The notes under the pieces are model-generated. The model searched no databases. It saw nothing but the letters and a program-made list of their open reading frames with translations, and was not told the DNA's origin. From an uncultured Myxococcales bacterium (GTDB lineage: Bacteria; Myxococcota_A; Polyangia; Palsa-1104; JAEUJZ01): 46,212 bases of DNA. Where the stretch lies: NCBI GenBank assembly GCA_937868485.1, contig CALMML010000391.1, forward strand, positions 1-46,212. The letters are read 5' to 3'. Positions 1-46,212 of this stretch are shown here, piece after piece. Numbering within the stretch: the first letter of the stretch is position 1; every line of letters begins with the position of its first letter. Both the position numbers and the translations under genes were made by a program.

Positions 1-1562
1 TCGACGTTGGTGTTACCCATCGCGGCGTTCTTCTTGAACTGATCGTGCAGAACGACGCCACCAGCAATGGGCTCTTCCAAGCCACCTTTCATGGTATACG
101 GGCTCAGCGTCTCGGCTGCATCAAGCGGGCACTTTCCGAGGTTGTTCGAGGTCACTTGACGGCACAGATCGAGCGCGGGCGTCGCACTGGTGCCATTGAT
201 GAACTTGAAGCCCGGCGTGGTGAAGTCGATCGGCTGATAGCCAGCCGTCACGACACCGACGCGCATATCGACGCCTGCGCTCTTCAGACGGTTGACGAAG
301 GCATTGGCGGTGTTGCCAAGCGCCGCCTGATACGGTCCCATCGAGCCCGAGGTATCGACCGTCCACAAAAAGTCCGCCGTCGGATTGCGGTCGGCCTTAA
401 AGCCCTGGCAGCGATAGTCGAGCGTCTTGTTCGGTGCGGCCACGCCCGTCGAGTTCACCATGTCGTTGACGCGAATCGCCGTCGGCTTGGTCGCATCGTC
501 ATACAGCGTGCGCGGCGAGACTGCGACGATGATATCGACCGCTCCAGTGCGGCGAACGGTGGTGATATCCAGGTAGAACTCCGTCGCTGCGCCAACGGTG
601 GAACCACCCGGAGCCGCCATCGCAATGAAGCCATTTACCAGCTGATCGCGCAGCTTCGACGCATTGCCGCCCGCCGCCGTCGTGACGCGGTAGGTCGAGG
701 TAACAGCCGGGAAGTTTTCGTGCGTGGTCAGCGCGCGTCCGACGAGAACCGGGATGACTGCGGTTCCAGCAATCTTCGGTAGCTCGGTGGTGACGACGGC
801 TTCCGCTGCGGTGGCATCGGCGCGAACATCCGCCGTTGAGGTCAGCTTCGACACCGACAGACCCGCGACGCCAGTTGCGCTGTCGTCGACGATGATCGCG
901 CCAGAGTTGTTGGCACCCTGGACTTTCTTGTCGGTGCCGAACACTGGGTCGTAGCCAAGCTGGTGCGACGCGCCCGAAACCTGATCGATGGTGACGTTGC
1001 CGAGTCCGTCGGGACGGCAGATCTTCGATCCAGTGTCTTTGTCCGAGCTTCCGTCTCCGTCGGTGTCCCACAGCCGAGGATCGGTTTCGCCACCGACGGA
1101 GTCAATCGTTCCGTCGAAGTTGCGGTCTTCCTGGCCATCGGGCACGCCGTCGCCGTCGCTGTCGCTCTTGGTCGGATCGAGTCCTTTGCACGTCTCGCCC
1201 GGCTGGCACTCTTCGTTGGTGGTGCAGGCAGGCGCGGGACGACGCTGCGCGAAGTTGTCCGACGCAACGCACGCCTTGGGATAGCCAAACTCGACGCTGT
1301 CAGAGACACCGTCGCCATCAGAGTCGTTCGAGTTCGGGTTGGCTCCCGCTGCGACTTCCTGACCATCGCTGACGCCGTCGCCATCGCTGTCGGCGTTGTT
1401 GGGATCGGTGCCGGCGCTGCACTCGACGTCGTCGGTTAGACCGTCGCTGTCGCTGTCCACGCCAGAGAGGCAGCTGCTGCCGCTGATGTTGTTTTCACCG
1501 CAGGTCGCGGTAAAGAGCAGAAACAAAGGGTTAATAATCCAACGATATGTAGTGCGAGTCAT
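1..1562 (-). CDS. Secreted von Willebrand factor A protein with thrombospondin type 3 repeats (C-terminus outside window)
   Basis: An open minus-strand frame starts at an ATG at 1562 behind an AGGGGAG ribosome site and runs off the left edge without a stop. The first 20 residues form a signal-like hydrophobic stretch ending FTATC; the Thr before Cys makes this a poor lipobox, so SPase I cleavage is also possible. Residues about 25-170 hold several calcium-binding DSDGDG repeats of the thrombospondin type 3 kind (for example DSDGDGVSDG) with a Cys-rich insert. From about residue 395 a von Willebrand A domain begins, with the metal-site motif DTSGSMG starting at D403. VWA domains with this motif bind Mg2+ and mediate protein-protein contacts; the TSP3 repeats probably form a rigid Ca2+-dependent stalk. 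I infer a cell-surface adhesion or scaffold role; the ligand is unknown. Confidence 0.85.
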   Translation of the reverse strand, partial: MTRTTYRWIINPLFLLFTATCGENNISGSSCLSGVDSDSDGLTDDVECSAGTDPNNADSDGDGVSDGQEVAAGANPNSNDSDGDGVSDSVEFGYPKACVASDNFAQRRPAPACTTNEECQPGETCKGLDPTKSDSDGDGVPDGQEDRNFDGTIDSVGGETDPRLWDTDGDGSSDKDTGSKICRPDGLGNVTIDQVSGASHQLGYDPVFGTDKKVQGANNSGAIIVDDSATGVAGLSVSKLTSTADVRADATAAEAVVTTELPKIAGTAVIPVLVGRALTTHENFPAVTSTYRVTTAAGGNASKLRDQLVNGFIAMAAPGGSTVGAATEFYLDITTVRRTGAVDIIVAVSPRTLYDDATKPTAIRVNDMVNSTGVAAPNKTLDYRCQGFKADRNPTADFLWTVDTSGSMGPYQAALGNTANAFVNRLKSAGVDMRVGVVTAGYQPIDFTTPGFKFINGTSATPALDLCRQVTSNNLGKCPLDAAETLSPYTMKGGLEEPIAGGVVLHDQFKKNAAMGNTNV

Positions 1563-1673
1563 GCGTGCTCCCCTGAAGAGTTAATGGTCTGGTTCAGGGC
1601 AGGATTCCTCATCGGAAGAATCCATCCCAAGCCGCCAGAGGTTGACGGGTCACAAGCTGATTTTACACCCAAT

Positions 1674-1713
1674 TAAATAAGTAGTTTTTGTTACGTTTTG
1701 AAACTGTAGTTTC
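1674..1713 (-). promoter_or_regulatory. AT-rich upstream region with 14-bp dyad, possible promoter/operator of the VWA gene
   Basis: An AT-rich island lies about 110-150 bp upstream of the VWA start. On the minus strand it offers a TATTTA -10-like element (1674-1679) with a weak TTCAAA -35-like element 17 bp upstream. Just beyond is a dyad GAAACT-gt-AGTTTC at 1700-1713, itself inside a longer imperfect inverted repeat (1697-1722). The position fits a regulator site or promoter, but neither hexamer is strong. Confidence 0.3.
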
Positions 1714-1850
1714 AGTTCAAAACCAGGGGATGCGTGCCGGGTCAGGGCTGGACAAGCGGGTCGCAGTGCAGGGGGAAGCCAGCGAGGTGTCGTGTGCTGT
1801 GCGGGGAAGTCGAGGGGAATCGGGCAGGGTGTGGGACAAAAGCCCCGTCA

Positions 1851-1916
1851 GCTCGGCGCCCACCGAGAAGGAGAGGAGCCTCGTACCGGGGCGGCGGTAT
1901 CGAGGGGGCGCCGAGC
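1851..1916 (-). terminator. Nested stem-loop downstream of the Cys-repeat lipoprotein gene
   Basis: GCTCGGCGCC (1851-1860) and GGCGCCGAGC (1907-1916) form a perfect 10-bp outer stem. Inside it CCTCGTACCG (1879-1888) pairs with CGGTATCGAGG (1895-1905), interrupted by one bulged A, over a 6-base loop. It starts about 10 nt after the stop codon at 1927. There is no clean U-tract (only CTTTTG further on), so a terminator, an mRNA 3'-end stabiliser or a structured RNA are all possible. Confidence 0.45.
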
Positions 1917-1926
1917 CAACGAGCCG

Positions 1927-2916
1927 TTATTTGCAGCAGGAATACTTGGCGTGATGGAACTGGGCCATGGCTCCGCATGGATCGTAGGCCACAAACGTCG
2001 TCAGCTTCAGTCCGCGCGCCACGCAGGTCCGCTCGGCTTCCGTCTTGAGCGCCACTTCGGTCTGGCACGTCATGGGGTTTCCAATCACCGCACCGACGCA
2101 GGTGGTCGGCGGCGGGGTCGGCGGCATCGATGCGTCGCAGCACTCGGCTTCCGCTGCCACAAAGCCACCGACGGCGCAGGGCTTGTCGAGCTTCAGATCG
2201 TGCAGCGTCTGCATCTTCGTCGAGCAGAACGTCGTCGCTTCGCGCTTCCAGACATCGGGCAGACGGCAGATGCCCATGCTCGGGAGCGGATTCCAGGTGC
2301 AGCGACCGACGGGTGGCGGCGGAGGCGGCGTGGTGGGTCCGCAGCACTCGACGCGAACGTCGAAGTGGCCGGTAGCGCCGGACGCGCGACAGACGGTGCC
2401 GTAGGTCAGGTTCTTGACCGTGGCGCTCTTGGCTTTGCAGACCGCTTCAGCGCGGGTCTTCCAGGTCGAGTCGTCGACGCAAGTTCCCATCGGATCTTTG
2501 AGCGACTCGGTAAAGCACATGCCGGGAGGAGGAGGCGGCGGAGGAGGAGGCGGCGGCGTGATCGCATCGCAGCAGGTGTAGGTTGCTTCGCGCCAGCTGG
2601 CCATTCCACAGGACGTGGCGAGCATGACGTTCTTGAGCGCGAGCCCCTTGGCCTTACAGGAGGCTTCGCCGTAGCTGCGCCAGGTCTTTTCATCCTTGCA
2701 GCTGGTGGCGCCGCCTTCTTTGATCGTGACGCAGCGCGGCGTAACGTCGGGCGACAGCGCGTTGACATCTTCGCCGGTGGTGACTTCTCCGGCGGCTTGA
2801 TCGACCGGGGCTCCGTCACAGGCTCCGAGGAGCGCTGCTACGGCCACGACCGAAAACAGCCAAGGACGCTTGCGTGAGGTGTTGTTTCGACCAAGCCCGT
2901 TTTGTCCGTTTTGCAT
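1927..2916 (-). CDS. Lipoprotein built of four six-cysteine repeats joined by polyproline linkers
   Basis: I place the start at the ATG at 2916 (GGAG 8 nt upstream) rather than the longer open frame to 2994, because it gives a clean lipoprotein signal: basic N-terminus, hydrophobic core, lipobox LLGAC with C33. The mature part is four copies of one module with invariant spacing C-x(10-11)-C-x(13)-C-x(15)-C-x(11-14)-CC, at residues 62-116, 134-192, 206-260 and 273-328. Linkers are Pro-rich; that after module 1 has 11 consecutive prolines. Modules diverge strongly apart from the cysteines and a conserved K/R-x-E-A segment before the third Cys, so this is an old domain duplication. Six cysteines per module suggest three disulfides in the periplasm or at the surface. 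I do not recognise the family and assign no function. Confidence 0.85.
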   Translation of the reverse strand: MQNGQNGLGRNNTSRKRPWLFSVVAVAALLGACDGAPVDQAAGEVTTGEDVNALSPDVTPRCVTIKEGGATSCKDEKTWRSYGEASCKAKGLALKNVMLATSCGMASWREATYTCCDAITPPPPPPPPPPPGMCFTESLKDPMGTCVDDSTWKTRAEAVCKAKSATVKNLTYGTVCRASGATGHFDVRVECCGPTTPPPPPPVGRCTWNPLPSMGICRLPDVWKREATTFCSTKMQTLHDLKLDKPCAVGGFVAAEAECCDASMPPTPPPTTCVGAVIGNPMTCQTEVALKTEAERTCVARGLKLTTFVAYDPCGAMAQFHHAKYSCCK

Positions 2917-3103
2917 CGTACATTCTCCAAAAGGGTGTTCGGGATCGGCTTTCGCCACAGCGGATGCTACGCCAAAGCACTGACCTCTATGCACACAGTG
3001 GGAGATGGGGCGCAGGACGGCTCAAAAAAGTCGATTTCGCGCAGAATGTGCGGCGAATCGTGGCCAGGCGGGACGGGCGGAGGCCAACAGTGCGGTGCTG
3101 GCG

Positions 3104-3433
3104 CTAGTTTTTGGTGCACTCAACCGGGCCGGACACCTTGCGCACCACACACTTGGCTGGGTAGTACGCGTAGTGAAAGGCTTTTTCGTAGCAGCAGGCC
3201 TTCCAGACCGTCTCTTGCTGATTTTGGACGAAAGTCTGGATGGCGAAAGGCTCACAGCGCTTGCCGATGCTGGCAAAGTCGAGGAGCGCTTGGTTTTTGA
3301 CTTGGGCATCGATCCGCTCGCGAGCGCCGCAGTCAGCCGGGTTGGCCAGCGACTCAGGCTGAAGGTCTGACTCGGGATAGCAGCTCGATAGCGCAGCGAT
3401 GAGCACAGCAGTTAGGACGCGGACAGGGTTCAC
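3104..3433 (-). CDS. Small cysteine-rich lipoprotein, unknown function
   Basis: A 109-residue protein starting at GTG 3433, preceded by GGGGAGG at 5-nt spacing, which decides the start. The N-terminus is a lipoprotein signal with lipobox ALSSC (C18). The mature part has further cysteines including a CC pair, plus an aromatic FHYAYYP stretch. The spacing does not match the six-Cys module of the next gene, though both share a CC pair and a periplasmic lipid-anchored location. It lies 32 bp downstream of the copper ATPase gene, so co-transcription with it is likely; a role in metal handling would be inference only. Confidence 0.75.
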   Translation of the reverse strand: MNPVRVLTAVLIAALSSCYPESDLQPESLANPADCGARERIDAQVKNQALLDFASIGKRCEPFAIQTFVQNQQETVWKACCYEKAFHYAYYPAKCVVRKVSGPVECTKN

Positions 3434-3465
3434 AGGAGCCTCCCCGCATCAATTGTAGAGCAAAT

Positions 3466-5790
3466 TTATGTATCTAAAGTCACGTTTTTAAGACGAAGTG
3501 CATTGGAAATCACAGACACCGAGCTGAGGCTCATCGCGGCGCTGGCCAGCATCGGGCTCAGCAGCAGACCGATGAGCGGATACAGCGCGCCCGCCGCAAT
3601 CGGCACCGCGAGCAGGTTGTAGCCGAACGCAAACCACAGGTTTTGGCGGATGTTGCGACGGATCGCTTTGGACAGCGTGATCGCACGCAGCAGCGCCGAC
3701 AGATCGCCGTGCAGTAGCGTCACGGCTGCGCTCTTGATGGCAACATCGGTGCCGCTGCCCATCGCAATGCCCACATCGGCAGACGCGAGCGCTTCTGCAT
3801 CATTGATTCCATCACCGACCATCGCAATCACGGACGACGTTCCACGCAGTCGCCGGATAAGCGCTGCTTTGTCGTGGGGTCGCAGCGCTGCGTGAATTTC
3901 CGCAATGCCGAGCTGATGCGCAATTGCGTGCGCGGTGTGCTTGTTGTCTCCCGTCGCCAGCACCAGCTTCAGCCCGAGCTTGTGGAGCTTGTCGGCGGTC
4001 TGCTTCACTCCGTCGCGCAGCTGATCATGGACGGCGATCGCTCCGAGCCACTGTCCCGCTTGCGCCACTTGAATCACCGTCTGACCTTCGTGCTGAAGCA
4101 GGATCAGTGCGCCGCGCTTGTCGGCGGGAAGCTGGATGCCTTCTTCTTCCAGCAGCGTCAGCGTTCCGACGAGCACTTTGCCTTCGCTCGTTTGACCACG
4201 CAGTCCGCGACCGGGCAGCGCTTCGACGTCGCTCGCTGCGACATAGGACAGCTTCTTTTCTTTCGCTGCGCCAACCACCGCGATGCTAAGCGGATGTTCG
4301 CTGCCCTGTTCGACGCTGGCTGCCGCTGACAGGAGCGCGTCTTCGCTGACTCCATCACTCGGAACCAGCGCGGCCACACTTGGTTTTCCGACGGTCAGCG
4401 TTCCGGTCTTATCGAGCACAATCGTCTGAACCACCGCCAGTCGTTCCAGCGCTTCTGCGTCGCGAAACAGCACACCGGCTTGGGCGCCACGACCTGAGCC
4501 GACCAGGATCGACATCGGCGTCGCCAGCCCGAGCGCACACGGACACGCGACGATCAAGACCGACACCGCCGACACCACCGCGAGCGGCAGCTTGGCCAGA
4601 CCGCCGATCAGCAGCCAAGTCGCGAGCGTGATCAGCGAAACGATCACCACCGTCGGAACAAACACAGCGGAAGCGCGATCGACGAGCCGCTCGATCGGTG
4701 CGCGACTGCGCTGGGCCCGACGAACCGCGTCGACGATCTGACCGACCATGGTATCGGCTCCGACTTCGGTGAGACGGATGATGAGCGCGCCGTTGCCGTT
4801 GACGGAGCCTCCGACGATGCGCTCGCCGACGGTCTTGGCCACAGGCATCGACTCGCCGGTGAGCAGCGATTCATCAAGCTGGCTGCTTCCTTCGAGGATG
4901 ATTCCATCGGCAGCGACGCGCTGACCGGGCAACACCCGCACGCGATGACCGGGAAACAGCTCACTGACGGGAACGTCGCGCTCTTCGCCGGATGGAAAGA
5001 CCCGTCGCGCCATCGCCGGAAGCAGCGTCAGCAGTGCGCGCAGCGCTTCGCCGGTCTTGTGACGAGCCCGCAGCTCCAGCACCTGACCGACCAGCACCAG
5101 CGTCGAGATCGTCGCCGCCGACTCAAAATACACAGCGGGCGGATGTCCGACGAGCCCCGACGCGAAAAACTGTCCGAGCCGCACCAGGCTATAGCCGTAC
5201 GCCGTCGCCACTCCGAGCGTAATCAGCGAAAACATGTTGAGTCGCCAGTCGACAAACGAGCGATAGCCTCTTCGCCAAAGCTCCTGACACGCGAACAGCA
5301 CCAGCGTCGTCAGCACTGCTTCGCACAGCACAATCCACGTCGAGCCGTGATGACCGAAGAGCATGCCGCCCATCTCCAGCACGAACACGGGCACCGTCGC
5401 CAAAAGCGACAGCTTGAGCCGCCGGGTCATCTGCGCAAGCTCACCGTCGGGACTGCCTTGCGGAGCGTCGAGCACAAGCTGATCGGGCTCCAGCGCCATG
5501 CCGCACTTGGGACAAGGCACGGGCTTTTCTTCGCTGACCTCGGGACACATCGGACAGATCCAGCGCGCAGCGACGGGAGGCTTAGCGGGCTTTTGCGCGT
5601 ACAGATAGCGCTCAGGGTCGGCGGAAAACTTGTCGCGACAGCGCGGATTGCAAAAAAAGTAGGTCGTGCCCAAAAACTCGTGCGAACCGCCCTTGGGTGC
5701 GCGTCGGTCGACCTTCATCTTGCAGATGGGATCGATGGCGATGTCGGTCTCGCTCTGCGGAGTCAGCGGCGAAGGGGTCATGCCTCGCAT
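3466..5790 (-). CDS. copA: Copper-type P1B heavy-metal transporting ATPase with N-terminal YHS and HMBD metal sites
   Basis: A 774-residue inner-membrane pump predicted to export Cu(I) (or a related soft metal) using ATP. Residues 21-64 form a YHS domain (C23, C47, C51) and residues 77-102 a heavy-metal-binding segment with paired Cys sites (CPMC and CPKC); the usual CxxC HMA domains are absent. Next come the transmembrane helices, the actuator TGES loop, the CPC transport motif in VACPCALGLATP, the phosphorylation motif DKTGTLT and the hinge GDGINDAEALA. CPC and the DKTGT Asp are intact, so it should be active. Two ATGs, 5790 and 5781, are possible starts; neither has a strong ribosome site. 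It lies 33 bp after the DUF4331 lipoprotein gene. Metal specificity is from family knowledge, not shown here. Confidence 0.93.
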   Translation of the reverse strand: MRGMTPSPLTPQSETDIAIDPICKMKVDRRAPKGGSHEFLGTTYFFCNPRCRDKFSADPERYLYAQKPAKPPVAARWICPMCPEVSEEKPVPCPKCGMALEPDQLVLDAPQGSPDGELAQMTRRLKLSLLATVPVFVLEMGGMLFGHHGSTWIVLCEAVLTTLVLFACQELWRRGYRSFVDWRLNMFSLITLGVATAYGYSLVRLGQFFASGLVGHPPAVYFESAATISTLVLVGQVLELRARHKTGEALRALLTLLPAMARRVFPSGEERDVPVSELFPGHRVRVLPGQRVAADGIILEGSSQLDESLLTGESMPVAKTVGERIVGGSVNGNGALIIRLTEVGADTMVGQIVDAVRRAQRSRAPIERLVDRASAVFVPTVVIVSLITLATWLLIGGLAKLPLAVVSAVSVLIVACPCALGLATPMSILVGSGRGAQAGVLFRDAEALERLAVVQTIVLDKTGTLTVGKPSVAALVPSDGVSEDALLSAAASVEQGSEHPLSIAVVGAAKEKKLSYVAASDVEALPGRGLRGQTSEGKVLVGTLTLLEEEGIQLPADKRGALILLQHEGQTVIQVAQAGQWLGAIAVHDQLRDGVKQTADKLHKLGLKLVLATGDNKHTAHAIAHQLGIAEIHAALRPHDKAALIRRLRGTSSVIAMVGDGINDAEALASADVGIAMGSGTDVAIKSAAVTLLHGDLSALLRAITLSKAIRRNIRQNLWFAFGYNLLAVPIAAGALYPLIGLLLSPMLASAAMSLSSVSVISNALRLKNVTLDT

Positions 5791-5823
5791 GCTACCCGGA
5801 CTGCATCGGCTTGTCCGGTCTTG

Positions 5824-6531
5824 CTACGGCAGGTACGGGAACACGGCGCTCGGAGCATTGCTGATGACGACGTTGTCGGTGGCAAGGCCGCCAAACAGCG
5901 TGGAAAAGGTCAGATCGACGACATCGTAGTCGGGCTTGCGTCCGCCGCAGTCGGTGCCGTTTGTCCCGGCCAGCGTGCTGCGCTCGACCGCAAGAAAGGA
6001 GTTGCAGCTGGCCTTGCTGGTATCGACGACGATGGCATCTGCCGCGAGCAGCGAAGCCAAGGTCGCATAGCGCGTCGTGGTCAGCGTCGATGGCGCGAAG
6101 GGATGTCCGCAGGTTCCGTCGAGACCATCATAAATCGCCAGCGTCTGCGCAAACGGAACCGCCCACGACGACCACGGGAAGGCTTTGTCGTGGTTATAGC
6201 GCTCGCGGGTGGTGTTGCCCGTTTCGAGCTGACCACTGACGGTGAGCAGATCAAACGGATTGGACAACGCGATGTTGATGAGCGGTCGTCCTGCGCGATC
6301 GATCAAGTCACCGGCGGGAAAGACACACAGGCCGGTCGTTCCGTCGCAGCTCATCGGGCTGGTGCAGCTTACGTTCTGACAGCGGCTCGGCGGAACTTCA
6401 CACACGCCCGTCGAAGGATTGCAGACTTGTCCGGCGGCACAGACGGTGGTGCTGCACGGAGGCTGCGCGGGAACAACCGCGTCACAGCCGACGAAAAGTC
6501 CCAGCAAGGTCAAACAAAGTGCGCGCTTCAT
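5824..6531 (-). CDS. Lipoprotein with C-terminal half of DUF4331 and N-terminal Cys-rich module
   Basis: Start ATG 6531 has GAGGG 7 nt upstream. The signal ends in FVGC (C16), a lipobox. Residues about 26-70 are a Cys-rich module of the C-x-x-G-x-x-C-x-x-x-T-G-x-C type seen in myxobacterial secreted proteins. From about residue 78 the sequence resembles the second half of DUF4331 proteins: GRPLIN (families have a G-x-P-L-V-N motif), then a long stretch ending in PDYDVVDLTF, like the D-D-V-V-D-I/L segment near family C-termini. The first half is in the gene immediately upstream, 13 bp away. Function of DUF4331 is unknown; extracytoplasmic location is well supported. Confidence 0.75.
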   Translation of the reverse strand: MKRALCLTLLGLFVGCDAVVPAQPPCSTTVCAAGQVCNPSTGVCEVPPSRCQNVSCTSPMSCDGTTGLCVFPAGDLIDRAGRPLINIALSNPFDLLTVSGQLETGNTTRERYNHDKAFPWSSWAVPFAQTLAIYDGLDGTCGHPFAPSTLTTTRYATLASLLAADAIVVDTSKASCNSFLAVERSTLAGTNGTDCGGRKPDYDVVDLTFSTLFGGLATDNVVISNAPSAVFPYLP

Positions 6532-6544
6532 CGGGCTGCCCTCG

Positions 6545-7252
6545 CTAGTTGGTCTTCAGCTTCTTGTGCGTCGCGCCCCAGACCGACAGGATCGGTCCGC
6601 CTCGACTGAGCAGCGTGCGATCCACTTCCATCACCAGCGAAAGGACACTGCTCGACGCGTAGGTGTTGATCGACGGACTTGTGCCCGCCAGCGCGGTCTG
6701 AGCGGACGTCTTTCCTGCGCTCACCGGCAGTGCTTTGCAGCCCGCAGCGTCGGCAGTGACGCCCACAAGTGCCGATGTCACAGCGGTCTTGAAGTTCACA
6801 AGGTTCGGGATGCTGACAAAGCTTGGATCTTTGCGCAGTCCGGCGAAGACCTTGAGCTTGCCGTTGGTGGACGTGATTCCGCTCGGGCTCGATGCATCGC
6901 CGCTGGCTGACGTCGACGGATCTCCGACGATGCATGAGATGCGCTGGCTGTCGTCGAAGCCGCAGTAGATATCGGTCTGGACGCCCGTGGTTGCGGTCAG
7001 CGACGTGCGACTGACGGTGTGAAACACGTACAGCGCGTCGGTGGCAAAGCGAGATCCGGCGCTGGCGCTCGGGAAAACGGTCATCGCCAAGATGACCTTG
7101 CTGCCGTCGCTCGACATCCACGAAAACAGGTCGGTGATGTCGGTGGTGGGCGCGGCCATCGTCGAAGCCGAGTCCGCATGATCGATCGCCCGCGCAGGCG
7201 GCGACGTCAGGGTCGAGAGCAGCAAGACAAAGGCGGGAGCGAGCTGTCTCAT
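6545..7252 (-). CDS. Secreted protein with N-terminal half of DUF4331
   Basis: Start ATG 7252 follows GGAG at 7-nt spacing. A cleavable signal peptide (PPARA cleavage region, about residue 22) precedes IDHADS, matching the S/D-H-R/A-x-A start of mature DUF4331 proteins. Further family-like segments are TDITDLFSW (cf. N-T-D-V-Y-A-F), a beta-rich ALYVFHTV stretch, KVFAGLRKDPSF (cf. F-A-G-Q-R-D-D-P-F-F), and near the C-terminus LSLVMEVDRTLL followed by SVWGAT. It then stops where a normal DUF4331 protein would continue; the remainder is in the next gene. I infer the two 235-residue products assemble outside the cytoplasm. Function unknown. Confidence 0.75.
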   Translation of the reverse strand: MRQLAPAFVLLLSTLTSPPARAIDHADSASTMAAPTTDITDLFSWMSSDGSKVILAMTVFPSASAGSRFATDALYVFHTVSRTSLTATTGVQTDIYCGFDDSQRISCIVGDPSTSASGDASSPSGITSTNGKLKVFAGLRKDPSFVSIPNLVNFKTAVTSALVGVTADAAGCKALPVSAGKTSAQTALAGTSPSINTYASSSVLSLVMEVDRTLLSRGGPILSVWGATHKKLKTN

Positions 7253-7276
7253 CGCAAACTCCGGGGGCAGCGAGGG

Positions 7277-8182
7277 TTAGCTTGGATACTCTGCTTGCAG
7301 GCTCACCAGACGGTCACGGCGCAGCAGATACGAAGGCGCGTCGTCGGACAGCACCAGGCCCGATAGCTCGCTTGTCAACAGCTTTGGACCGCCACCGGCA
7401 GGACCGACCAGCGCCGAGACATCGACTTCCACCAGACGGAAGCCGCGACGGAACAGCACACCGCGCAGGATCGTCGAGCAGCCCATCGGAAGGATCAGCG
7501 TGCCTCGGACATTGAGCGCTTCCGACGCAAACGCCGCCGTATCGTCGGAATCCATGATCAGCACATCGACTTTGTCCCCGAGAAATCGTCCCAGGTCTTC
7601 GGGCGTGTGCGACTTCAGCAACGGACGCGAAACCAGCAGCACGGGACGACCGCTCGACGGATTCAGAAACCCAATGGCGGCACTTCCTCGCGGACAGCTT
7701 GGGGCCAGCTCAATCGTCAGGATCTGCGCGCCCATCGGCAGCAGTGCTTTGACTTCTTCGACCGAAGCCGCCGACGAGCCACTGACGCCACCGTAGGTGA
7801 TGACAAAGCGGTTGCGCTCGAGCGGAATCACATCCACTTGGCCTTGCCACGGCTGCGTCGCGACTCGTAGTTCCAGTCCAGCGTCGGCAATCGTGCGACC
7901 GATGGCGTCTTCTGCGACGGGCTCACCGTGATTGCTGCGCAGAAACACCGGCCTTGGCAGCTTGCCCGGCGACAGAAACGACGAGCCGAGCAGCGCCGCA
8001 TACACCGACGACAGCTTGCCAACGTAGCCGGGATCGAGCACCAAGATGCGTCCGTGCGCACGATGAATCTCGTCAGCCAGCTTGAGCCACTGCGCAAAGG
8101 CCTGACTCGCTGCCGCTGGGTTTGCCTGCGCGCCGTGGGGAACGAAGGCTGTATCGGGATAAGACAGGATAAACGTCGCCAT
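7277..8182 (-). CDS. Amidinotransferase/DDAH-fold protein, probable pseudoenzyme
   Basis: A 301-residue protein without signal peptide. The order of elements follows the guanidino-group modifying superfamily (dimethylarginine dimethylaminohydrolase, arginine deiminase, amidinotransferase): WQGQVDVI at 112-119 where families have F-E-G-G-D-x-L, a YGGVSGSS segment, LNVRGTLILP, and the C-terminal GPAGGGPKLLTSEL at 260-273. Families place the catalytic Cys in that last loop (G-G-G-x-x-C-x-T); here it is Leu268 or Leu269. The expected Glu-Gly-Gly-Asp is QGQVD, and the catalytic His segment reads APSCPRG (160-166). I infer loss of hydrolase activity and perhaps a binding role. The distance to the next gene is 24 bp. 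Moderate certainty for the fold, lower for the pseudoenzyme call. Confidence 0.7.
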   Translation of the reverse strand: MATFILSYPDTAFVPHGAQANPAAASQAFAQWLKLADEIHRAHGRILVLDPGYVGKLSSVYAALLGSSFLSPGKLPRPVFLRSNHGEPVAEDAIGRTIADAGLELRVATQPWQGQVDVIPLERNRFVITYGGVSGSSAASVEEVKALLPMGAQILTIELAPSCPRGSAAIGFLNPSSGRPVLLVSRPLLKSHTPEDLGRFLGDKVDVLIMDSDDTAAFASEALNVRGTLILPMGCSTILRGVLFRRGFRLVEVDVSALVGPAGGGPKLLTSELSGLVLSDDAPSYLLRRDRLVSLQAEYPS

Positions 8183-8240
8183 CGTATCCAGGCTACCATG
8201 CGACGCTTATTCGTTTTTCTGTAATTTGGAAAACTTAAAG

Positions 8241-8269
8241 ATAGAAAATCGGTAGGCTTGCGACCGATT
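8241..8269 (-). terminator. Rho-independent terminator after the FHA-sigma54 activator gene
   Basis: AATCGGT (8247-8253) and ACCGATT (8263-8269) make a perfect 7-bp stem with a 9-base loop, 25 nt past the stop at 8294. On the minus strand the stem leads into a T-rich tract (TTTTCTATCTTT). It separates the long 8-19 kb gene run from the 5.8-8.2 kb genes. Confidence 0.6.
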
Positions 8270-8293
8270 GTGCGGTGGATGTCGGACGACTGC

Positions 8294-10381
8294 CTACAGG
8301 CCGAACTTGGCCAGCTTTTTGTGCAGTCCTTCGCGCGTGATGCCGAGCGTCTCTGCCGTGCGCGTCTTGTTGCCGCCGTGGTCCTTCAGCGCCTGAATCA
8401 GCAGGAAGCGCTCGACCTCTTCCATCATGTCTTTGAGCTGTCCTTTTTGCGGCGCGATGCGATCCATCAGCCCTTCGGCCTGACGCATGCGCGGCGCGAG
8501 CAGATCCGGCGTGATGAACGACTCGGGATCGACCTGAATCACCAGCCGATGCACTTCGTTTTCCAGCTCACGGACATTTCCTGGCCAGTTGTACGCGATG
8601 AGCTGCGCCAGCGCTTCCGAGGTAAAGCCCGGCACCGGCTTCTTCATCTCGTTGCTGTATTTGTGCAAAAAGTGCTCCGAGAGCAGCCCAATGTCTTCCC
8701 GTCGCTCACGCAGCGCCGGCAGCCGAATCGGATACACCTTCAGGCGATAGTACAGATCCTGACGGAAGCGACCTTCGGCGACTTCCTTTTCCAGCGAGCG
8801 GTTGGTCGCGCACAAGATCCGCACATCGACCTTGCGTGGCTGGGTCGCACCGACGGCGCGCACTTCGCCTTCTTGCAGCACGCGCAGCAGCTTGGCTTGT
8901 AGCCCGAGTGACATCTCGCCAATTTCGTCGAGAAACAGGGTTCCACCGTCGGCGACTTCAAACAGACCCTTTTTGTCGGAGTCCGCGCCGGTAAACGCGC
9001 CTTTTTTGTGACCGAACAGCTCGGATTCCAGCAGCGTATCGGGCACGGCGGCACAGTTTTGCGCGACGAACAGCTTGTCGCGACGGCTTGACTGCGCGTG
9101 GATGAGCGACGCGATCAGCTCTTTGCCGGTTCCCGTTTCGCCTTCGATGCAGACGGTGGCGCGGGTGTCGGTGACTTTTTGAACCTGCTTTAAGACCTCG
9201 CGAAAGGCCGGGCTGTGACCGATGGGCTCGACGGTGCGACGCTTTTCTTCGCGGCTCTTGAGGTAGCGGTTTTCGGTGCGAAGCTGCTCTTCGGCCAGTC
9301 GCAAGCGCTGATGCAGTCGCGCGTTTTCGATGGCCAGCGTCGCTTGTCCGGCGAGAACCAGCAGCAGCTCCAGGTCGCGCTCTCGGAACATCGCCGCTGA
9401 GCTGCGGTTGTCACACTGAATCACGCCACGAATCTCGTCGCCATCCCACAGCGGAACGCCGATGATCGACTGAATGCGAGCACCCATGATCGACGCGGCT
9501 CCGGCGAGATCTTGCGGCGCATTGGCACACAGCACGGCGGCACGCTCTGACAGCACGCGGCGAATGACGGCACGCGACGCACGAATCGGAGACGCAGGCT
9601 TTCCGTCGGTCGCTTTCGGATCGGGCTTCGGTTCACCTCTGCGGGCCGAGCCAAACACCGTCGCCATCTTCGCTTCGCTACCGTCGGTTAGCTCAATCGC
9701 GATGTGCGTCCCGAGCGGCAGCAGCTCGAACACCGACTCTGCGATGCCTTCAAACACCGCTTGCAGATCGAGCCCTCGTCGACCGAGCCGCTTCGACAGC
9801 GCGAGCAGTCCCGACGCCAGCACCGGATCTCGCTCGACCTTGCCCGCGACTTCTTCGGCTTCCGTGAGCGGACGACGAGCCAAGATGCGATGCTCGGGCT
9901 CTTGTGCTTCGGCGGGCTCGGGCTGCGCGCTCTTTCCCGTCACCGGCGCTTGCGCACTGCGGCCAAGCTGCATCGCTGGAACCGTCGGAGAGCTACTTCC
10001 AGGCACCGGCGAAAGTGGCTCCAGCTGACTGGACGACGACGACAGCGCACAGCCGATCATCACCGGCTCGACGGGATCTCCAAGTAGCAGCTTGTCTCCG
10101 TCGCAGAGCACCGATTCAAAGCCGGTCGTTCCATCGACGTAGACCAGCGATCCGTCTCGTCGCTGAATTCGTGAACCGTTGGTCGATTTCAGATCTTTGA
10201 AGATGTACTTGTCGTCTTCGCGAAAGATCTGGGCATGCTCGCTCGACAGGTGTGCGTCGGGCAGCACGATGTGGTTATGCGGAGCGCGTCCGACGGTAAA
10301 GCTCGGCTCGCGGACCAAGAATCGCTGTCCACGCTGGCCACCCGACAGAACCTCGAGCGCGATCGTCATTGCAGAAGCCAT
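8294..10381 (-). CDS. FHA-GAF-sigma54 AAA+ transcriptional activator
   Basis: A 695-residue enhancer-binding protein that opens sigma54 RNA polymerase complexes. The N-terminus (about 5-105) is a forkhead-associated domain, with TVGRA at 28-32 and SSEH, a phospho-threonine reader in place of a receiver domain. A GAF-like sensor (about 215-355) and a coiled linker follow. The AAA+ domain shows Walker A GETGTGKE (414-421), GAFTGA (461-466, intact sigma54 contact loop) and Walker [11 protein letters not shown] (480-489); a Fis-type helix-turn-helix ([16 protein letters not shown]) ends it. The open frame extends to 10492, but the FHA homology supports ATG 10381, or ATG 10369, which shares an ATGA with the stop of the upstream lipoprotein gene. 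Translational coupling with that lipoprotein is likely. Input is presumably a Ser/Thr kinase elsewhere. Confidence 0.92.
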
Positions 10382-11022
10382 GTCAACTCGGTTTGCCCCA
10401 GGGGACCGGCGACGCGCAAGCTGATCTTGTGGGTTGAGGGTTGCGGAAACGGTTTTCCGTCGCTGGCATTCACCGGAAAGTGAACGCTCCACAGCTTCGT
10501 AAAGGCGTCGGTTGGCTCTCCGAGCAGGGTCTGTTCGACCGCTTGGCGCGTCGTCAGCGTATCGATTCGGTCGGCTTGCACTTCGCGTCCTTGATCATCG
10601 AGCAGCGACAGTCGCCACTTGCCCGCCGATAGCCGCAGCTCATTCCACGTCGGTGCGTGCGTCTTGGTCAGCACAAACAGCGACAGCCCGTTTTGGGTCT
10701 GCTCGGCTTGCTCTTTTTCGATCCGGGCGCGTTCCCACGGATCGGCGACGGAATACGTCTTCAAATATTGGTCCACGTACGCTCGCTGAAACGATCGAGA
10801 GCGCAGCGTCGCAAACACCACCAGCTGGGTATCAAACTCGGTGTTCGACAAGACGCGACCGTGACGGCTCCAGCGATCGCGTGACTTTTCATAGCTGGTT
10901 CCCGTCGGCTCGGTCTCGCTCTGAAGGCTCAAGACCGGCGGAGCGCAGCCAGACATCGAGCCCAGCGCAATCGCCAGGCCCAAGACTCGCGCGTGTCGCA
11001 AACAAACCCGAGCAAGCGGCAT
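10366..11022 (-). CDS. Lipoprotein of unknown function coupled to the sigma54 activator
   Basis: A 218-residue product from ATG 11022 (a GTG at 11025 is adjacent). The signal ends SMSGC, a clear lipobox. The mature protein is mixed alpha/beta with no motif I recognise; it has a charged segment (WERARIEKEQAEQ) and a beta-rich C-terminus ending [14 protein letters not shown]. Its stop overlaps the start region of the FHA activator. This coupling suggests the lipoprotein could be part of the signal sensed, or a target, but that is inference. Similar lipoprotein plus FHA-activator pairs would be the test. Confidence 0.75.
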   Translation of the reverse strand: MPLARVCLRHARVLGLAIALGSMSGCAPPVLSLQSETEPTGTSYEKSRDRWSRHGRVLSNTEFDTQLVVFATLRSRSFQRAYVDQYLKTYSVADPWERARIEKEQAEQTQNGLSLFVLTKTHAPTWNELRLSAGKWRLSLLDDQGREVQADRIDTLTTRQAVEQTLLGEPTDAFTKLWSVHFPVNASDGKPFPQPSTHKISLRVAGPLGQTELTWLLQ

Positions 11023-11051
11023 CACGTGATTCTATCGCGGCCTATGGTGCA

Positions 11052-11082
11052 ACCTGCGTGGCCTTTTTGTGTGGACGCAGGT
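11052..11082 (-). terminator. Inverted repeat between SDR and lipoprotein genes
   Basis: ACCTGCGT (11052-11059) and ACGCAGGT (11075-11082) form a perfect 8-bp stem over a 15-base loop, within the 78-bp gap. There is no U-tract after it on the minus strand. It may attenuate read-through from the SDR gene or be a regulator site for the lipoprotein/activator pair. Confidence 0.35.
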
Positions 11083-11103
11083 GTTTTCGTATCGGCTCAG
11101 CGC

Positions 11104-11886
11104 TTACGCCACGGTCCAGCCGCCGTCGACAACCATTGTGTGTCCCGTCAGATATTGCGAAGCGTCACTCGCCAGGAACAGCGCGGCTCCGGCGATGTCA
11201 TCGGGCTGACCGACGCGCTTGAGCGCCGTTCGCTGCAAGACCATGTTCAGGATTTCTTCGTTCTGCGTCAGCGCCGCCGCGAACTTGGTATCGATGAGCC
11301 CCGGTGCGATGGCATTGATGCGGATTCCGGCTTGGCCCAGCTCCATCGAGAGCGTCTTGGTCATGCTCACCACCGCCGCTTTGGTCATCGCGTAGACACC
11401 TTGCAGCGGCGAGCCAATCAGTCCGACGACGCTGGCGACGTTTACAATCGAACCCGGTGCGCCACGTTCCATCAGGTGCTTGGCGACGGCGCGCGTGGCT
11501 GCAAAATAGCCTTTGACGTTGACATCGAAGGTCTTGTCCCACGCCGACCACTCGATCGACATCATCGGGCCGAAGTGAGGGTTCGTCGCTGCGTTGTTGA
11601 CGAGCACATCGACCTTGCCAAACTGGGCGATGGTGTCCGCGACGAGCTTTTCCACCTGCTCGGGCTGTCCGGTGTGGCAGGCGAGGGCGATGGCTTCTCC
11701 GCCGCTCTCGCGGATGGACGCTGCGACGCGCTCCAGTCCGTCGAGCTTGCGAGAAGCGAGGACGACTTTGGCACCGTTTGTGGCAAAGCCGCGCGCGATG
11801 GCTTCTCCGATGCCTCGGCTGGCACCAGTGACAATCGCGACCTTACCGTGAAGGGACAGGCTGGGAGTCGAAACGGGCGTGCTCAT
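11104..11886 (-). CDS. Short-chain dehydrogenase/reductase (classical SDR)
   Basis: A 260-residue NAD(P)-dependent oxidoreductase with all classical SDR elements: cofactor loop TGASRGIG (20-27), NNAA (97-100), Asn123, Ser152 in NVAS, and the catalytic YxxxK at Y165/K169, followed by the PG motif in NAIAPGLIDT and the C-terminal SQYLTGHTMVVDGGW. It resembles 3-oxoacyl-ACP reductase or glucose 1-dehydrogenase-type SDRs; substrate cannot be told from sequence. The start ATG 11886 has AGGA about 9 nt upstream. It sits 28 bp after the Nudix fusion gene, in a likely shared transcript. Confidence 0.93.
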   Translation of the reverse strand: MSTPVSTPSLSLHGKVAIVTGASRGIGEAIARGFATNGAKVVLASRKLDGLERVAASIRESGGEAIALACHTGQPEQVEKLVADTIAQFGKVDVLVNNAATNPHFGPMMSIEWSAWDKTFDVNVKGYFAATRAVAKHLMERGAPGSIVNVASVVGLIGSPLQGVYAMTKAAVVSMTKTLSMELGQAGIRINAIAPGLIDTKFAAALTQNEEILNMVLQRTALKRVGQPDDIAGAALFLASDASQYLTGHTMVVDGGWTVA

Positions 11887-11914
11887 GGCTCAGCATCCTA
11901 GCCCAAAACGGGCG

Positions 11915-13108
11915 CTAAAACGGGCGGTGACTGCGACGTCCGGGCGGCAGGCTGCGAACATCCAGCGCGTGCAGCACCATGCCAAGCTGGCTCCAGTCGA
12001 GATCGGGCGAAGCGAGCAGCTCTCGCACGGTTCGCAGCGTCACAAAGCAGCGCTCTCCGACGTTGGCTCCGTTTGACTGTCCCGACGCCGCCATTTCCTG
12101 AAGCGCGCGAAGCTGATCGTCGCGCAGCAGCACGCGGAACAAGTGACAGTGATAGCTCGCGAGCGAAGCAGCCACTTGACGATCCCCAGCGTCGACGGGA
12201 ACAAACTGCGTCGGATCGATGTGCAGTCCGGTTTCTTCGGTGACTTCGCGCTGCGCCGTCTGACGTGGATCGTGAGAGCGCTCACTGGCCATCGCCGCTG
12301 ATCCACCCGGCAGCATCAGGCCAAAGCCCAGCCGATTGCGCACCGCCGAGCGATACTCGCGAACCAGCACCACCAGCGTATCGAGCACATCGCCGCTGTC
12401 GTCGGGATAATACAAGACGCTGGCGCTTACGTCGGTGCGACCGATGACGACTTCGCCGCTCTTGTGACGACGCTCTCCGACGACGAATACGCGCGGACGC
12501 AGTGCCCACAGCAGCGGCGGACGTCCGGCGGCACGACTGCGATAAGACCACTCAAGCTGCGCGTCTTCGAGTCGGTGTCCCGCTTTGCGCAGCGCGTGAT
12601 ACCAAGCGGCAAAGCCAGGACTTCGCCACAAAAGCAGCGGCACACTGCGCTCTCCGGCTCGTCGCGGCTGGCCTGGACGCAGCATATGGAGCGACTGCTC
12701 GACGGCCTCTGCAACCGTTCGCGCAATCGGAATGTGCAGGCGTCCCGCCGAATCGGGCACTGGCTGCTCTTTGGGTACGCCGAGCACGATGCGCGACGAG
12801 CGCTGCCACGCACCCCACAGCTCAAACAGCCATGGTTCGCTGTGACCGCCGTCGCCTAGCCAGAGCAAAACGCCGTCGCTGTGACGCAGCGCTTCATCTC
12901 GCCAACGGGCAAGTTCGTTTCGTTTGCTGGCGTCTCCTTCATCCGTCGGCGTGGGCAAAAAGACCACACCATCCCACCCGGCTTGACCCAGGGCCGCGAC
13001 CACAGCATCGGTCCACGGACCTGGAACACCGGCCACAAACAGCGAGGCCGAAAAAGCGGGCGGAATGGGCTGGAGCGGGAGGACAGCTTGAGTTTTCGAA
13101 GCTGGCAT
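11915..13108 (-). CDS. Fusion of a nucleoside 2-deoxyribosyltransferase-like domain and a Nudix hydrolase domain
   Basis: The open frame reaches 13300 but that would overlap the upstream gene; I use ATG 13108, 11 bp after that gene's stop. This gives 397 residues. Residues about 18-130 resemble the nucleoside 2-deoxyribosyltransferase-like family: SLFVAGVPG, a W-R-D-E-A-L-x-x-S-D-G-V-L-L segment, and HSEPWLFELWGAW, where that family keeps a Glu. Residues about 222-350 are a Nudix fold; the Nudix box end REVTEETGL (287-295) is exact, while the loop before it is longer than the G-x5-E-x7-REUXEEXGU consensus and its first Glu is displaced. Likely substrates are nucleotide derivatives. Both domains acting on one modified nucleotide or NAD-like compound is a plausible inference. 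Confidence 0.78.
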   Translation of the reverse strand: MPASKTQAVLPLQPIPPAFSASLFVAGVPGPWTDAVVAALGQAGWDGVVFLPTPTDEGDASKRNELARWRDEALRHSDGVLLWLGDGGHSEPWLFELWGAWQRSSRIVLGVPKEQPVPDSAGRLHIPIARTVAEAVEQSLHMLRPGQPRRAGERSVPLLLWRSPGFAAWYHALRKAGHRLEDAQLEWSYRSRAAGRPPLLWALRPRVFVVGERRHKSGEVVIGRTDVSASVLYYPDDSGDVLDTLVVLVREYRSAVRNRLGFGLMLPGGSAAMASERSHDPRQTAQREVTEETGLHIDPTQFVPVDAGDRQVAASLASYHCHLFRVLLRDDQLRALQEMAASGQSNGANVGERCFVTLRTVRELLASPDLDWSQLGMVLHALDVRSLPPGRRSHRPF

Positions 13109-13119
13109 CTCGGGATCTG

Positions 13120-13611
13120 TCAGCGCGCTTGCTCGAGCGATCCTTGCGGCTTCACTTCGGCGAGGACGGCAGCGCAGCCCTGACGCATGATCGGCGGACA
13201 GACCACCAGCGCCATCACCGACGAAGTGGCCGTGTTCGCTCCCTTGGTTTGATAGGTAAACACCACCAGCGTCGACGACGAACAGCCTGCGAAGCCACAC
13301 TGACCTTCGAGCGGAATCTGTGTCACTTTTTCGTCGAGCTGCGCCGACGGCTGATCGCTGGTTGGGTTCATCGGACCGCTGCGCGCTTGGCTGATGCGCT
13401 TGGCAATCTCTGGGGTCTTGCGCGCGACGCTGACCGGATCACGCGGATTGTCCATCGCTGAAGGGCTCGGCTGTGGCCGTTGCGCAGGCTTGGGCGGCGT
13501 CGGCTTGCGAGGCGCTGGAACCGAGACATGAGGCTGCGGCGCAGCGATGTCGGCGCGGGCACTCGAAGCGAGCAAAAGCACAGCGCACAGGGCGAGCTGA
13601 AGAAGCGTCAT
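13120..13611 (-). CDS. Secreted proline-rich protein, unknown function
   Basis: I choose ATG 13611 because it begins a clear signal peptide (MTLLQLALCAVLLLASSARA, then DIAAP); the longer frame to 13815 would overlap the ABC1 kinase gene. The 163-residue product has a Pro-rich segment (PRKPTPPKPAQRPQPSP), then a small globular part with CGFAGC, VVCPP and QGC cysteines and a beta strand STLVVFTYQTKG. No family recognised. It lies 80 bp after the kinase gene and 11 bp before the Nudix fusion gene. Confidence 0.65.
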   Translation of the reverse strand: MTLLQLALCAVLLLASSARADIAAPQPHVSVPAPRKPTPPKPAQRPQPSPSAMDNPRDPVSVARKTPEIAKRISQARSGPMNPTSDQPSAQLDEKVTQIPLEGQCGFAGCSSSTLVVFTYQTKGANTATSSVMALVVCPPIMRQGCAAVLAEVKPQGSLEQAR

Positions 13612-13691
13612 GTCCGCGATGCTAATGGGGATTTTGGGGCAGCGCCAGCTTGGCGTATCGCGCGGTCCGGTTTGCGCTCGATTCAGACGAA

Positions 13692-15473
13692 TCAGCGACG
13701 ACGCGGAAGTCGAGTGGTCAGCATCAGCCACAGCAAGTATCCACCGAGTCCCATGCTGACGTAGAGCGCGACATCGGCTTGCTCGGGCTGGTTGCGTGCG
13801 TCGAGGATGAGCCACGTCACAAACGAGGTAATGCCAAGCGCGGTCACGATGAGCTGTCGTGCGACGGCGTGAATCAAGATCGCGGTGTCTTCTTGGCCTC
13901 GGAAACGGACTTCGATCTGGCCTCGCTGGGCACGGTGCAAAAACTTGCGAAGCTCACCGGGAAGCTGCGCAGCTTGGCTGACGACGTCGCGGGTGGTCTC
14001 GACGATCAGCTTGGACCAGTCGCGATCTTGCCCGAGCACCATCTCCTCGACGTAGGGACGAATCACCTGCATCGGGTTGAGGTTCGGTGCCAGATCCGTA
14101 CAAAGCCCGAGGAGAAGCAGCAGCGTTCTCTCGAGCAAAATCCACTCCTTGGGAACGTGAAAGTGTTCCATCAAGTCGCGGAGGTTTACGTCGAGCTTGC
14201 GCAGATCCGCGAGGTCCGCCAGCGCACGCTCGGGCGACAGCTTGACCTCGGACAGCGCCAGCGAGTCGAGCTTAAACTCGGCCTGAAACTTGTCGTGGAA
14301 GAAGTCGACGACGCGCTCGAAGATCTGCGGATCGGCGCCGCGTGCGATAAAGCCCATGTCCTTCATCGCGACGATCAGCTTCTGGGTGTCTCGAGTGAGC
14401 CCAGCTTGCAGCACATCGACGATGCCGCGACGCATTTTGGGGGAAAGCTCCGCGACGGCACCAAAGTCCAAAAAGACCAGCTTGGCACCACCGAGGGTCA
14501 GCCATGGTGTCGGAACAGCGTCGGACTCTGCGCCGGACTTTGCTTCCCCAGTTTCCGTCGGTGGCGGCAGGACCAGCAGGTTTCCTGGATGCGGATCGGC
14601 GTGATACAGCCCGTCGCGAAAGATCTGCTGACAGTACGCGGTCACAACCGTCCGCGCGAGCTTGTCACGGTCTACGCCCAGCTCGTCGAGCCGCGTCAGG
14701 TTGGACACTTTGATGCCATCCATCCACGTCGTGGTCAGCACGCGCGGCGTCGATAGCTCGCTGATGACTTTGGGAAACTCGACGGGCAGCGGCGGCTTGT
14801 AGCGTCCAAAGTTTTCGCTGATGCGCTGCAAGTTGCTGGCCTCGGCGGAAAAGTCGAGCTCTTGCATCACCATCGCGCGAATCTCGACGAACACCGCGTC
14901 AAGACCGTGGGCCGGGGCAATCCAGTGCAGCAGCCAAAAGATCCGTCCGAGCGCGGCGAGATCGATGCGAACAATCTCGTCGATGTCGGGATACTGAACC
15001 TTGACCGCGACTTCTTGTCCGCCTTGAGTGAGCGCGCGATGAACCTGACCGATCGACGCGGATGCGACGGGCTCGGGCGTAAACGATGCGAACACTTCAC
15101 TCGGGACGCGACCGGAAAACTCTTCGGCAAAGCGCTGCTCGACGTCGGCGTAGGGACGGGCCGGAACGCGATCCTGCAGCGTCTCAAGCTGGGCGCGAAA
15201 GGGCTCGGGCAGCACGTTGGTCATGATGCTGATGAGCTGCCCGACCTTGATAAACAGACCGCCGAGTCGTTCGATCGCGAGGTGAATTCGCTGTGCGTTC
15301 CGTCGGTGCGTATCGAGCAGCAGCCGACTTTGCGCATCCGGTCCGGCGAGCCGCAGACGCAGTCGCAAAAAGTAGTACGACAGGATCACGCGAATCGTGA
15401 CGGAGTACGCGCGAATCAGCCGGGAAAAGCCTCGGGGCAGTGGCTCGCTAGTCGTTGTCGTCGGCGGAGCCAT
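13692..15473 (-). CDS. ABC1/AarF/UbiB-family atypical kinase with two C-terminal membrane helices
   Basis: A 593-residue protein from ATG 15473, chosen over ATG 15494 because GAGGGAG lies about 9 nt before it. UbiB-type signature elements are present: KVGQ (76-79) of the N-terminal extension, the Ala-rich loop ASASIGQVH replacing the P-loop, the ion-pair Lys in VAVKVQYP, the catalytic loop HADPHPGN, and DFG. The C-terminus has two hydrophobic helices and ends in a basic tail (TTRLPRRR). Family members act as ATPases that help quinone biosynthesis or lipid handling rather than ordinary protein kinases; UbiB specifically aids coenzyme Q assembly. The role here is not fixed by context. Its start overlaps the regulator gene's end by 26 bp. 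Confidence 0.9.
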   Translation of the reverse strand: MAPPTTTTSEPLPRGFSRLIRAYSVTIRVILSYYFLRLRLRLAGPDAQSRLLLDTHRRNAQRIHLAIERLGGLFIKVGQLISIMTNVLPEPFRAQLETLQDRVPARPYADVEQRFAEEFSGRVPSEVFASFTPEPVASASIGQVHRALTQGGQEVAVKVQYPDIDEIVRIDLAALGRIFWLLHWIAPAHGLDAVFVEIRAMVMQELDFSAEASNLQRISENFGRYKPPLPVEFPKVISELSTPRVLTTTWMDGIKVSNLTRLDELGVDRDKLARTVVTAYCQQIFRDGLYHADPHPGNLLVLPPPTETGEAKSGAESDAVPTPWLTLGGAKLVFLDFGAVAELSPKMRRGIVDVLQAGLTRDTQKLIVAMKDMGFIARGADPQIFERVVDFFHDKFQAEFKLDSLALSEVKLSPERALADLADLRKLDVNLRDLMEHFHVPKEWILLERTLLLLLGLCTDLAPNLNPMQVIRPYVEEMVLGQDRDWSKLIVETTRDVVSQAAQLPGELRKFLHRAQRGQIEVRFRGQEDTAILIHAVARQLIVTALGITSFVTWLILDARNQPEQADVALYVSMGLGGYLLWLMLTTRLPRRR

Positions 15474-16971
15474 CGTCCGAGTCTCCCTCTCCATCCGCCG
15501 CGCGCCCCGCTTCTTCCAGCTTGCGATACAGCGTCTTTCGGTCGAGCCCGAGTCGCTGCGCCGCCCGCGTCTTGTTGCCGCCCTCGTCTTTCATGACGCG
15601 CAGAATGTACTCGCGCTCTAGCTCCTCGAGCGTCATGTTGCGAGCCAGCGCGTACGAAAGAAGGTCTTCTTTGCGCTTTTCTCGAAGCTGGGGCGGAAGA
15701 TCGTGCGCCAAGATCTGCGAACCTTCACACAGAGCGACGGCGCGCTCGATGCTGTTTTCCAGCTCGCGGACGTTGCCCGGCCAGCCATGCGCCAGAAGCA
15801 GCTTCGTCGCCTGCGGATGAATTCCCGTCACACGCTTGCCTCCGCGCTCTTTGGCTTTGGCCAGGAAGTGCTCGGCGAGCGGCAAGATGTCCTCGGCGCG
15901 CTCTCGCAGCGGTGGCAGGTGAATCTGCAGCACGTTCAGACGGTAGTACAAGTCTTCGCGAAACGTCCCGGCGCGCATCCCTTGGCTTAGGTCTTTGTGC
16001 GTCGCGGAGATCACGCGGACATCGACTTTTTCGGGTCGCGACGAGCCGAGCGGACGAATCTCACGCTCGGCCAGCACACGCAGCAGCTTGGCTTGCAGCG
16101 CCGGGGACAGATCGCCGATCTCGTCGAGAAACAGCGTGCCTTGATCGGCTTCCACAAACAGTCCCGATCGATCGCTGCGTGCGTCGGTGAATGCGCCGCG
16201 CTTGTAGCCAAACAGCTCAGATTCGAGGAGCTGATCGGGAATCGCTGCGCAGTTGACCGCGACGAACGGCTGCTTGGCCCGCGACGAGTGATAGTGAATC
16301 GAGCGCGCGGCCAGCTCTTTGCCGGTGCCACTTTCCCCGGTGATCAGCACGTTCACCGACGAACCAGACAGCCGACGAATCAGCCCAAACACTTCCTGCA
16401 TCAGCGGCGAGCGTCCGATGATGTTGTCGAACTGATACGGGCGCTCAACCTCGCGTCGCAGACGAGACACTTCATGCCGAAGACCGCGCTCAGCCAGCGC
16501 TTTCTCGACGGCAAGAAACAGTGTCTCCATGTTAAACGGCTTGGTGATGTAGTCGTACGCGCCGAGCCGAACCGCTTTGATCGCGGTATCAATCGAGCCA
16601 AACGCGGTGATCACGATGACGTGCGGCGGCTGATCGAGCGGAGCGCTCTTGATCTCGCGCAGCATATCCAGTCCGTCGAGATCCGGCATTCTTACGTCGG
16701 TGACAACCAGATCGATTCCACCTTTTTGAACCCGCGCGACGCCAGCATGTCCGCCCGCCGCTGTCTCGACGCGATAACCTTCATCGCGCAGCGAGTCTTC
16801 GAGCAGATCCCGCATCGCAGCATCGTCTTCAACCACGAGCACCGTCTGACGACTGTGACGATCGCTGCCGGTATCACTCGGTAGCGGCGGCGGCGAAGTG
16901 CGTGGAGTGGCTTTCCCCGACGGAATCGGGACCTGCGGCAGCTTGCTGGTCGTCTTCGGAGGCTGGGCCAT
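15448..16971 (-). CDS. NtrC-family sigma54-dependent response regulator (GAFTDA variant)
   Basis: A 507-residue activator. After a Pro-rich 40-residue leader comes a receiver domain with acidic pocket EDD (48-50), phospho-acceptor D92 in TDVRMPD and Lys144. The AAA+ domain has Walker A GESGTGKE (212-219), Walker [11 protein letters not shown] (278-287) and a Fis-type helix-turn-helix near 465-490. The sigma54-contact loop is GAFTDA (259-264) instead of GAFTGA; I have the impression this variant recurs in delta-proteobacterial regulators, so it may still function. Its ATG shares one base with the kinase stop (TAATG), indicating coupled translation with that partner. Confidence 0.93.
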   Translation of the reverse strand: MAQPPKTTSKLPQVPIPSGKATPRTSPPPLPSDTGSDRHSRQTVLVVEDDAAMRDLLEDSLRDEGYRVETAAGGHAGVARVQKGGIDLVVTDVRMPDLDGLDMLREIKSAPLDQPPHVIVITAFGSIDTAIKAVRLGAYDYITKPFNMETLFLAVEKALAERGLRHEVSRLRREVERPYQFDNIIGRSPLMQEVFGLIRRLSGSSVNVLITGESGTGKELAARSIHYHSSRAKQPFVAVNCAAIPDQLLESELFGYKRGAFTDARSDRSGLFVEADQGTLFLDEIGDLSPALQAKLLRVLAEREIRPLGSSRPEKVDVRVISATHKDLSQGMRAGTFREDLYYRLNVLQIHLPPLRERAEDILPLAEHFLAKAKERGGKRVTGIHPQATKLLLAHGWPGNVRELENSIERAVALCEGSQILAHDLPPQLREKRKEDLLSYALARNMTLEELEREYILRVMKDEGGNKTRAAQRLGLDRKTLYRKLEEAGRAADGEGDSDDGSADDND

Positions 16972-18731
16972 TATGGTTTGATCTCAGCTTGAGATAACAC
17001 GCTTACGTCGGGCTCTTCAAACGAATTGCCCTCGCGGGACTCGGGAAATGGGCTCGTGAGCGGTCGGCTGGGCGGACGACTGCGCTGGGGTCTTGGCTCT
17101 TCGCGCTCGGGGGCGGGCAGAAACACGCGGAAGATGGTGCCGCCCGTCGGACGACGCTCGCACTCGATCCATCCGTCGAGATCTTTGACGATTCCGGCGG
17201 ACACCGACAGGCCCAAGCCACTTCCCGATGGACCGTCTTTGCCGGTCTTGCCGTCGTGGGTCTTGGTCGAATAAAACGGCTCGAAGATGCGATGAACGTC
17301 GCCTTCGTCGATGCCAATGCCGGTGTCAGCGACGGCAAGCATTACGTAGGCGACGGGAGGTGCTTTGTCTAAGCCTGGCTTCCGACGGACAATGCCTTCC
17401 AGCGACAAGTCGAGAGAGCCTCCGTCGGGCATCGCTTGAATCGCGTTGATGCACAGGTTCAGACACACTTGCTGAAGCTGATCCGCGTCGCCAATCACAA
17501 TCGGAGAAATCGGCGGCTTCAGCGCGGCATCGGTCGTCTCGCCTCGCACGGTTGCTTCGATGTGCGACTCTGGCTGCGGCGGCGTGGGAACCGAAAACGG
17601 CTGAAGCTGTGCCACCACATGTCGCGTCGTCAGCTGCACTTCCAAAAAGTCGAGCGTGCTGACACAGACTTTGCGCAGATCCACGTCGCTGCGCGCTGGT
17701 GCTTTGCGCCTCGCATAATCGAGAAGCTGCTGAATGATCTTGGTGATCCGTTCGGCCTGCGTCGCGATGATGTCAGCGTTTTTTTGCACTGCCGTCGGAT
17801 CGTCGGCGCGCTTGGCCATGACGCGAGCGCGTCCACCGATGACATTGAGCGGCGTTCCGACCTCATGGGCGATGTTGGCGGCCAGCTGTCCGATCGTCGC
17901 CAGCTTGTCGGAGTGTCGCAGGCGCTGCTCCAGTCCCAGCTTGGCATCGACGCCCGCGAGGATCTCGTTGCGGGCCTCGCGCAGCGACTGGGTCATTTCG
18001 TTGAAGCGATCGGCGAGCAGTCCCACTTCGTCGTTGCGCTCTCGCAAGATCGCGCCGGTGTAGTCGCCGCGAGTCACTTCGTCGATGCCGCCGACCAGTC
18101 GCAGCAGCGGCGCTGAAAACTCTTGGCGCACCGTCAAGCTGACCAAGATCGCCAGCAGCGCAGCGAGTCCGCCCAGCGTCATCACCACATCGCGCGTCGC
18201 TCGCAGCAGCTCTTGCTCTAGCTCCTGCTTGTCGCGCACCAGGTCGATGATCGCGACCATGCGATGTTTGTTGTCGTGGATCGGCAGCGTGTAGGCGTAG
18301 ACCTCGCGACCTTGGATAAACAGGTGCTCGCCGTAGGGCTGATGCGTGATCTCAACGCGACGACGACGCTCTTCGCGACCGGCATCGGGCGTTGGCGGTC
18401 GCAGCAGCGGTGGTCCCGTCTTGGCTGCGGCACTCGACGGAGGCAAAAACACCGTGTCCTCGCCCGGCTGGAGCAAGTCCAGATACGCGACCTCGATGTT
18501 GCGCTCTGCGACCTGCATTCGTTCGATCAAGCGATGCAAGTCTTCGTATAGGCCGTCTTGCACGGCTGCTTCGAGCGCTACCTTCAGCGCCGAGCCAAAC
18601 AGCCACGTCTGTCGTTCCAGATCCGCCGTTCGTTCGGCGCGACGACCACGCAAGCTGAGCGATCCGTACACGCCGAGTGCCAGCGTGACCAGCAGGACCG
18701 TCAGAAGCGTGACGCGCGTCGCAATGCTCAC
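16971..18731 (-). CDS. Membrane sensor histidine kinase (NtrB-like), partner of the adjacent regulator
   Basis: A 586-residue kinase from GTG 18731. TM1 spans about 5-25, a periplasmic sensor about 30-180 (with a Pro-rich insert near 98-118) and TM2 about 182-202. HAMP follows (202-255), then the dimerisation helix with phospho-acceptor H289 in ANIAHEVGTPLN. The ATP-binding domain has the N box (NLCINAIQAM), G1 (VADTGIGI), F box (FEPFYSTK) and G2 (GSGLGLSV). A basic Pro/Arg-rich tail ends it. The periplasmic domain has no motif I recognise; mention of YGEHLFIQGREVYAYTLPI fits a Cache-like fold. It should phosphorylate D92 of the regulator that overlaps its stop. Confidence 0.92.
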   Translation of the reverse strand: MSIATRVTLLTVLLVTLALGVYGSLSLRGRRAERTADLERQTWLFGSALKVALEAAVQDGLYEDLHRLIERMQVAERNIEVAYLDLLQPGEDTVFLPPSSAAAKTGPPLLRPPTPDAGREERRRRVEITHQPYGEHLFIQGREVYAYTLPIHDNKHRMVAIIDLVRDKQELEQELLRATRDVVMTLGGLAALLAILVSLTVRQEFSAPLLRLVGGIDEVTRGDYTGAILRERNDEVGLLADRFNEMTQSLREARNEILAGVDAKLGLEQRLRHSDKLATIGQLAANIAHEVGTPLNVIGGRARVMAKRADDPTAVQKNADIIATQAERITKIIQQLLDYARRKAPARSDVDLRKVCVSTLDFLEVQLTTRHVVAQLQPFSVPTPPQPESHIEATVRGETTDAALKPPISPIVIGDADQLQQVCLNLCINAIQAMPDGGSLDLSLEGIVRRKPGLDKAPPVAYVMLAVADTGIGIDEGDVHRIFEPFYSTKTHDGKTGKDGPSGSGLGLSVSAGIVKDLDGWIECERRPTGGTIFRVFLPAPEREEPRPQRSRPPSRPLTSPFPESREGNSFEEPDVSVLSQAEIKP

Positions 18732-18764
18732 AAGCGCGAAAGCCTATCACGGCCTTGCGCGCAC

Positions 18765-18818
18765 AGCCCGGGCGGTTGCGACGAAACACCGCAAAAAGAC
18801 AGTGTGTCCGCCTGGGCT
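18765..18818 (-). terminator. Imperfect inverted repeat after the zinc-ribbon gene
   Basis: AGCCCGGGCGG (18765-18775) and CCGCCTGGGCT (18808-18818) pair over 11 bp with one mismatch; a run of five T (minus strand) lies in the loop rather than after it. It sits in the 98-bp gap between the zinc-ribbon gene and the kinase gene and could give partial termination. Confidence 0.35.
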
Positions 18819-18829
18819 TCTGTGCCGAG

Positions 18830-19435
18830 TTACAGAATCGGCTTCACTTTGGGCGGACGATCGGCAGGGCCGGTCGGCACGTCTTCTCGGCGCGGTGGCG
18901 GTGCCAGCTTGGCAGCCGGTGCAACCACAGCCGGAGCCCGCTCGTGCAGCAGCAGTCGCGTCGTATCGCGGAACAGCACCGACATCTTGCCCGGCGAAGG
19001 CGTCGCGGTGACTGCCCCAATGCCAAAGCTCGGGTGCGAGACCAGCTCACCAATCGCATAACGCTCTGCGGGTGAGTAGCTGCGCGCACCGCCCGTGCCA
19101 CGGCTGGCCAAGATGGCTTCCAGTGGATTCGGACCCGTGAACGCGGGAACCGAGCCTGCTGCAGGACGCGACTTGCTCTTCACTGCCGAGCCGCCACTGG
19201 AGGACTTGGCGACTTTGGCCACCTTGGTCCCCGGCGGAGCGGCTTTGAACTTGTGCTGCTTGTGGCAGCTTAGACACTCGACCTTGGCGGGAACGTCGCC
19301 GCTCATGGCAACGACCACATGGTGCCGCATGTCTTTACATGACGTACAATACGCGGAGGTTTCCCCTCCAGCCTTCAGTTTCTCCAAGACATCCTCCCCG
19401 TTTGCCTTTCGGCTCACGAAGGTTGAGACGGCCAA
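18830..19435 (-). CDS. Zinc-ribbon protein with C-terminal Tudor/SH3-like (CarD-like) domain
   Basis: Up to 201 residues. The N-terminal 65 residues carry two CxxC pairs (C30/C33 and C54/C57), a probable zinc ribbon. A low-complexity basic linker (VAKVAKSSSGGSAVKSKS) leads to residues about 127-168, YAIGELVSHPSFGIGAVT, which matches the G-D-x-V-x-H-x-x-F-G-x-G-x-V core of small SH3/Tudor-like domains in CarD and UvrD-tail proteins, which contact RNA polymerase or nucleic acid. The tail is Pro-rich. The start is uncertain: TTG 19435 or GTG 19417, neither with a good ribosome site. I infer a transcription- or repair-associated DNA/RNAP-binding role. Confidence 0.7.
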   Translation of the reverse strand: MAVSTFVSRKANGEDVLEKLKAGGETSAYCTSCKDMRHHVVVAMSGDVPAKVECLSCHKQHKFKAAPPGTKVAKVAKSSSGGSAVKSKSRPAAGSVPAFTGPNPLEAILASRGTGGARSYSPAERYAIGELVSHPSFGIGAVTATPSPGKMSVLFRDTTRLLLHERAPAVVAPAAKLAPPPRREDVPTGPADRPPKVKPIL

Positions 19436-19481
19436 CTAGCGCTGGCCCAATAAATATTGATTTTGCAGGATTTTCACTTGT

Positions 19482-19514
19482 GCAGCCAACGTGCTTTGTC
19501 GTTTACGTGGCTGC
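19482..19514 (-). terminator. Bulged hairpin at the mtnA 3' end
   Basis: GCAGCC-A-ACGT (19482-19492) pairs with ACGT-GGCTGC (19505-19514): a 10-bp stem with one bulged A and a 12-base loop, overlapping the mtnA stop codon at 19503. No U-tract follows, but it is the only strong structure at the end of the gatCAB-mtnA run. Beyond it (19447-19475) is an AT-rich stretch that may hold the promoter of the zinc-ribbon gene. Confidence 0.45.
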
Positions 19515-20537
19515 TTCGAGCGTGCGTAAGCTCTGCGGATACGGAGCGGTTGCAACGCCAGCATCCGTGATGATCGCGGTGACAAGCTGCGCAGGCGTTA
19601 TATCAAAAGCCGGATGACGTGCGGCAACTCCGTGTGGAGCAAGTTGCACTCCAGCAAGTCGGACCACTTCATCACTGCTGCGCTCTTCGATGCGAATGTC
19701 TTGTCCGCTTGCCGTTTTGGCATCCAGCGTCGATCGCGGTGCGGCCACGAAAAACGGAATGCCATGCGCTTTGGCCAGCACGGCCAGCGAGTACGTTCCG
19801 ATCTTGTTGGCCACGTCTCCATTGGCGGCAATTCGATCGGCACCGACGATGACGCTCTGGATTTCTCCGCGCGCCATCAAATGGCCCGCCATGTTGTCGC
19901 ACAGCACCGTCACTGGAACGCCGGCTTTTTGAAACTCGTACGCGGTGAGCCGAGCGCCTTGCAGAAACGGCCTGGTTTCATCCGCGAACACCGACGTGAT
20001 GCGACCTTGCGCAAACGCAGTGCGAATCACACCGACGGCTGTTCCGTATCCGCCCGTTGCCAAACCACCCGCGTTGCAGTGCGTCAGGACTTGTCCCGCC
20101 GGAAGCAGCGGCGCGCCGTGTTCCGCCATGCGCAGACACATCGCCACGTCTTCGTCCCAAATCGCCTGGGCTTCGGCGGATAGTGCGGCCACTCGCTCAC
20201 CGTGAGACGCGGATCGGAGCGCTTCGGCTCGTTTTTCCATCCGATCGAGCGCCCAAAACAGGTTCACCGCCGTCGGTCGAGTCGCTCGCAGCGTCGCAAT
20301 CACCGCATCGAGCGGCGCACCTTCTCTCGCACCCAGCACGACACCAAACGCTGCGGCAATGCCAATCGCTGGTGCGCCGCGAACGACCATCGTTTTGATG
20401 GCTTCAGCGACGGTGCGATGACTGCTGTAGCGATGCCAAAGCTCGGTACCCGGCAGCTTCAGCTGATCGATGAGCTCAAGCTGTCCCGCGTTGTGATCGA
20501 AGCGCAGCGGCGACAGCAGCAAGGTTGGCTGATTCAT
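19503..20537 (-). CDS. mtnA: S-methyl-5-thioribose-1-phosphate isomerase
   Basis: A 344-residue enzyme of the methionine salvage pathway, converting 5-methylthioribose 1-phosphate to 5-methylthioribulose 1-phosphate. Family signatures are complete: RGAPAIGIAAAFG near 53-65, THCNAGGLATGGYGTA with catalytic C154, and VIVGADRIAANGDVANKIGTY with catalytic D234; these correspond to the Cys/Asp pair known for the B. subtilis enzyme. Length is normal. ATG 20537 has GGAG 11 nt upstream. It starts 5 bp after gatB, so it is very probably translated from the gat transcript; no other mtn gene is nearby. Confidence 0.96.
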   Translation of the reverse strand: MNQPTLLLSPLRFDHNAGQLELIDQLKLPGTELWHRYSSHRTVAEAIKTMVVRGAPAIGIAAAFGVVLGAREGAPLDAVIATLRATRPTAVNLFWALDRMEKRAEALRSASHGERVAALSAEAQAIWDEDVAMCLRMAEHGAPLLPAGQVLTHCNAGGLATGGYGTAVGVIRTAFAQGRITSVFADETRPFLQGARLTAYEFQKAGVPVTVLCDNMAGHLMARGEIQSVIVGADRIAANGDVANKIGTYSLAVLAKAHGIPFFVAAPRSTLDAKTASGQDIRIEERSSDEVVRLAGVQLAPHGVAARHPAFDITPAQLVTAIITDAGVATAPYPQSLRTLEAAT

Positions 20538-20542
20538 GGACG

Positions 20543-22033
20543 TTATTTCTCCGACAACAGACGCAGCATGATCTCGGACACAAGCTCAGGCTTTGCTTTG
20601 CCTTGCGTTTCGGCCAGCGCTTTTCCGACGAAGAATCCGAGCAGCTTCGGGTTCTGTTTGTACTTTTCCACCTGCTTTTGCATGCCCGGATCGTCGACCA
20701 CTTTGCGGCACGCGGCGGTGATGAGCTCGGGATCGCTGATCTGTCGCAGGCCCAGTCGTTCGATGATGTCCGTCGGCGTTTCGCGACTTTCATACATCTT
20801 GGCGAACACGTCTTTGCCCTGCTTGCCGCTGATGATTCCGTCGGAGATATAGCGAACCAGCTCACCCAGCGCATCGGCGCTGACCGGCGATTCCGTGATC
20901 GTTCGATTGTCTTTGTTGAGCAGCCCGAGAAGCTCCGACGACAGCCAGTTCGCACTCTGCTTGGCACGGGCTCGCTGCGCGTCGAGAAGCGCGGTGTTTC
21001 CAGGCGGAAGCCCCGCCGCGAGCAGCACGCGATCGAAGAACTCACACAGCTCACGCTCGGACGTCAGCACCGACGCGTCGTACGGCGAAAGCCCAAGCCG
21101 TTCCAGGTACTGATCTCGTCGCTGCATCGGCGTCGCAGGCAGCGTCGCAGCAATCGACTCAAGCCACAGCGAATCGATCACCAGCGGCGGCAAGTCCGGG
21201 TCGGGCAGGTAGCGATAGTCGTGCGCTTCTTCTTTTTTGCGCTGACTGCGAGACGTTCCGCGTGCCGCATCCCAGCCTCGAGTTTCCATGATGATGCGAC
21301 CGCCCGACTGCACAACGTCGATCTGACGCAGGATCTCGTGCTCGATCGCTTTTTGAACGTACTTAAACGAGTTGATGTTCTTTAGCTCGGTGCGCTGTCC
21401 GAGCTGTGTGCTGCCGCGCGGACGAATCGAGACATTGGCGTCGCAGCGCAGCGATCCTTCTTCCATGTTTCCGTCGGAAATGCCCAAAAAGCGCACGAGC
21501 TGTCGCAGCGCACGCAGGTACTCTCCGGCTTCTTCGGCAGACGTGATCTCGGGCAGCGACACCACTTCGATGAGCGGAACGCCCGCGCGGTTGTAGTCGA
21601 TGAGCGACGTGCGGCCACCGGGAATGTGCAGGTTTTTGCCCGCGTCTTCCTCAAGGTGAATGCGCTGAAGCCTGACGCGCCGACGCTCGCTGCCGAGGAT
21701 GAACTCGACGAAGCCGTTTTGGCAGATCGGCTGATCAAACTGGCTGATCTGATAGCCCTTCGGCAGATCGGGATAAAAGTAGTGCTTGCGAGACAGCTCA
21801 CTACGCAGCGCGATGTCACAGTGACAAGCGAGGCCCATGCGAATCGCGTACTCGACGGCGCGATGGTTGAGCACCGGCAGCGCACCCGGCAGCCCGAGCG
21901 TGTACGGATCGATGTGCGCGTTGGGCGGTCCACCGTAGGCGGCTTGTGCGCCACAAAAAGCTTTGCTCAGCGTCGAAAGCTGAATGTGTACTTCGAGCCC
22001 AATGACCGGCTCAAACTCGTCTGCGGCGGTCAT
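20543..22033 (-). CDS. gatB: Asp-tRNA(Asn)/Glu-tRNA(Gln) amidotransferase subunit B
   Basis: A 496-residue protein once the start is set at ATG 22033 (GGAG 11 nt upstream; MTAADEFEPVIGLEVHIQL is the standard family N-terminus); the open frame continues to 22201 only as overlap with gatA. GatB binds misacylated tRNA and activates it with ATP for amidation. Typical segments are IGLEVHIQL, PGALPVLN, RKHYFYPDLPKGYQISQ, and the C-terminal YqeY-like tail domain ending SEIMLRLLSEK. The start lies 2 bp after the gatA stop. Confidence 0.97.
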   Translation of the reverse strand: MTAADEFEPVIGLEVHIQLSTLSKAFCGAQAAYGGPPNAHIDPYTLGLPGALPVLNHRAVEYAIRMGLACHCDIALRSELSRKHYFYPDLPKGYQISQFDQPICQNGFVEFILGSERRRVRLQRIHLEEDAGKNLHIPGGRTSLIDYNRAGVPLIEVVSLPEITSAEEAGEYLRALRQLVRFLGISDGNMEEGSLRCDANVSIRPRGSTQLGQRTELKNINSFKYVQKAIEHEILRQIDVVQSGGRIIMETRGWDAARGTSRSQRKKEEAHDYRYLPDPDLPPLVIDSLWLESIAATLPATPMQRRDQYLERLGLSPYDASVLTSERELCEFFDRVLLAAGLPPGNTALLDAQRARAKQSANWLSSELLGLLNKDNRTITESPVSADALGELVRYISDGIISGKQGKDVFAKMYESRETPTDIIERLGLRQISDPELITAACRKVVDDPGMQKQVEKYKQNPKLLGFFVGKALAETQGKAKPELVSEIMLRLLSEK

Positions 22034-22035
22034 GG

Positions 22036-23583
22036 TTACACCGACTCCTTCCCGAGAGAGCTTGGCTTGCGTGTGTGCCAATCGGTCAGTCGCTGATAGG
22101 CCGCTGCCACGCGCAGCACTTGTTCGTCGTGCAGCGTCGGACCCAGGATCTGTAGTCCAACCGGCAGCGGACCACTTCCTTCTTCGTCGACAAAACCACA
22201 CGGCATCGACAGACCGGGCAGCCCAGCGAGGTTGCAGCTGATCGTGTACACATCGGCCAGATACATCGCCAGCGGATCGCTCGTTCGCTCTCCGAGACGG
22301 AACGGCAAGACTGGCGACGTCGGTGTCATCAGCACATCGCAGCGCTCAAAGGCTTGCGCAAAGTCACGCGCCACCAGCGTCCGAACCTGGCTGGCTCGAC
22401 GGTAATAGGCATCGTAGTAGCCCGAGCGCAGCACATAGGTTCCCAGCATGATGCGACGACGAACTTCAGGACCAAAGCCTGCGGCCCGCGATCGTTTGTA
22501 CATCTCGACGAGCGCCGACTGACCGGGCTGCAGCTCTCCGTCGCGTGGCGAGACACGCTGACCGTATCGAACCCCGTCGTAACGCGACAGGTTGCTCGAC
22601 GCTTCCGCCGTGGCAACCAGGTAGTAAATCGCGACGGCATGCTGCGTAAGCGGCAGCGACACCTCGACCAGCTCGGCTCCTTCGCGTTCGAGCGTCGCAA
22701 TCGCTTGTCGGACACACGACTCGATGCGCGGATCGAGCCCTTTGGCAAAGTATTCCTTCGGCAGCCCGATGCGCAGCTTCCGACCCGGTGGATGAAGCGG
22801 ACTTTCCGTCGCTGCGATGTAGTCCGGCTGCGGCAGGTTCAGGCTGGTTGCGTCGTGCGCGTCGTGTCCGCCGATCACTTGCAGTGTGTGGGCCACATCG
22901 ACGGCGCTTCGTCCGAGCGGTCCCACTTGATCGAGCGAGCTGGCAAACGCGATGACGCCATAGCGAGAGACGCGTCCGTAGGTTGGCTTCATGCCGGTGA
23001 CGCCGCACAGCGCAGCCGGCTGACGAATCGAACCGCCCGTGTCTGTCCCGAGGCTGACTGGACACAGCGACGCCGCCACCGACGCTGCTGATCCGCCCGA
23101 GCTTCCGCCCGGAACCCTCGTCAGATCCCACGGATTTTTGCAGGGCATAAACGCCGAGTTTTCATTCGACGAGCCCATCGCAAACTCATCCATGTTGAGC
23201 TTGCCAATGATCACCGCACCGGCGGCGCGGAGCTTGGCCACCACCGTCGCATCGTAGGGTGGCACAAAGCCAGACAAGATCTTCGAGCCTGCTGTCGTCG
23301 CAAGTCCCTCGGTGCAGATCATGTCCTTGATCCCGATCGGAACGCCCGCGAGCAGCAGATCATCGCCACCGCCTGCGCGAACCTGATCGTCGACGGCTTG
23401 AGCCGCAGCGAGCGCGCCTCGTTCATCGACGGCCAGAAAGCAGCCGAGCGCAGCGTCGAGCTTGGCAATCCGATCGAGCTGGCGGCGCGTCACTTCCACG
23501 GCGGACACCTGACGACTACGAACCGCTTTGGCCAGATCAGCGACGGACGAAAAGGAATCCCCGAGGGTGTTTGAAGTCGACAT
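22036..23583 (-). CDS. gatA: Asp-tRNA(Asn)/Glu-tRNA(Gln) amidotransferase subunit A
   Basis: The glutaminase subunit, an amidase-signature enzyme that frees ammonia from glutamine for GatB. The catalytic Ser-cisSer-Lys triad is visible: Lys in GIKD, and the serines in GGSSGGSAA and [12 protein letters not shown]. Length (515 residues) is normal. Three in-frame ATGs, 23592, 23589 and 23583, crowd the start; GAGG 9 nt before 23583 favours that one, whereas 23592 would overlap the gatC stop in an ATGA. Confidence 0.97.
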
Positions 23584-23588
23584 GTTCA

Positions 23589-23927
23589 TCATCCCTCGCT
23601 GTCGAAGCCTTCGTCCGATCCAGCAAATACCGCTGGAACGGCAAAATAGGCGGACTCTCGCTGGGGGGCGTTGCGCAGCGCGGCTTCGCGTGCAATGTGA
23701 GGCTCGACGACATCGCCTCGCAGCGGACAGTGATCAGGCACCGCATGCGTCATCGGCGGTACGTTTGTCACATCGACTTCGGCGAGCGAGTTTGCATACG
23801 CCAAGATCGCGGACAGCTCGTCTGATAGCTTGGGAATGTCGGATTCCGAGAGAAGCAGACGCGCCATCTCGGCGGTCACGCGGATCTCATCGGGAGAAAT
23901 TCGCGGCGAAGGTGTGTGGCCAGACAT
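23589..23927 (-). CDS. gatC: Asp-tRNA(Asn)/Glu-tRNA(Gln) amidotransferase subunit C
   Basis: A 112-residue stabilising subunit of the GatCAB complex. Family features: [21 protein letters not shown], the [20 protein letters not shown] helix, and the V-P-P-M-T-H segment followed by R-G-D. ATG 23927 is preferred over an upstream TTG (23948). Order C-A-B with tight spacing is the standard operon. The lipoprotein gene upstream ends 36 bp away and may share the transcript. Confidence 0.93.
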
Positions 23928-23963
23928 GCGCGCGCAGTCTTGCCACAAAACGAAAGAGCGACG

Positions 23964-24341
23964 CTACTTCTTGTTGCCGAAGTGCTTCATGACCTTGCTG
24001 TTGTCGGTCGCGTCGAGATAGCGGAACGCTTCTTTGAGCTGATAGGCGCGTCCGTCGTCGAACATGATCACGATGTCAGCGGAGGTGTTGCGATCGCCCG
24101 CCGGTGTGGTGACGCGGATGGCGCTCTGGCTGTCGATGATGACGTTGGTGGCGGGGCGACGACCGAACATCACGCTGACACCGCCTCGGCCCGCTGGAAA
24201 GTTGCGACCTTTGATGACGACGTCTTCACCGCCAGAATAGGTGCCTTGCGGCGGATCGACCGACAGCACCGCCGTTTCGTTTGAGCACGCTTGGGTGGCG
24301 ACACACATCACGAGGGCCGCACTCCACAGCAGTTTACGCAT
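23964..24341 (-). CDS. Lipoprotein with one IPT/TIG immunoglobulin-like domain
   Basis: A 125-residue protein from ATG 24341, with AAGGAG 7 nt upstream. The signal ends ATQAC (lipobox, C19). The mature part is a single IPT/TIG fold: SVDPPQGTYSGGEDVVIKGRNF, MFGRRPATNVIID, IRVTTPAG and DIVIMFDDGR are the strand pattern of that family, which often forms stalks on surface or periplasmic proteins. The C-terminus is basic. It is the first gene of the minus run before gatC. Confidence 0.8.
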   Translation of the reverse strand: MRKLLWSAALVMCVATQACSNETAVLSVDPPQGTYSGGEDVVIKGRNFPAGRGGVSVMFGRRPATNVIIDSQSAIRVTTPAGDRNTSADIVIMFDDGRAYQLKEAFRYLDATDNSKVMKHFGNKK

Positions 24342-24396
24342 GATTCACTCCTTCGTTCGGACGGTAACAGAGCGCTCGGGGTGCGACAAGTGCTTG

Positions 24397-24411
24397 ACCT
24401 CGCAGCGAGGT
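24397..24411. promoter_or_regulatory. Divergent promoter region with 6-bp dyad
   Basis: The 90-bp gap between the divergent TIG lipoprotein and AAA ATPase genes contains ACCTCG-cag-CGAGGT (24397-24411), a perfect 6-bp dyad directly following TTG (TTGACC, plus strand). On the minus strand TTGTCG and TACCGT with 17-bp spacing could be a weak sigma70 promoter for the lipoprotein gene. No strong plus-strand -10 element is seen. Confidence 0.3.
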
Positions 24412-24431
24412 GAGGCCAAAGTCCGCGCCCG

Positions 24432-25607
24432 ATGCTGGTCCGACTTGCCGTTTGTAACCTGCTGTCGTTTGGTCCGATGTGGGAGCTGGATCTGCATGGT
24501 CCAGGTCGCGAGCTTCCCGACGGAAGTCAAGTGTTAGAGCGTGCGCTTATCGTCGGTGAAGCCGGTCAAGGAAAGTCCAACCTGCTGAAGGTGTTTTCGC
24601 TGCTGCGTCAGCTTCTCCTTCACGGAAATCGCCAAGGCCAAGGTCATCGTCCGCAGCTTCCGTCGTGTCGCTTGCTCGATCCGGTGCAGCCTTCGACGAG
24701 GATTGAGCTTTCGATCCTGGCTGACGGAGCGCTGTTTCGTTACCAGCTGGCACTGCGCAGTGAGCAAGGCGGTCAGATCGACGCTGAGTCGCTGTTTGTG
24801 CAGCATGCGGGACAGCCCGAGTCGATGATCTTCGTGCGTGAGCGCAAAAATCCGATCTTGCAGTTTACCGACGTGAAAGTGGGCGATGGTGCCGCGCGCG
24901 ATCGTGGTCAGCTGGAGTCGCTGGCGCTCGACTTGCCGACGGATCTGCCGCTGCTGACGATGGCGCTCGGATCGGACTGTCAAGTGGTGCGTCCGCTCGG
25001 TGCGTGGCTGGCCGAGACGCTACAGCTGGTCAGACCCGAGCCGCGTGTGACGGGACTGGCGGCGCGCTGTGCGCAGCATCCAGACTTTGCGGAGAAGCTG
25101 GCGGGACTGCTCCGCGCGGTGGGACTGCCGGTGACGCACGTGGCGGCGCGACGGACGCCGATTGGGCCCGATTACTTTGAAAGCGAAGCGGAACAAAAGC
25201 AGGTGGTGTCGGCGCTGCTCGGCTATCGCGACGGGTTTGTGCAGACCCAAGACGGCGAGCTGATTGCCGAGCGAGAAGGAAACTTTGTCGATCTGTACCT
25301 GACCGCGCTGCAAGTTGGGATGCACGGACCGTCGGGAAGACAGAGCGATTTTTCCCCGCAAGAGCTGTCCGAAAGCACGCTGCGGCTGTTGCACCTGTCG
25401 CCGCTCGTGATCGCCAATCCGCTGCAGCCGTCGCCGGTGTTCTTCGTCGATGACTTGGCGCGTGGGCTCAGTCAGCGTGCGCTCGATGTGCTCTTGCATC
25501 ATCCGAGTCGTCCCGCAGACGCGCAGCTCGTGGCCACGGCACTGCCCGATAGCGCGCTGGTCGGACTGTTCCCTTCATCGGCCACGCGGACCCTGCCGGC
25601 GTCGTGA
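24432..25607 (+). CDS. AAA-family (ABC-type) ATPase of the COG1106-like group
   Basis: A 391-residue cytosolic ATPase. The N-terminus (VRLAVCNLLSFG...WELDL) and Walker A GEAGQGKS (42-49) followed by NLLKVFSLLRQLL follow the pattern of the stand-alone AAA_15/AAA_21 ATPases, in which an I-x-N-F-x-S-F start precedes a G-x-N-x-x-G-K-S loop. A signature-like LSESTLRLL (about 302-310) precedes a Walker B-like FFVDDL. The usual Walker B is a hydrophobic run plus Asp-Glu; here the second acid is Asp, so hydrolysis may be slow. Relatives in defence systems usually have a nuclease partner; none is adjacent. Function unknown. Confidence 0.75.
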   Translation: MLVRLAVCNLLSFGPMWELDLHGPGRELPDGSQVLERALIVGEAGQGKSNLLKVFSLLRQLLLHGNRQGQGHRPQLPSCRLLDPVQPSTRIELSILADGALFRYQLALRSEQGGQIDAESLFVQHAGQPESMIFVRERKNPILQFTDVKVGDGAARDRGQLESLALDLPTDLPLLTMALGSDCQVVRPLGAWLAETLQLVRPEPRVTGLAARCAQHPDFAEKLAGLLRAVGLPVTHVAARRTPIGPDYFESEAEQKQVVSALLGYRDGFVQTQDGELIAEREGNFVDLYLTALQVGMHGPSGRQSDFSPQELSESTLRLLHLSPLVIANPLQPSPVFFVDDLARGLSQRALDVLLHHPSRPADAQLVATALPDSALVGLFPSSATRTLPAS

Positions 25608-25646
25608 CATCAAGCGCATAGGCTCGGCCCGGCGGACTTCAGTAGA

Positions 25647-26438
25647 ATGCGGACCGTGACCCAACCCTCGCCGCGTTCTGAGCCTTCGGCTTCGTCATCG
25701 GAGTCGCTGTCGATCGTCATCCCGTGCTTTAACGAATCCGAGTCGCTCGGGCAGCTTGCGCAGCGACTGCCGGAAGTGATCGACAAGCTGGCGACACGCT
25801 ATCGTCAAGTGACAGTCTACTTTGTCGACGATGGCTCGACGGATGACACGCTGACGCAGCTTCGCTCACGGTTTGGACACGATCCGCGCTTCGTTGTGCT
25901 GGTTCATCCGCAAAATCGAGGACTCGGTGCAGCGCTCAAGACCGGCTTTTCCGCGTCGTCGAGCGATGTCGTTGTCACCACAGATGCCGACGGAACGTAC
26001 GAGTTTGGCGAGATCTTGGGACTGTGCGCGCGGCTTTCGCCCGACGTCGATGTTGTCACCGCATCGCCGTATCATCCCGAAGGTGGCGTCGACGGAGTTC
26101 CCGCCTATCGGCTGATCCTGTCGCAAGGTGCGTCGCTCGTATATCGGCTGCTGCTCGATCCACAGCTTCACACCTATACCGCGATGTTTCGAGCGTACCG
26201 ACGACACGTTCTCGATGCCGTGCAGTTTTCGTCGCCCGGTTATCTGTCGATGGCCGAGATCCTGAGCGAAGCGCTGTTTGCGGGCTTTGTGGTCGCAGAG
26301 TTTCCGACGGTGCTTCACGTTCGCAAGTACGGTCAGTCGAAGGCCAAAGTGGCGAAGATCTTGCGCGATCACCTGCGCTTTCAAGCCGGGATTTTGCCGC
26401 GTGCGGTGCTGCGTCACCTCGATCGGCTGGGGCTGTAG
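25647..26438 (+). CDS. Family 2 glycosyltransferase (polyprenyl-phosphate sugar transferase-like)
   Basis: A 263-residue GT-A enzyme without membrane helices. Motifs: IVIPCFNES, VDDGSTDDT (60-68), NRGLGAALKTGF and the metal-binding DAD (113-115), as in dolichyl/polyprenyl-phosphate mannosyl- or glucosyltransferases. The conserved C-terminal segment FPTVLHVRKYGQSK fits that subgroup. It starts 39 bp after the ATPase gene and its stop codon is directly followed by the next ATG (TAGATG). I infer a role in polysaccharide or glycolipid synthesis. Confidence 0.9.
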   Translation: MRTVTQPSPRSEPSASSSESLSIVIPCFNESESLGQLAQRLPEVIDKLATRYRQVTVYFVDDGSTDDTLTQLRSRFGHDPRFVVLVHPQNRGLGAALKTGFSASSSDVVVTTDADGTYEFGEILGLCARLSPDVDVVTASPYHPEGGVDGVPAYRLILSQGASLVYRLLLDPQLHTYTAMFRAYRRHVLDAVQFSSPGYLSMAEILSEALFAGFVVAEFPTVLHVRKYGQSKAKVAKILRDHLRFQAGILPRAVLRHLDRLGL

Positions 26439-27566
26439 ATGTCAAAAAAGACGATCTGCACGGTGCTGGGAACCCGGCCCGAGATCATTAAGCTGGCGCC
26501 GCTGATTCCGCTTCTCGACGAGCATCCGCGCTTTCATCAGGTCCTACTGCACACCGGACAGCACTACTCGTTTGCGATGGATGCGGTGTTCTTCGCCGAG
26601 CTGGGGCTGCGGCGGGCCGATGTGCAGCTCTCGGTGGGATCGTCGAGTCATGCGGTTCAGACGGCAGCGATCCTGACCGGCGTCGAGCAAGCGATCAGCA
26701 CGCACGGCATTGAGCTGATGCTGGTCCTCGGTGATACGAACAGCACACTCGGGGCGGCGCTGGCGGCGGCCAAGCTGAGCGTTCCCGTGGTTCACATCGA
26801 GGCGGGCTGTCGATCGTTTGTCCGTTCGATGCCCGAGGAGATCAATCGCGTTCTCGTCGATCACAGCGCAGCGCAGCTTCTGGCTCCGAATGAAGCGGCG
26901 CGACGGCAGCTGACCCACGAAGGAATCGACGAGGCGGACATTACAGTCGTTGGCTCGACGGCGATTGATGCGGCGCGGGCGTTTGCGGCGCGTGCGGTCG
27001 GTCGCTCGATTGCCACGGACTCGCTTTTGCAGCTGGGACTTCCGTCGGACACGCCGTTTTTGGTGTGTACGGTTCATCGCGCGGAAAACACCAGGCCAGA
27101 GGTGCTGCCGGGACTTGTGCGCGGGCTGAATCGCTTGGCCGATCAGCATCCGATCCTGTGGCCGGTGCATCCGCGCACGCAGCGTCTGCTGGTGGAGCTA
27201 CAGCTTCCGATTTCTCCGAGGGTGAAGCTGTTGCCGCCGGTGGGATATCTGGACATGCTGGCGCTGCTTCTCGGGGCGCAGGCGCTGTGTACCGACTCGG
27301 GCGGACTGCAAGAAGAGTCGTACGCGCTCGGAACGCCGGTCCTGATCTTGCGCAACGAGACGGAGTGGTCTTACTTGGTCGACGCTGGCTGTGCGACGCT
27401 GCTTGGCAATCGGGAAGACGATGTGGTGTCGCGTGGGCTACAGAGCCTGGCTCCTTCTGAAAACCAGCGGATGCGGCTGGCGGCGCAAATGCTCACCAAG
27501 CAGCTTCAGGACGGCGGAGCGGCGCAGCGAATCTTGCAGGCTGTGGTCAAGCGCTGGCTGTCGTAG
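26439..27566 (+). CDS. wecB: Non-hydrolysing UDP-N-acetylglucosamine 2-epimerase
   Basis: A 375-residue enzyme making UDP-ManNAc from UDP-GlcNAc for surface polysaccharide. Signatures are GTRPEIIKLAP at the N-terminus, LLHTGQHY, LGDTNST, HIEAGCRSF and MPEEINRVLVDH, CTVHRAEN with the conserved His, and SGGLQEE. All conserved acid and His positions of the family appear present. The CRSF...MPEEINR form is closer to archaeal-type members than to the E. coli type, where the segment is G-L-R-T-G-x...P-E-E. Start directly abuts the glycosyltransferase stop, so the two are co-translated. Confidence 0.93.
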   Translation: MSKKTICTVLGTRPEIIKLAPLIPLLDEHPRFHQVLLHTGQHYSFAMDAVFFAELGLRRADVQLSVGSSSHAVQTAAILTGVEQAISTHGIELMLVLGDTNSTLGAALAAAKLSVPVVHIEAGCRSFVRSMPEEINRVLVDHSAAQLLAPNEAARRQLTHEGIDEADITVVGSTAIDAARAFAARAVGRSIATDSLLQLGLPSDTPFLVCTVHRAENTRPEVLPGLVRGLNRLADQHPILWPVHPRTQRLLVELQLPISPRVKLLPPVGYLDMLALLLGAQALCTDSGGLQEESYALGTPVLILRNETEWSYLVDAGCATLLGNREDDVVSRGLQSLAPSENQRMRLAAQMLTKQLQDGGAAQRILQAVVKRWLS

Positions 27567-27577
27567 GCATGCCTACG
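27562..27577 (+). repeat. 16-bp perfect palindrome overlapping the wecB stop
   Basis: CGTAGGCATGCCTACG reads identically on both strands and includes the TAG stop of wecB (27564-27566). It may form a short hairpin in the mRNA or bind a dimeric protein. Confidence 0.4.
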
Positions 27578-27634
27578 GGCCGTTTGGCTGCGATTTGAAG
27601 GGCTTGGGACGCGCTGGAAGGCGGAAGGGACGAA

Positions 27635-27659
27635 GCCTCGCACGCGATCGGTGCAAGGC
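27635..27659. terminator. Hairpin between convergent wecB and secF
   Basis: GCCTCGCAC (27635-27643) pairs with GTGCAAGGC (27651-27659), 9 bp with one mismatch, over a 7-base loop. It lies 15 bp beyond the secF end in a convergent gap, where a shared terminator is expected. No T-run on either side. Confidence 0.4.
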
Positions 27660-27673
27660 GAGAGCGGACGAAC

Positions 27674-28879
27674 CTAGACCGGCGTGGTGCCGCTGCGGCT
27701 GCGAGCGGACTTCTTCTGCGACGCGATCGCTTTGTCGTTCAGCCAGATCAGGATCGGGCTGCCGATGAACACCGACGAATACGTTCCGACCAGAACGCCG
27801 ACGTTCATTGCGAACGCGAAGTCACGAATCGCGCCGGTTCCCCAGATGTTCATGGCCAGCGTGACGAAGAACACCGTCGCCGAGGTCAGGATCGTTCGCG
27901 ACAGCGTCTCGTTGACCGACAGGTTCACGATCTGGGTGAACTTCTTGTCGCGCATCTTGCTCGCGTTTTCGCGGATGCGGTCGAACACGACGATGGTGTC
28001 GTTCATCGAGTAGCCGATAACCGTCAGAATCGCCGCGATGGTGGTCAGCGAAAACTCTTTGTAGGTCACAGCGAAGGCTCCGACGACGATGATGGCGTCG
28101 TGAAGCAGCGCGATGACCGTGCCTGGACCGTACCGGAAGTCGAAGCGGACCAGGATGTAGAGCATGATGAAGCCGATCGCCGCGAGCAGCGAGACGATGC
28201 CGTTGTCGCGAAGCTCTTTACCGGCTTTGGCGCTGATCGAACCGAGCGACGGAATCGCTGCCACCGAACCTGCTCCCAGCTTGGCTTCGAGCGCTTTGCG
28301 AATCTCTGCCGTCAGTCCAACCAGCACGATCTCGTAGGTGTTGTCTTCGGGACGACCGAAGCGCTGCACCTGGTTCGTGTTGATGTTGATGCCGCGCAGG
28401 ATGTCTTGGATCTGCGACGGCTCGACGGGCTTGGACAGACGAACGTAGGCTTTGTCGCCGCCTTCGCTGAACTCAAACTTGCGCAGCGAGTCCTGACCGA
28501 GCTTTTCGCGCAGCGTCGATTCGGCTCGCTTGGCTAGCTCGGGCGACAGCGCCGAGACCGCCGGGAAGCGAATCAGATACGCATTTTTGAACTCGGGCAG
28601 AGAGACGACTTCGCTGTCCTTGTAGCCGCCTTCTTCCATCGCATCGTGGATCGCGGTCGGCGAAAAGTCCTTGCTGAAGTCGACGCGCACTTCGCTGCCG
28701 CCTCGGAAGTCCACGGCGAAGTTCAGGACGTGGCCGCGACCCGGAATGAACAGGTTGATCGGCAGCATCAGGAACGACAGGACAACCAGAGCCGCCGACG
28801 ACAAGAGCAGAAGCCTGGTCTTGCCGACGAAGTCGAAGTTGTGGTCTGGGCGGATAAGCTCGAAGAAGTGCTGTGCCAT
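27674..28879 (-). CDS. secF: Sec translocon accessory protein SecF
   Basis: A 401-residue inner-membrane protein. With SecD it uses the proton gradient to complete export through SecYEG. One N-terminal helix precedes a periplasmic P4-like domain beginning FAVDFRGGSEVRVDF, which is longer than in E. coli SecF (whole protein about 320 residues there). The C-terminal five-helix part has IGYSMNDTIVVFDRIREN and the N-x-S-x-N-x-T-L-S-R-T motif typical of SecF. ATG 28879 has GAGG at 6 nt. It starts 8 bp after secD. Confidence 0.97.
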   Translation of the reverse strand: MAQHFFELIRPDHNFDFVGKTRLLLLSSAALVVLSFLMLPINLFIPGRGHVLNFAVDFRGGSEVRVDFSKDFSPTAIHDAMEEGGYKDSEVVSLPEFKNAYLIRFPAVSALSPELAKRAESTLREKLGQDSLRKFEFSEGGDKAYVRLSKPVEPSQIQDILRGININTNQVQRFGRPEDNTYEIVLVGLTAEIRKALEAKLGAGSVAAIPSLGSISAKAGKELRDNGIVSLLAAIGFIMLYILVRFDFRYGPGTVIALLHDAIIVVGAFAVTYKEFSLTTIAAILTVIGYSMNDTIVVFDRIRENASKMRDKKFTQIVNLSVNETLSRTILTSATVFFVTLAMNIWGTGAIRDFAFAMNVGVLVGTYSSVFIGSPILIWLNDKAIASQKKSARSRSGTTPV

Positions 28880-28887
28880 GGGGCGCC

Positions 28888-30708
28888 TCAGATGCTCAGG
28901 GTGGCGCGCTTCTTGTTGCGCCCGACCATAAAGTCAAACATCGCTCGCGACAGCCAGACCGACGTAAACAGGTTGCAGACGATACCGGCCATCAGCGACA
29001 CCGCGAAGCCACGAATCGGTCCCGTTCCGTACGAATAAAGCACGATGCCAGCGACGAGGTTGGTTACGTGGGCGTCGAACACGGTCCAGAAGGCGCGTCC
29101 GAAGCCATTTTCGACGGCTTGGCGAGGCGTCTTCCCGGCGCGTAGCTCTTCGCGGATGCGCTCATAGAAGATGATGTTGGCGTCGACGGCCATACCGATC
29201 GTGAGCACGACGGCGGCGATACCAGGCAGCGTCAGCGTCGCTTGAATCAGCGCCATGATCGCGAGCAGGTAGACGACGTTAAAGACCATTGCGATGTCGG
29301 CGATGATGCCGGCGGCGCGATAGTAGATGATCATGAAGAGGACGACGGCGAGGGTTCCGATCACCATCGAGGTGCGTGCCTTCGAAACAGCCTCGGGTCC
29401 AAGCGTCGCACCAACCTGCGTTTCAAACGACTTGCGCAGCGGCGCGGGCAGGGCTCCCGTCCGAAGCACTGCGACGAGGTCTTTGGCTTCCTGCTGAAGC
29501 TGGTACGGATCGGAAAAACCACCGAGAGTGATGCGAGCACGACCGCCGCCAATTCGTCCTTCAATCGTCGGGGCCGAGCTGACCTTTTCGTCGAGGATGA
29601 TGGCCATTCGGTGACCGATGTTGTTGCCGCTGACCTTTTCAAACAGGCTGGCGCCTTCGCTGTCGAAGGTGATGCCGACTTCAGGCCGTCCGGTGTTTGG
29701 ATCCCACTGAACTTCTGCGTCGGTCAGATACTCACCAGTTAGCTCAGCGCGACGGTGCAGATAGTACGAGCGCCAGATTTTGTCTTGCGTCTCTTCTCCG
29801 TCATCGTTGCGTCGCGAGGTCTGCTCAAACAGGATCTGGTGATCGGCGGGAACGACCAGCTCCGGCGGCAGCTCCGCGAGGAACTTTTCGAGGATCGCCT
29901 TGTCCTTGGCCTTCAGATAGACATCGGTGTGCTGCTGTCCGTTGTCTTTCTGCTGCCACGCGTCGAAGCCGACATCCAGACCGACGTACTGCGCTTTCTT
30001 GCCCTCAGCGTGGGCCGAAAGCCGCTGCATGTACTCGGAGCCGTCGTCGACCATCTTGAACTCAAGCTGCGCCGTCTTGCCGATCAGGCTCTTGACGCGC
30101 TCGAAGTCAGCCTGCGACAGACCGGCCAGCTCGACGATGATGTCGTTCTGCTTGCGCTGAACCACTGGCTCCGAGACACCGAGCTTGTCGACGCGGTTTT
30201 TGATCGTCTCGACGCCTTGGCTGACTGCGTAGGAACGAAGCTCGTCGATGTAGTCGGCGTCGATCTTGTACACCGTCTCACCGGTCTGCTCGTTCTGTCC
30301 GTCGCGGGTCAGATACTTGGCAAACTCTCGCTCAAAGTTGCTGTCGAGCTTCTTTGAGTCCGACTTGTTTTGGAAGTTGACGCGAAGCCGAGCATCGGCG
30401 CCTTCTCCCTCGCGAATCACTCGTGCGCCTTTGACCTTGCGGTCACGCGCGAGCTTTTCTTCGATCTGCGCCGCCAGACGGTCCGCTTTGTCGGAAACGG
30501 CCTTGTCGACCTGAACCTCGTAGACGAGGTGCAAGCCACCCTGAAGGTCGAGTCCGAGCGCAATCTTGCGAGCGAACGTCTTTTTGTACCATTCCGGCAG
30601 TCGATCGGTCTTCTGCGTCCAGTCGGCAAGCGACGGCAAAAGGACCATCACTGACAGGATGGTAATGAGCGAGTAGCTAGCTACGCGGTAGTAAAAGGAC
30701 CGCTCCAT
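28888..30708 (-). CDS. secD: Sec translocon accessory protein SecD
   Basis: A 606-residue partner of SecF. Visible family elements: the first helix then GLDLQGGLHLVYEV, a large periplasmic domain including TIKNRVDKLGVSEPVVQRK and VELAG, the GRIGGGRARITLGGF segment, and the C-terminal helices with MAVDANIIFYERIREELRAG. Length is normal. GGGAG lies about 11 nt before ATG 30708. Transcribed between yajC and secF. Confidence 0.97.
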   Translation of the reverse strand: MERSFYYRVASYSLITILSVMVLLPSLADWTQKTDRLPEWYKKTFARKIALGLDLQGGLHLVYEVQVDKAVSDKADRLAAQIEEKLARDRKVKGARVIREGEGADARLRVNFQNKSDSKKLDSNFEREFAKYLTRDGQNEQTGETVYKIDADYIDELRSYAVSQGVETIKNRVDKLGVSEPVVQRKQNDIIVELAGLSQADFERVKSLIGKTAQLEFKMVDDGSEYMQRLSAHAEGKKAQYVGLDVGFDAWQQKDNGQQHTDVYLKAKDKAILEKFLAELPPELVVPADHQILFEQTSRRNDDGEETQDKIWRSYYLHRRAELTGEYLTDAEVQWDPNTGRPEVGITFDSEGASLFEKVSGNNIGHRMAIILDEKVSSAPTIEGRIGGGRARITLGGFSDPYQLQQEAKDLVAVLRTGALPAPLRKSFETQVGATLGPEAVSKARTSMVIGTLAVVLFMIIYYRAAGIIADIAMVFNVVYLLAIMALIQATLTLPGIAAVVLTIGMAVDANIIFYERIREELRAGKTPRQAVENGFGRAFWTVFDAHVTNLVAGIVLYSYGTGPIRGFAVSLMAGIVCNLFTSVWLSRAMFDFMVGRNKKRATLSI

Positions 30709-30733
30709 GCGTGTGTTGCTCCCAGGCTAACTA

Positions 30734-30756
30734 GAGGGCTGCGAGTGACCGCCCTC
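30734..30756 (-). terminator. Small hairpin between yajC and secD
   Basis: GAGGGC (30734-30739) and GCCCTC (30751-30756) form a perfect 6-bp stem with an 11-base loop in the 81-bp yajC-secD gap. It has no U-tract; it may adjust relative expression rather than end transcription. Confidence 0.3.
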
Positions 30757-30789
30757 GGCAGGACAGTACAGACAACAAACCATCGATGA

Positions 30790-31191
30790 TTACTTGGCTT
30801 CGTCGGCCGCTGGGACCGAAGCATCCGCTGGTGGCGCCTTGCTGATGATGTGCTCACGCAGGACTTTCACGCGGACTTTGTCTTGTAGCTCGACGGTGAT
30901 GTAGCGGCTGCTATCAGACGCCGCCGAGACTTTGGCCCACAGACCGCCCGACGTGATGATCTCGTCGCCGCGCTTGATCTGTTTGCGCCAGTCTTCCAGC
31001 TCACGCTGTCGCTTTTGCTGAGGCCGAATCAGGATGAAGTAGAAAATCCCGATAAGAAAAACGGGCAGGAGCAGGTTGCTCATGGCCATCAGGCCACCGC
31101 CGCCCTGTGCCGCTTGAGCCAGCAGGCCAGTCGACTGGCTAGACGGGTCGCTGTGTAGGGCAGTTGCAACGCCAAGCAGGGTGCAAGTCAC
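30790..31191 (-). CDS. yajC: Sec translocon accessory subunit YajC
   Basis: A 133-residue single-pass protein. The start is GTG 31191, decided by GGAGG 8 nt upstream; the longer TTG start at 31206 would place that site inside the gene. The helix NLLLPVFLIGIFYFILIRPQQKRQ followed by the KQIKRGDEIITSGGLWAKV core is diagnostic of YajC. The N-terminal 50 residues before the helix are longer than in E. coli YajC and Gly/Ser rich. First gene of yajC-secD-secF. Confidence 0.95.
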   Translation of the reverse strand: MTCTLLGVATALHSDPSSQSTGLLAQAAQGGGGLMAMSNLLLPVFLIGIFYFILIRPQQKRQRELEDWRKQIKRGDEIITSGGLWAKVSAASDSSRYITVELQDKVRVKVLREHIISKAPPADASVPAADEAK

Positions 31192-31255
31192 GGAAAACGC
31201 CTCCAAATATCGGACGGGCAGCTTTGATGCAGCAAGCCGGAGTGAGTAGCAAACC

Positions 31256-31285
31256 TTGTCACTTGGGTCAACTGCTTTGTATTAC
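31256..31285 (+). promoter_or_regulatory. Sigma70-like promoter of the HEAT-repeat gene with flanking inverted repeat
   Basis: TTGTCA (31256-31261) and TATTAC (31280-31285) are 18 bp apart on the plus strand. TGGGTCA (31264-31270) and TGACCCA (31288-31294) form a 7-bp inverted repeat around the -10 element. Predicted initiation near 31292 would leave ATG 31294 essentially leaderless. A TTGACC on the minus strand in the same region could serve yajC. Confidence 0.5.
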
Positions 31286-31293
31286 TGTGACCC

Positions 31294-34083
31294 ATGTGCT
31301 CACTCGGATACAATCGAGAAGTTAGGCTCCGCAGCCGGTTTGTGCCAGGCCCTTTTTCGCGCCGGCATGTGGGTTCGTTTTCAGGTCGATTGGCGGGCGC
31401 TGGACTTGCGCTGGCACTGTGGCTGCCGGGTCTGGCGCGGAGTGCGCCTTCGTCCGCTGCGTTCCCGGTGAGTGTGGCACTGGACGTTGATGGCGATGGT
31501 CGGACCGATTCGGTGACGCTGAATGACGCGGGTCAGCTTGTGGTTCGTCCATCCAGTCAAGCTGGTGCGGAGCAGACCGTGAACCTGGACGTCGGCGATC
31601 GCGCGGCGAAGCTGAGCCGGGCGGTGCTGTCGGAACACATGCTGCGGAGCGGTCAGCGACTGATTGTGGCGACGGCTCACAAGGCGAATGGGCGGCGGCT
31701 TGCGCTCTGGGCTGAGTGGCGAGCGAACCGGCTGACTGCAATCTATAACGGACCGATTGGTCCAGTTGGCAGCGACGGTGAGTATTCGCTGGGCGTGGAG
31801 ATTTCTGACGGTGTGCTGCTTCGCTATCAGACCAGTCCGACGGTGGAGCGCTGCGACGGAGAAAAGCGTCTGTTTGTTGAATCGTACGGCGCAGACGGGC
31901 GCTGGCGGCCTGCGCCGGATTCGACGATGCAAGCGCTTGCTGAAGCGATGACGATTTCGGCCAGCGTGGCTCCGCCGAAGAACCTGTCGCCGGTGGAGCG
32001 ACCGCTGGGCCTGTATCGGCTGATCTCGACGAGTCGGCAAGAGGGCATTTCGCGAGCGGATCTGCTGACGGCGCCGCGAGAGCTGGACGATGGTCAGGCT
32101 CAAACGGCGTGGCGTGGGGCGCATGATGCGCGTGGCACGTTTTTTACCTGGCGGGCCGAGCTGCCCGGGCAAGCGCTGGTGGCGCTGCGGATTGATCCCG
32201 CACCGTCCAGCCAAGGACTGCTGCCGAGTCAGGTGGTGGTGACGGTGTCGCCAAAGGAACGCTTTCGTGTGTCGCTGTCGGGGCCTGTCGTTGCGGGTCG
32301 GCCTCTGTGGGTGGTTCTGCCCCAGCCCGTGCCGACAAGCTGCGTGTCCTTGACGATTGAGCAGAGCGGGACGCGGGATGGTCAGCTGAGCGCCATCGGC
32401 GATGTGAGCGTGTATGGCGATCTCGATGGCGGGGATGCGCAGGCGGTGCTGGTCGGGCTGCTGGGCTCGGGCGACATGCGCAAAGCCGAGCTTGGGGAGC
32501 GCGCGCTGCTTGCGCGGATCGAGGCGGGGGATGCGCGACGAAATGATCGGCTGATTCCAGCGATCCAGACGGAGCTGTCCACCAGTCGAAGCAGTGCGCG
32601 GCGACGGATCCATGCGCTGCTCGAAGCGCTGACGCGCAAGCAGGCGACGCTGTCGGACGCGGGTCGAGACTTGCTGCGGGATGCGCTGCTGTCGGCGATT
32701 CGTCAAGCGGAAGCGGAGGAACGTGCGGCGCTGTTTGCGGCGCTGGGACGGCTCAAGACATCGTCGAGTGCGTCGGTGGTTCCGTCGGTGGAAGCGCTGG
32801 CGCTCAATGGCAAGCTGCCGCTGACGCTGCGAGGGGAAGCGCTGCTGTGGCTGGGCGAATACGGTGAGCCGGTGTCGCTGGTGACAATGGGCAAGCAGCT
32901 GGCGAGTGAGCCGAAGCTGCGACAGAGCATCCAGCGGGCGCTGACGAGGAAGCTGCACTGTGTGTCTTCCGTCGAGCCTCGCTGGAAGTTGGTGGTCGAT
33001 TCGCTGGGCGCAGATCCGCAGCTTTCGTCGTGGCAAGCGCTGCTCGGGGACGCTCTGGCAGAGTCGGCGCTGGGCTGTTCCGACGAGGCTCCGAAGCGGC
33101 TCGTGGCGGATCAGCTGGCGCAGCTGTGGCGGACAAGTGCGACGTATCCCGACGAGGCTCGCTTTGCGCTGCGTTATCGCGTGCTGCGGGCGCTGGATCG
33201 GCTTCAGCTTGTGCAGGCTCCGTCGATGTTGGTGGATGCGCTGCAGGTCAGTGAACCGGCGGAGCTGCGACAGCAGGCGGCGCGGGTGCTGTCGCGGACG
33301 CAGCCTGTGCCGAGCGAGCTGGCGGAGCGCGTGTTACAAGACGCAGATCCGGGCGTGCGGAGCAGTCTGCTCGCGGGGCTTGTGGGACGAAGGCAGGACG
33401 CGCTGCTTTCGCAGCTGTCACAGCTGGTTGCGCGCGATCGCTGGCCGATGGTTCGTCGGGCTGCAACGGAAGTTCTGGCCAGTCAGTGCTCGCTCGGCGC
33501 GGGCTCGTCGCAAGGGGTCGTGGATGCGCTCGGATCGTCGCTGAGTGATGACGATGATGTGGTGGCACAGCTTGGGCTACAGGGACTGTCACGCTGCCTG
33601 GGGGCGACGGGAATGCCGCGCTATCTGGCGATCTTGACCGACGGAAAAGCCAAGGCTGCGGTGCGCGGTGGGAGCTGTCAGCTGGTGGCGAAGTTCGGGC
33701 TTTCCGACGCAGCGCTGGCCGACAAAGCGCATCAAGCGCTGGCGGATGGACTGGCTGAACTCATCGACGATCCGATGGCAGGCGATCGCAGTGTGGTGGC
33801 TGCGGTGCAGTGTCTGCGCGCGATTGGTGAGCATGGCGATGGACGGGACTTGGCGACGCTGCTCGGGAGACTGGATCGCGATGTGCCCATCGGTCTTCGT
33901 CGAGGCGCTGCCGATGCGGTGCTGCGCATCTGTCAGCGTCAGCGTGCGCCGCTTCCGAAAGACGATCAGAAAGGGCTGTCGGAGCTTCTTCGAATGTCCA
34001 GTGAGCCGAGCGATGGCTTGCTGTACGGGATGCGGACCAAGCTGCAAGCGGCATGTGGTCCATGGTCGGTTCGCGCGCGCTAG
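31294..34083 (+). CDS. Secreted HEAT-repeat protein of unknown function
   Basis: A 929-residue product from ATG 31294; GTG 31369 is an alternative that would start right at a signal peptide (GRLAGAGLALALWLPGLARSA). No ribosome site is seen for either. After the signal a DVDGDGRTD motif suggests a Ca2+-binding FG-GAP-like or VCBS-like segment; residues about 90-400 are beta-rich and unrecognised. From about 400 to the end, alpha-helical HEAT-like repeats dominate (for example LRQQAARVLSRTQPVPSELAERVL). HEAT solenoids bind proteins. It lies 92 bp before the macroglobulin gene on the same strand; a partnership with it is inference. Confidence 0.75.
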   Translation: MCSLGYNREVRLRSRFVPGPFSRRHVGSFSGRLAGAGLALALWLPGLARSAPSSAAFPVSVALDVDGDGRTDSVTLNDAGQLVVRPSSQAGAEQTVNLDVGDRAAKLSRAVLSEHMLRSGQRLIVATAHKANGRRLALWAEWRANRLTAIYNGPIGPVGSDGEYSLGVEISDGVLLRYQTSPTVERCDGEKRLFVESYGADGRWRPAPDSTMQALAEAMTISASVAPPKNLSPVERPLGLYRLISTSRQEGISRADLLTAPRELDDGQAQTAWRGAHDARGTFFTWRAELPGQALVALRIDPAPSSQGLLPSQVVVTVSPKERFRVSLSGPVVAGRPLWVVLPQPVPTSCVSLTIEQSGTRDGQLSAIGDVSVYGDLDGGDAQAVLVGLLGSGDMRKAELGERALLARIEAGDARRNDRLIPAIQTELSTSRSSARRRIHALLEALTRKQATLSDAGRDLLRDALLSAIRQAEAEERAALFAALGRLKTSSSASVVPSVEALALNGKLPLTLRGEALLWLGEYGEPVSLVTMGKQLASEPKLRQSIQRALTRKLHCVSSVEPRWKLVVDSLGADPQLSSWQALLGDALAESALGCSDEAPKRLVADQLAQLWRTSATYPDEARFALRYRVLRALDRLQLVQAPSMLVDALQVSEPAELRQQAARVLSRTQPVPSELAERVLQDADPGVRSSLLAGLVGRRQDALLSQLSQLVARDRWPMVRRAATEVLASQCSLGAGSSQGVVDALGSSLSDDDDVVAQLGLQGLSRCLGATGMPRYLAILTDGKAKAAVRGGSCQLVAKFGLSDAALADKAHQALADGLAELIDDPMAGDRSVVAAVQCLRAIGEHGDGRDLATLLGRLDRDVPIGLRRGAADAVLRICQRQRAPLPKDDQKGLSELLRMSSEPSDGLLYGMRTKLQAACGPWSVRAR

Positions 34084-34175
34084 GAATCGTAGCTTTGGTT
34101 CCCGCCGCAGACAGCGCAGTGCTCGACCGGCTGTGGCGTGTTTGTTTATGCTGATCCCTTGTCGAAGGAGAAACT

Positions 34176-37100
34176 GTGAGTACGGAACCGACCGACAAGC
34201 CTGCATCGGACGTGCCTTCTTCTGAAGCCTCAGCAACGGGAACTTCCGCGCCTGCGGAGCCTGGTGCCCCGGCTGATTCGTCGGACCTTCGACCTCCTGG
34301 CGTGCTGCGGCGCATCGGTCGTGGTCTGTTCGGACAGCTTCGCTGGCAGCCGCCTCCGTGGCTGGAGGCGATTGGACGCGGGCTGTCGCGGGGCGCTGGA
34401 TGGCTTTCTGCCAACAAGCCAGCGACGGCGGTGCTTCTGTTCGCGGTGATGCTGATCGGCGGCCTGGCCTACGTTGGTCAGCGCTGGCAGGACAAGCAGC
34501 CGAAGCCGATCGAGATGTCGGTGCGCGTCGATCCTCCCGAGGCGATGCGACTGGAAAAGAGCGCGAAGCCAAGCACGATGCGGGTGCTGTTTGGCGGCTC
34601 GGCGGCGCCGATTGCGCTGGTGAAAAAGCCGGTGACGATGGGCGTGGAGCTGTCGCCGCCGCTGCAAGGAAGCTGGCGCTGGGACTCGGATCGGATCCTG
34701 ACGTTTGTGCCTAAGGAAGACTGGCCCGTCGGTGAGCGCTTCACGATTCGGCTACAAAAGCGCGGGCTGCTCGCGGACGACGTGCGACTGACGGACTACA
34801 CGCTGAACTTCGAGAGCGCTCCGCTGACGGCGCACTTTCGCGAGCAGTCGTTTTATCAAGACCCCGAAAATCCAGCGAACAAGAAGGTTGTGGCGACGCT
34901 GGCGTTTAGTCATCCGATCGACAAAGAGGAGCTGGAAAAGCGGCTGGAAGTCGAGCTGGTGACGAAAAAAGACGGGGTCTCGCAGAAGACGCCGTATCGC
35001 TTTAGCACGACGTACGACGGGTTTTCAGCGACGGTGTATATCCACTCGGATCCGGTGCAGATTCCCGACCATGACTCGATGATGGTGGTGCGGGTGCAAA
35101 AGGGTGTGAAGGCGGCGCGGGGTGGGGCTCCGCTCAAAGAGCCGATCAGCACGTCGGTGACGATTCCGGGTCTGTACGACTTTTTGCGAGTGACCGGCGC
35201 GAGCTTGCAGCTCGTGAACAACGCGCAGATGGAACCGGAGCAAGTGCTGGTGATCTCGACGAACACTGGCGTGACAGAGGCAGAGATCAAGAAGTCGCTG
35301 TCGGTGGTGGTGCTTCCGAAGCGGCCTTTGGGGGATACGAGCGGGAGCAAAGAGCAGTACAGCTTTGCGCTGAGCGAGATCAGCAAAGAAGTGCTGGCCG
35401 CGTCGCGTCCGGTGCGGATCGAGCAGATTCCGAACGAAAAAGAGTTTTCGGAGACGCAGTCGTTCCGTTACGTCGCAGAAGTTGGCGCGGTGCTGTATGT
35501 GACGGTGAAAAATGGGCTTCAGTCGGCGGGCGGCTACGTACTCGGTCGTCCGTCGGAGCACATCCTGACGGTGCCGGAGTTCCCCAAAGAGCTGCGGGTG
35601 ATGCAGACGGGCGCGATCTTGGCGATGTCGGGTGAGCGGAAGGTGCCGCTGTTTGGGCGCGACATTGAGTCGATTCGCGTCGAGATTGGGCGACTGCTGC
35701 CGAATCAGCTACAGCACATGATCTCGCAGAACACGGGATCGTTTCAGAACCCGGACTTTTCAAACTATCGCTTCACACCGGACAACCTGACCGAGCGCTT
35801 CACCGACGAGATGGAGATGCCAAACCTCGGGCACGGCAAGGCGCAGTACGCGGCGGTGAACCTGGGCAAGTACTTCGATCGCAAGGGCGAAAGTCGGCTC
35901 GGGCTGTTCTTTTTGAAGGTCGAGAGCTGGGATCCGAAGAAGAAAGAATCGACGGGACAGAGCGATCAGCGGCTGATTTTGCTGACGGACCTCGGCGTGC
36001 TGGTCAAGGACAACGTCGATCACTCGCACGATGTGTTTGTGCAGTCGCTGAAAAACGGCGATCCGATCAAGGGCGCGACCGTCGAGGTGATTGGCAAAAA
36101 CGGCGTGGCGATTCAGACCGCGACGACGGATGCGGATGGACACGCGAGCTTTCCGAAGCTTAGCGACTTTGTGCGAGAGCAAGCGCCGCTGGCGTATGTG
36201 GTGAGCAAAGGTGGGGATCTGTCGTTTTTGCCGTATGGACGCAGCGATCGATACCTCGACGTTTCGCGCTTCCCGATTGAAGGCATTCACGACGCGGAAA
36301 AGCCGCAGGGACTGCAAGCGTATCTGTTTTCGGATCGCGGCATGTATCGGCCCGGCGACGAGATTCGCATCGGTTTGATCGTAAAGAGCCAAGACTGGAA
36401 GCAGAAGCTTGCGGGCGTGCCGCTGGAGCTGTCGATCGAAGATGCGCGCGGCGTGACGGTGCGACGGGAAAAGCTTCGGCTGTCCGACGCAGGCTTTGAG
36501 GAAATTCGCCATCAGACGCTGGAAGCTTCGGCGACGGGAACGTGGAATGTGAACGTTCACATCGTCAAAGACGGTCAGGTCGGCGGGCTGCTCGGGTCGG
36601 TGGCGGTGCGGGTGCAAGAGTTTCTACCGGATCGTCTGAAGATCTCGACGCGGCTGAGCAAAGAGTCGCTGGAAGGCTGGGTGTCTCCCGACGGACTGAA
36701 GGCGCATGTGCAGCTTCAGAACCTGTTTGGAACACCGGCGGAAAGTCGTCGGGTCAAGGCGACGCTGATGCTGTCTCCGACGCTGCCAAGCTTTAGCAAG
36801 TTCCGTGAGTATCAGTTCTTCGATCCGGTTCAAGCGAAAGAGGCGCTGACGGAAAACCTCGAAGAAGGGGAGACGAGCGAAAAGGGCGAAGCAGAGTTTG
36901 AGCTGCCGCTGGCGCGGTTTTCGAGTGCGACGTATCGGCTGCGCTTTGTTGCGCAAGGGTTTGAGGCCGAGGGCGGTCGCTCGGTGGCGGCTGAGACGCA
37001 GGTGACGGTGTCGCCGCTGGCGTATCTGCTTGGCTTTAAGCCCGACGGAGACTTGGGATATCTGAGCAAGTCGAGCCGTCGCAGCGTTCACTTGGTTTCA

Positions 37101-40100
37101 GTCGGTCCGCATGGCACATCGGTCGCGCAGTCCGGCATTCGCGCGATGCTGTTTGAGCGACGCTACCTGTCGGTGCTGGTGAAGCAGGACAACGGAACGT
37201 ACAAGTATGAGTCGGTCAAAAAAGAGCTGGTCGTCGAAGACAAGAAGCTGTCGATTCCGTCGGGAGGCATGACGTATCCGCTGCCGACGCAGCAGCCGGG
37301 CGACTTCTTCTTGGTGTTTAAAAACGACAAAGATCAGGTGCTCAATCGGATTGAATTTTCCGTCGCTGGCGAAGGAAACCTGACGCGCTCTTTGGAAAAG
37401 AACGCAGAGCTTGGGCTGAAGCTGAAAAATCCCGACGTGTCGGCGGGCGAAGAGCTGGAGATGCAGATCAAGGCTCCGTATACCGGCGCGGGTCTTATCA
37501 CCATCGAGCGCGACCGGGTGCGAGCCTACAAGTGGTTTCACGCCAAGCAGAACGCGTCGATTCAGAAGATCACGGTGCCCGACGACATGGAAGGCAACGG
37601 CTATGTCTCGGTGTCGTTTATTCGCGGAATCGACTCGCAGGATGTGTTTATGGCGCCGCTCACGTATGGCGTTGCGCCGTTTAGCATCTCGAAGGAAAAG
37701 CGGACGGCAAAGATCTCGGTGACGACGCCGGACTTGGTGAAGCCAGGGGAGCCGTTCAAGCTGCGCTATCACACGGATCGTCCGACGAAGATCGTGCTGT
37801 GGGCGGTCGATGAAGGCATCTTGCAAGTGGCGCGGTATCAGACGCCGGATCCGCTGGCGTACTTTTTCCAAAAGCGCGCGCTGGAAGTGAAGACGGCGCA
37901 GATCCTGGATCTGATCCTGCCGGAGTTTTCGCGACTGCTGCGAGCAGCGCCGGGCGGCGACGGAGAAGGCTCGGGTCTAAAGAACCTGAATCCGTTCAAG
38001 CGTCGTCGCGACAAGCCGGTGGCGTACTGGTCGGGGATCATCGACGCGGACACCGAGGACAAAGAGGTTACGTATCAGGTGCCCGATTCGTTTAACGGAA
38101 CGCTGCGGGTGATGGCGGTTGCGGTGGCTCCTGATGCCGTCGGTGTGTGGAGCAAAAAAGCGCTGGTTCGCGGTGACTTTGTACTCAGTCCAAATGTGCC
38201 AACGGTGGTGGCACCGGGTGATGAGTTTGAAGTGTCCGTCGGTGTGGCGAACAGCGTAGTGGGCTCGGGGGCCAATGCGAAGGTGACGGTCCAGCTTCAG
38301 ACGAGCAAGCACCTGCAAGTGACTTCGGACGGCGCGCAGACGCTAAAGATTGGTGAGATGCGCGAGTCGGTGGCGCGCTTCAAGCTGAAGGCGACGCAGG
38401 TGCTCGGGTCGGGCTCGATGACGTTTGTGGCGTCGCTCGGCGGGAAGTCGGGCAAGTACACGGTGGATCTGTCGGTGCGTCCGGCGGCGCCGCTGTATAC
38501 GACGACGCAGGTGGGACACTTGCCGCCGGGTGGTGGACGGGCGCAAGTGGCGGTGCCGAGAGAGCTGTTCGCGGAGTATCGGATCCTGTCGGCGGGCATT
38601 GCGCCGCTGCCGCTCGGGCTGTCGCAAGGTCTTTCGCAGTATCTGGAAAAGTTCCCGCACGGCTGTACCGAGCAGCAAGTGAGCCAAGCGGTGCCGGCGC
38701 TCGTCGGTCGGGCGCGTCCAGAGTTTGGGATCAAGTCCGAAGCGGCAGAGCTGAGCTTCCAGAACATCATCGCGACGCTGCGATCTCGTCAGAACGACGA
38801 CGGAGGCTTCGGGCTGTGGGCGAATCCGAACCAAGTGCATGACTTCGCGTCGGTGTATGCAACGCACTTCTTGCTGGAAGCGAAAGAGCGTGGGCTGGCG
38901 GTTCCGCCGGAGCTGCTCAAGAAGAGCCTGGAGTTTTTGAACCAGATTGTGTCGCGGGAAACCAGCTCGCTGCCCGAGGAGCGGGTGAGAGCCTACGCGG
39001 TGTATCTGCTGACGCGGTCGGGTGTGGTGACGACGCAAGCGGCGATGAGCGTGCGCAAGCGGCTCGAAGGTCAGTACAAAAACTGGGGCGAAGATCTGGC
39101 GGGAATCTATCTGGCCGCGACGCTCCAGCTGCTCAAGCAGACGCGGGATGCGCAGCGGATCATTGCCAACGTGAGCCTTGGGCAGGTCAAGGACAGCGCG
39201 ACGGACTATCAGAGCTACTACGATCCGCTGATTCGCGACGCACAGGCGCTGTACATCATGGCGCGGCACTTCCCGGATCGGGTAAAGAGCCTGGGGCCCG
39301 ATACGCTGCTGTCGCTGGTGGATGCGATCAGCAAAGGTCGCTATAACACGCTGTCGTCGGCGTACCTGATCTTGGCGTTTGATGCGTATGCGCAGCTTGC
39401 CCAGGATCAGACGGACGTGAGCCAGCTGTCGATCATCGAGGTTCCGTCGTCGGGAGCGCAGAAGACGCTGAACCTACCGACGGGACTTTTGCCGCAGGTG
39501 AGCTTTTCGCCGGACGCGCGCAAGCTGCTGATCTCGTCGAGCAGTCCGCTGCGGACGTTCTATCAGGTGACGCAGTCGGGCTACGATCAGCGGGTATCGA
39601 CGGATGTGGTCAAGCAGAAGCTGGAAGTGCTGCGAGAGATCGTCGGTGCCGACGGAAAGCCGATCAAAGAGCTGAAGCTTGGCGACGAAGCGACCGTTCA
39701 CATCAAGCTGCGCAGCGTGGTGAAGGGCGCTCAGCTCTACAACCTGGCGATTGTGGACTTGCTGCCGGGTGGCTTCGAGGTGGTGGTGAATCCGCCGCAG
39801 GAATCGAGCGACAGCGACGAAGAATCGAGCGATGGCGAGGAAAGCTACAGCCACGACAGCGACGAAGAAAGCAGCCATGAAGGCGATGGCGAAAGCGATG
39901 GCGAAGGCAGCGGAGAGCGCGAGAGTCGCTCAGCGCGCAAGACGTCCGCAGCCCCGGCGCAGCTTCCGATTGTGAAGGAAGGCTCGACGTGGACGCCGGA
40001 CTATGGCGATGTGCGAGAAGATCGCGTGGTGCTGTACGGCAGCGTTGGGAACGAAGTGGTGGAGTTTGTGTATGCGATCCGTGCAACCAGCGCGGGCAGC

Positions 40101-40190
40101 TTCGCGGTTCCGCCACTGCAAGGGGAAAGCATGTACGACCGCAGTGTGCTGGCTCGGTCTGCGGGCGGGAAAATACGCGTGGTGAAGTAA
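34176..40190 (+). CDS. Bacterial alpha-2-macroglobulin with intact thioester, anchored by one N-terminal helix
   Basis: A 2,004-residue periplasmic protease-trap-like protein. GTG 34176 has AAGGAG just upstream. Residues 1-80 are cytoplasmic (Pro/Ser-rich then basic); a membrane helix at about 82-100 (ATAVLLFAVMLIGGLAYV) anchors it, unlike the lipoprotein anchor of E. coli YfhM. A long chain of beta MG domains follows. The thioester motif GCTEQ is intact with C1497, and DGGFGLW belongs to the helical thioester domain after it. Residues about 1874-1925 are a Ser/Asp/Glu-rich insert within the C-terminal part. In other bacteria such proteins trap proteases that enter the periplasm, usually beside penicillin-binding protein 1C; no PBP1C gene is here. 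Confidence 0.92.
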   Translation: MSTEPTDKPASDVPSSEASATGTSAPAEPGAPADSSDLRPPGVLRRIGRGLFGQLRWQPPPWLEAIGRGLSRGAGWLSANKPATAVLLFAVMLIGGLAYVGQRWQDKQPKPIEMSVRVDPPEAMRLEKSAKPSTMRVLFGGSAAPIALVKKPVTMGVELSPPLQGSWRWDSDRILTFVPKEDWPVGERFTIRLQKRGLLADDVRLTDYTLNFESAPLTAHFREQSFYQDPENPANKKVVATLAFSHPIDKEELEKRLEVELVTKKDGVSQKTPYRFSTTYDGFSATVYIHSDPVQIPDHDSMMVVRVQKGVKAARGGAPLKEPISTSVTIPGLYDFLRVTGASLQLVNNAQMEPEQVLVISTNTGVTEAEIKKSLSVVVLPKRPLGDTSGSKEQYSFALSEISKEVLAASRPVRIEQIPNEKEFSETQSFRYVAEVGAVLYVTVKNGLQSAGGYVLGRPSEHILTVPEFPKELRVMQTGAILAMSGERKVPLFGRDIESIRVEIGRLLPNQLQHMISQNTGSFQNPDFSNYRFTPDNLTERFTDEMEMPNLGHGKAQYAAVNLGKYFDRKGESRLGLFFLKVESWDPKKKESTGQSDQRLILLTDLGVLVKDNVDHSHDVFVQSLKNGDPIKGATVEVIGKNGVAIQTATTDADGHASFPKLSDFVREQAPLAYVVSKGGDLSFLPYGRSDRYLDVSRFPIEGIHDAEKPQGLQAYLFSDRGMYRPGDEIRIGLIVKSQDWKQKLAGVPLELSIEDARGVTVRREKLRLSDAGFEEIRHQTLEASATGTWNVNVHIVKDGQVGGLLGSVAVRVQEFLPDRLKISTRLSKESLEGWVSPDGLKAHVQLQNLFGTPAESRRVKATLMLSPTLPSFSKFREYQFFDPVQAKEALTENLEEGETSEKGEAEFELPLARFSSATYRLRFVAQGFEAEGGRSVAAETQVTVSPLAYLLGFKPDGDLGYLSKSSRRSVHLVSVGPHGTSVAQSGIRAMLFERRYLSVLVKQDNGTYKYESVKKELVVEDKKLSIPSGGMTYPLPTQQPGDFFLVFKNDKDQVLNRIEFSVAGEGNLTRSLEKNAELGLKLKNPDVSAGEELEMQIKAPYTGAGLITIERDRVRAYKWFHAKQNASIQKITVPDDMEGNGYVSVSFIRGIDSQDVFMAPLTYGVAPFSISKEKRTAKISVTTPDLVKPGEPFKLRYHTDRPTKIVLWAVDEGILQVARYQTPDPLAYFFQKRALEVKTAQILDLILPEFSRLLRAAPGGDGEGSGLKNLNPFKRRRDKPVAYWSGIIDADTEDKEVTYQVPDSFNGTLRVMAVAVAPDAVGVWSKKALVRGDFVLSPNVPTVVAPGDEFEVSVGVANSVVGSGANAKVTVQLQTSKHLQVTSDGAQTLKIGEMRESVARFKLKATQVLGSGSMTFVASLGGKSGKYTVDLSVRPAAPLYTTTQVGHLPPGGGRAQVAVPRELFAEYRILSAGIAPLPLGLSQGLSQYLEKFPHGCTEQQVSQAVPALVGRARPEFGIKSEAAELSFQNIIATLRSRQNDDGGFGLWANPNQVHDFASVYATHFLLEAKERGLAVPPELLKKSLEFLNQIVSRETSSLPEERVRAYAVYLLTRSGVVTTQAAMSVRKRLEGQYKNWGEDLAGIYLAATLQLLKQTRDAQRIIANVSLGQVKDSATDYQSYYDPLIRDAQALYIMARHFPDRVKSLGPDTLLSLVDAISKGRYNTLSSAYLILAFDAYAQLAQDQTDVSQLSIIEVPSSGAQKTLNLPTGLLPQVSFSPDARKLLISSSSPLRTFYQVTQSGYDQRVSTDVVKQKLEVLREIVGADGKPIKELKLGDEATVHIKLRSVVKGAQLYNLAIVDLLPGGFEVVVNPPQESSDSDEESSDGEESYSHDSDEESSHEGDGESDGEGSGERESRSARKTSAAPAQLPIVKEGSTWTPDYGDVREDRVVLYGSVGNEVVEFVYAIRATSAGSFAVPPLQGESMYDRSVLARSAGGKIRVVK

Positions 40191-40414
40191 CAACAAGGAG
40201 GCGATAGCCTGACGCGGCAAAACAACAGAAGCCGGGCTGCCATGCGACGCAGAGTCGCGAAATCAGCCCAAAACTGCTTGTTCGTGCCAAAATGGGCCAG
40301 TTTGGAAGACCAGATCGCGGGCTTGCCTGTGCGGTCTGCGTGCAGGTTGTCACGATATCGAAAGGACGGCGCTCTGATACGCGGCTGATCCGAGACTTGG
40401 TTGTGGAGGGAGTT
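40191..40414. other. 224-bp intergenic region between macroglobulin and OmpA genes
   Basis: An AAGGAGG element (40196-40202) occurs just after the macroglobulin stop, without an ATG or GTG at usable distance. The rest should contain the OmpA gene promoter, but I see no convincing -35/-10 pair. A GGAGGG ribosome site lies at 40405-40410. Confidence 0.4.
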
Positions 40415-42535
40415 GTGCAAAAGATGGGTAACTTAATCAACAAGTGGGTGGTGGCGGGGACGTTGGCGCTTGGTTCCCTGTTTGCGAGCTCGCAAGCAGA
40501 GGCTCAGGACGTCAAGACCGGGTTTCAGATCAATCGCTATGAGCCAACGGCCGCTGGCGAGTGGTCGTTCTGGGTCGACCATCCTTGGTATTCGTCGACC
40601 CGGTACTTTGCAGCAGGCATCACGCTCAACTACGCGCACAATCCGCTCGTCTTTGGACGGACCGATGCGTCGGGGTCATTCAGTCAGACGCTGTCGGTGA
40701 TCGAGCATCAGCTCATCGGGCACGTCGACCTGGCGGGATCGTTTCTGGATCGCGTGCTCATCACCGCGACGATGCCGATTGTGCTGCTGGAGCGTGGTAC
40801 GCCCGCAGCGGGTGCGGCTCCAGCGACGGGCGTTGTGATCTCTGACCCGCGTATCGGTCTGTGGGTCCGTCTGTTCGGTCAGCCGTATCGCAGCGCGGTG
40901 TCGATGAGCATCGGCGCGAACGTCTGGATTCCTCTTCGTGCTTTTGCCGACGGAAGCAGCGCAGTGTCAAACGGTTCGAGCGATCAGTTCGTCCGTGTGA
41001 TGCCCAAGCTTCAGCTCGGTGGTCTGTCGCACCACATCATGTGGTCGTTTGGCGCTGGGTTTCTGTATCGCGCGCCTGCCAAAATTGGCGATGCCTCGGT
41101 CAGTGATGCCGGTAGCACCGTCGGTTCCGAGCTTCAGCTCGGTGCAGCGATTGCATACGCGGACACGACTCGGCGCTTTGCCATCGGTCCCGAAGCGATC
41201 CTGTCCACCGTCGTGCTGGGCACGGAAAACGCCAAGCCGTTTGGTGGCGACTACACCAGCCTCGAAGTGCTGCTTGGGTTCCACTACAACATCGCGCGGA
41301 TTCTTCAGCTGGGCGTCGCAGGTGGCGTCGGTCTGCTGCGTGAGCCGGGAACGCCCGATGGTCGCGTGCTGCTCCGACTGGCGTATGCACCGTGGAAAGA
41401 TCCCGACGGAGACGATCGTGACAAGGACGGCATTCCCGACAAAAAGGACGCATGTCCTGACAATGCGGGCATTTCGACCGACGATCCGAGCACGCACGGC
41501 TGTCCAGACCGCGATCGCGACATGGTCGTCGACAAGCTGGACATCTGTCCCGATGTTCCCAAGGGTCAGCATCCCGATCCGGCTCGTCTTGGCTGCCCGA
41601 TTGGCGATCGTGACAAGGACGGCGTGATCGACACCGAAGACCTGTGCCCCGACGTTCACAAGGGTCCGAACCCGGATCCGAACAAGCTCGGCTGCCCGGT
41701 CGGTGATCGCGACAACGACGGCGTGATTGATACCCAGGATCTGTGCCCCGACGTGCCGAAGGGCGAAACGCCAGACCCGAACAAGCTCGGCTGCCCAGCG
41801 GGAGACAAAGACGGCGACGGCGTGGTCGATCCGAAGGATATGTGTCCCGACGTGCCTGCGGGTCACAAGCCCGATCCGGCCAAGCCTGGCTGCCCGCTGC
41901 CCGATCGCGACAAAGACACCGTCGTGGATCCTGAAGACGCTTGTCCCGATCAGCCGGGCGCGCCGAACTCGGATCCGAAGAAGAATGGCTGCCCAGGTCT
42001 GGTTCGCATCGAAAACGGCCAGATTGCGATCATGCAGCCGGTGTTCTTCGCGACGAACAAGGACGTGATCCTGAAGAAGAGCTTCCCGGTGCTCGATACG
42101 GTGACGGAAGCGCTGAAGGCATCGCCGTTTATCAAGAAGGTCGAAGTCGGCGGTCACACCGACGATCGCGGCAAGGCGGACTACAACCGCGAGCTGTCCG
42201 GTCGTCGTGCGGCCAGCGTCATGAAGTACCTGACGGATCACGGCATTGCGGCGGACAAGCTGACGGCCAAGGGCTACGGTCCTGACAAGCCGATCGCGGA
42301 CAACAAGGACGCCAAGGGTCGTGAACGGAACCGTCGCGTCGAGTTCGTGATCCTCGATCCGGTTCAGCCGCAGGGTGTTCAGGTCAAGAGCGCTGCGGAC
42401 GTGGTCGTGCCCGAGTCGCCCGATCAGTCGGACGGCAAAGGCAAGAAGGGCAAAAAAGGCAAAGCGGACGCCAAAGCCGACGCCAAGCCCAAGGCGGAAG
42501 CCAAGCCCGATAAGAAGGCCAAGAAAGCCAAGTAG
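40415..42535 (+). CDS. OmpA-family outer membrane protein with six thrombospondin type 3 repeats
   Basis: About 706 residues from GTG 40415 (GGAGG at 5-nt spacing); ATG 40424 is possible and the open frame to 40292 is not supported. A signal peptide ends SSQAEAQ. A beta-barrel-like domain of about 300 residues follows, then six roughly 35-residue repeats of the pattern D-x-D-x-D-G-x-x-D...CPD...GCP, the TSP3 type that binds Ca2+. Next is an OmpA-like peptidoglycan-binding domain with VEVGGHTDDRG and RRAASVMKYL. The protein ends in a Lys/Ala-rich tail (KGKKGKKGKADAK...). It probably ties the outer membrane to the cell wall through a rigid Ca2+ spacer. Confidence 0.92.
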   Translation: MQKMGNLINKWVVAGTLALGSLFASSQAEAQDVKTGFQINRYEPTAAGEWSFWVDHPWYSSTRYFAAGITLNYAHNPLVFGRTDASGSFSQTLSVIEHQLIGHVDLAGSFLDRVLITATMPIVLLERGTPAAGAAPATGVVISDPRIGLWVRLFGQPYRSAVSMSIGANVWIPLRAFADGSSAVSNGSSDQFVRVMPKLQLGGLSHHIMWSFGAGFLYRAPAKIGDASVSDAGSTVGSELQLGAAIAYADTTRRFAIGPEAILSTVVLGTENAKPFGGDYTSLEVLLGFHYNIARILQLGVAGGVGLLREPGTPDGRVLLRLAYAPWKDPDGDDRDKDGIPDKKDACPDNAGISTDDPSTHGCPDRDRDMVVDKLDICPDVPKGQHPDPARLGCPIGDRDKDGVIDTEDLCPDVHKGPNPDPNKLGCPVGDRDNDGVIDTQDLCPDVPKGETPDPNKLGCPAGDKDGDGVVDPKDMCPDVPAGHKPDPAKPGCPLPDRDKDTVVDPEDACPDQPGAPNSDPKKNGCPGLVRIENGQIAIMQPVFFATNKDVILKKSFPVLDTVTEALKASPFIKKVEVGGHTDDRGKADYNRELSGRRAASVMKYLTDHGIAADKLTAKGYGPDKPIADNKDAKGRERNRRVEFVILDPVQPQGVQVKSAADVVVPESPDQSDGKGKKGKKGKADAKADAKPKAEAKPDKKAKKAK

Positions 42536-42600
42536 CGCGTCGCTGCGTCTGTTCCTTCCGCTCGCTCGCTTCGATCTTCCCCACAAGCTGCGCTGGTAAG

Positions 42601-42635
42601 CCCGCCCGATGAGGCGGGTGCTTCGCCGTTTGGCG
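42601..42635 (+). terminator. Double hairpin after the OmpA gene
   Basis: CCCGCC (42601-42606) and GGCGGG (42613-42618) form a perfect 6-bp stem with a 6-base loop; a second small stem CGCC-gttt-GGCG (42624-42635) follows. There is no T-run. Position, 65 bp after the OmpA stop and before the kinase gene, fits a terminator. Confidence 0.45.
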
Positions 42636-42649
42636 CAAAGTTCGCTAGG

Positions 42650-44089
42650 ATGCGCGCCATGCTGGCCAAGGCGTTTTCGGCTGAAGTGGTTCCGTACTGT
42701 CTGCGCAGCGGCATGCTGTCGGGCGGAGCGGCTCCCTGGGTGGCGCTATCGACCTTCCTGGTGGTGATGGGCGCGGCGCTGATGTATAGCCCTCCGATTC
42801 GGCGCGCGCTGCTGACGCTGGCGCAGCTATTGGTGATGGCGCGGCGCTATCTGTCGCGTCGACTGGCGGGGGAAGCGCAGCTGGCCGGTCCCGTCGAGCT
42901 TCGCGAGCTGTTTGTGCGGCTGGGCCCGACGTACATCAAGTTCGGACAGCTGATTGCTAGCTCAAATGGCCTGTTTCCCGAGCGCTACGTGCGTGAGTTT
43001 CAAAAGTGTCTCGATCGCGTGCCGCCCGAGCCGTGGGCTGTGGTCAAACAAACGCTGACGCAGGCGCTGGGACGACCGCCGGAGCAGGTGTTTGCGTCGA
43101 TCGAGGAGCAGCCGCTCGCGTCGGCATCGATTGCGCAGGTCTACGCAGTGACGGTCACAGACGGTGGCGTGACGCACGATCTGGTCGTCAAAGTGCAGCG
43201 TCGCAACCTGCCAGAGCTTGTCGCCGCAGACATGTCGATGCTGGCGTTTTGTGCGGAGGTGCTGGCGCTTTTGCCGGGCGTGCGCGCGATGAATCCTCAG
43301 GCGGTGGTGGCGCAGTTTCAGCAGAGCATCCGCGAGGAGCTGGACTTCCTTGGCGAAGCGTCGCGAATGGAAGAGTTTAACCGCATCATGGCGGAGCTGG
43401 GTCGTCCCGACGTGGTGGCGCCGAGGCCGTATCGTCCGCTGTGTCATCGCGATGTCCTGACGATGGAGCGGCTGCATGGCGTGCGCGTCGATGATCTCGA
43501 CGGGCTGGAACGAATCGGCATCAGTCGCGAGCAGACCGAATCGAGGCTGATCGACGGAATGCATGCGTGGTTTTCGTGCATGCTCCGCTATGGCTTTTTT
43601 CACGGCGACGTTCACGCTGGCAATTTGATGGCGCTGCGCGACGGACGACTCGGGTTTTTGGACTTCGGAATCATCGGACGACTCGATCGAGCGCGACGCA
43701 AGCAGATCGCGAACTATCTGCTCGGCTTTGCGACGCAGGACTTTCATCGGCTGGCCAAGACGATGGCGGCGATGGGCGCGGTGGCGCGTAAAGTGGACGA
43801 CGACGAGTGGGAGCAGTTTTCGGCGGATCTGAAGGTCGCGTTCGAGCCATTTTTGCGCGGCTCTCTCGGTGGAATCGACTACAGCGAGGTGATCACCAAC
43901 CTCATCAAGGTCGCTGAGCAGCACGGTGCGCACATGCCGAGCGAGTTTGTGCTGATCACGCGGCAGCTTCTGTACTTCGATCGCTATGCGAAGCTGCTGG
44001 CACCGACGCTGAACCTGTTTGCGGATCCTCGGCTGCTTCTGACGGTGGGCGCGGAAGTGATGGCGCTCGGCGGGATGGCTGACGACTAG
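42650..44089 (+). CDS. ABC1/UbiB-family atypical kinase, second copy
   Basis: A 479-residue protein. A membrane helix at about 29-46 is N-terminal, unlike the other ABC1 kinase in this window, which has C-terminal helices. Family motifs: KFGQ (97-100), ASASIAQVY Ala-rich loop, Lys181 in VVKVQ, catalytic loop HGDVHAGN and DFG. It may start at ATG 42650 or ATG 42659; AGGA lies about 9 nt before the second. Function is likely ATP-dependent handling of quinone or other isoprenoid lipid, by family analogy only. It faces the minus-strand lipoprotein gene across a terminator. Confidence 0.9.
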   Translation: MRAMLAKAFSAEVVPYCLRSGMLSGGAAPWVALSTFLVVMGAALMYSPPIRRALLTLAQLLVMARRYLSRRLAGEAQLAGPVELRELFVRLGPTYIKFGQLIASSNGLFPERYVREFQKCLDRVPPEPWAVVKQTLTQALGRPPEQVFASIEEQPLASASIAQVYAVTVTDGGVTHDLVVKVQRRNLPELVAADMSMLAFCAEVLALLPGVRAMNPQAVVAQFQQSIREELDFLGEASRMEEFNRIMAELGRPDVVAPRPYRPLCHRDVLTMERLHGVRVDDLDGLERIGISREQTESRLIDGMHAWFSCMLRYGFFHGDVHAGNLMALRDGRLGFLDFGIIGRLDRARRKQIANYLLGFATQDFHRLAKTMAAMGAVARKVDDDEWEQFSADLKVAFEPFLRGSLGGIDYSEVITNLIKVAEQHGAHMPSEFVLITRQLLYFDRYAKLLAPTLNLFADPRLLLTVGAEVMALGGMADD

Positions 44090-44133
44090 CGAGCGAGCGA
44101 GACAGATGACGCGCTGGCACACCGAGCGCGCAC

Positions 44134-44180
44134 AAAAAACCCCCAAGACGTCGTGGCGATGAAGCCAGCGTACTTGAGGG
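44134..44180 (-). terminator. Rho-independent terminator of the small lipoprotein gene
   Basis: On the minus strand CCCTCAAG (44180-44173) pairs with CTTGGGGG (44147-44140), 8 bp with one G-U pair; the loop contains a further TGGC/GCCA stem. Six T follow (44139-44134). This is the best terminator in the window and may also serve the ABC1 kinase gene on the other strand, with weaker U support. Confidence 0.75.
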
Positions 44181-44191
44181 CTTGTGGTCTG

Positions 44192-44216
44192 CCCCAGGCC
44201 CTTGCGGGCCGTGGGG
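44192..44216. repeat. Inverted repeat downstream of the small lipoprotein stop
   Basis: GGCCC-ttgc-GGGCC (44197-44210) extended by CCCC (44192-44195) and GGGG (44213-44216) gives a strong hairpin of 9 pairs with a small internal mismatch, 20 bp past the stop at 44236. It sits between that stop and the U-tract terminator. Confidence 0.5.
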
Positions 44217-44235
44217 ACTGCGTTGGCGCGAAAGA

Positions 44236-44442
44236 CTACGGGGCGGCAGGCGCCGAGCCCGGGTTCGCATTCATGTTGGGGGCCGCGCCGGTCGTTCCAC
44301 CAGCCGGAGCCGCACCACCCGCCGCCGGATCGGTGCCCGCCGCCGGAGGAGCCACGGTGGTTCCCGCGTTCTGAGCCTTCGGGCCGCAGGCCGACACACA
44401 CACCACGAAACCGAGCATCGCGATCGCAGAGAGCTTCTTCAT
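44236..44442 (-). CDS. Small Ala/Pro/Gly-rich lipoprotein
   Basis: A 68-residue product from ATG 44442, decided by GGGAGG 7 nt upstream; the open frame to 44577 is ignored. The signal is MKKLSAIAMLGFVVCVSAC, with lipobox VSAC. The mature chain (about 49 residues) is almost wholly Ala, Pro, Gly and Thr with no predicted fold, resembling a flexible lipid-anchored spacer. It is a single-gene unit with its own promoter, palindrome and terminator, which suggests strong or controlled expression. Function unknown. Confidence 0.8.
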   Translation of the reverse strand: MKKLSAIAMLGFVVCVSACGPKAQNAGTTVAPPAAGTDPAAGGAAPAGGTTGAAPNMNANPGSAPAAP

Positions 44443-44471
44443 CGTCTGACCTCCCAAGAGGGGTTTATGCA

Positions 44472-44487
44472 GTTCCGAATTCGGAAC
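44472..44487. promoter_or_regulatory. 16-bp perfect palindrome at the predicted transcription start
   Basis: GTTCCGAATTCGGAAC is a perfect palindrome just downstream of the -10 element (44495-44500), so it would span about +1 to +16. It could be an operator for a dimeric regulator, or form a 5'-end hairpin that protects the mRNA. Confidence 0.55.
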
Positions 44488-44494
44488 CATCGGG

Positions 44495-44523
44495 ATAGTA
44501 GGGAAGAGCTGTCGAGCGGTCAA
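44495..44523 (-). promoter_or_regulatory. Sigma70-type promoter of the small lipoprotein gene
   Basis: On the minus strand TTGACC (44523-44518) and TACTAT (44500-44495) are separated by exactly 17 bp; they match the consensus at 5 of 6 and 4 of 6 positions. It lies within the 97-bp gap after the HEAT/TPR gene's stop (44540) and 53 bp before the lipoprotein start. Confidence 0.65.
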
Positions 44524-44539
44524 CGCGCGGCCCCGATAC

Positions 44540-46212
44540 CTATTTGATCGACGCGGTCTGCCGACGCCACAGCCCAAGCAGGAGCAGCCCAGCCGCTAGC
44601 AGTCCCAGGCTCAGCCAGCGCAGCCAGCTTACGCGCTTCTGTGGCTTGATGGCGGTGCGGCTCAGGTACAGACGGGCTTCGCTGTTTCCTGGATCCGCTG
44701 CGAGCGCTTGCTCAAAGTCGGCTTTTCCGTCGCCGCCTCTCGATAACGCGAGCTGTCCGTCGATGAGGTGAATGCGCGCTCGCAGCGTGGCCGCATCGGG
44801 CTGGTCCGACGACAAGAGCACCGCGTGCCGAAGCCAGCCGACCGCTTGACTGCGCAGCGCGTCGTCGTTTTTGCGATCTGCCTCGGTGGCAACCTGCTCG
44901 CCGTAGAGCCGGAACGCGCGTGCCATCTCGGCTCGACGAGGATGATCGGGCTGATTGGCCAAGATCCAGCCAAACTCTTCGACCGCTTGCTGAGGCTGTC
45001 CGGCGCGCAGGTGCGCTTCTCCGCTCGAAAACAGCTTGGCGTACAGCTCTTCTTCTTGCTTGTCGTAGTGCGCAAACAGCGTGTCGGTTAGCTCTTTGGC
45101 GCTGAGCTTGTCCGACGGATCGGCCCCAAACAGGCTCTTGTGCAGCTTGCGCAGCGCCAGCGTCGCCAGCTCTCGGTGATTGAGGTAGTCTTCTTTTTCC
45201 TCGGACTCTTCTTTGCCACCGGGGAGCTTGCGCTTGCGCTTGGGCGCGGGCGGCGGCGGCGGACCGTCGACGTAGCGCAGCCAGGCCCAGCGAGCTTCTC
45301 GACGAACCCGACGAGAGCGCGCTTCGACCTGTTCCAAGATCGCGTCCACCGCGTCGATGGCCAGCACTTCTCCGTAGGCGTGGATGATGTCGGCGCGGAT
45401 CAGATCGTCCGACGCAGCCGCGATCGCTTTCGACGGACGCAGCCGATCCATGCGATCGAGCTGATACGACGCATACCGTCGCATCTTGTAGTTGGCGCGG
45501 CTCTTGTTGTTGTAGATGCGGACAAGGCCCGGAATCGCGGCGCTGCCCATGGCGCGGACGTTGCGACCACACTCGTCGCGGAGCAGGCCGTCGCGCACAA
45601 ACGCTTGCTCAAACACCGGGTGAATGGCTTCGCGTGAGCCTCGCTGACCGGCCAAAGACAGCGCGCGCAACAGCGCCACTTTGAGCAGCAGCTCGCCGCG
45701 TGCTCTGTGCGTTTCATCCGTCGGAAAGCTGGCAAGCAGCGGCTCTTTGCTGACATCGAGCAGCGCGAGCTGAGTCAGCCAGTCCACCGCTTCGGGATCG
45801 TGCGGCTTGGGTCGCTGGTTTTTCGGCGTCTTCGGCGGAATCGGCGGCTCGGGTCGCACGAGCCACATCGGCGGATCTTTGCCCGGACCGCGCGGATAGT
45901 CCGGGTTCGGATACTGACCCCAGATCGCGTGAATGAGCAGCCGAAACACCTGCGTCTTTTCAGTCAGCTCTCGGCGCAGCCAGGTCGCGTAGCGCGTCTC
46001 TCCGTCGGCTTCCCCTGTGTCGGCGCTGGCAATGGCTTGGGCCGCAGCCAGGCGCTCGGTGGGCTGCTTGGACTGAAGCTGGGCCGCAAGTCGGGTCAAG
46101 TCCGCGTCGCTGAGCACCCCAGAAGATGCTCCTGCCGCGACCGCCGCCGCTTGGGTCGGAGGCGAAGTCGACGGTGCAGGCGAAGTCGACGGTGCAGGCG
46201 AAGTCGACGGTG
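44540..46212 (-). CDS. HEAT/TPR protein with C-terminal membrane helix (N-terminus outside window)
   Basis: The frame is open from the right edge to the stop at 44540. A GTG at 46117 lies in frame, but the frame continues upstream without stop as a low-complexity Ala/Pro/Ser/Thr stretch, so the true start is probably beyond 46212. The first half has HEAT-like helices (AIPGLVRIYNNKSRANYKMRRY...). A Pro/Lys linker (GPPPPPAPKRKRK) and an acidic stretch follow. The second half looks like TPR repeats (EAHLRAGQPQQAVEEFGWILANQPDHPRRAEM; KADFEQALAADPGNSEARLYLSR). A membrane helix (WLSLGLLAAGLLLLGLW) and a short basic tail end it, so it is tail-anchored. Likely a scaffold; partners unknown. Confidence 0.8.
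   Translation of the reverse strand, partial: PSTSPAPSTSPAPSTSPPTQAAAVAAGASSGVLSDADLTRLAAQLQSKQPTERLAAAQAIASADTGEADGETRYATWLRRELTEKTQVFRLLIHAIWGQYPNPDYPRGPGKDPPMWLVRPEPPIPPKTPKNQRPKPHDPEAVDWLTQLALLDVSKEPLLASFPTDETHRARGELLLKVALLRALSLAGQRGSREAIHPVFEQAFVRDGLLRDECGRNVRAMGSAAIPGLVRIYNNKSRANYKMRRYASYQLDRMDRLRPSKAIAAASDDLIRADIIHAYGEVLAIDAVDAILEQVEARSRRVRREARWAWLRYVDGPPPPPAPKRKRKLPGGKEESEEKEDYLNHRELATLALRKLHKSLFGADPSDKLSAKELTDTLFAHYDKQEEELYAKLFSSGEAHLRAGQPQQAVEEFGWILANQPDHPRRAEMARAFRLYGEQVATEADRKNDDALRSQAVGWLRHAVLLSSDQPDAATLRARIHLIDGQLALSRGGDGKADFEQALAADPGNSEARLYLSRTAIKPQKRVSWLRWLSLGLLAAGLLLLGLWRRQTASIK
46161..46212. repeat. 18-bp tandem repeat at right edge
   Basis: Almost three exact copies of an 18-bp unit (GGCGAAGTCGACGGTGCA) at 46161-46178, 46179-46196 and 46197-46212, the last cut by the window. 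On the minus strand they encode repeated PSTSPA in the linker of the HEAT/TPR protein. Exactness suggests recent slippage expansion. Confidence 0.85.

Follow-up and report, generated by a model that had tools for sequence, protein, structure and literature searches.

What is the cysteine-rich module that occurs four times in a lipoprotein of an uncultured Myxococcales bacterium, and what does the protein do? The window analysed here is a whole 46,212-nucleotide stretch (contig CALMML010000391.1), and the gene lies on its minus strand (Table 1). An earlier note, made from the sequence alone, regarded the module as apparently undescribed and as belonging to no named domain. Profile searching instead gave a significant match to a known cysteine-rich family: with Pfam hmmscan, the whole protein matches PF12924 (APP_Cu_bd), the copper-binding domain (CuBD) of the amyloid precursor protein (APP), over four stretches with 64.5 bits (E = 1.3e-17). 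As each of the modules matches PF12924, the domain has been described before; the unusual point is its occurrence in bacteria, in arrays and without the copper site, which makes it a new form of a known domain family.

Architecture of the lipoprotein

The reading frame runs from an ATG at 2916 to a stop codon ending at 1927, with a Shine-Dalgarno-like GGAG read directly from the sequence 5' of the ATG; the plus strand over 1927-2916 holds a shadow frame only. The translation starts with a type II signal peptide carrying a lipobox, KRPWLFSVVAVAALLGAC|D (also given as VAALLGAC|D), and a short acidic spacer lies between the lipobox and the first module. Judging from these features the protein is probably exported and lipidated, in keeping with its earlier description as a lipoprotein. 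Under the Escherichia coli sorting rule, aspartate at position +2 would mean the inner membrane. In Myxococcus xanthus, lysine at +2 marks inner-membrane lipoproteins and alanine at +7 those of the matrix (PMC3222651); the mature N-terminus of the window protein, CDGAPVD, has neither. Surface exposure is possible, and as likely as a periplasmic location.

The pattern C-x(10-11)-C-x13-C-x15-C-x(11-14)-CC is found at residues 62-116, 134-192, 206-260 and 273-328, with every cysteine exactly where the earlier note had placed it and with the central spacings x13 and x15 constant in all four modules. When the protein was shuffled, two of 200,000 sequences contained one match to the pattern and none contained two, so that the arrangement is far beyond chance. 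Of 93 modules in the wider bacterial family, 91 keep x13 and 80 keep x15. The description of beads on a polyproline string also held, the linkers containing up to 11 consecutive prolines. The neighbourhood of the gene is bacterial and syntenic with other Myxococcota MAGs, which rules out animal contamination.

Table 1. Features of the array gene, its neighbours and the permuted repeats (positions refer to the window unless a locus is named).
Feature	Position	Strand	Evidence or remark
Four-module lipoprotein gene (P0001, 329 aa)	1927..2916	-	PF12924 E = 1.3e-17, four stretches
Putative signal peptide, residues 1-32	2821..2916	-	Charged N-region and hydrophobic core in translation
Putative lipobox LGAC, residues 30-33, lipidated Cys33, Asp at +2	2818..2829	-	Translation
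Module 1, Cys62-Cys116	2569..2733	-	PF12924 29.0 bits; AlphaFold2 model and Foldseek
Polyproline linker 1	2518..2568	-	
Module 2, Cys134-Cys192	2341..2517	-	PF12924 18.0 bits, under cut-off; profile A5 72.3 bits (module 2 itself included in A5)
Polyproline linker 2	2302..2340	-	
Module 3, Cys206-Cys260	2137..2301	-	PF12924 28.5 bits; phmmer to APP 1owt E = 0.005
Proline-rich linker 3	2101..2136	-	
Module 4, Cys273-Cys328, C-terminal	1933..2100	-	PF12924 26.9 bits; identities by position
Small Cys-containing lipoprotein upstream of array gene, no CuBD	3104..3433	-	No Pfam match
Heavy-metal P-type ATPase, YHS and HMBD domains, copper exporter type	3466..5790	-	Pfam
Permuted repeat loci (Patescibacteria)	L046:5033-5830; L095; L045:4806-7652		Element order strand 2, strand 3, strand 1, helix

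Relationship to the APP copper-binding domain

The CuBD consists of one helix packed on a three-stranded sheet and has three disulfides. Its cysteine frame in human APP, C133-x10-C144-x13-C158-x15-C174-x11-C186C187, is also that of the window modules. Taken singly, modules 1, 3 and 4 score above the curated PF12924 cut-off of 26.4 bits and module 2 scores below it (Table 1). The class to which module 2 belongs occurs twice in the relatives L042 and L044. Since shared spacing of six cysteines may by itself produce a misleading profile match, the search was also run in reverse, using a profile (A5) made from 34 bacterial modules only, with no animal sequences. Against 177,635 distinct PDB sequences, A5 returned eleven APP-family chains with E values of 4.2e-9 to 3.6e-4, and the next match had an E value of 3. 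The CuBD of APP scores 39.7 bits against the bacterial profile, compared with a mean of 3.0 bits for shuffles with the cysteines fixed (0/5000 as high), and APLP2 scores 30.6 bits (2/5000 as high).

A template-free AlphaFold2 model of module 1 (pLDDT 88) has the compact, disulfide-type fold that the earlier note had anticipated. Its elements follow the order strand-helix-strand-strand, with the helix on a three-stranded sheet as in PF12924. In a Foldseek search of the PDB the first 22 matches of this model all belong to APP, APLP2 or Caenorhabditis elegans APL-1; the best is PDB entry 2fkl (TM 0.86, r.m.s.d. 1.0 Å), and the first match outside the APP family has an E value of 0.38. The pairing of the cysteines as in APP, which includes the 144-174 disulfide (PMC5281630), is expected in the bacterial modules from the superposition.

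An unrelated bacterial six-cysteine module might share the APP spacing by chance, and even the best bacterial-APP pairs are identical at only 13-17 of about 55 residues, six of these being cysteines. We nevertheless regard such convergence as exceedingly improbable: there is a strong non-cysteine signal at Trp150, Ala154, Leu165 and the aromatic positions 179 and 184, in the structure search only the APP family matches, and the sequence search succeeds in both directions. For a domain of 57 residues, computation could hardly establish homology and predicted fold more securely, and on these grounds the window modules are homologous to the CuBD, which forms the second half of E1 in APP. No report of a bacterial APP CuBD was found in the open-access literature; Pfam/InterPro may already list bacterial members automatically.

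Absence of the copper ligands

The Cu(II) ligands of APP are His147, His151 and Tyr168, and a KD of ~10 nM has been reported for Cu(II) binding by its CuBD (PMC5281630). In the alignment the equivalents of all three are replaced in all four window modules. Among 91 non-redundant bacterial modules, His147 is present in 0%, His151 in 3% and Tyr168 in 5%, no module has two of the three, and position 151 is lysine in 61%. The positions that are kept are the six cysteines, Trp150 (63%), Ala154 (80%), Leu165 (63%) and the aromatic residues 179 and 184; these look structural. Copper binding through the APP site most likely plays no part in the working of the window protein, as far as can be judged from sequence. 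Automatic annotation of bacterial genes as 'copper-binding of amyloid precursor' will probably lead to their being mistaken for genes of copper proteins.

Neighbourhood and module turnover among relatives

The gene order ATPase, small lipoprotein, CuBD array is kept in L042, which belongs to the same genus, and in L044, and is absent in L039, L040, L041 and L043. As it is limited to L042 and L044, the association is local and constitutes weak evidence for copper handling. The ATPase and the small lipoprotein are 81-92% identical between the window genome, L042 and L044 (the small lipoprotein 92% in L042 and 88% in L044). The small lipoprotein has seven cysteines including a CC pair; it was considered as a degenerate CuBD and rejected, its A5 score being reached by 56 of 2000 shuffles with the cysteines fixed. 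A copper-resistance operon was likewise considered and is unsupported by the ligand table and by synteny.

The number of CuBD modules changes among the relatives, from four to five and five and then to 6-8 in more distant ones. Module 1 is 91, 89, 73 and 55% identical to the first module of L042, L044, L041 and L043, respectively; in L042 and L044 the identity by position is 96 and 73% for module 3 and 75 and 61% for module 4. Modules 1, 3 and 4 stay position-specific, which suggests that selection acts module by module and speaks against a homogenised filler.

Elsewhere in the window, the regulator nearest to the CuBD gene is a sigma-54 activator (8297-10594). A bacterial alpha-2-macroglobulin of 2010 residues, with MG2, MG3, bait-region and A2M domains, is encoded on the plus strand at 34155-40187, with a HEAT-repeat protein before it and an OmpA/TSP3 protein after it.

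Distribution and a circularly permuted form

The expectation that the module would occur in other Myxococcota proved correct. The bacterial profile finds the CuBD in 24 of 379 genomes of this phylum, across many families and in very diverged forms; the public PF12924 model alone finds 20. Arrays on lipoproteins contain from one to eight or more modules, and in L061 a CuBD module is joined to Laminin_G_3 and HYR domains. A short lipoprotein with one or two CuBD modules is encoded directly upstream of the long array at L041:8125-8583 and L043:2496-3137, and its apparent orthologue lies on another contig of the window genome (G000:C366:20584-21084). L030 (G124:C6) contains a 2349-residue frame in which CuBD modules are followed by many VCCKT..GYQ.VP..QCP cysteine repeats. 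A search of plasmids, phages and viral contigs as carriers of the CuBD gave no match.

Two Patescibacteria genomes, one with L046 and L095 and the other with L045, carry CuBD-like repeats in a permuted order (Table 1). When the L046 and L095 repeats were rotated back, their scores against the bacterial profile rose from 16.5, 19.8 and 21.0 bits to 26.7, 30.6 and 33.8 bits as full-length matches, and the rotated L046 pair reached 37.6 and 42.3 bits when the cysteines of the new termini were trimmed; shuffles with the cysteines fixed all remained below 21 bits. AlphaFold2 gave a strand-strand-strand-helix order for a permuted repeat; of the five models two were poor, and the best had a pLDDT of 85.5. 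The chain is continuous where the canonical Cys133-Cys187 disulfide would sit, and a new cysteine pair is found at the new termini. We infer the circular permutation from the rotation of the sequences together with the predicted element order, and the disulfide pairing in these repeats from their sequence. The permuted model gave no APP match in a Foldseek search, as is to be expected because Foldseek keeps chain order. The Patescibacteria form offers a natural test of which disulfides the CuBD fold needs.

Proposed function and alternatives

On balance we favour the view that the window protein serves in the envelope or at the surface as a scaffold for multivalent binding, stapled by disulfides, and is not a copper protein. 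It would be exported by Sec, lipidated and oxidized in the periplasm; the polyproline rods would then keep four rigid, disulfide-stapled beads off the membrane, each bead could be a protein- or polymer-binding unit, and the whole would serve as a multivalent binding scaffold or receptor of the cell envelope or surface. The position-wise identity (55-91% for the first module and 61-75% for the last in the nearest relatives), the variation in module number from four to eight and the architectures that combine the CuBD with Laminin_G_3 and HYR domains are all consistent with this. The CuBD of animals binds the FN2 domain of contactin through a surface separate from the copper ligands (PMC8808184), and copper-free partner binding is therefore an established ability of the fold.

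The Pfam name suggests a different role, that of a copper buffer in which the lipoprotein would catch copper exported by the adjacent P-type ATPase. The gene does lie downstream of, and on the same strand as, this YHS-HMBD ATPase, in an order kept in two relatives, and the CuBD of APP binds Cu(II) with the affinity given above; the adjacency in the window genus could mean metal handling through another site. This role is nevertheless weakened because the APP copper ligands are missing, in all four window modules and in essentially all of the 91 bacterial modules, and the 91-module table has no other conserved histidine or methionine position. The window gene and the small lipoprotein gene lie nearly 190 bases apart, and in the four relatives that lack the gene order the ATPase is not beside the array. 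We judge a copper buffer to be quite unlikely.

The modules might instead read an envelope signal and relay it to an ECF sigma factor or another regulator. In L053 (2692-5285) an ECF sigma gene overlaps by four bases the gene for a membrane protein whose CuBD modules form its C-terminal part behind a single hydrophobic segment, and a CuBD lipoprotein gene follows; the same two CuBD genes occur in L014 and L024, which come from two related large genomes. Such a membrane protein is present in three large genomes of the same class. In family f51 (L055) a seven-module gene and an ECF sigma gene are oriented divergently. The L053 gene set is a candidate signalling unit, and for these ECF-linked cousins of the window protein a sensor role is a serious alternative. 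For the window protein itself it seems unlikely, as its gene has no ECF gene nearby, the nearest regulator being the sigma-54 activator, and most of the other copies examined have no ECF neighbour either. The array could also be a passive spacer or wall-like filler, merely a rigid, protease-resistant stalk; the polyproline rods, the variable module number and the lack of a known ligand would suit such a part, but modules 1, 3 and 4 are position-specific (up to 96% identity) and not homogenised, and we consider it very unlikely. A binding scaffold is the reading that we retain.

Origin of the domain in APP

Most work on APP concerns animals, and the CuBD, as its name says, is treated there as a copper domain. 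In a tree of 80 modules the two animal sequences fall within the bacterial diversity, beside one Myxococcota module (support 98/90); this tree is unrooted, is based on 57 columns and has long branches. APP homologues are present in all animals examined except ctenophores (PMC11405698). Tentatively, and with more doubt than conviction, we propose that the CuBD of APP derives from a bacterial envelope module without a copper site, which reached early animals by gene transfer and gained copper binding later, within animals. That four copies in a soil-type bacterium are without the copper-gripping residues suggests that the domain did not begin as a copper binder. The bacterial family bears on where the domain of APP came from: a diverse branch without copper ligands provides a missing outgroup for this domain and argues that the fold is primarily a stable binding module stapled by disulfides and secondarily a site for copper. 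In the simple bacterial proteins the ancestral function is open to testing.

Comparison with known proteins

Galaxin_repeat (PF24748) and DUF1036 (PF06282) show a weak resemblance over part of a module (E = 0.28 and 0.22, respectively), with scores well under their own cut-offs and no fold match. The anti-sigma factors of ECF sigma factors share gene order and an apparent N-in/C-out topology with the L053 membrane protein, which differs from them in having no anti-sigma domain recognised by Pfam; the window protein differs further in being a lipoprotein with no ECF neighbour. The closest known proteins are APP, APLP2 and APL-1, whose E1 CuBD (PF12924; PDB entries 2fkl, 2fjz, 1owt and 2m05) has the same fold and, in human APP, the same cysteine spacing. 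In the window protein PF12924 is the sole Pfam family above its cut-off, and hmmscan found no growth-factor-like domain, E2, A-beta or C-terminal YENPTY; the profile of the E1 growth-factor-like domain (PF02177, APP_N) matched in 0 of 113 Myxococcota genomes, in a search run without a positive control. Compared with the animal proteins, the window protein is without the copper ligands, the preceding growth-factor-like domain, E2, the transmembrane segment and A-beta, and carries its modules in tandem arrays on a bacterial lipoprotein. By sequence and predicted fold it is a member of the domain family but stands outside the APP protein family.
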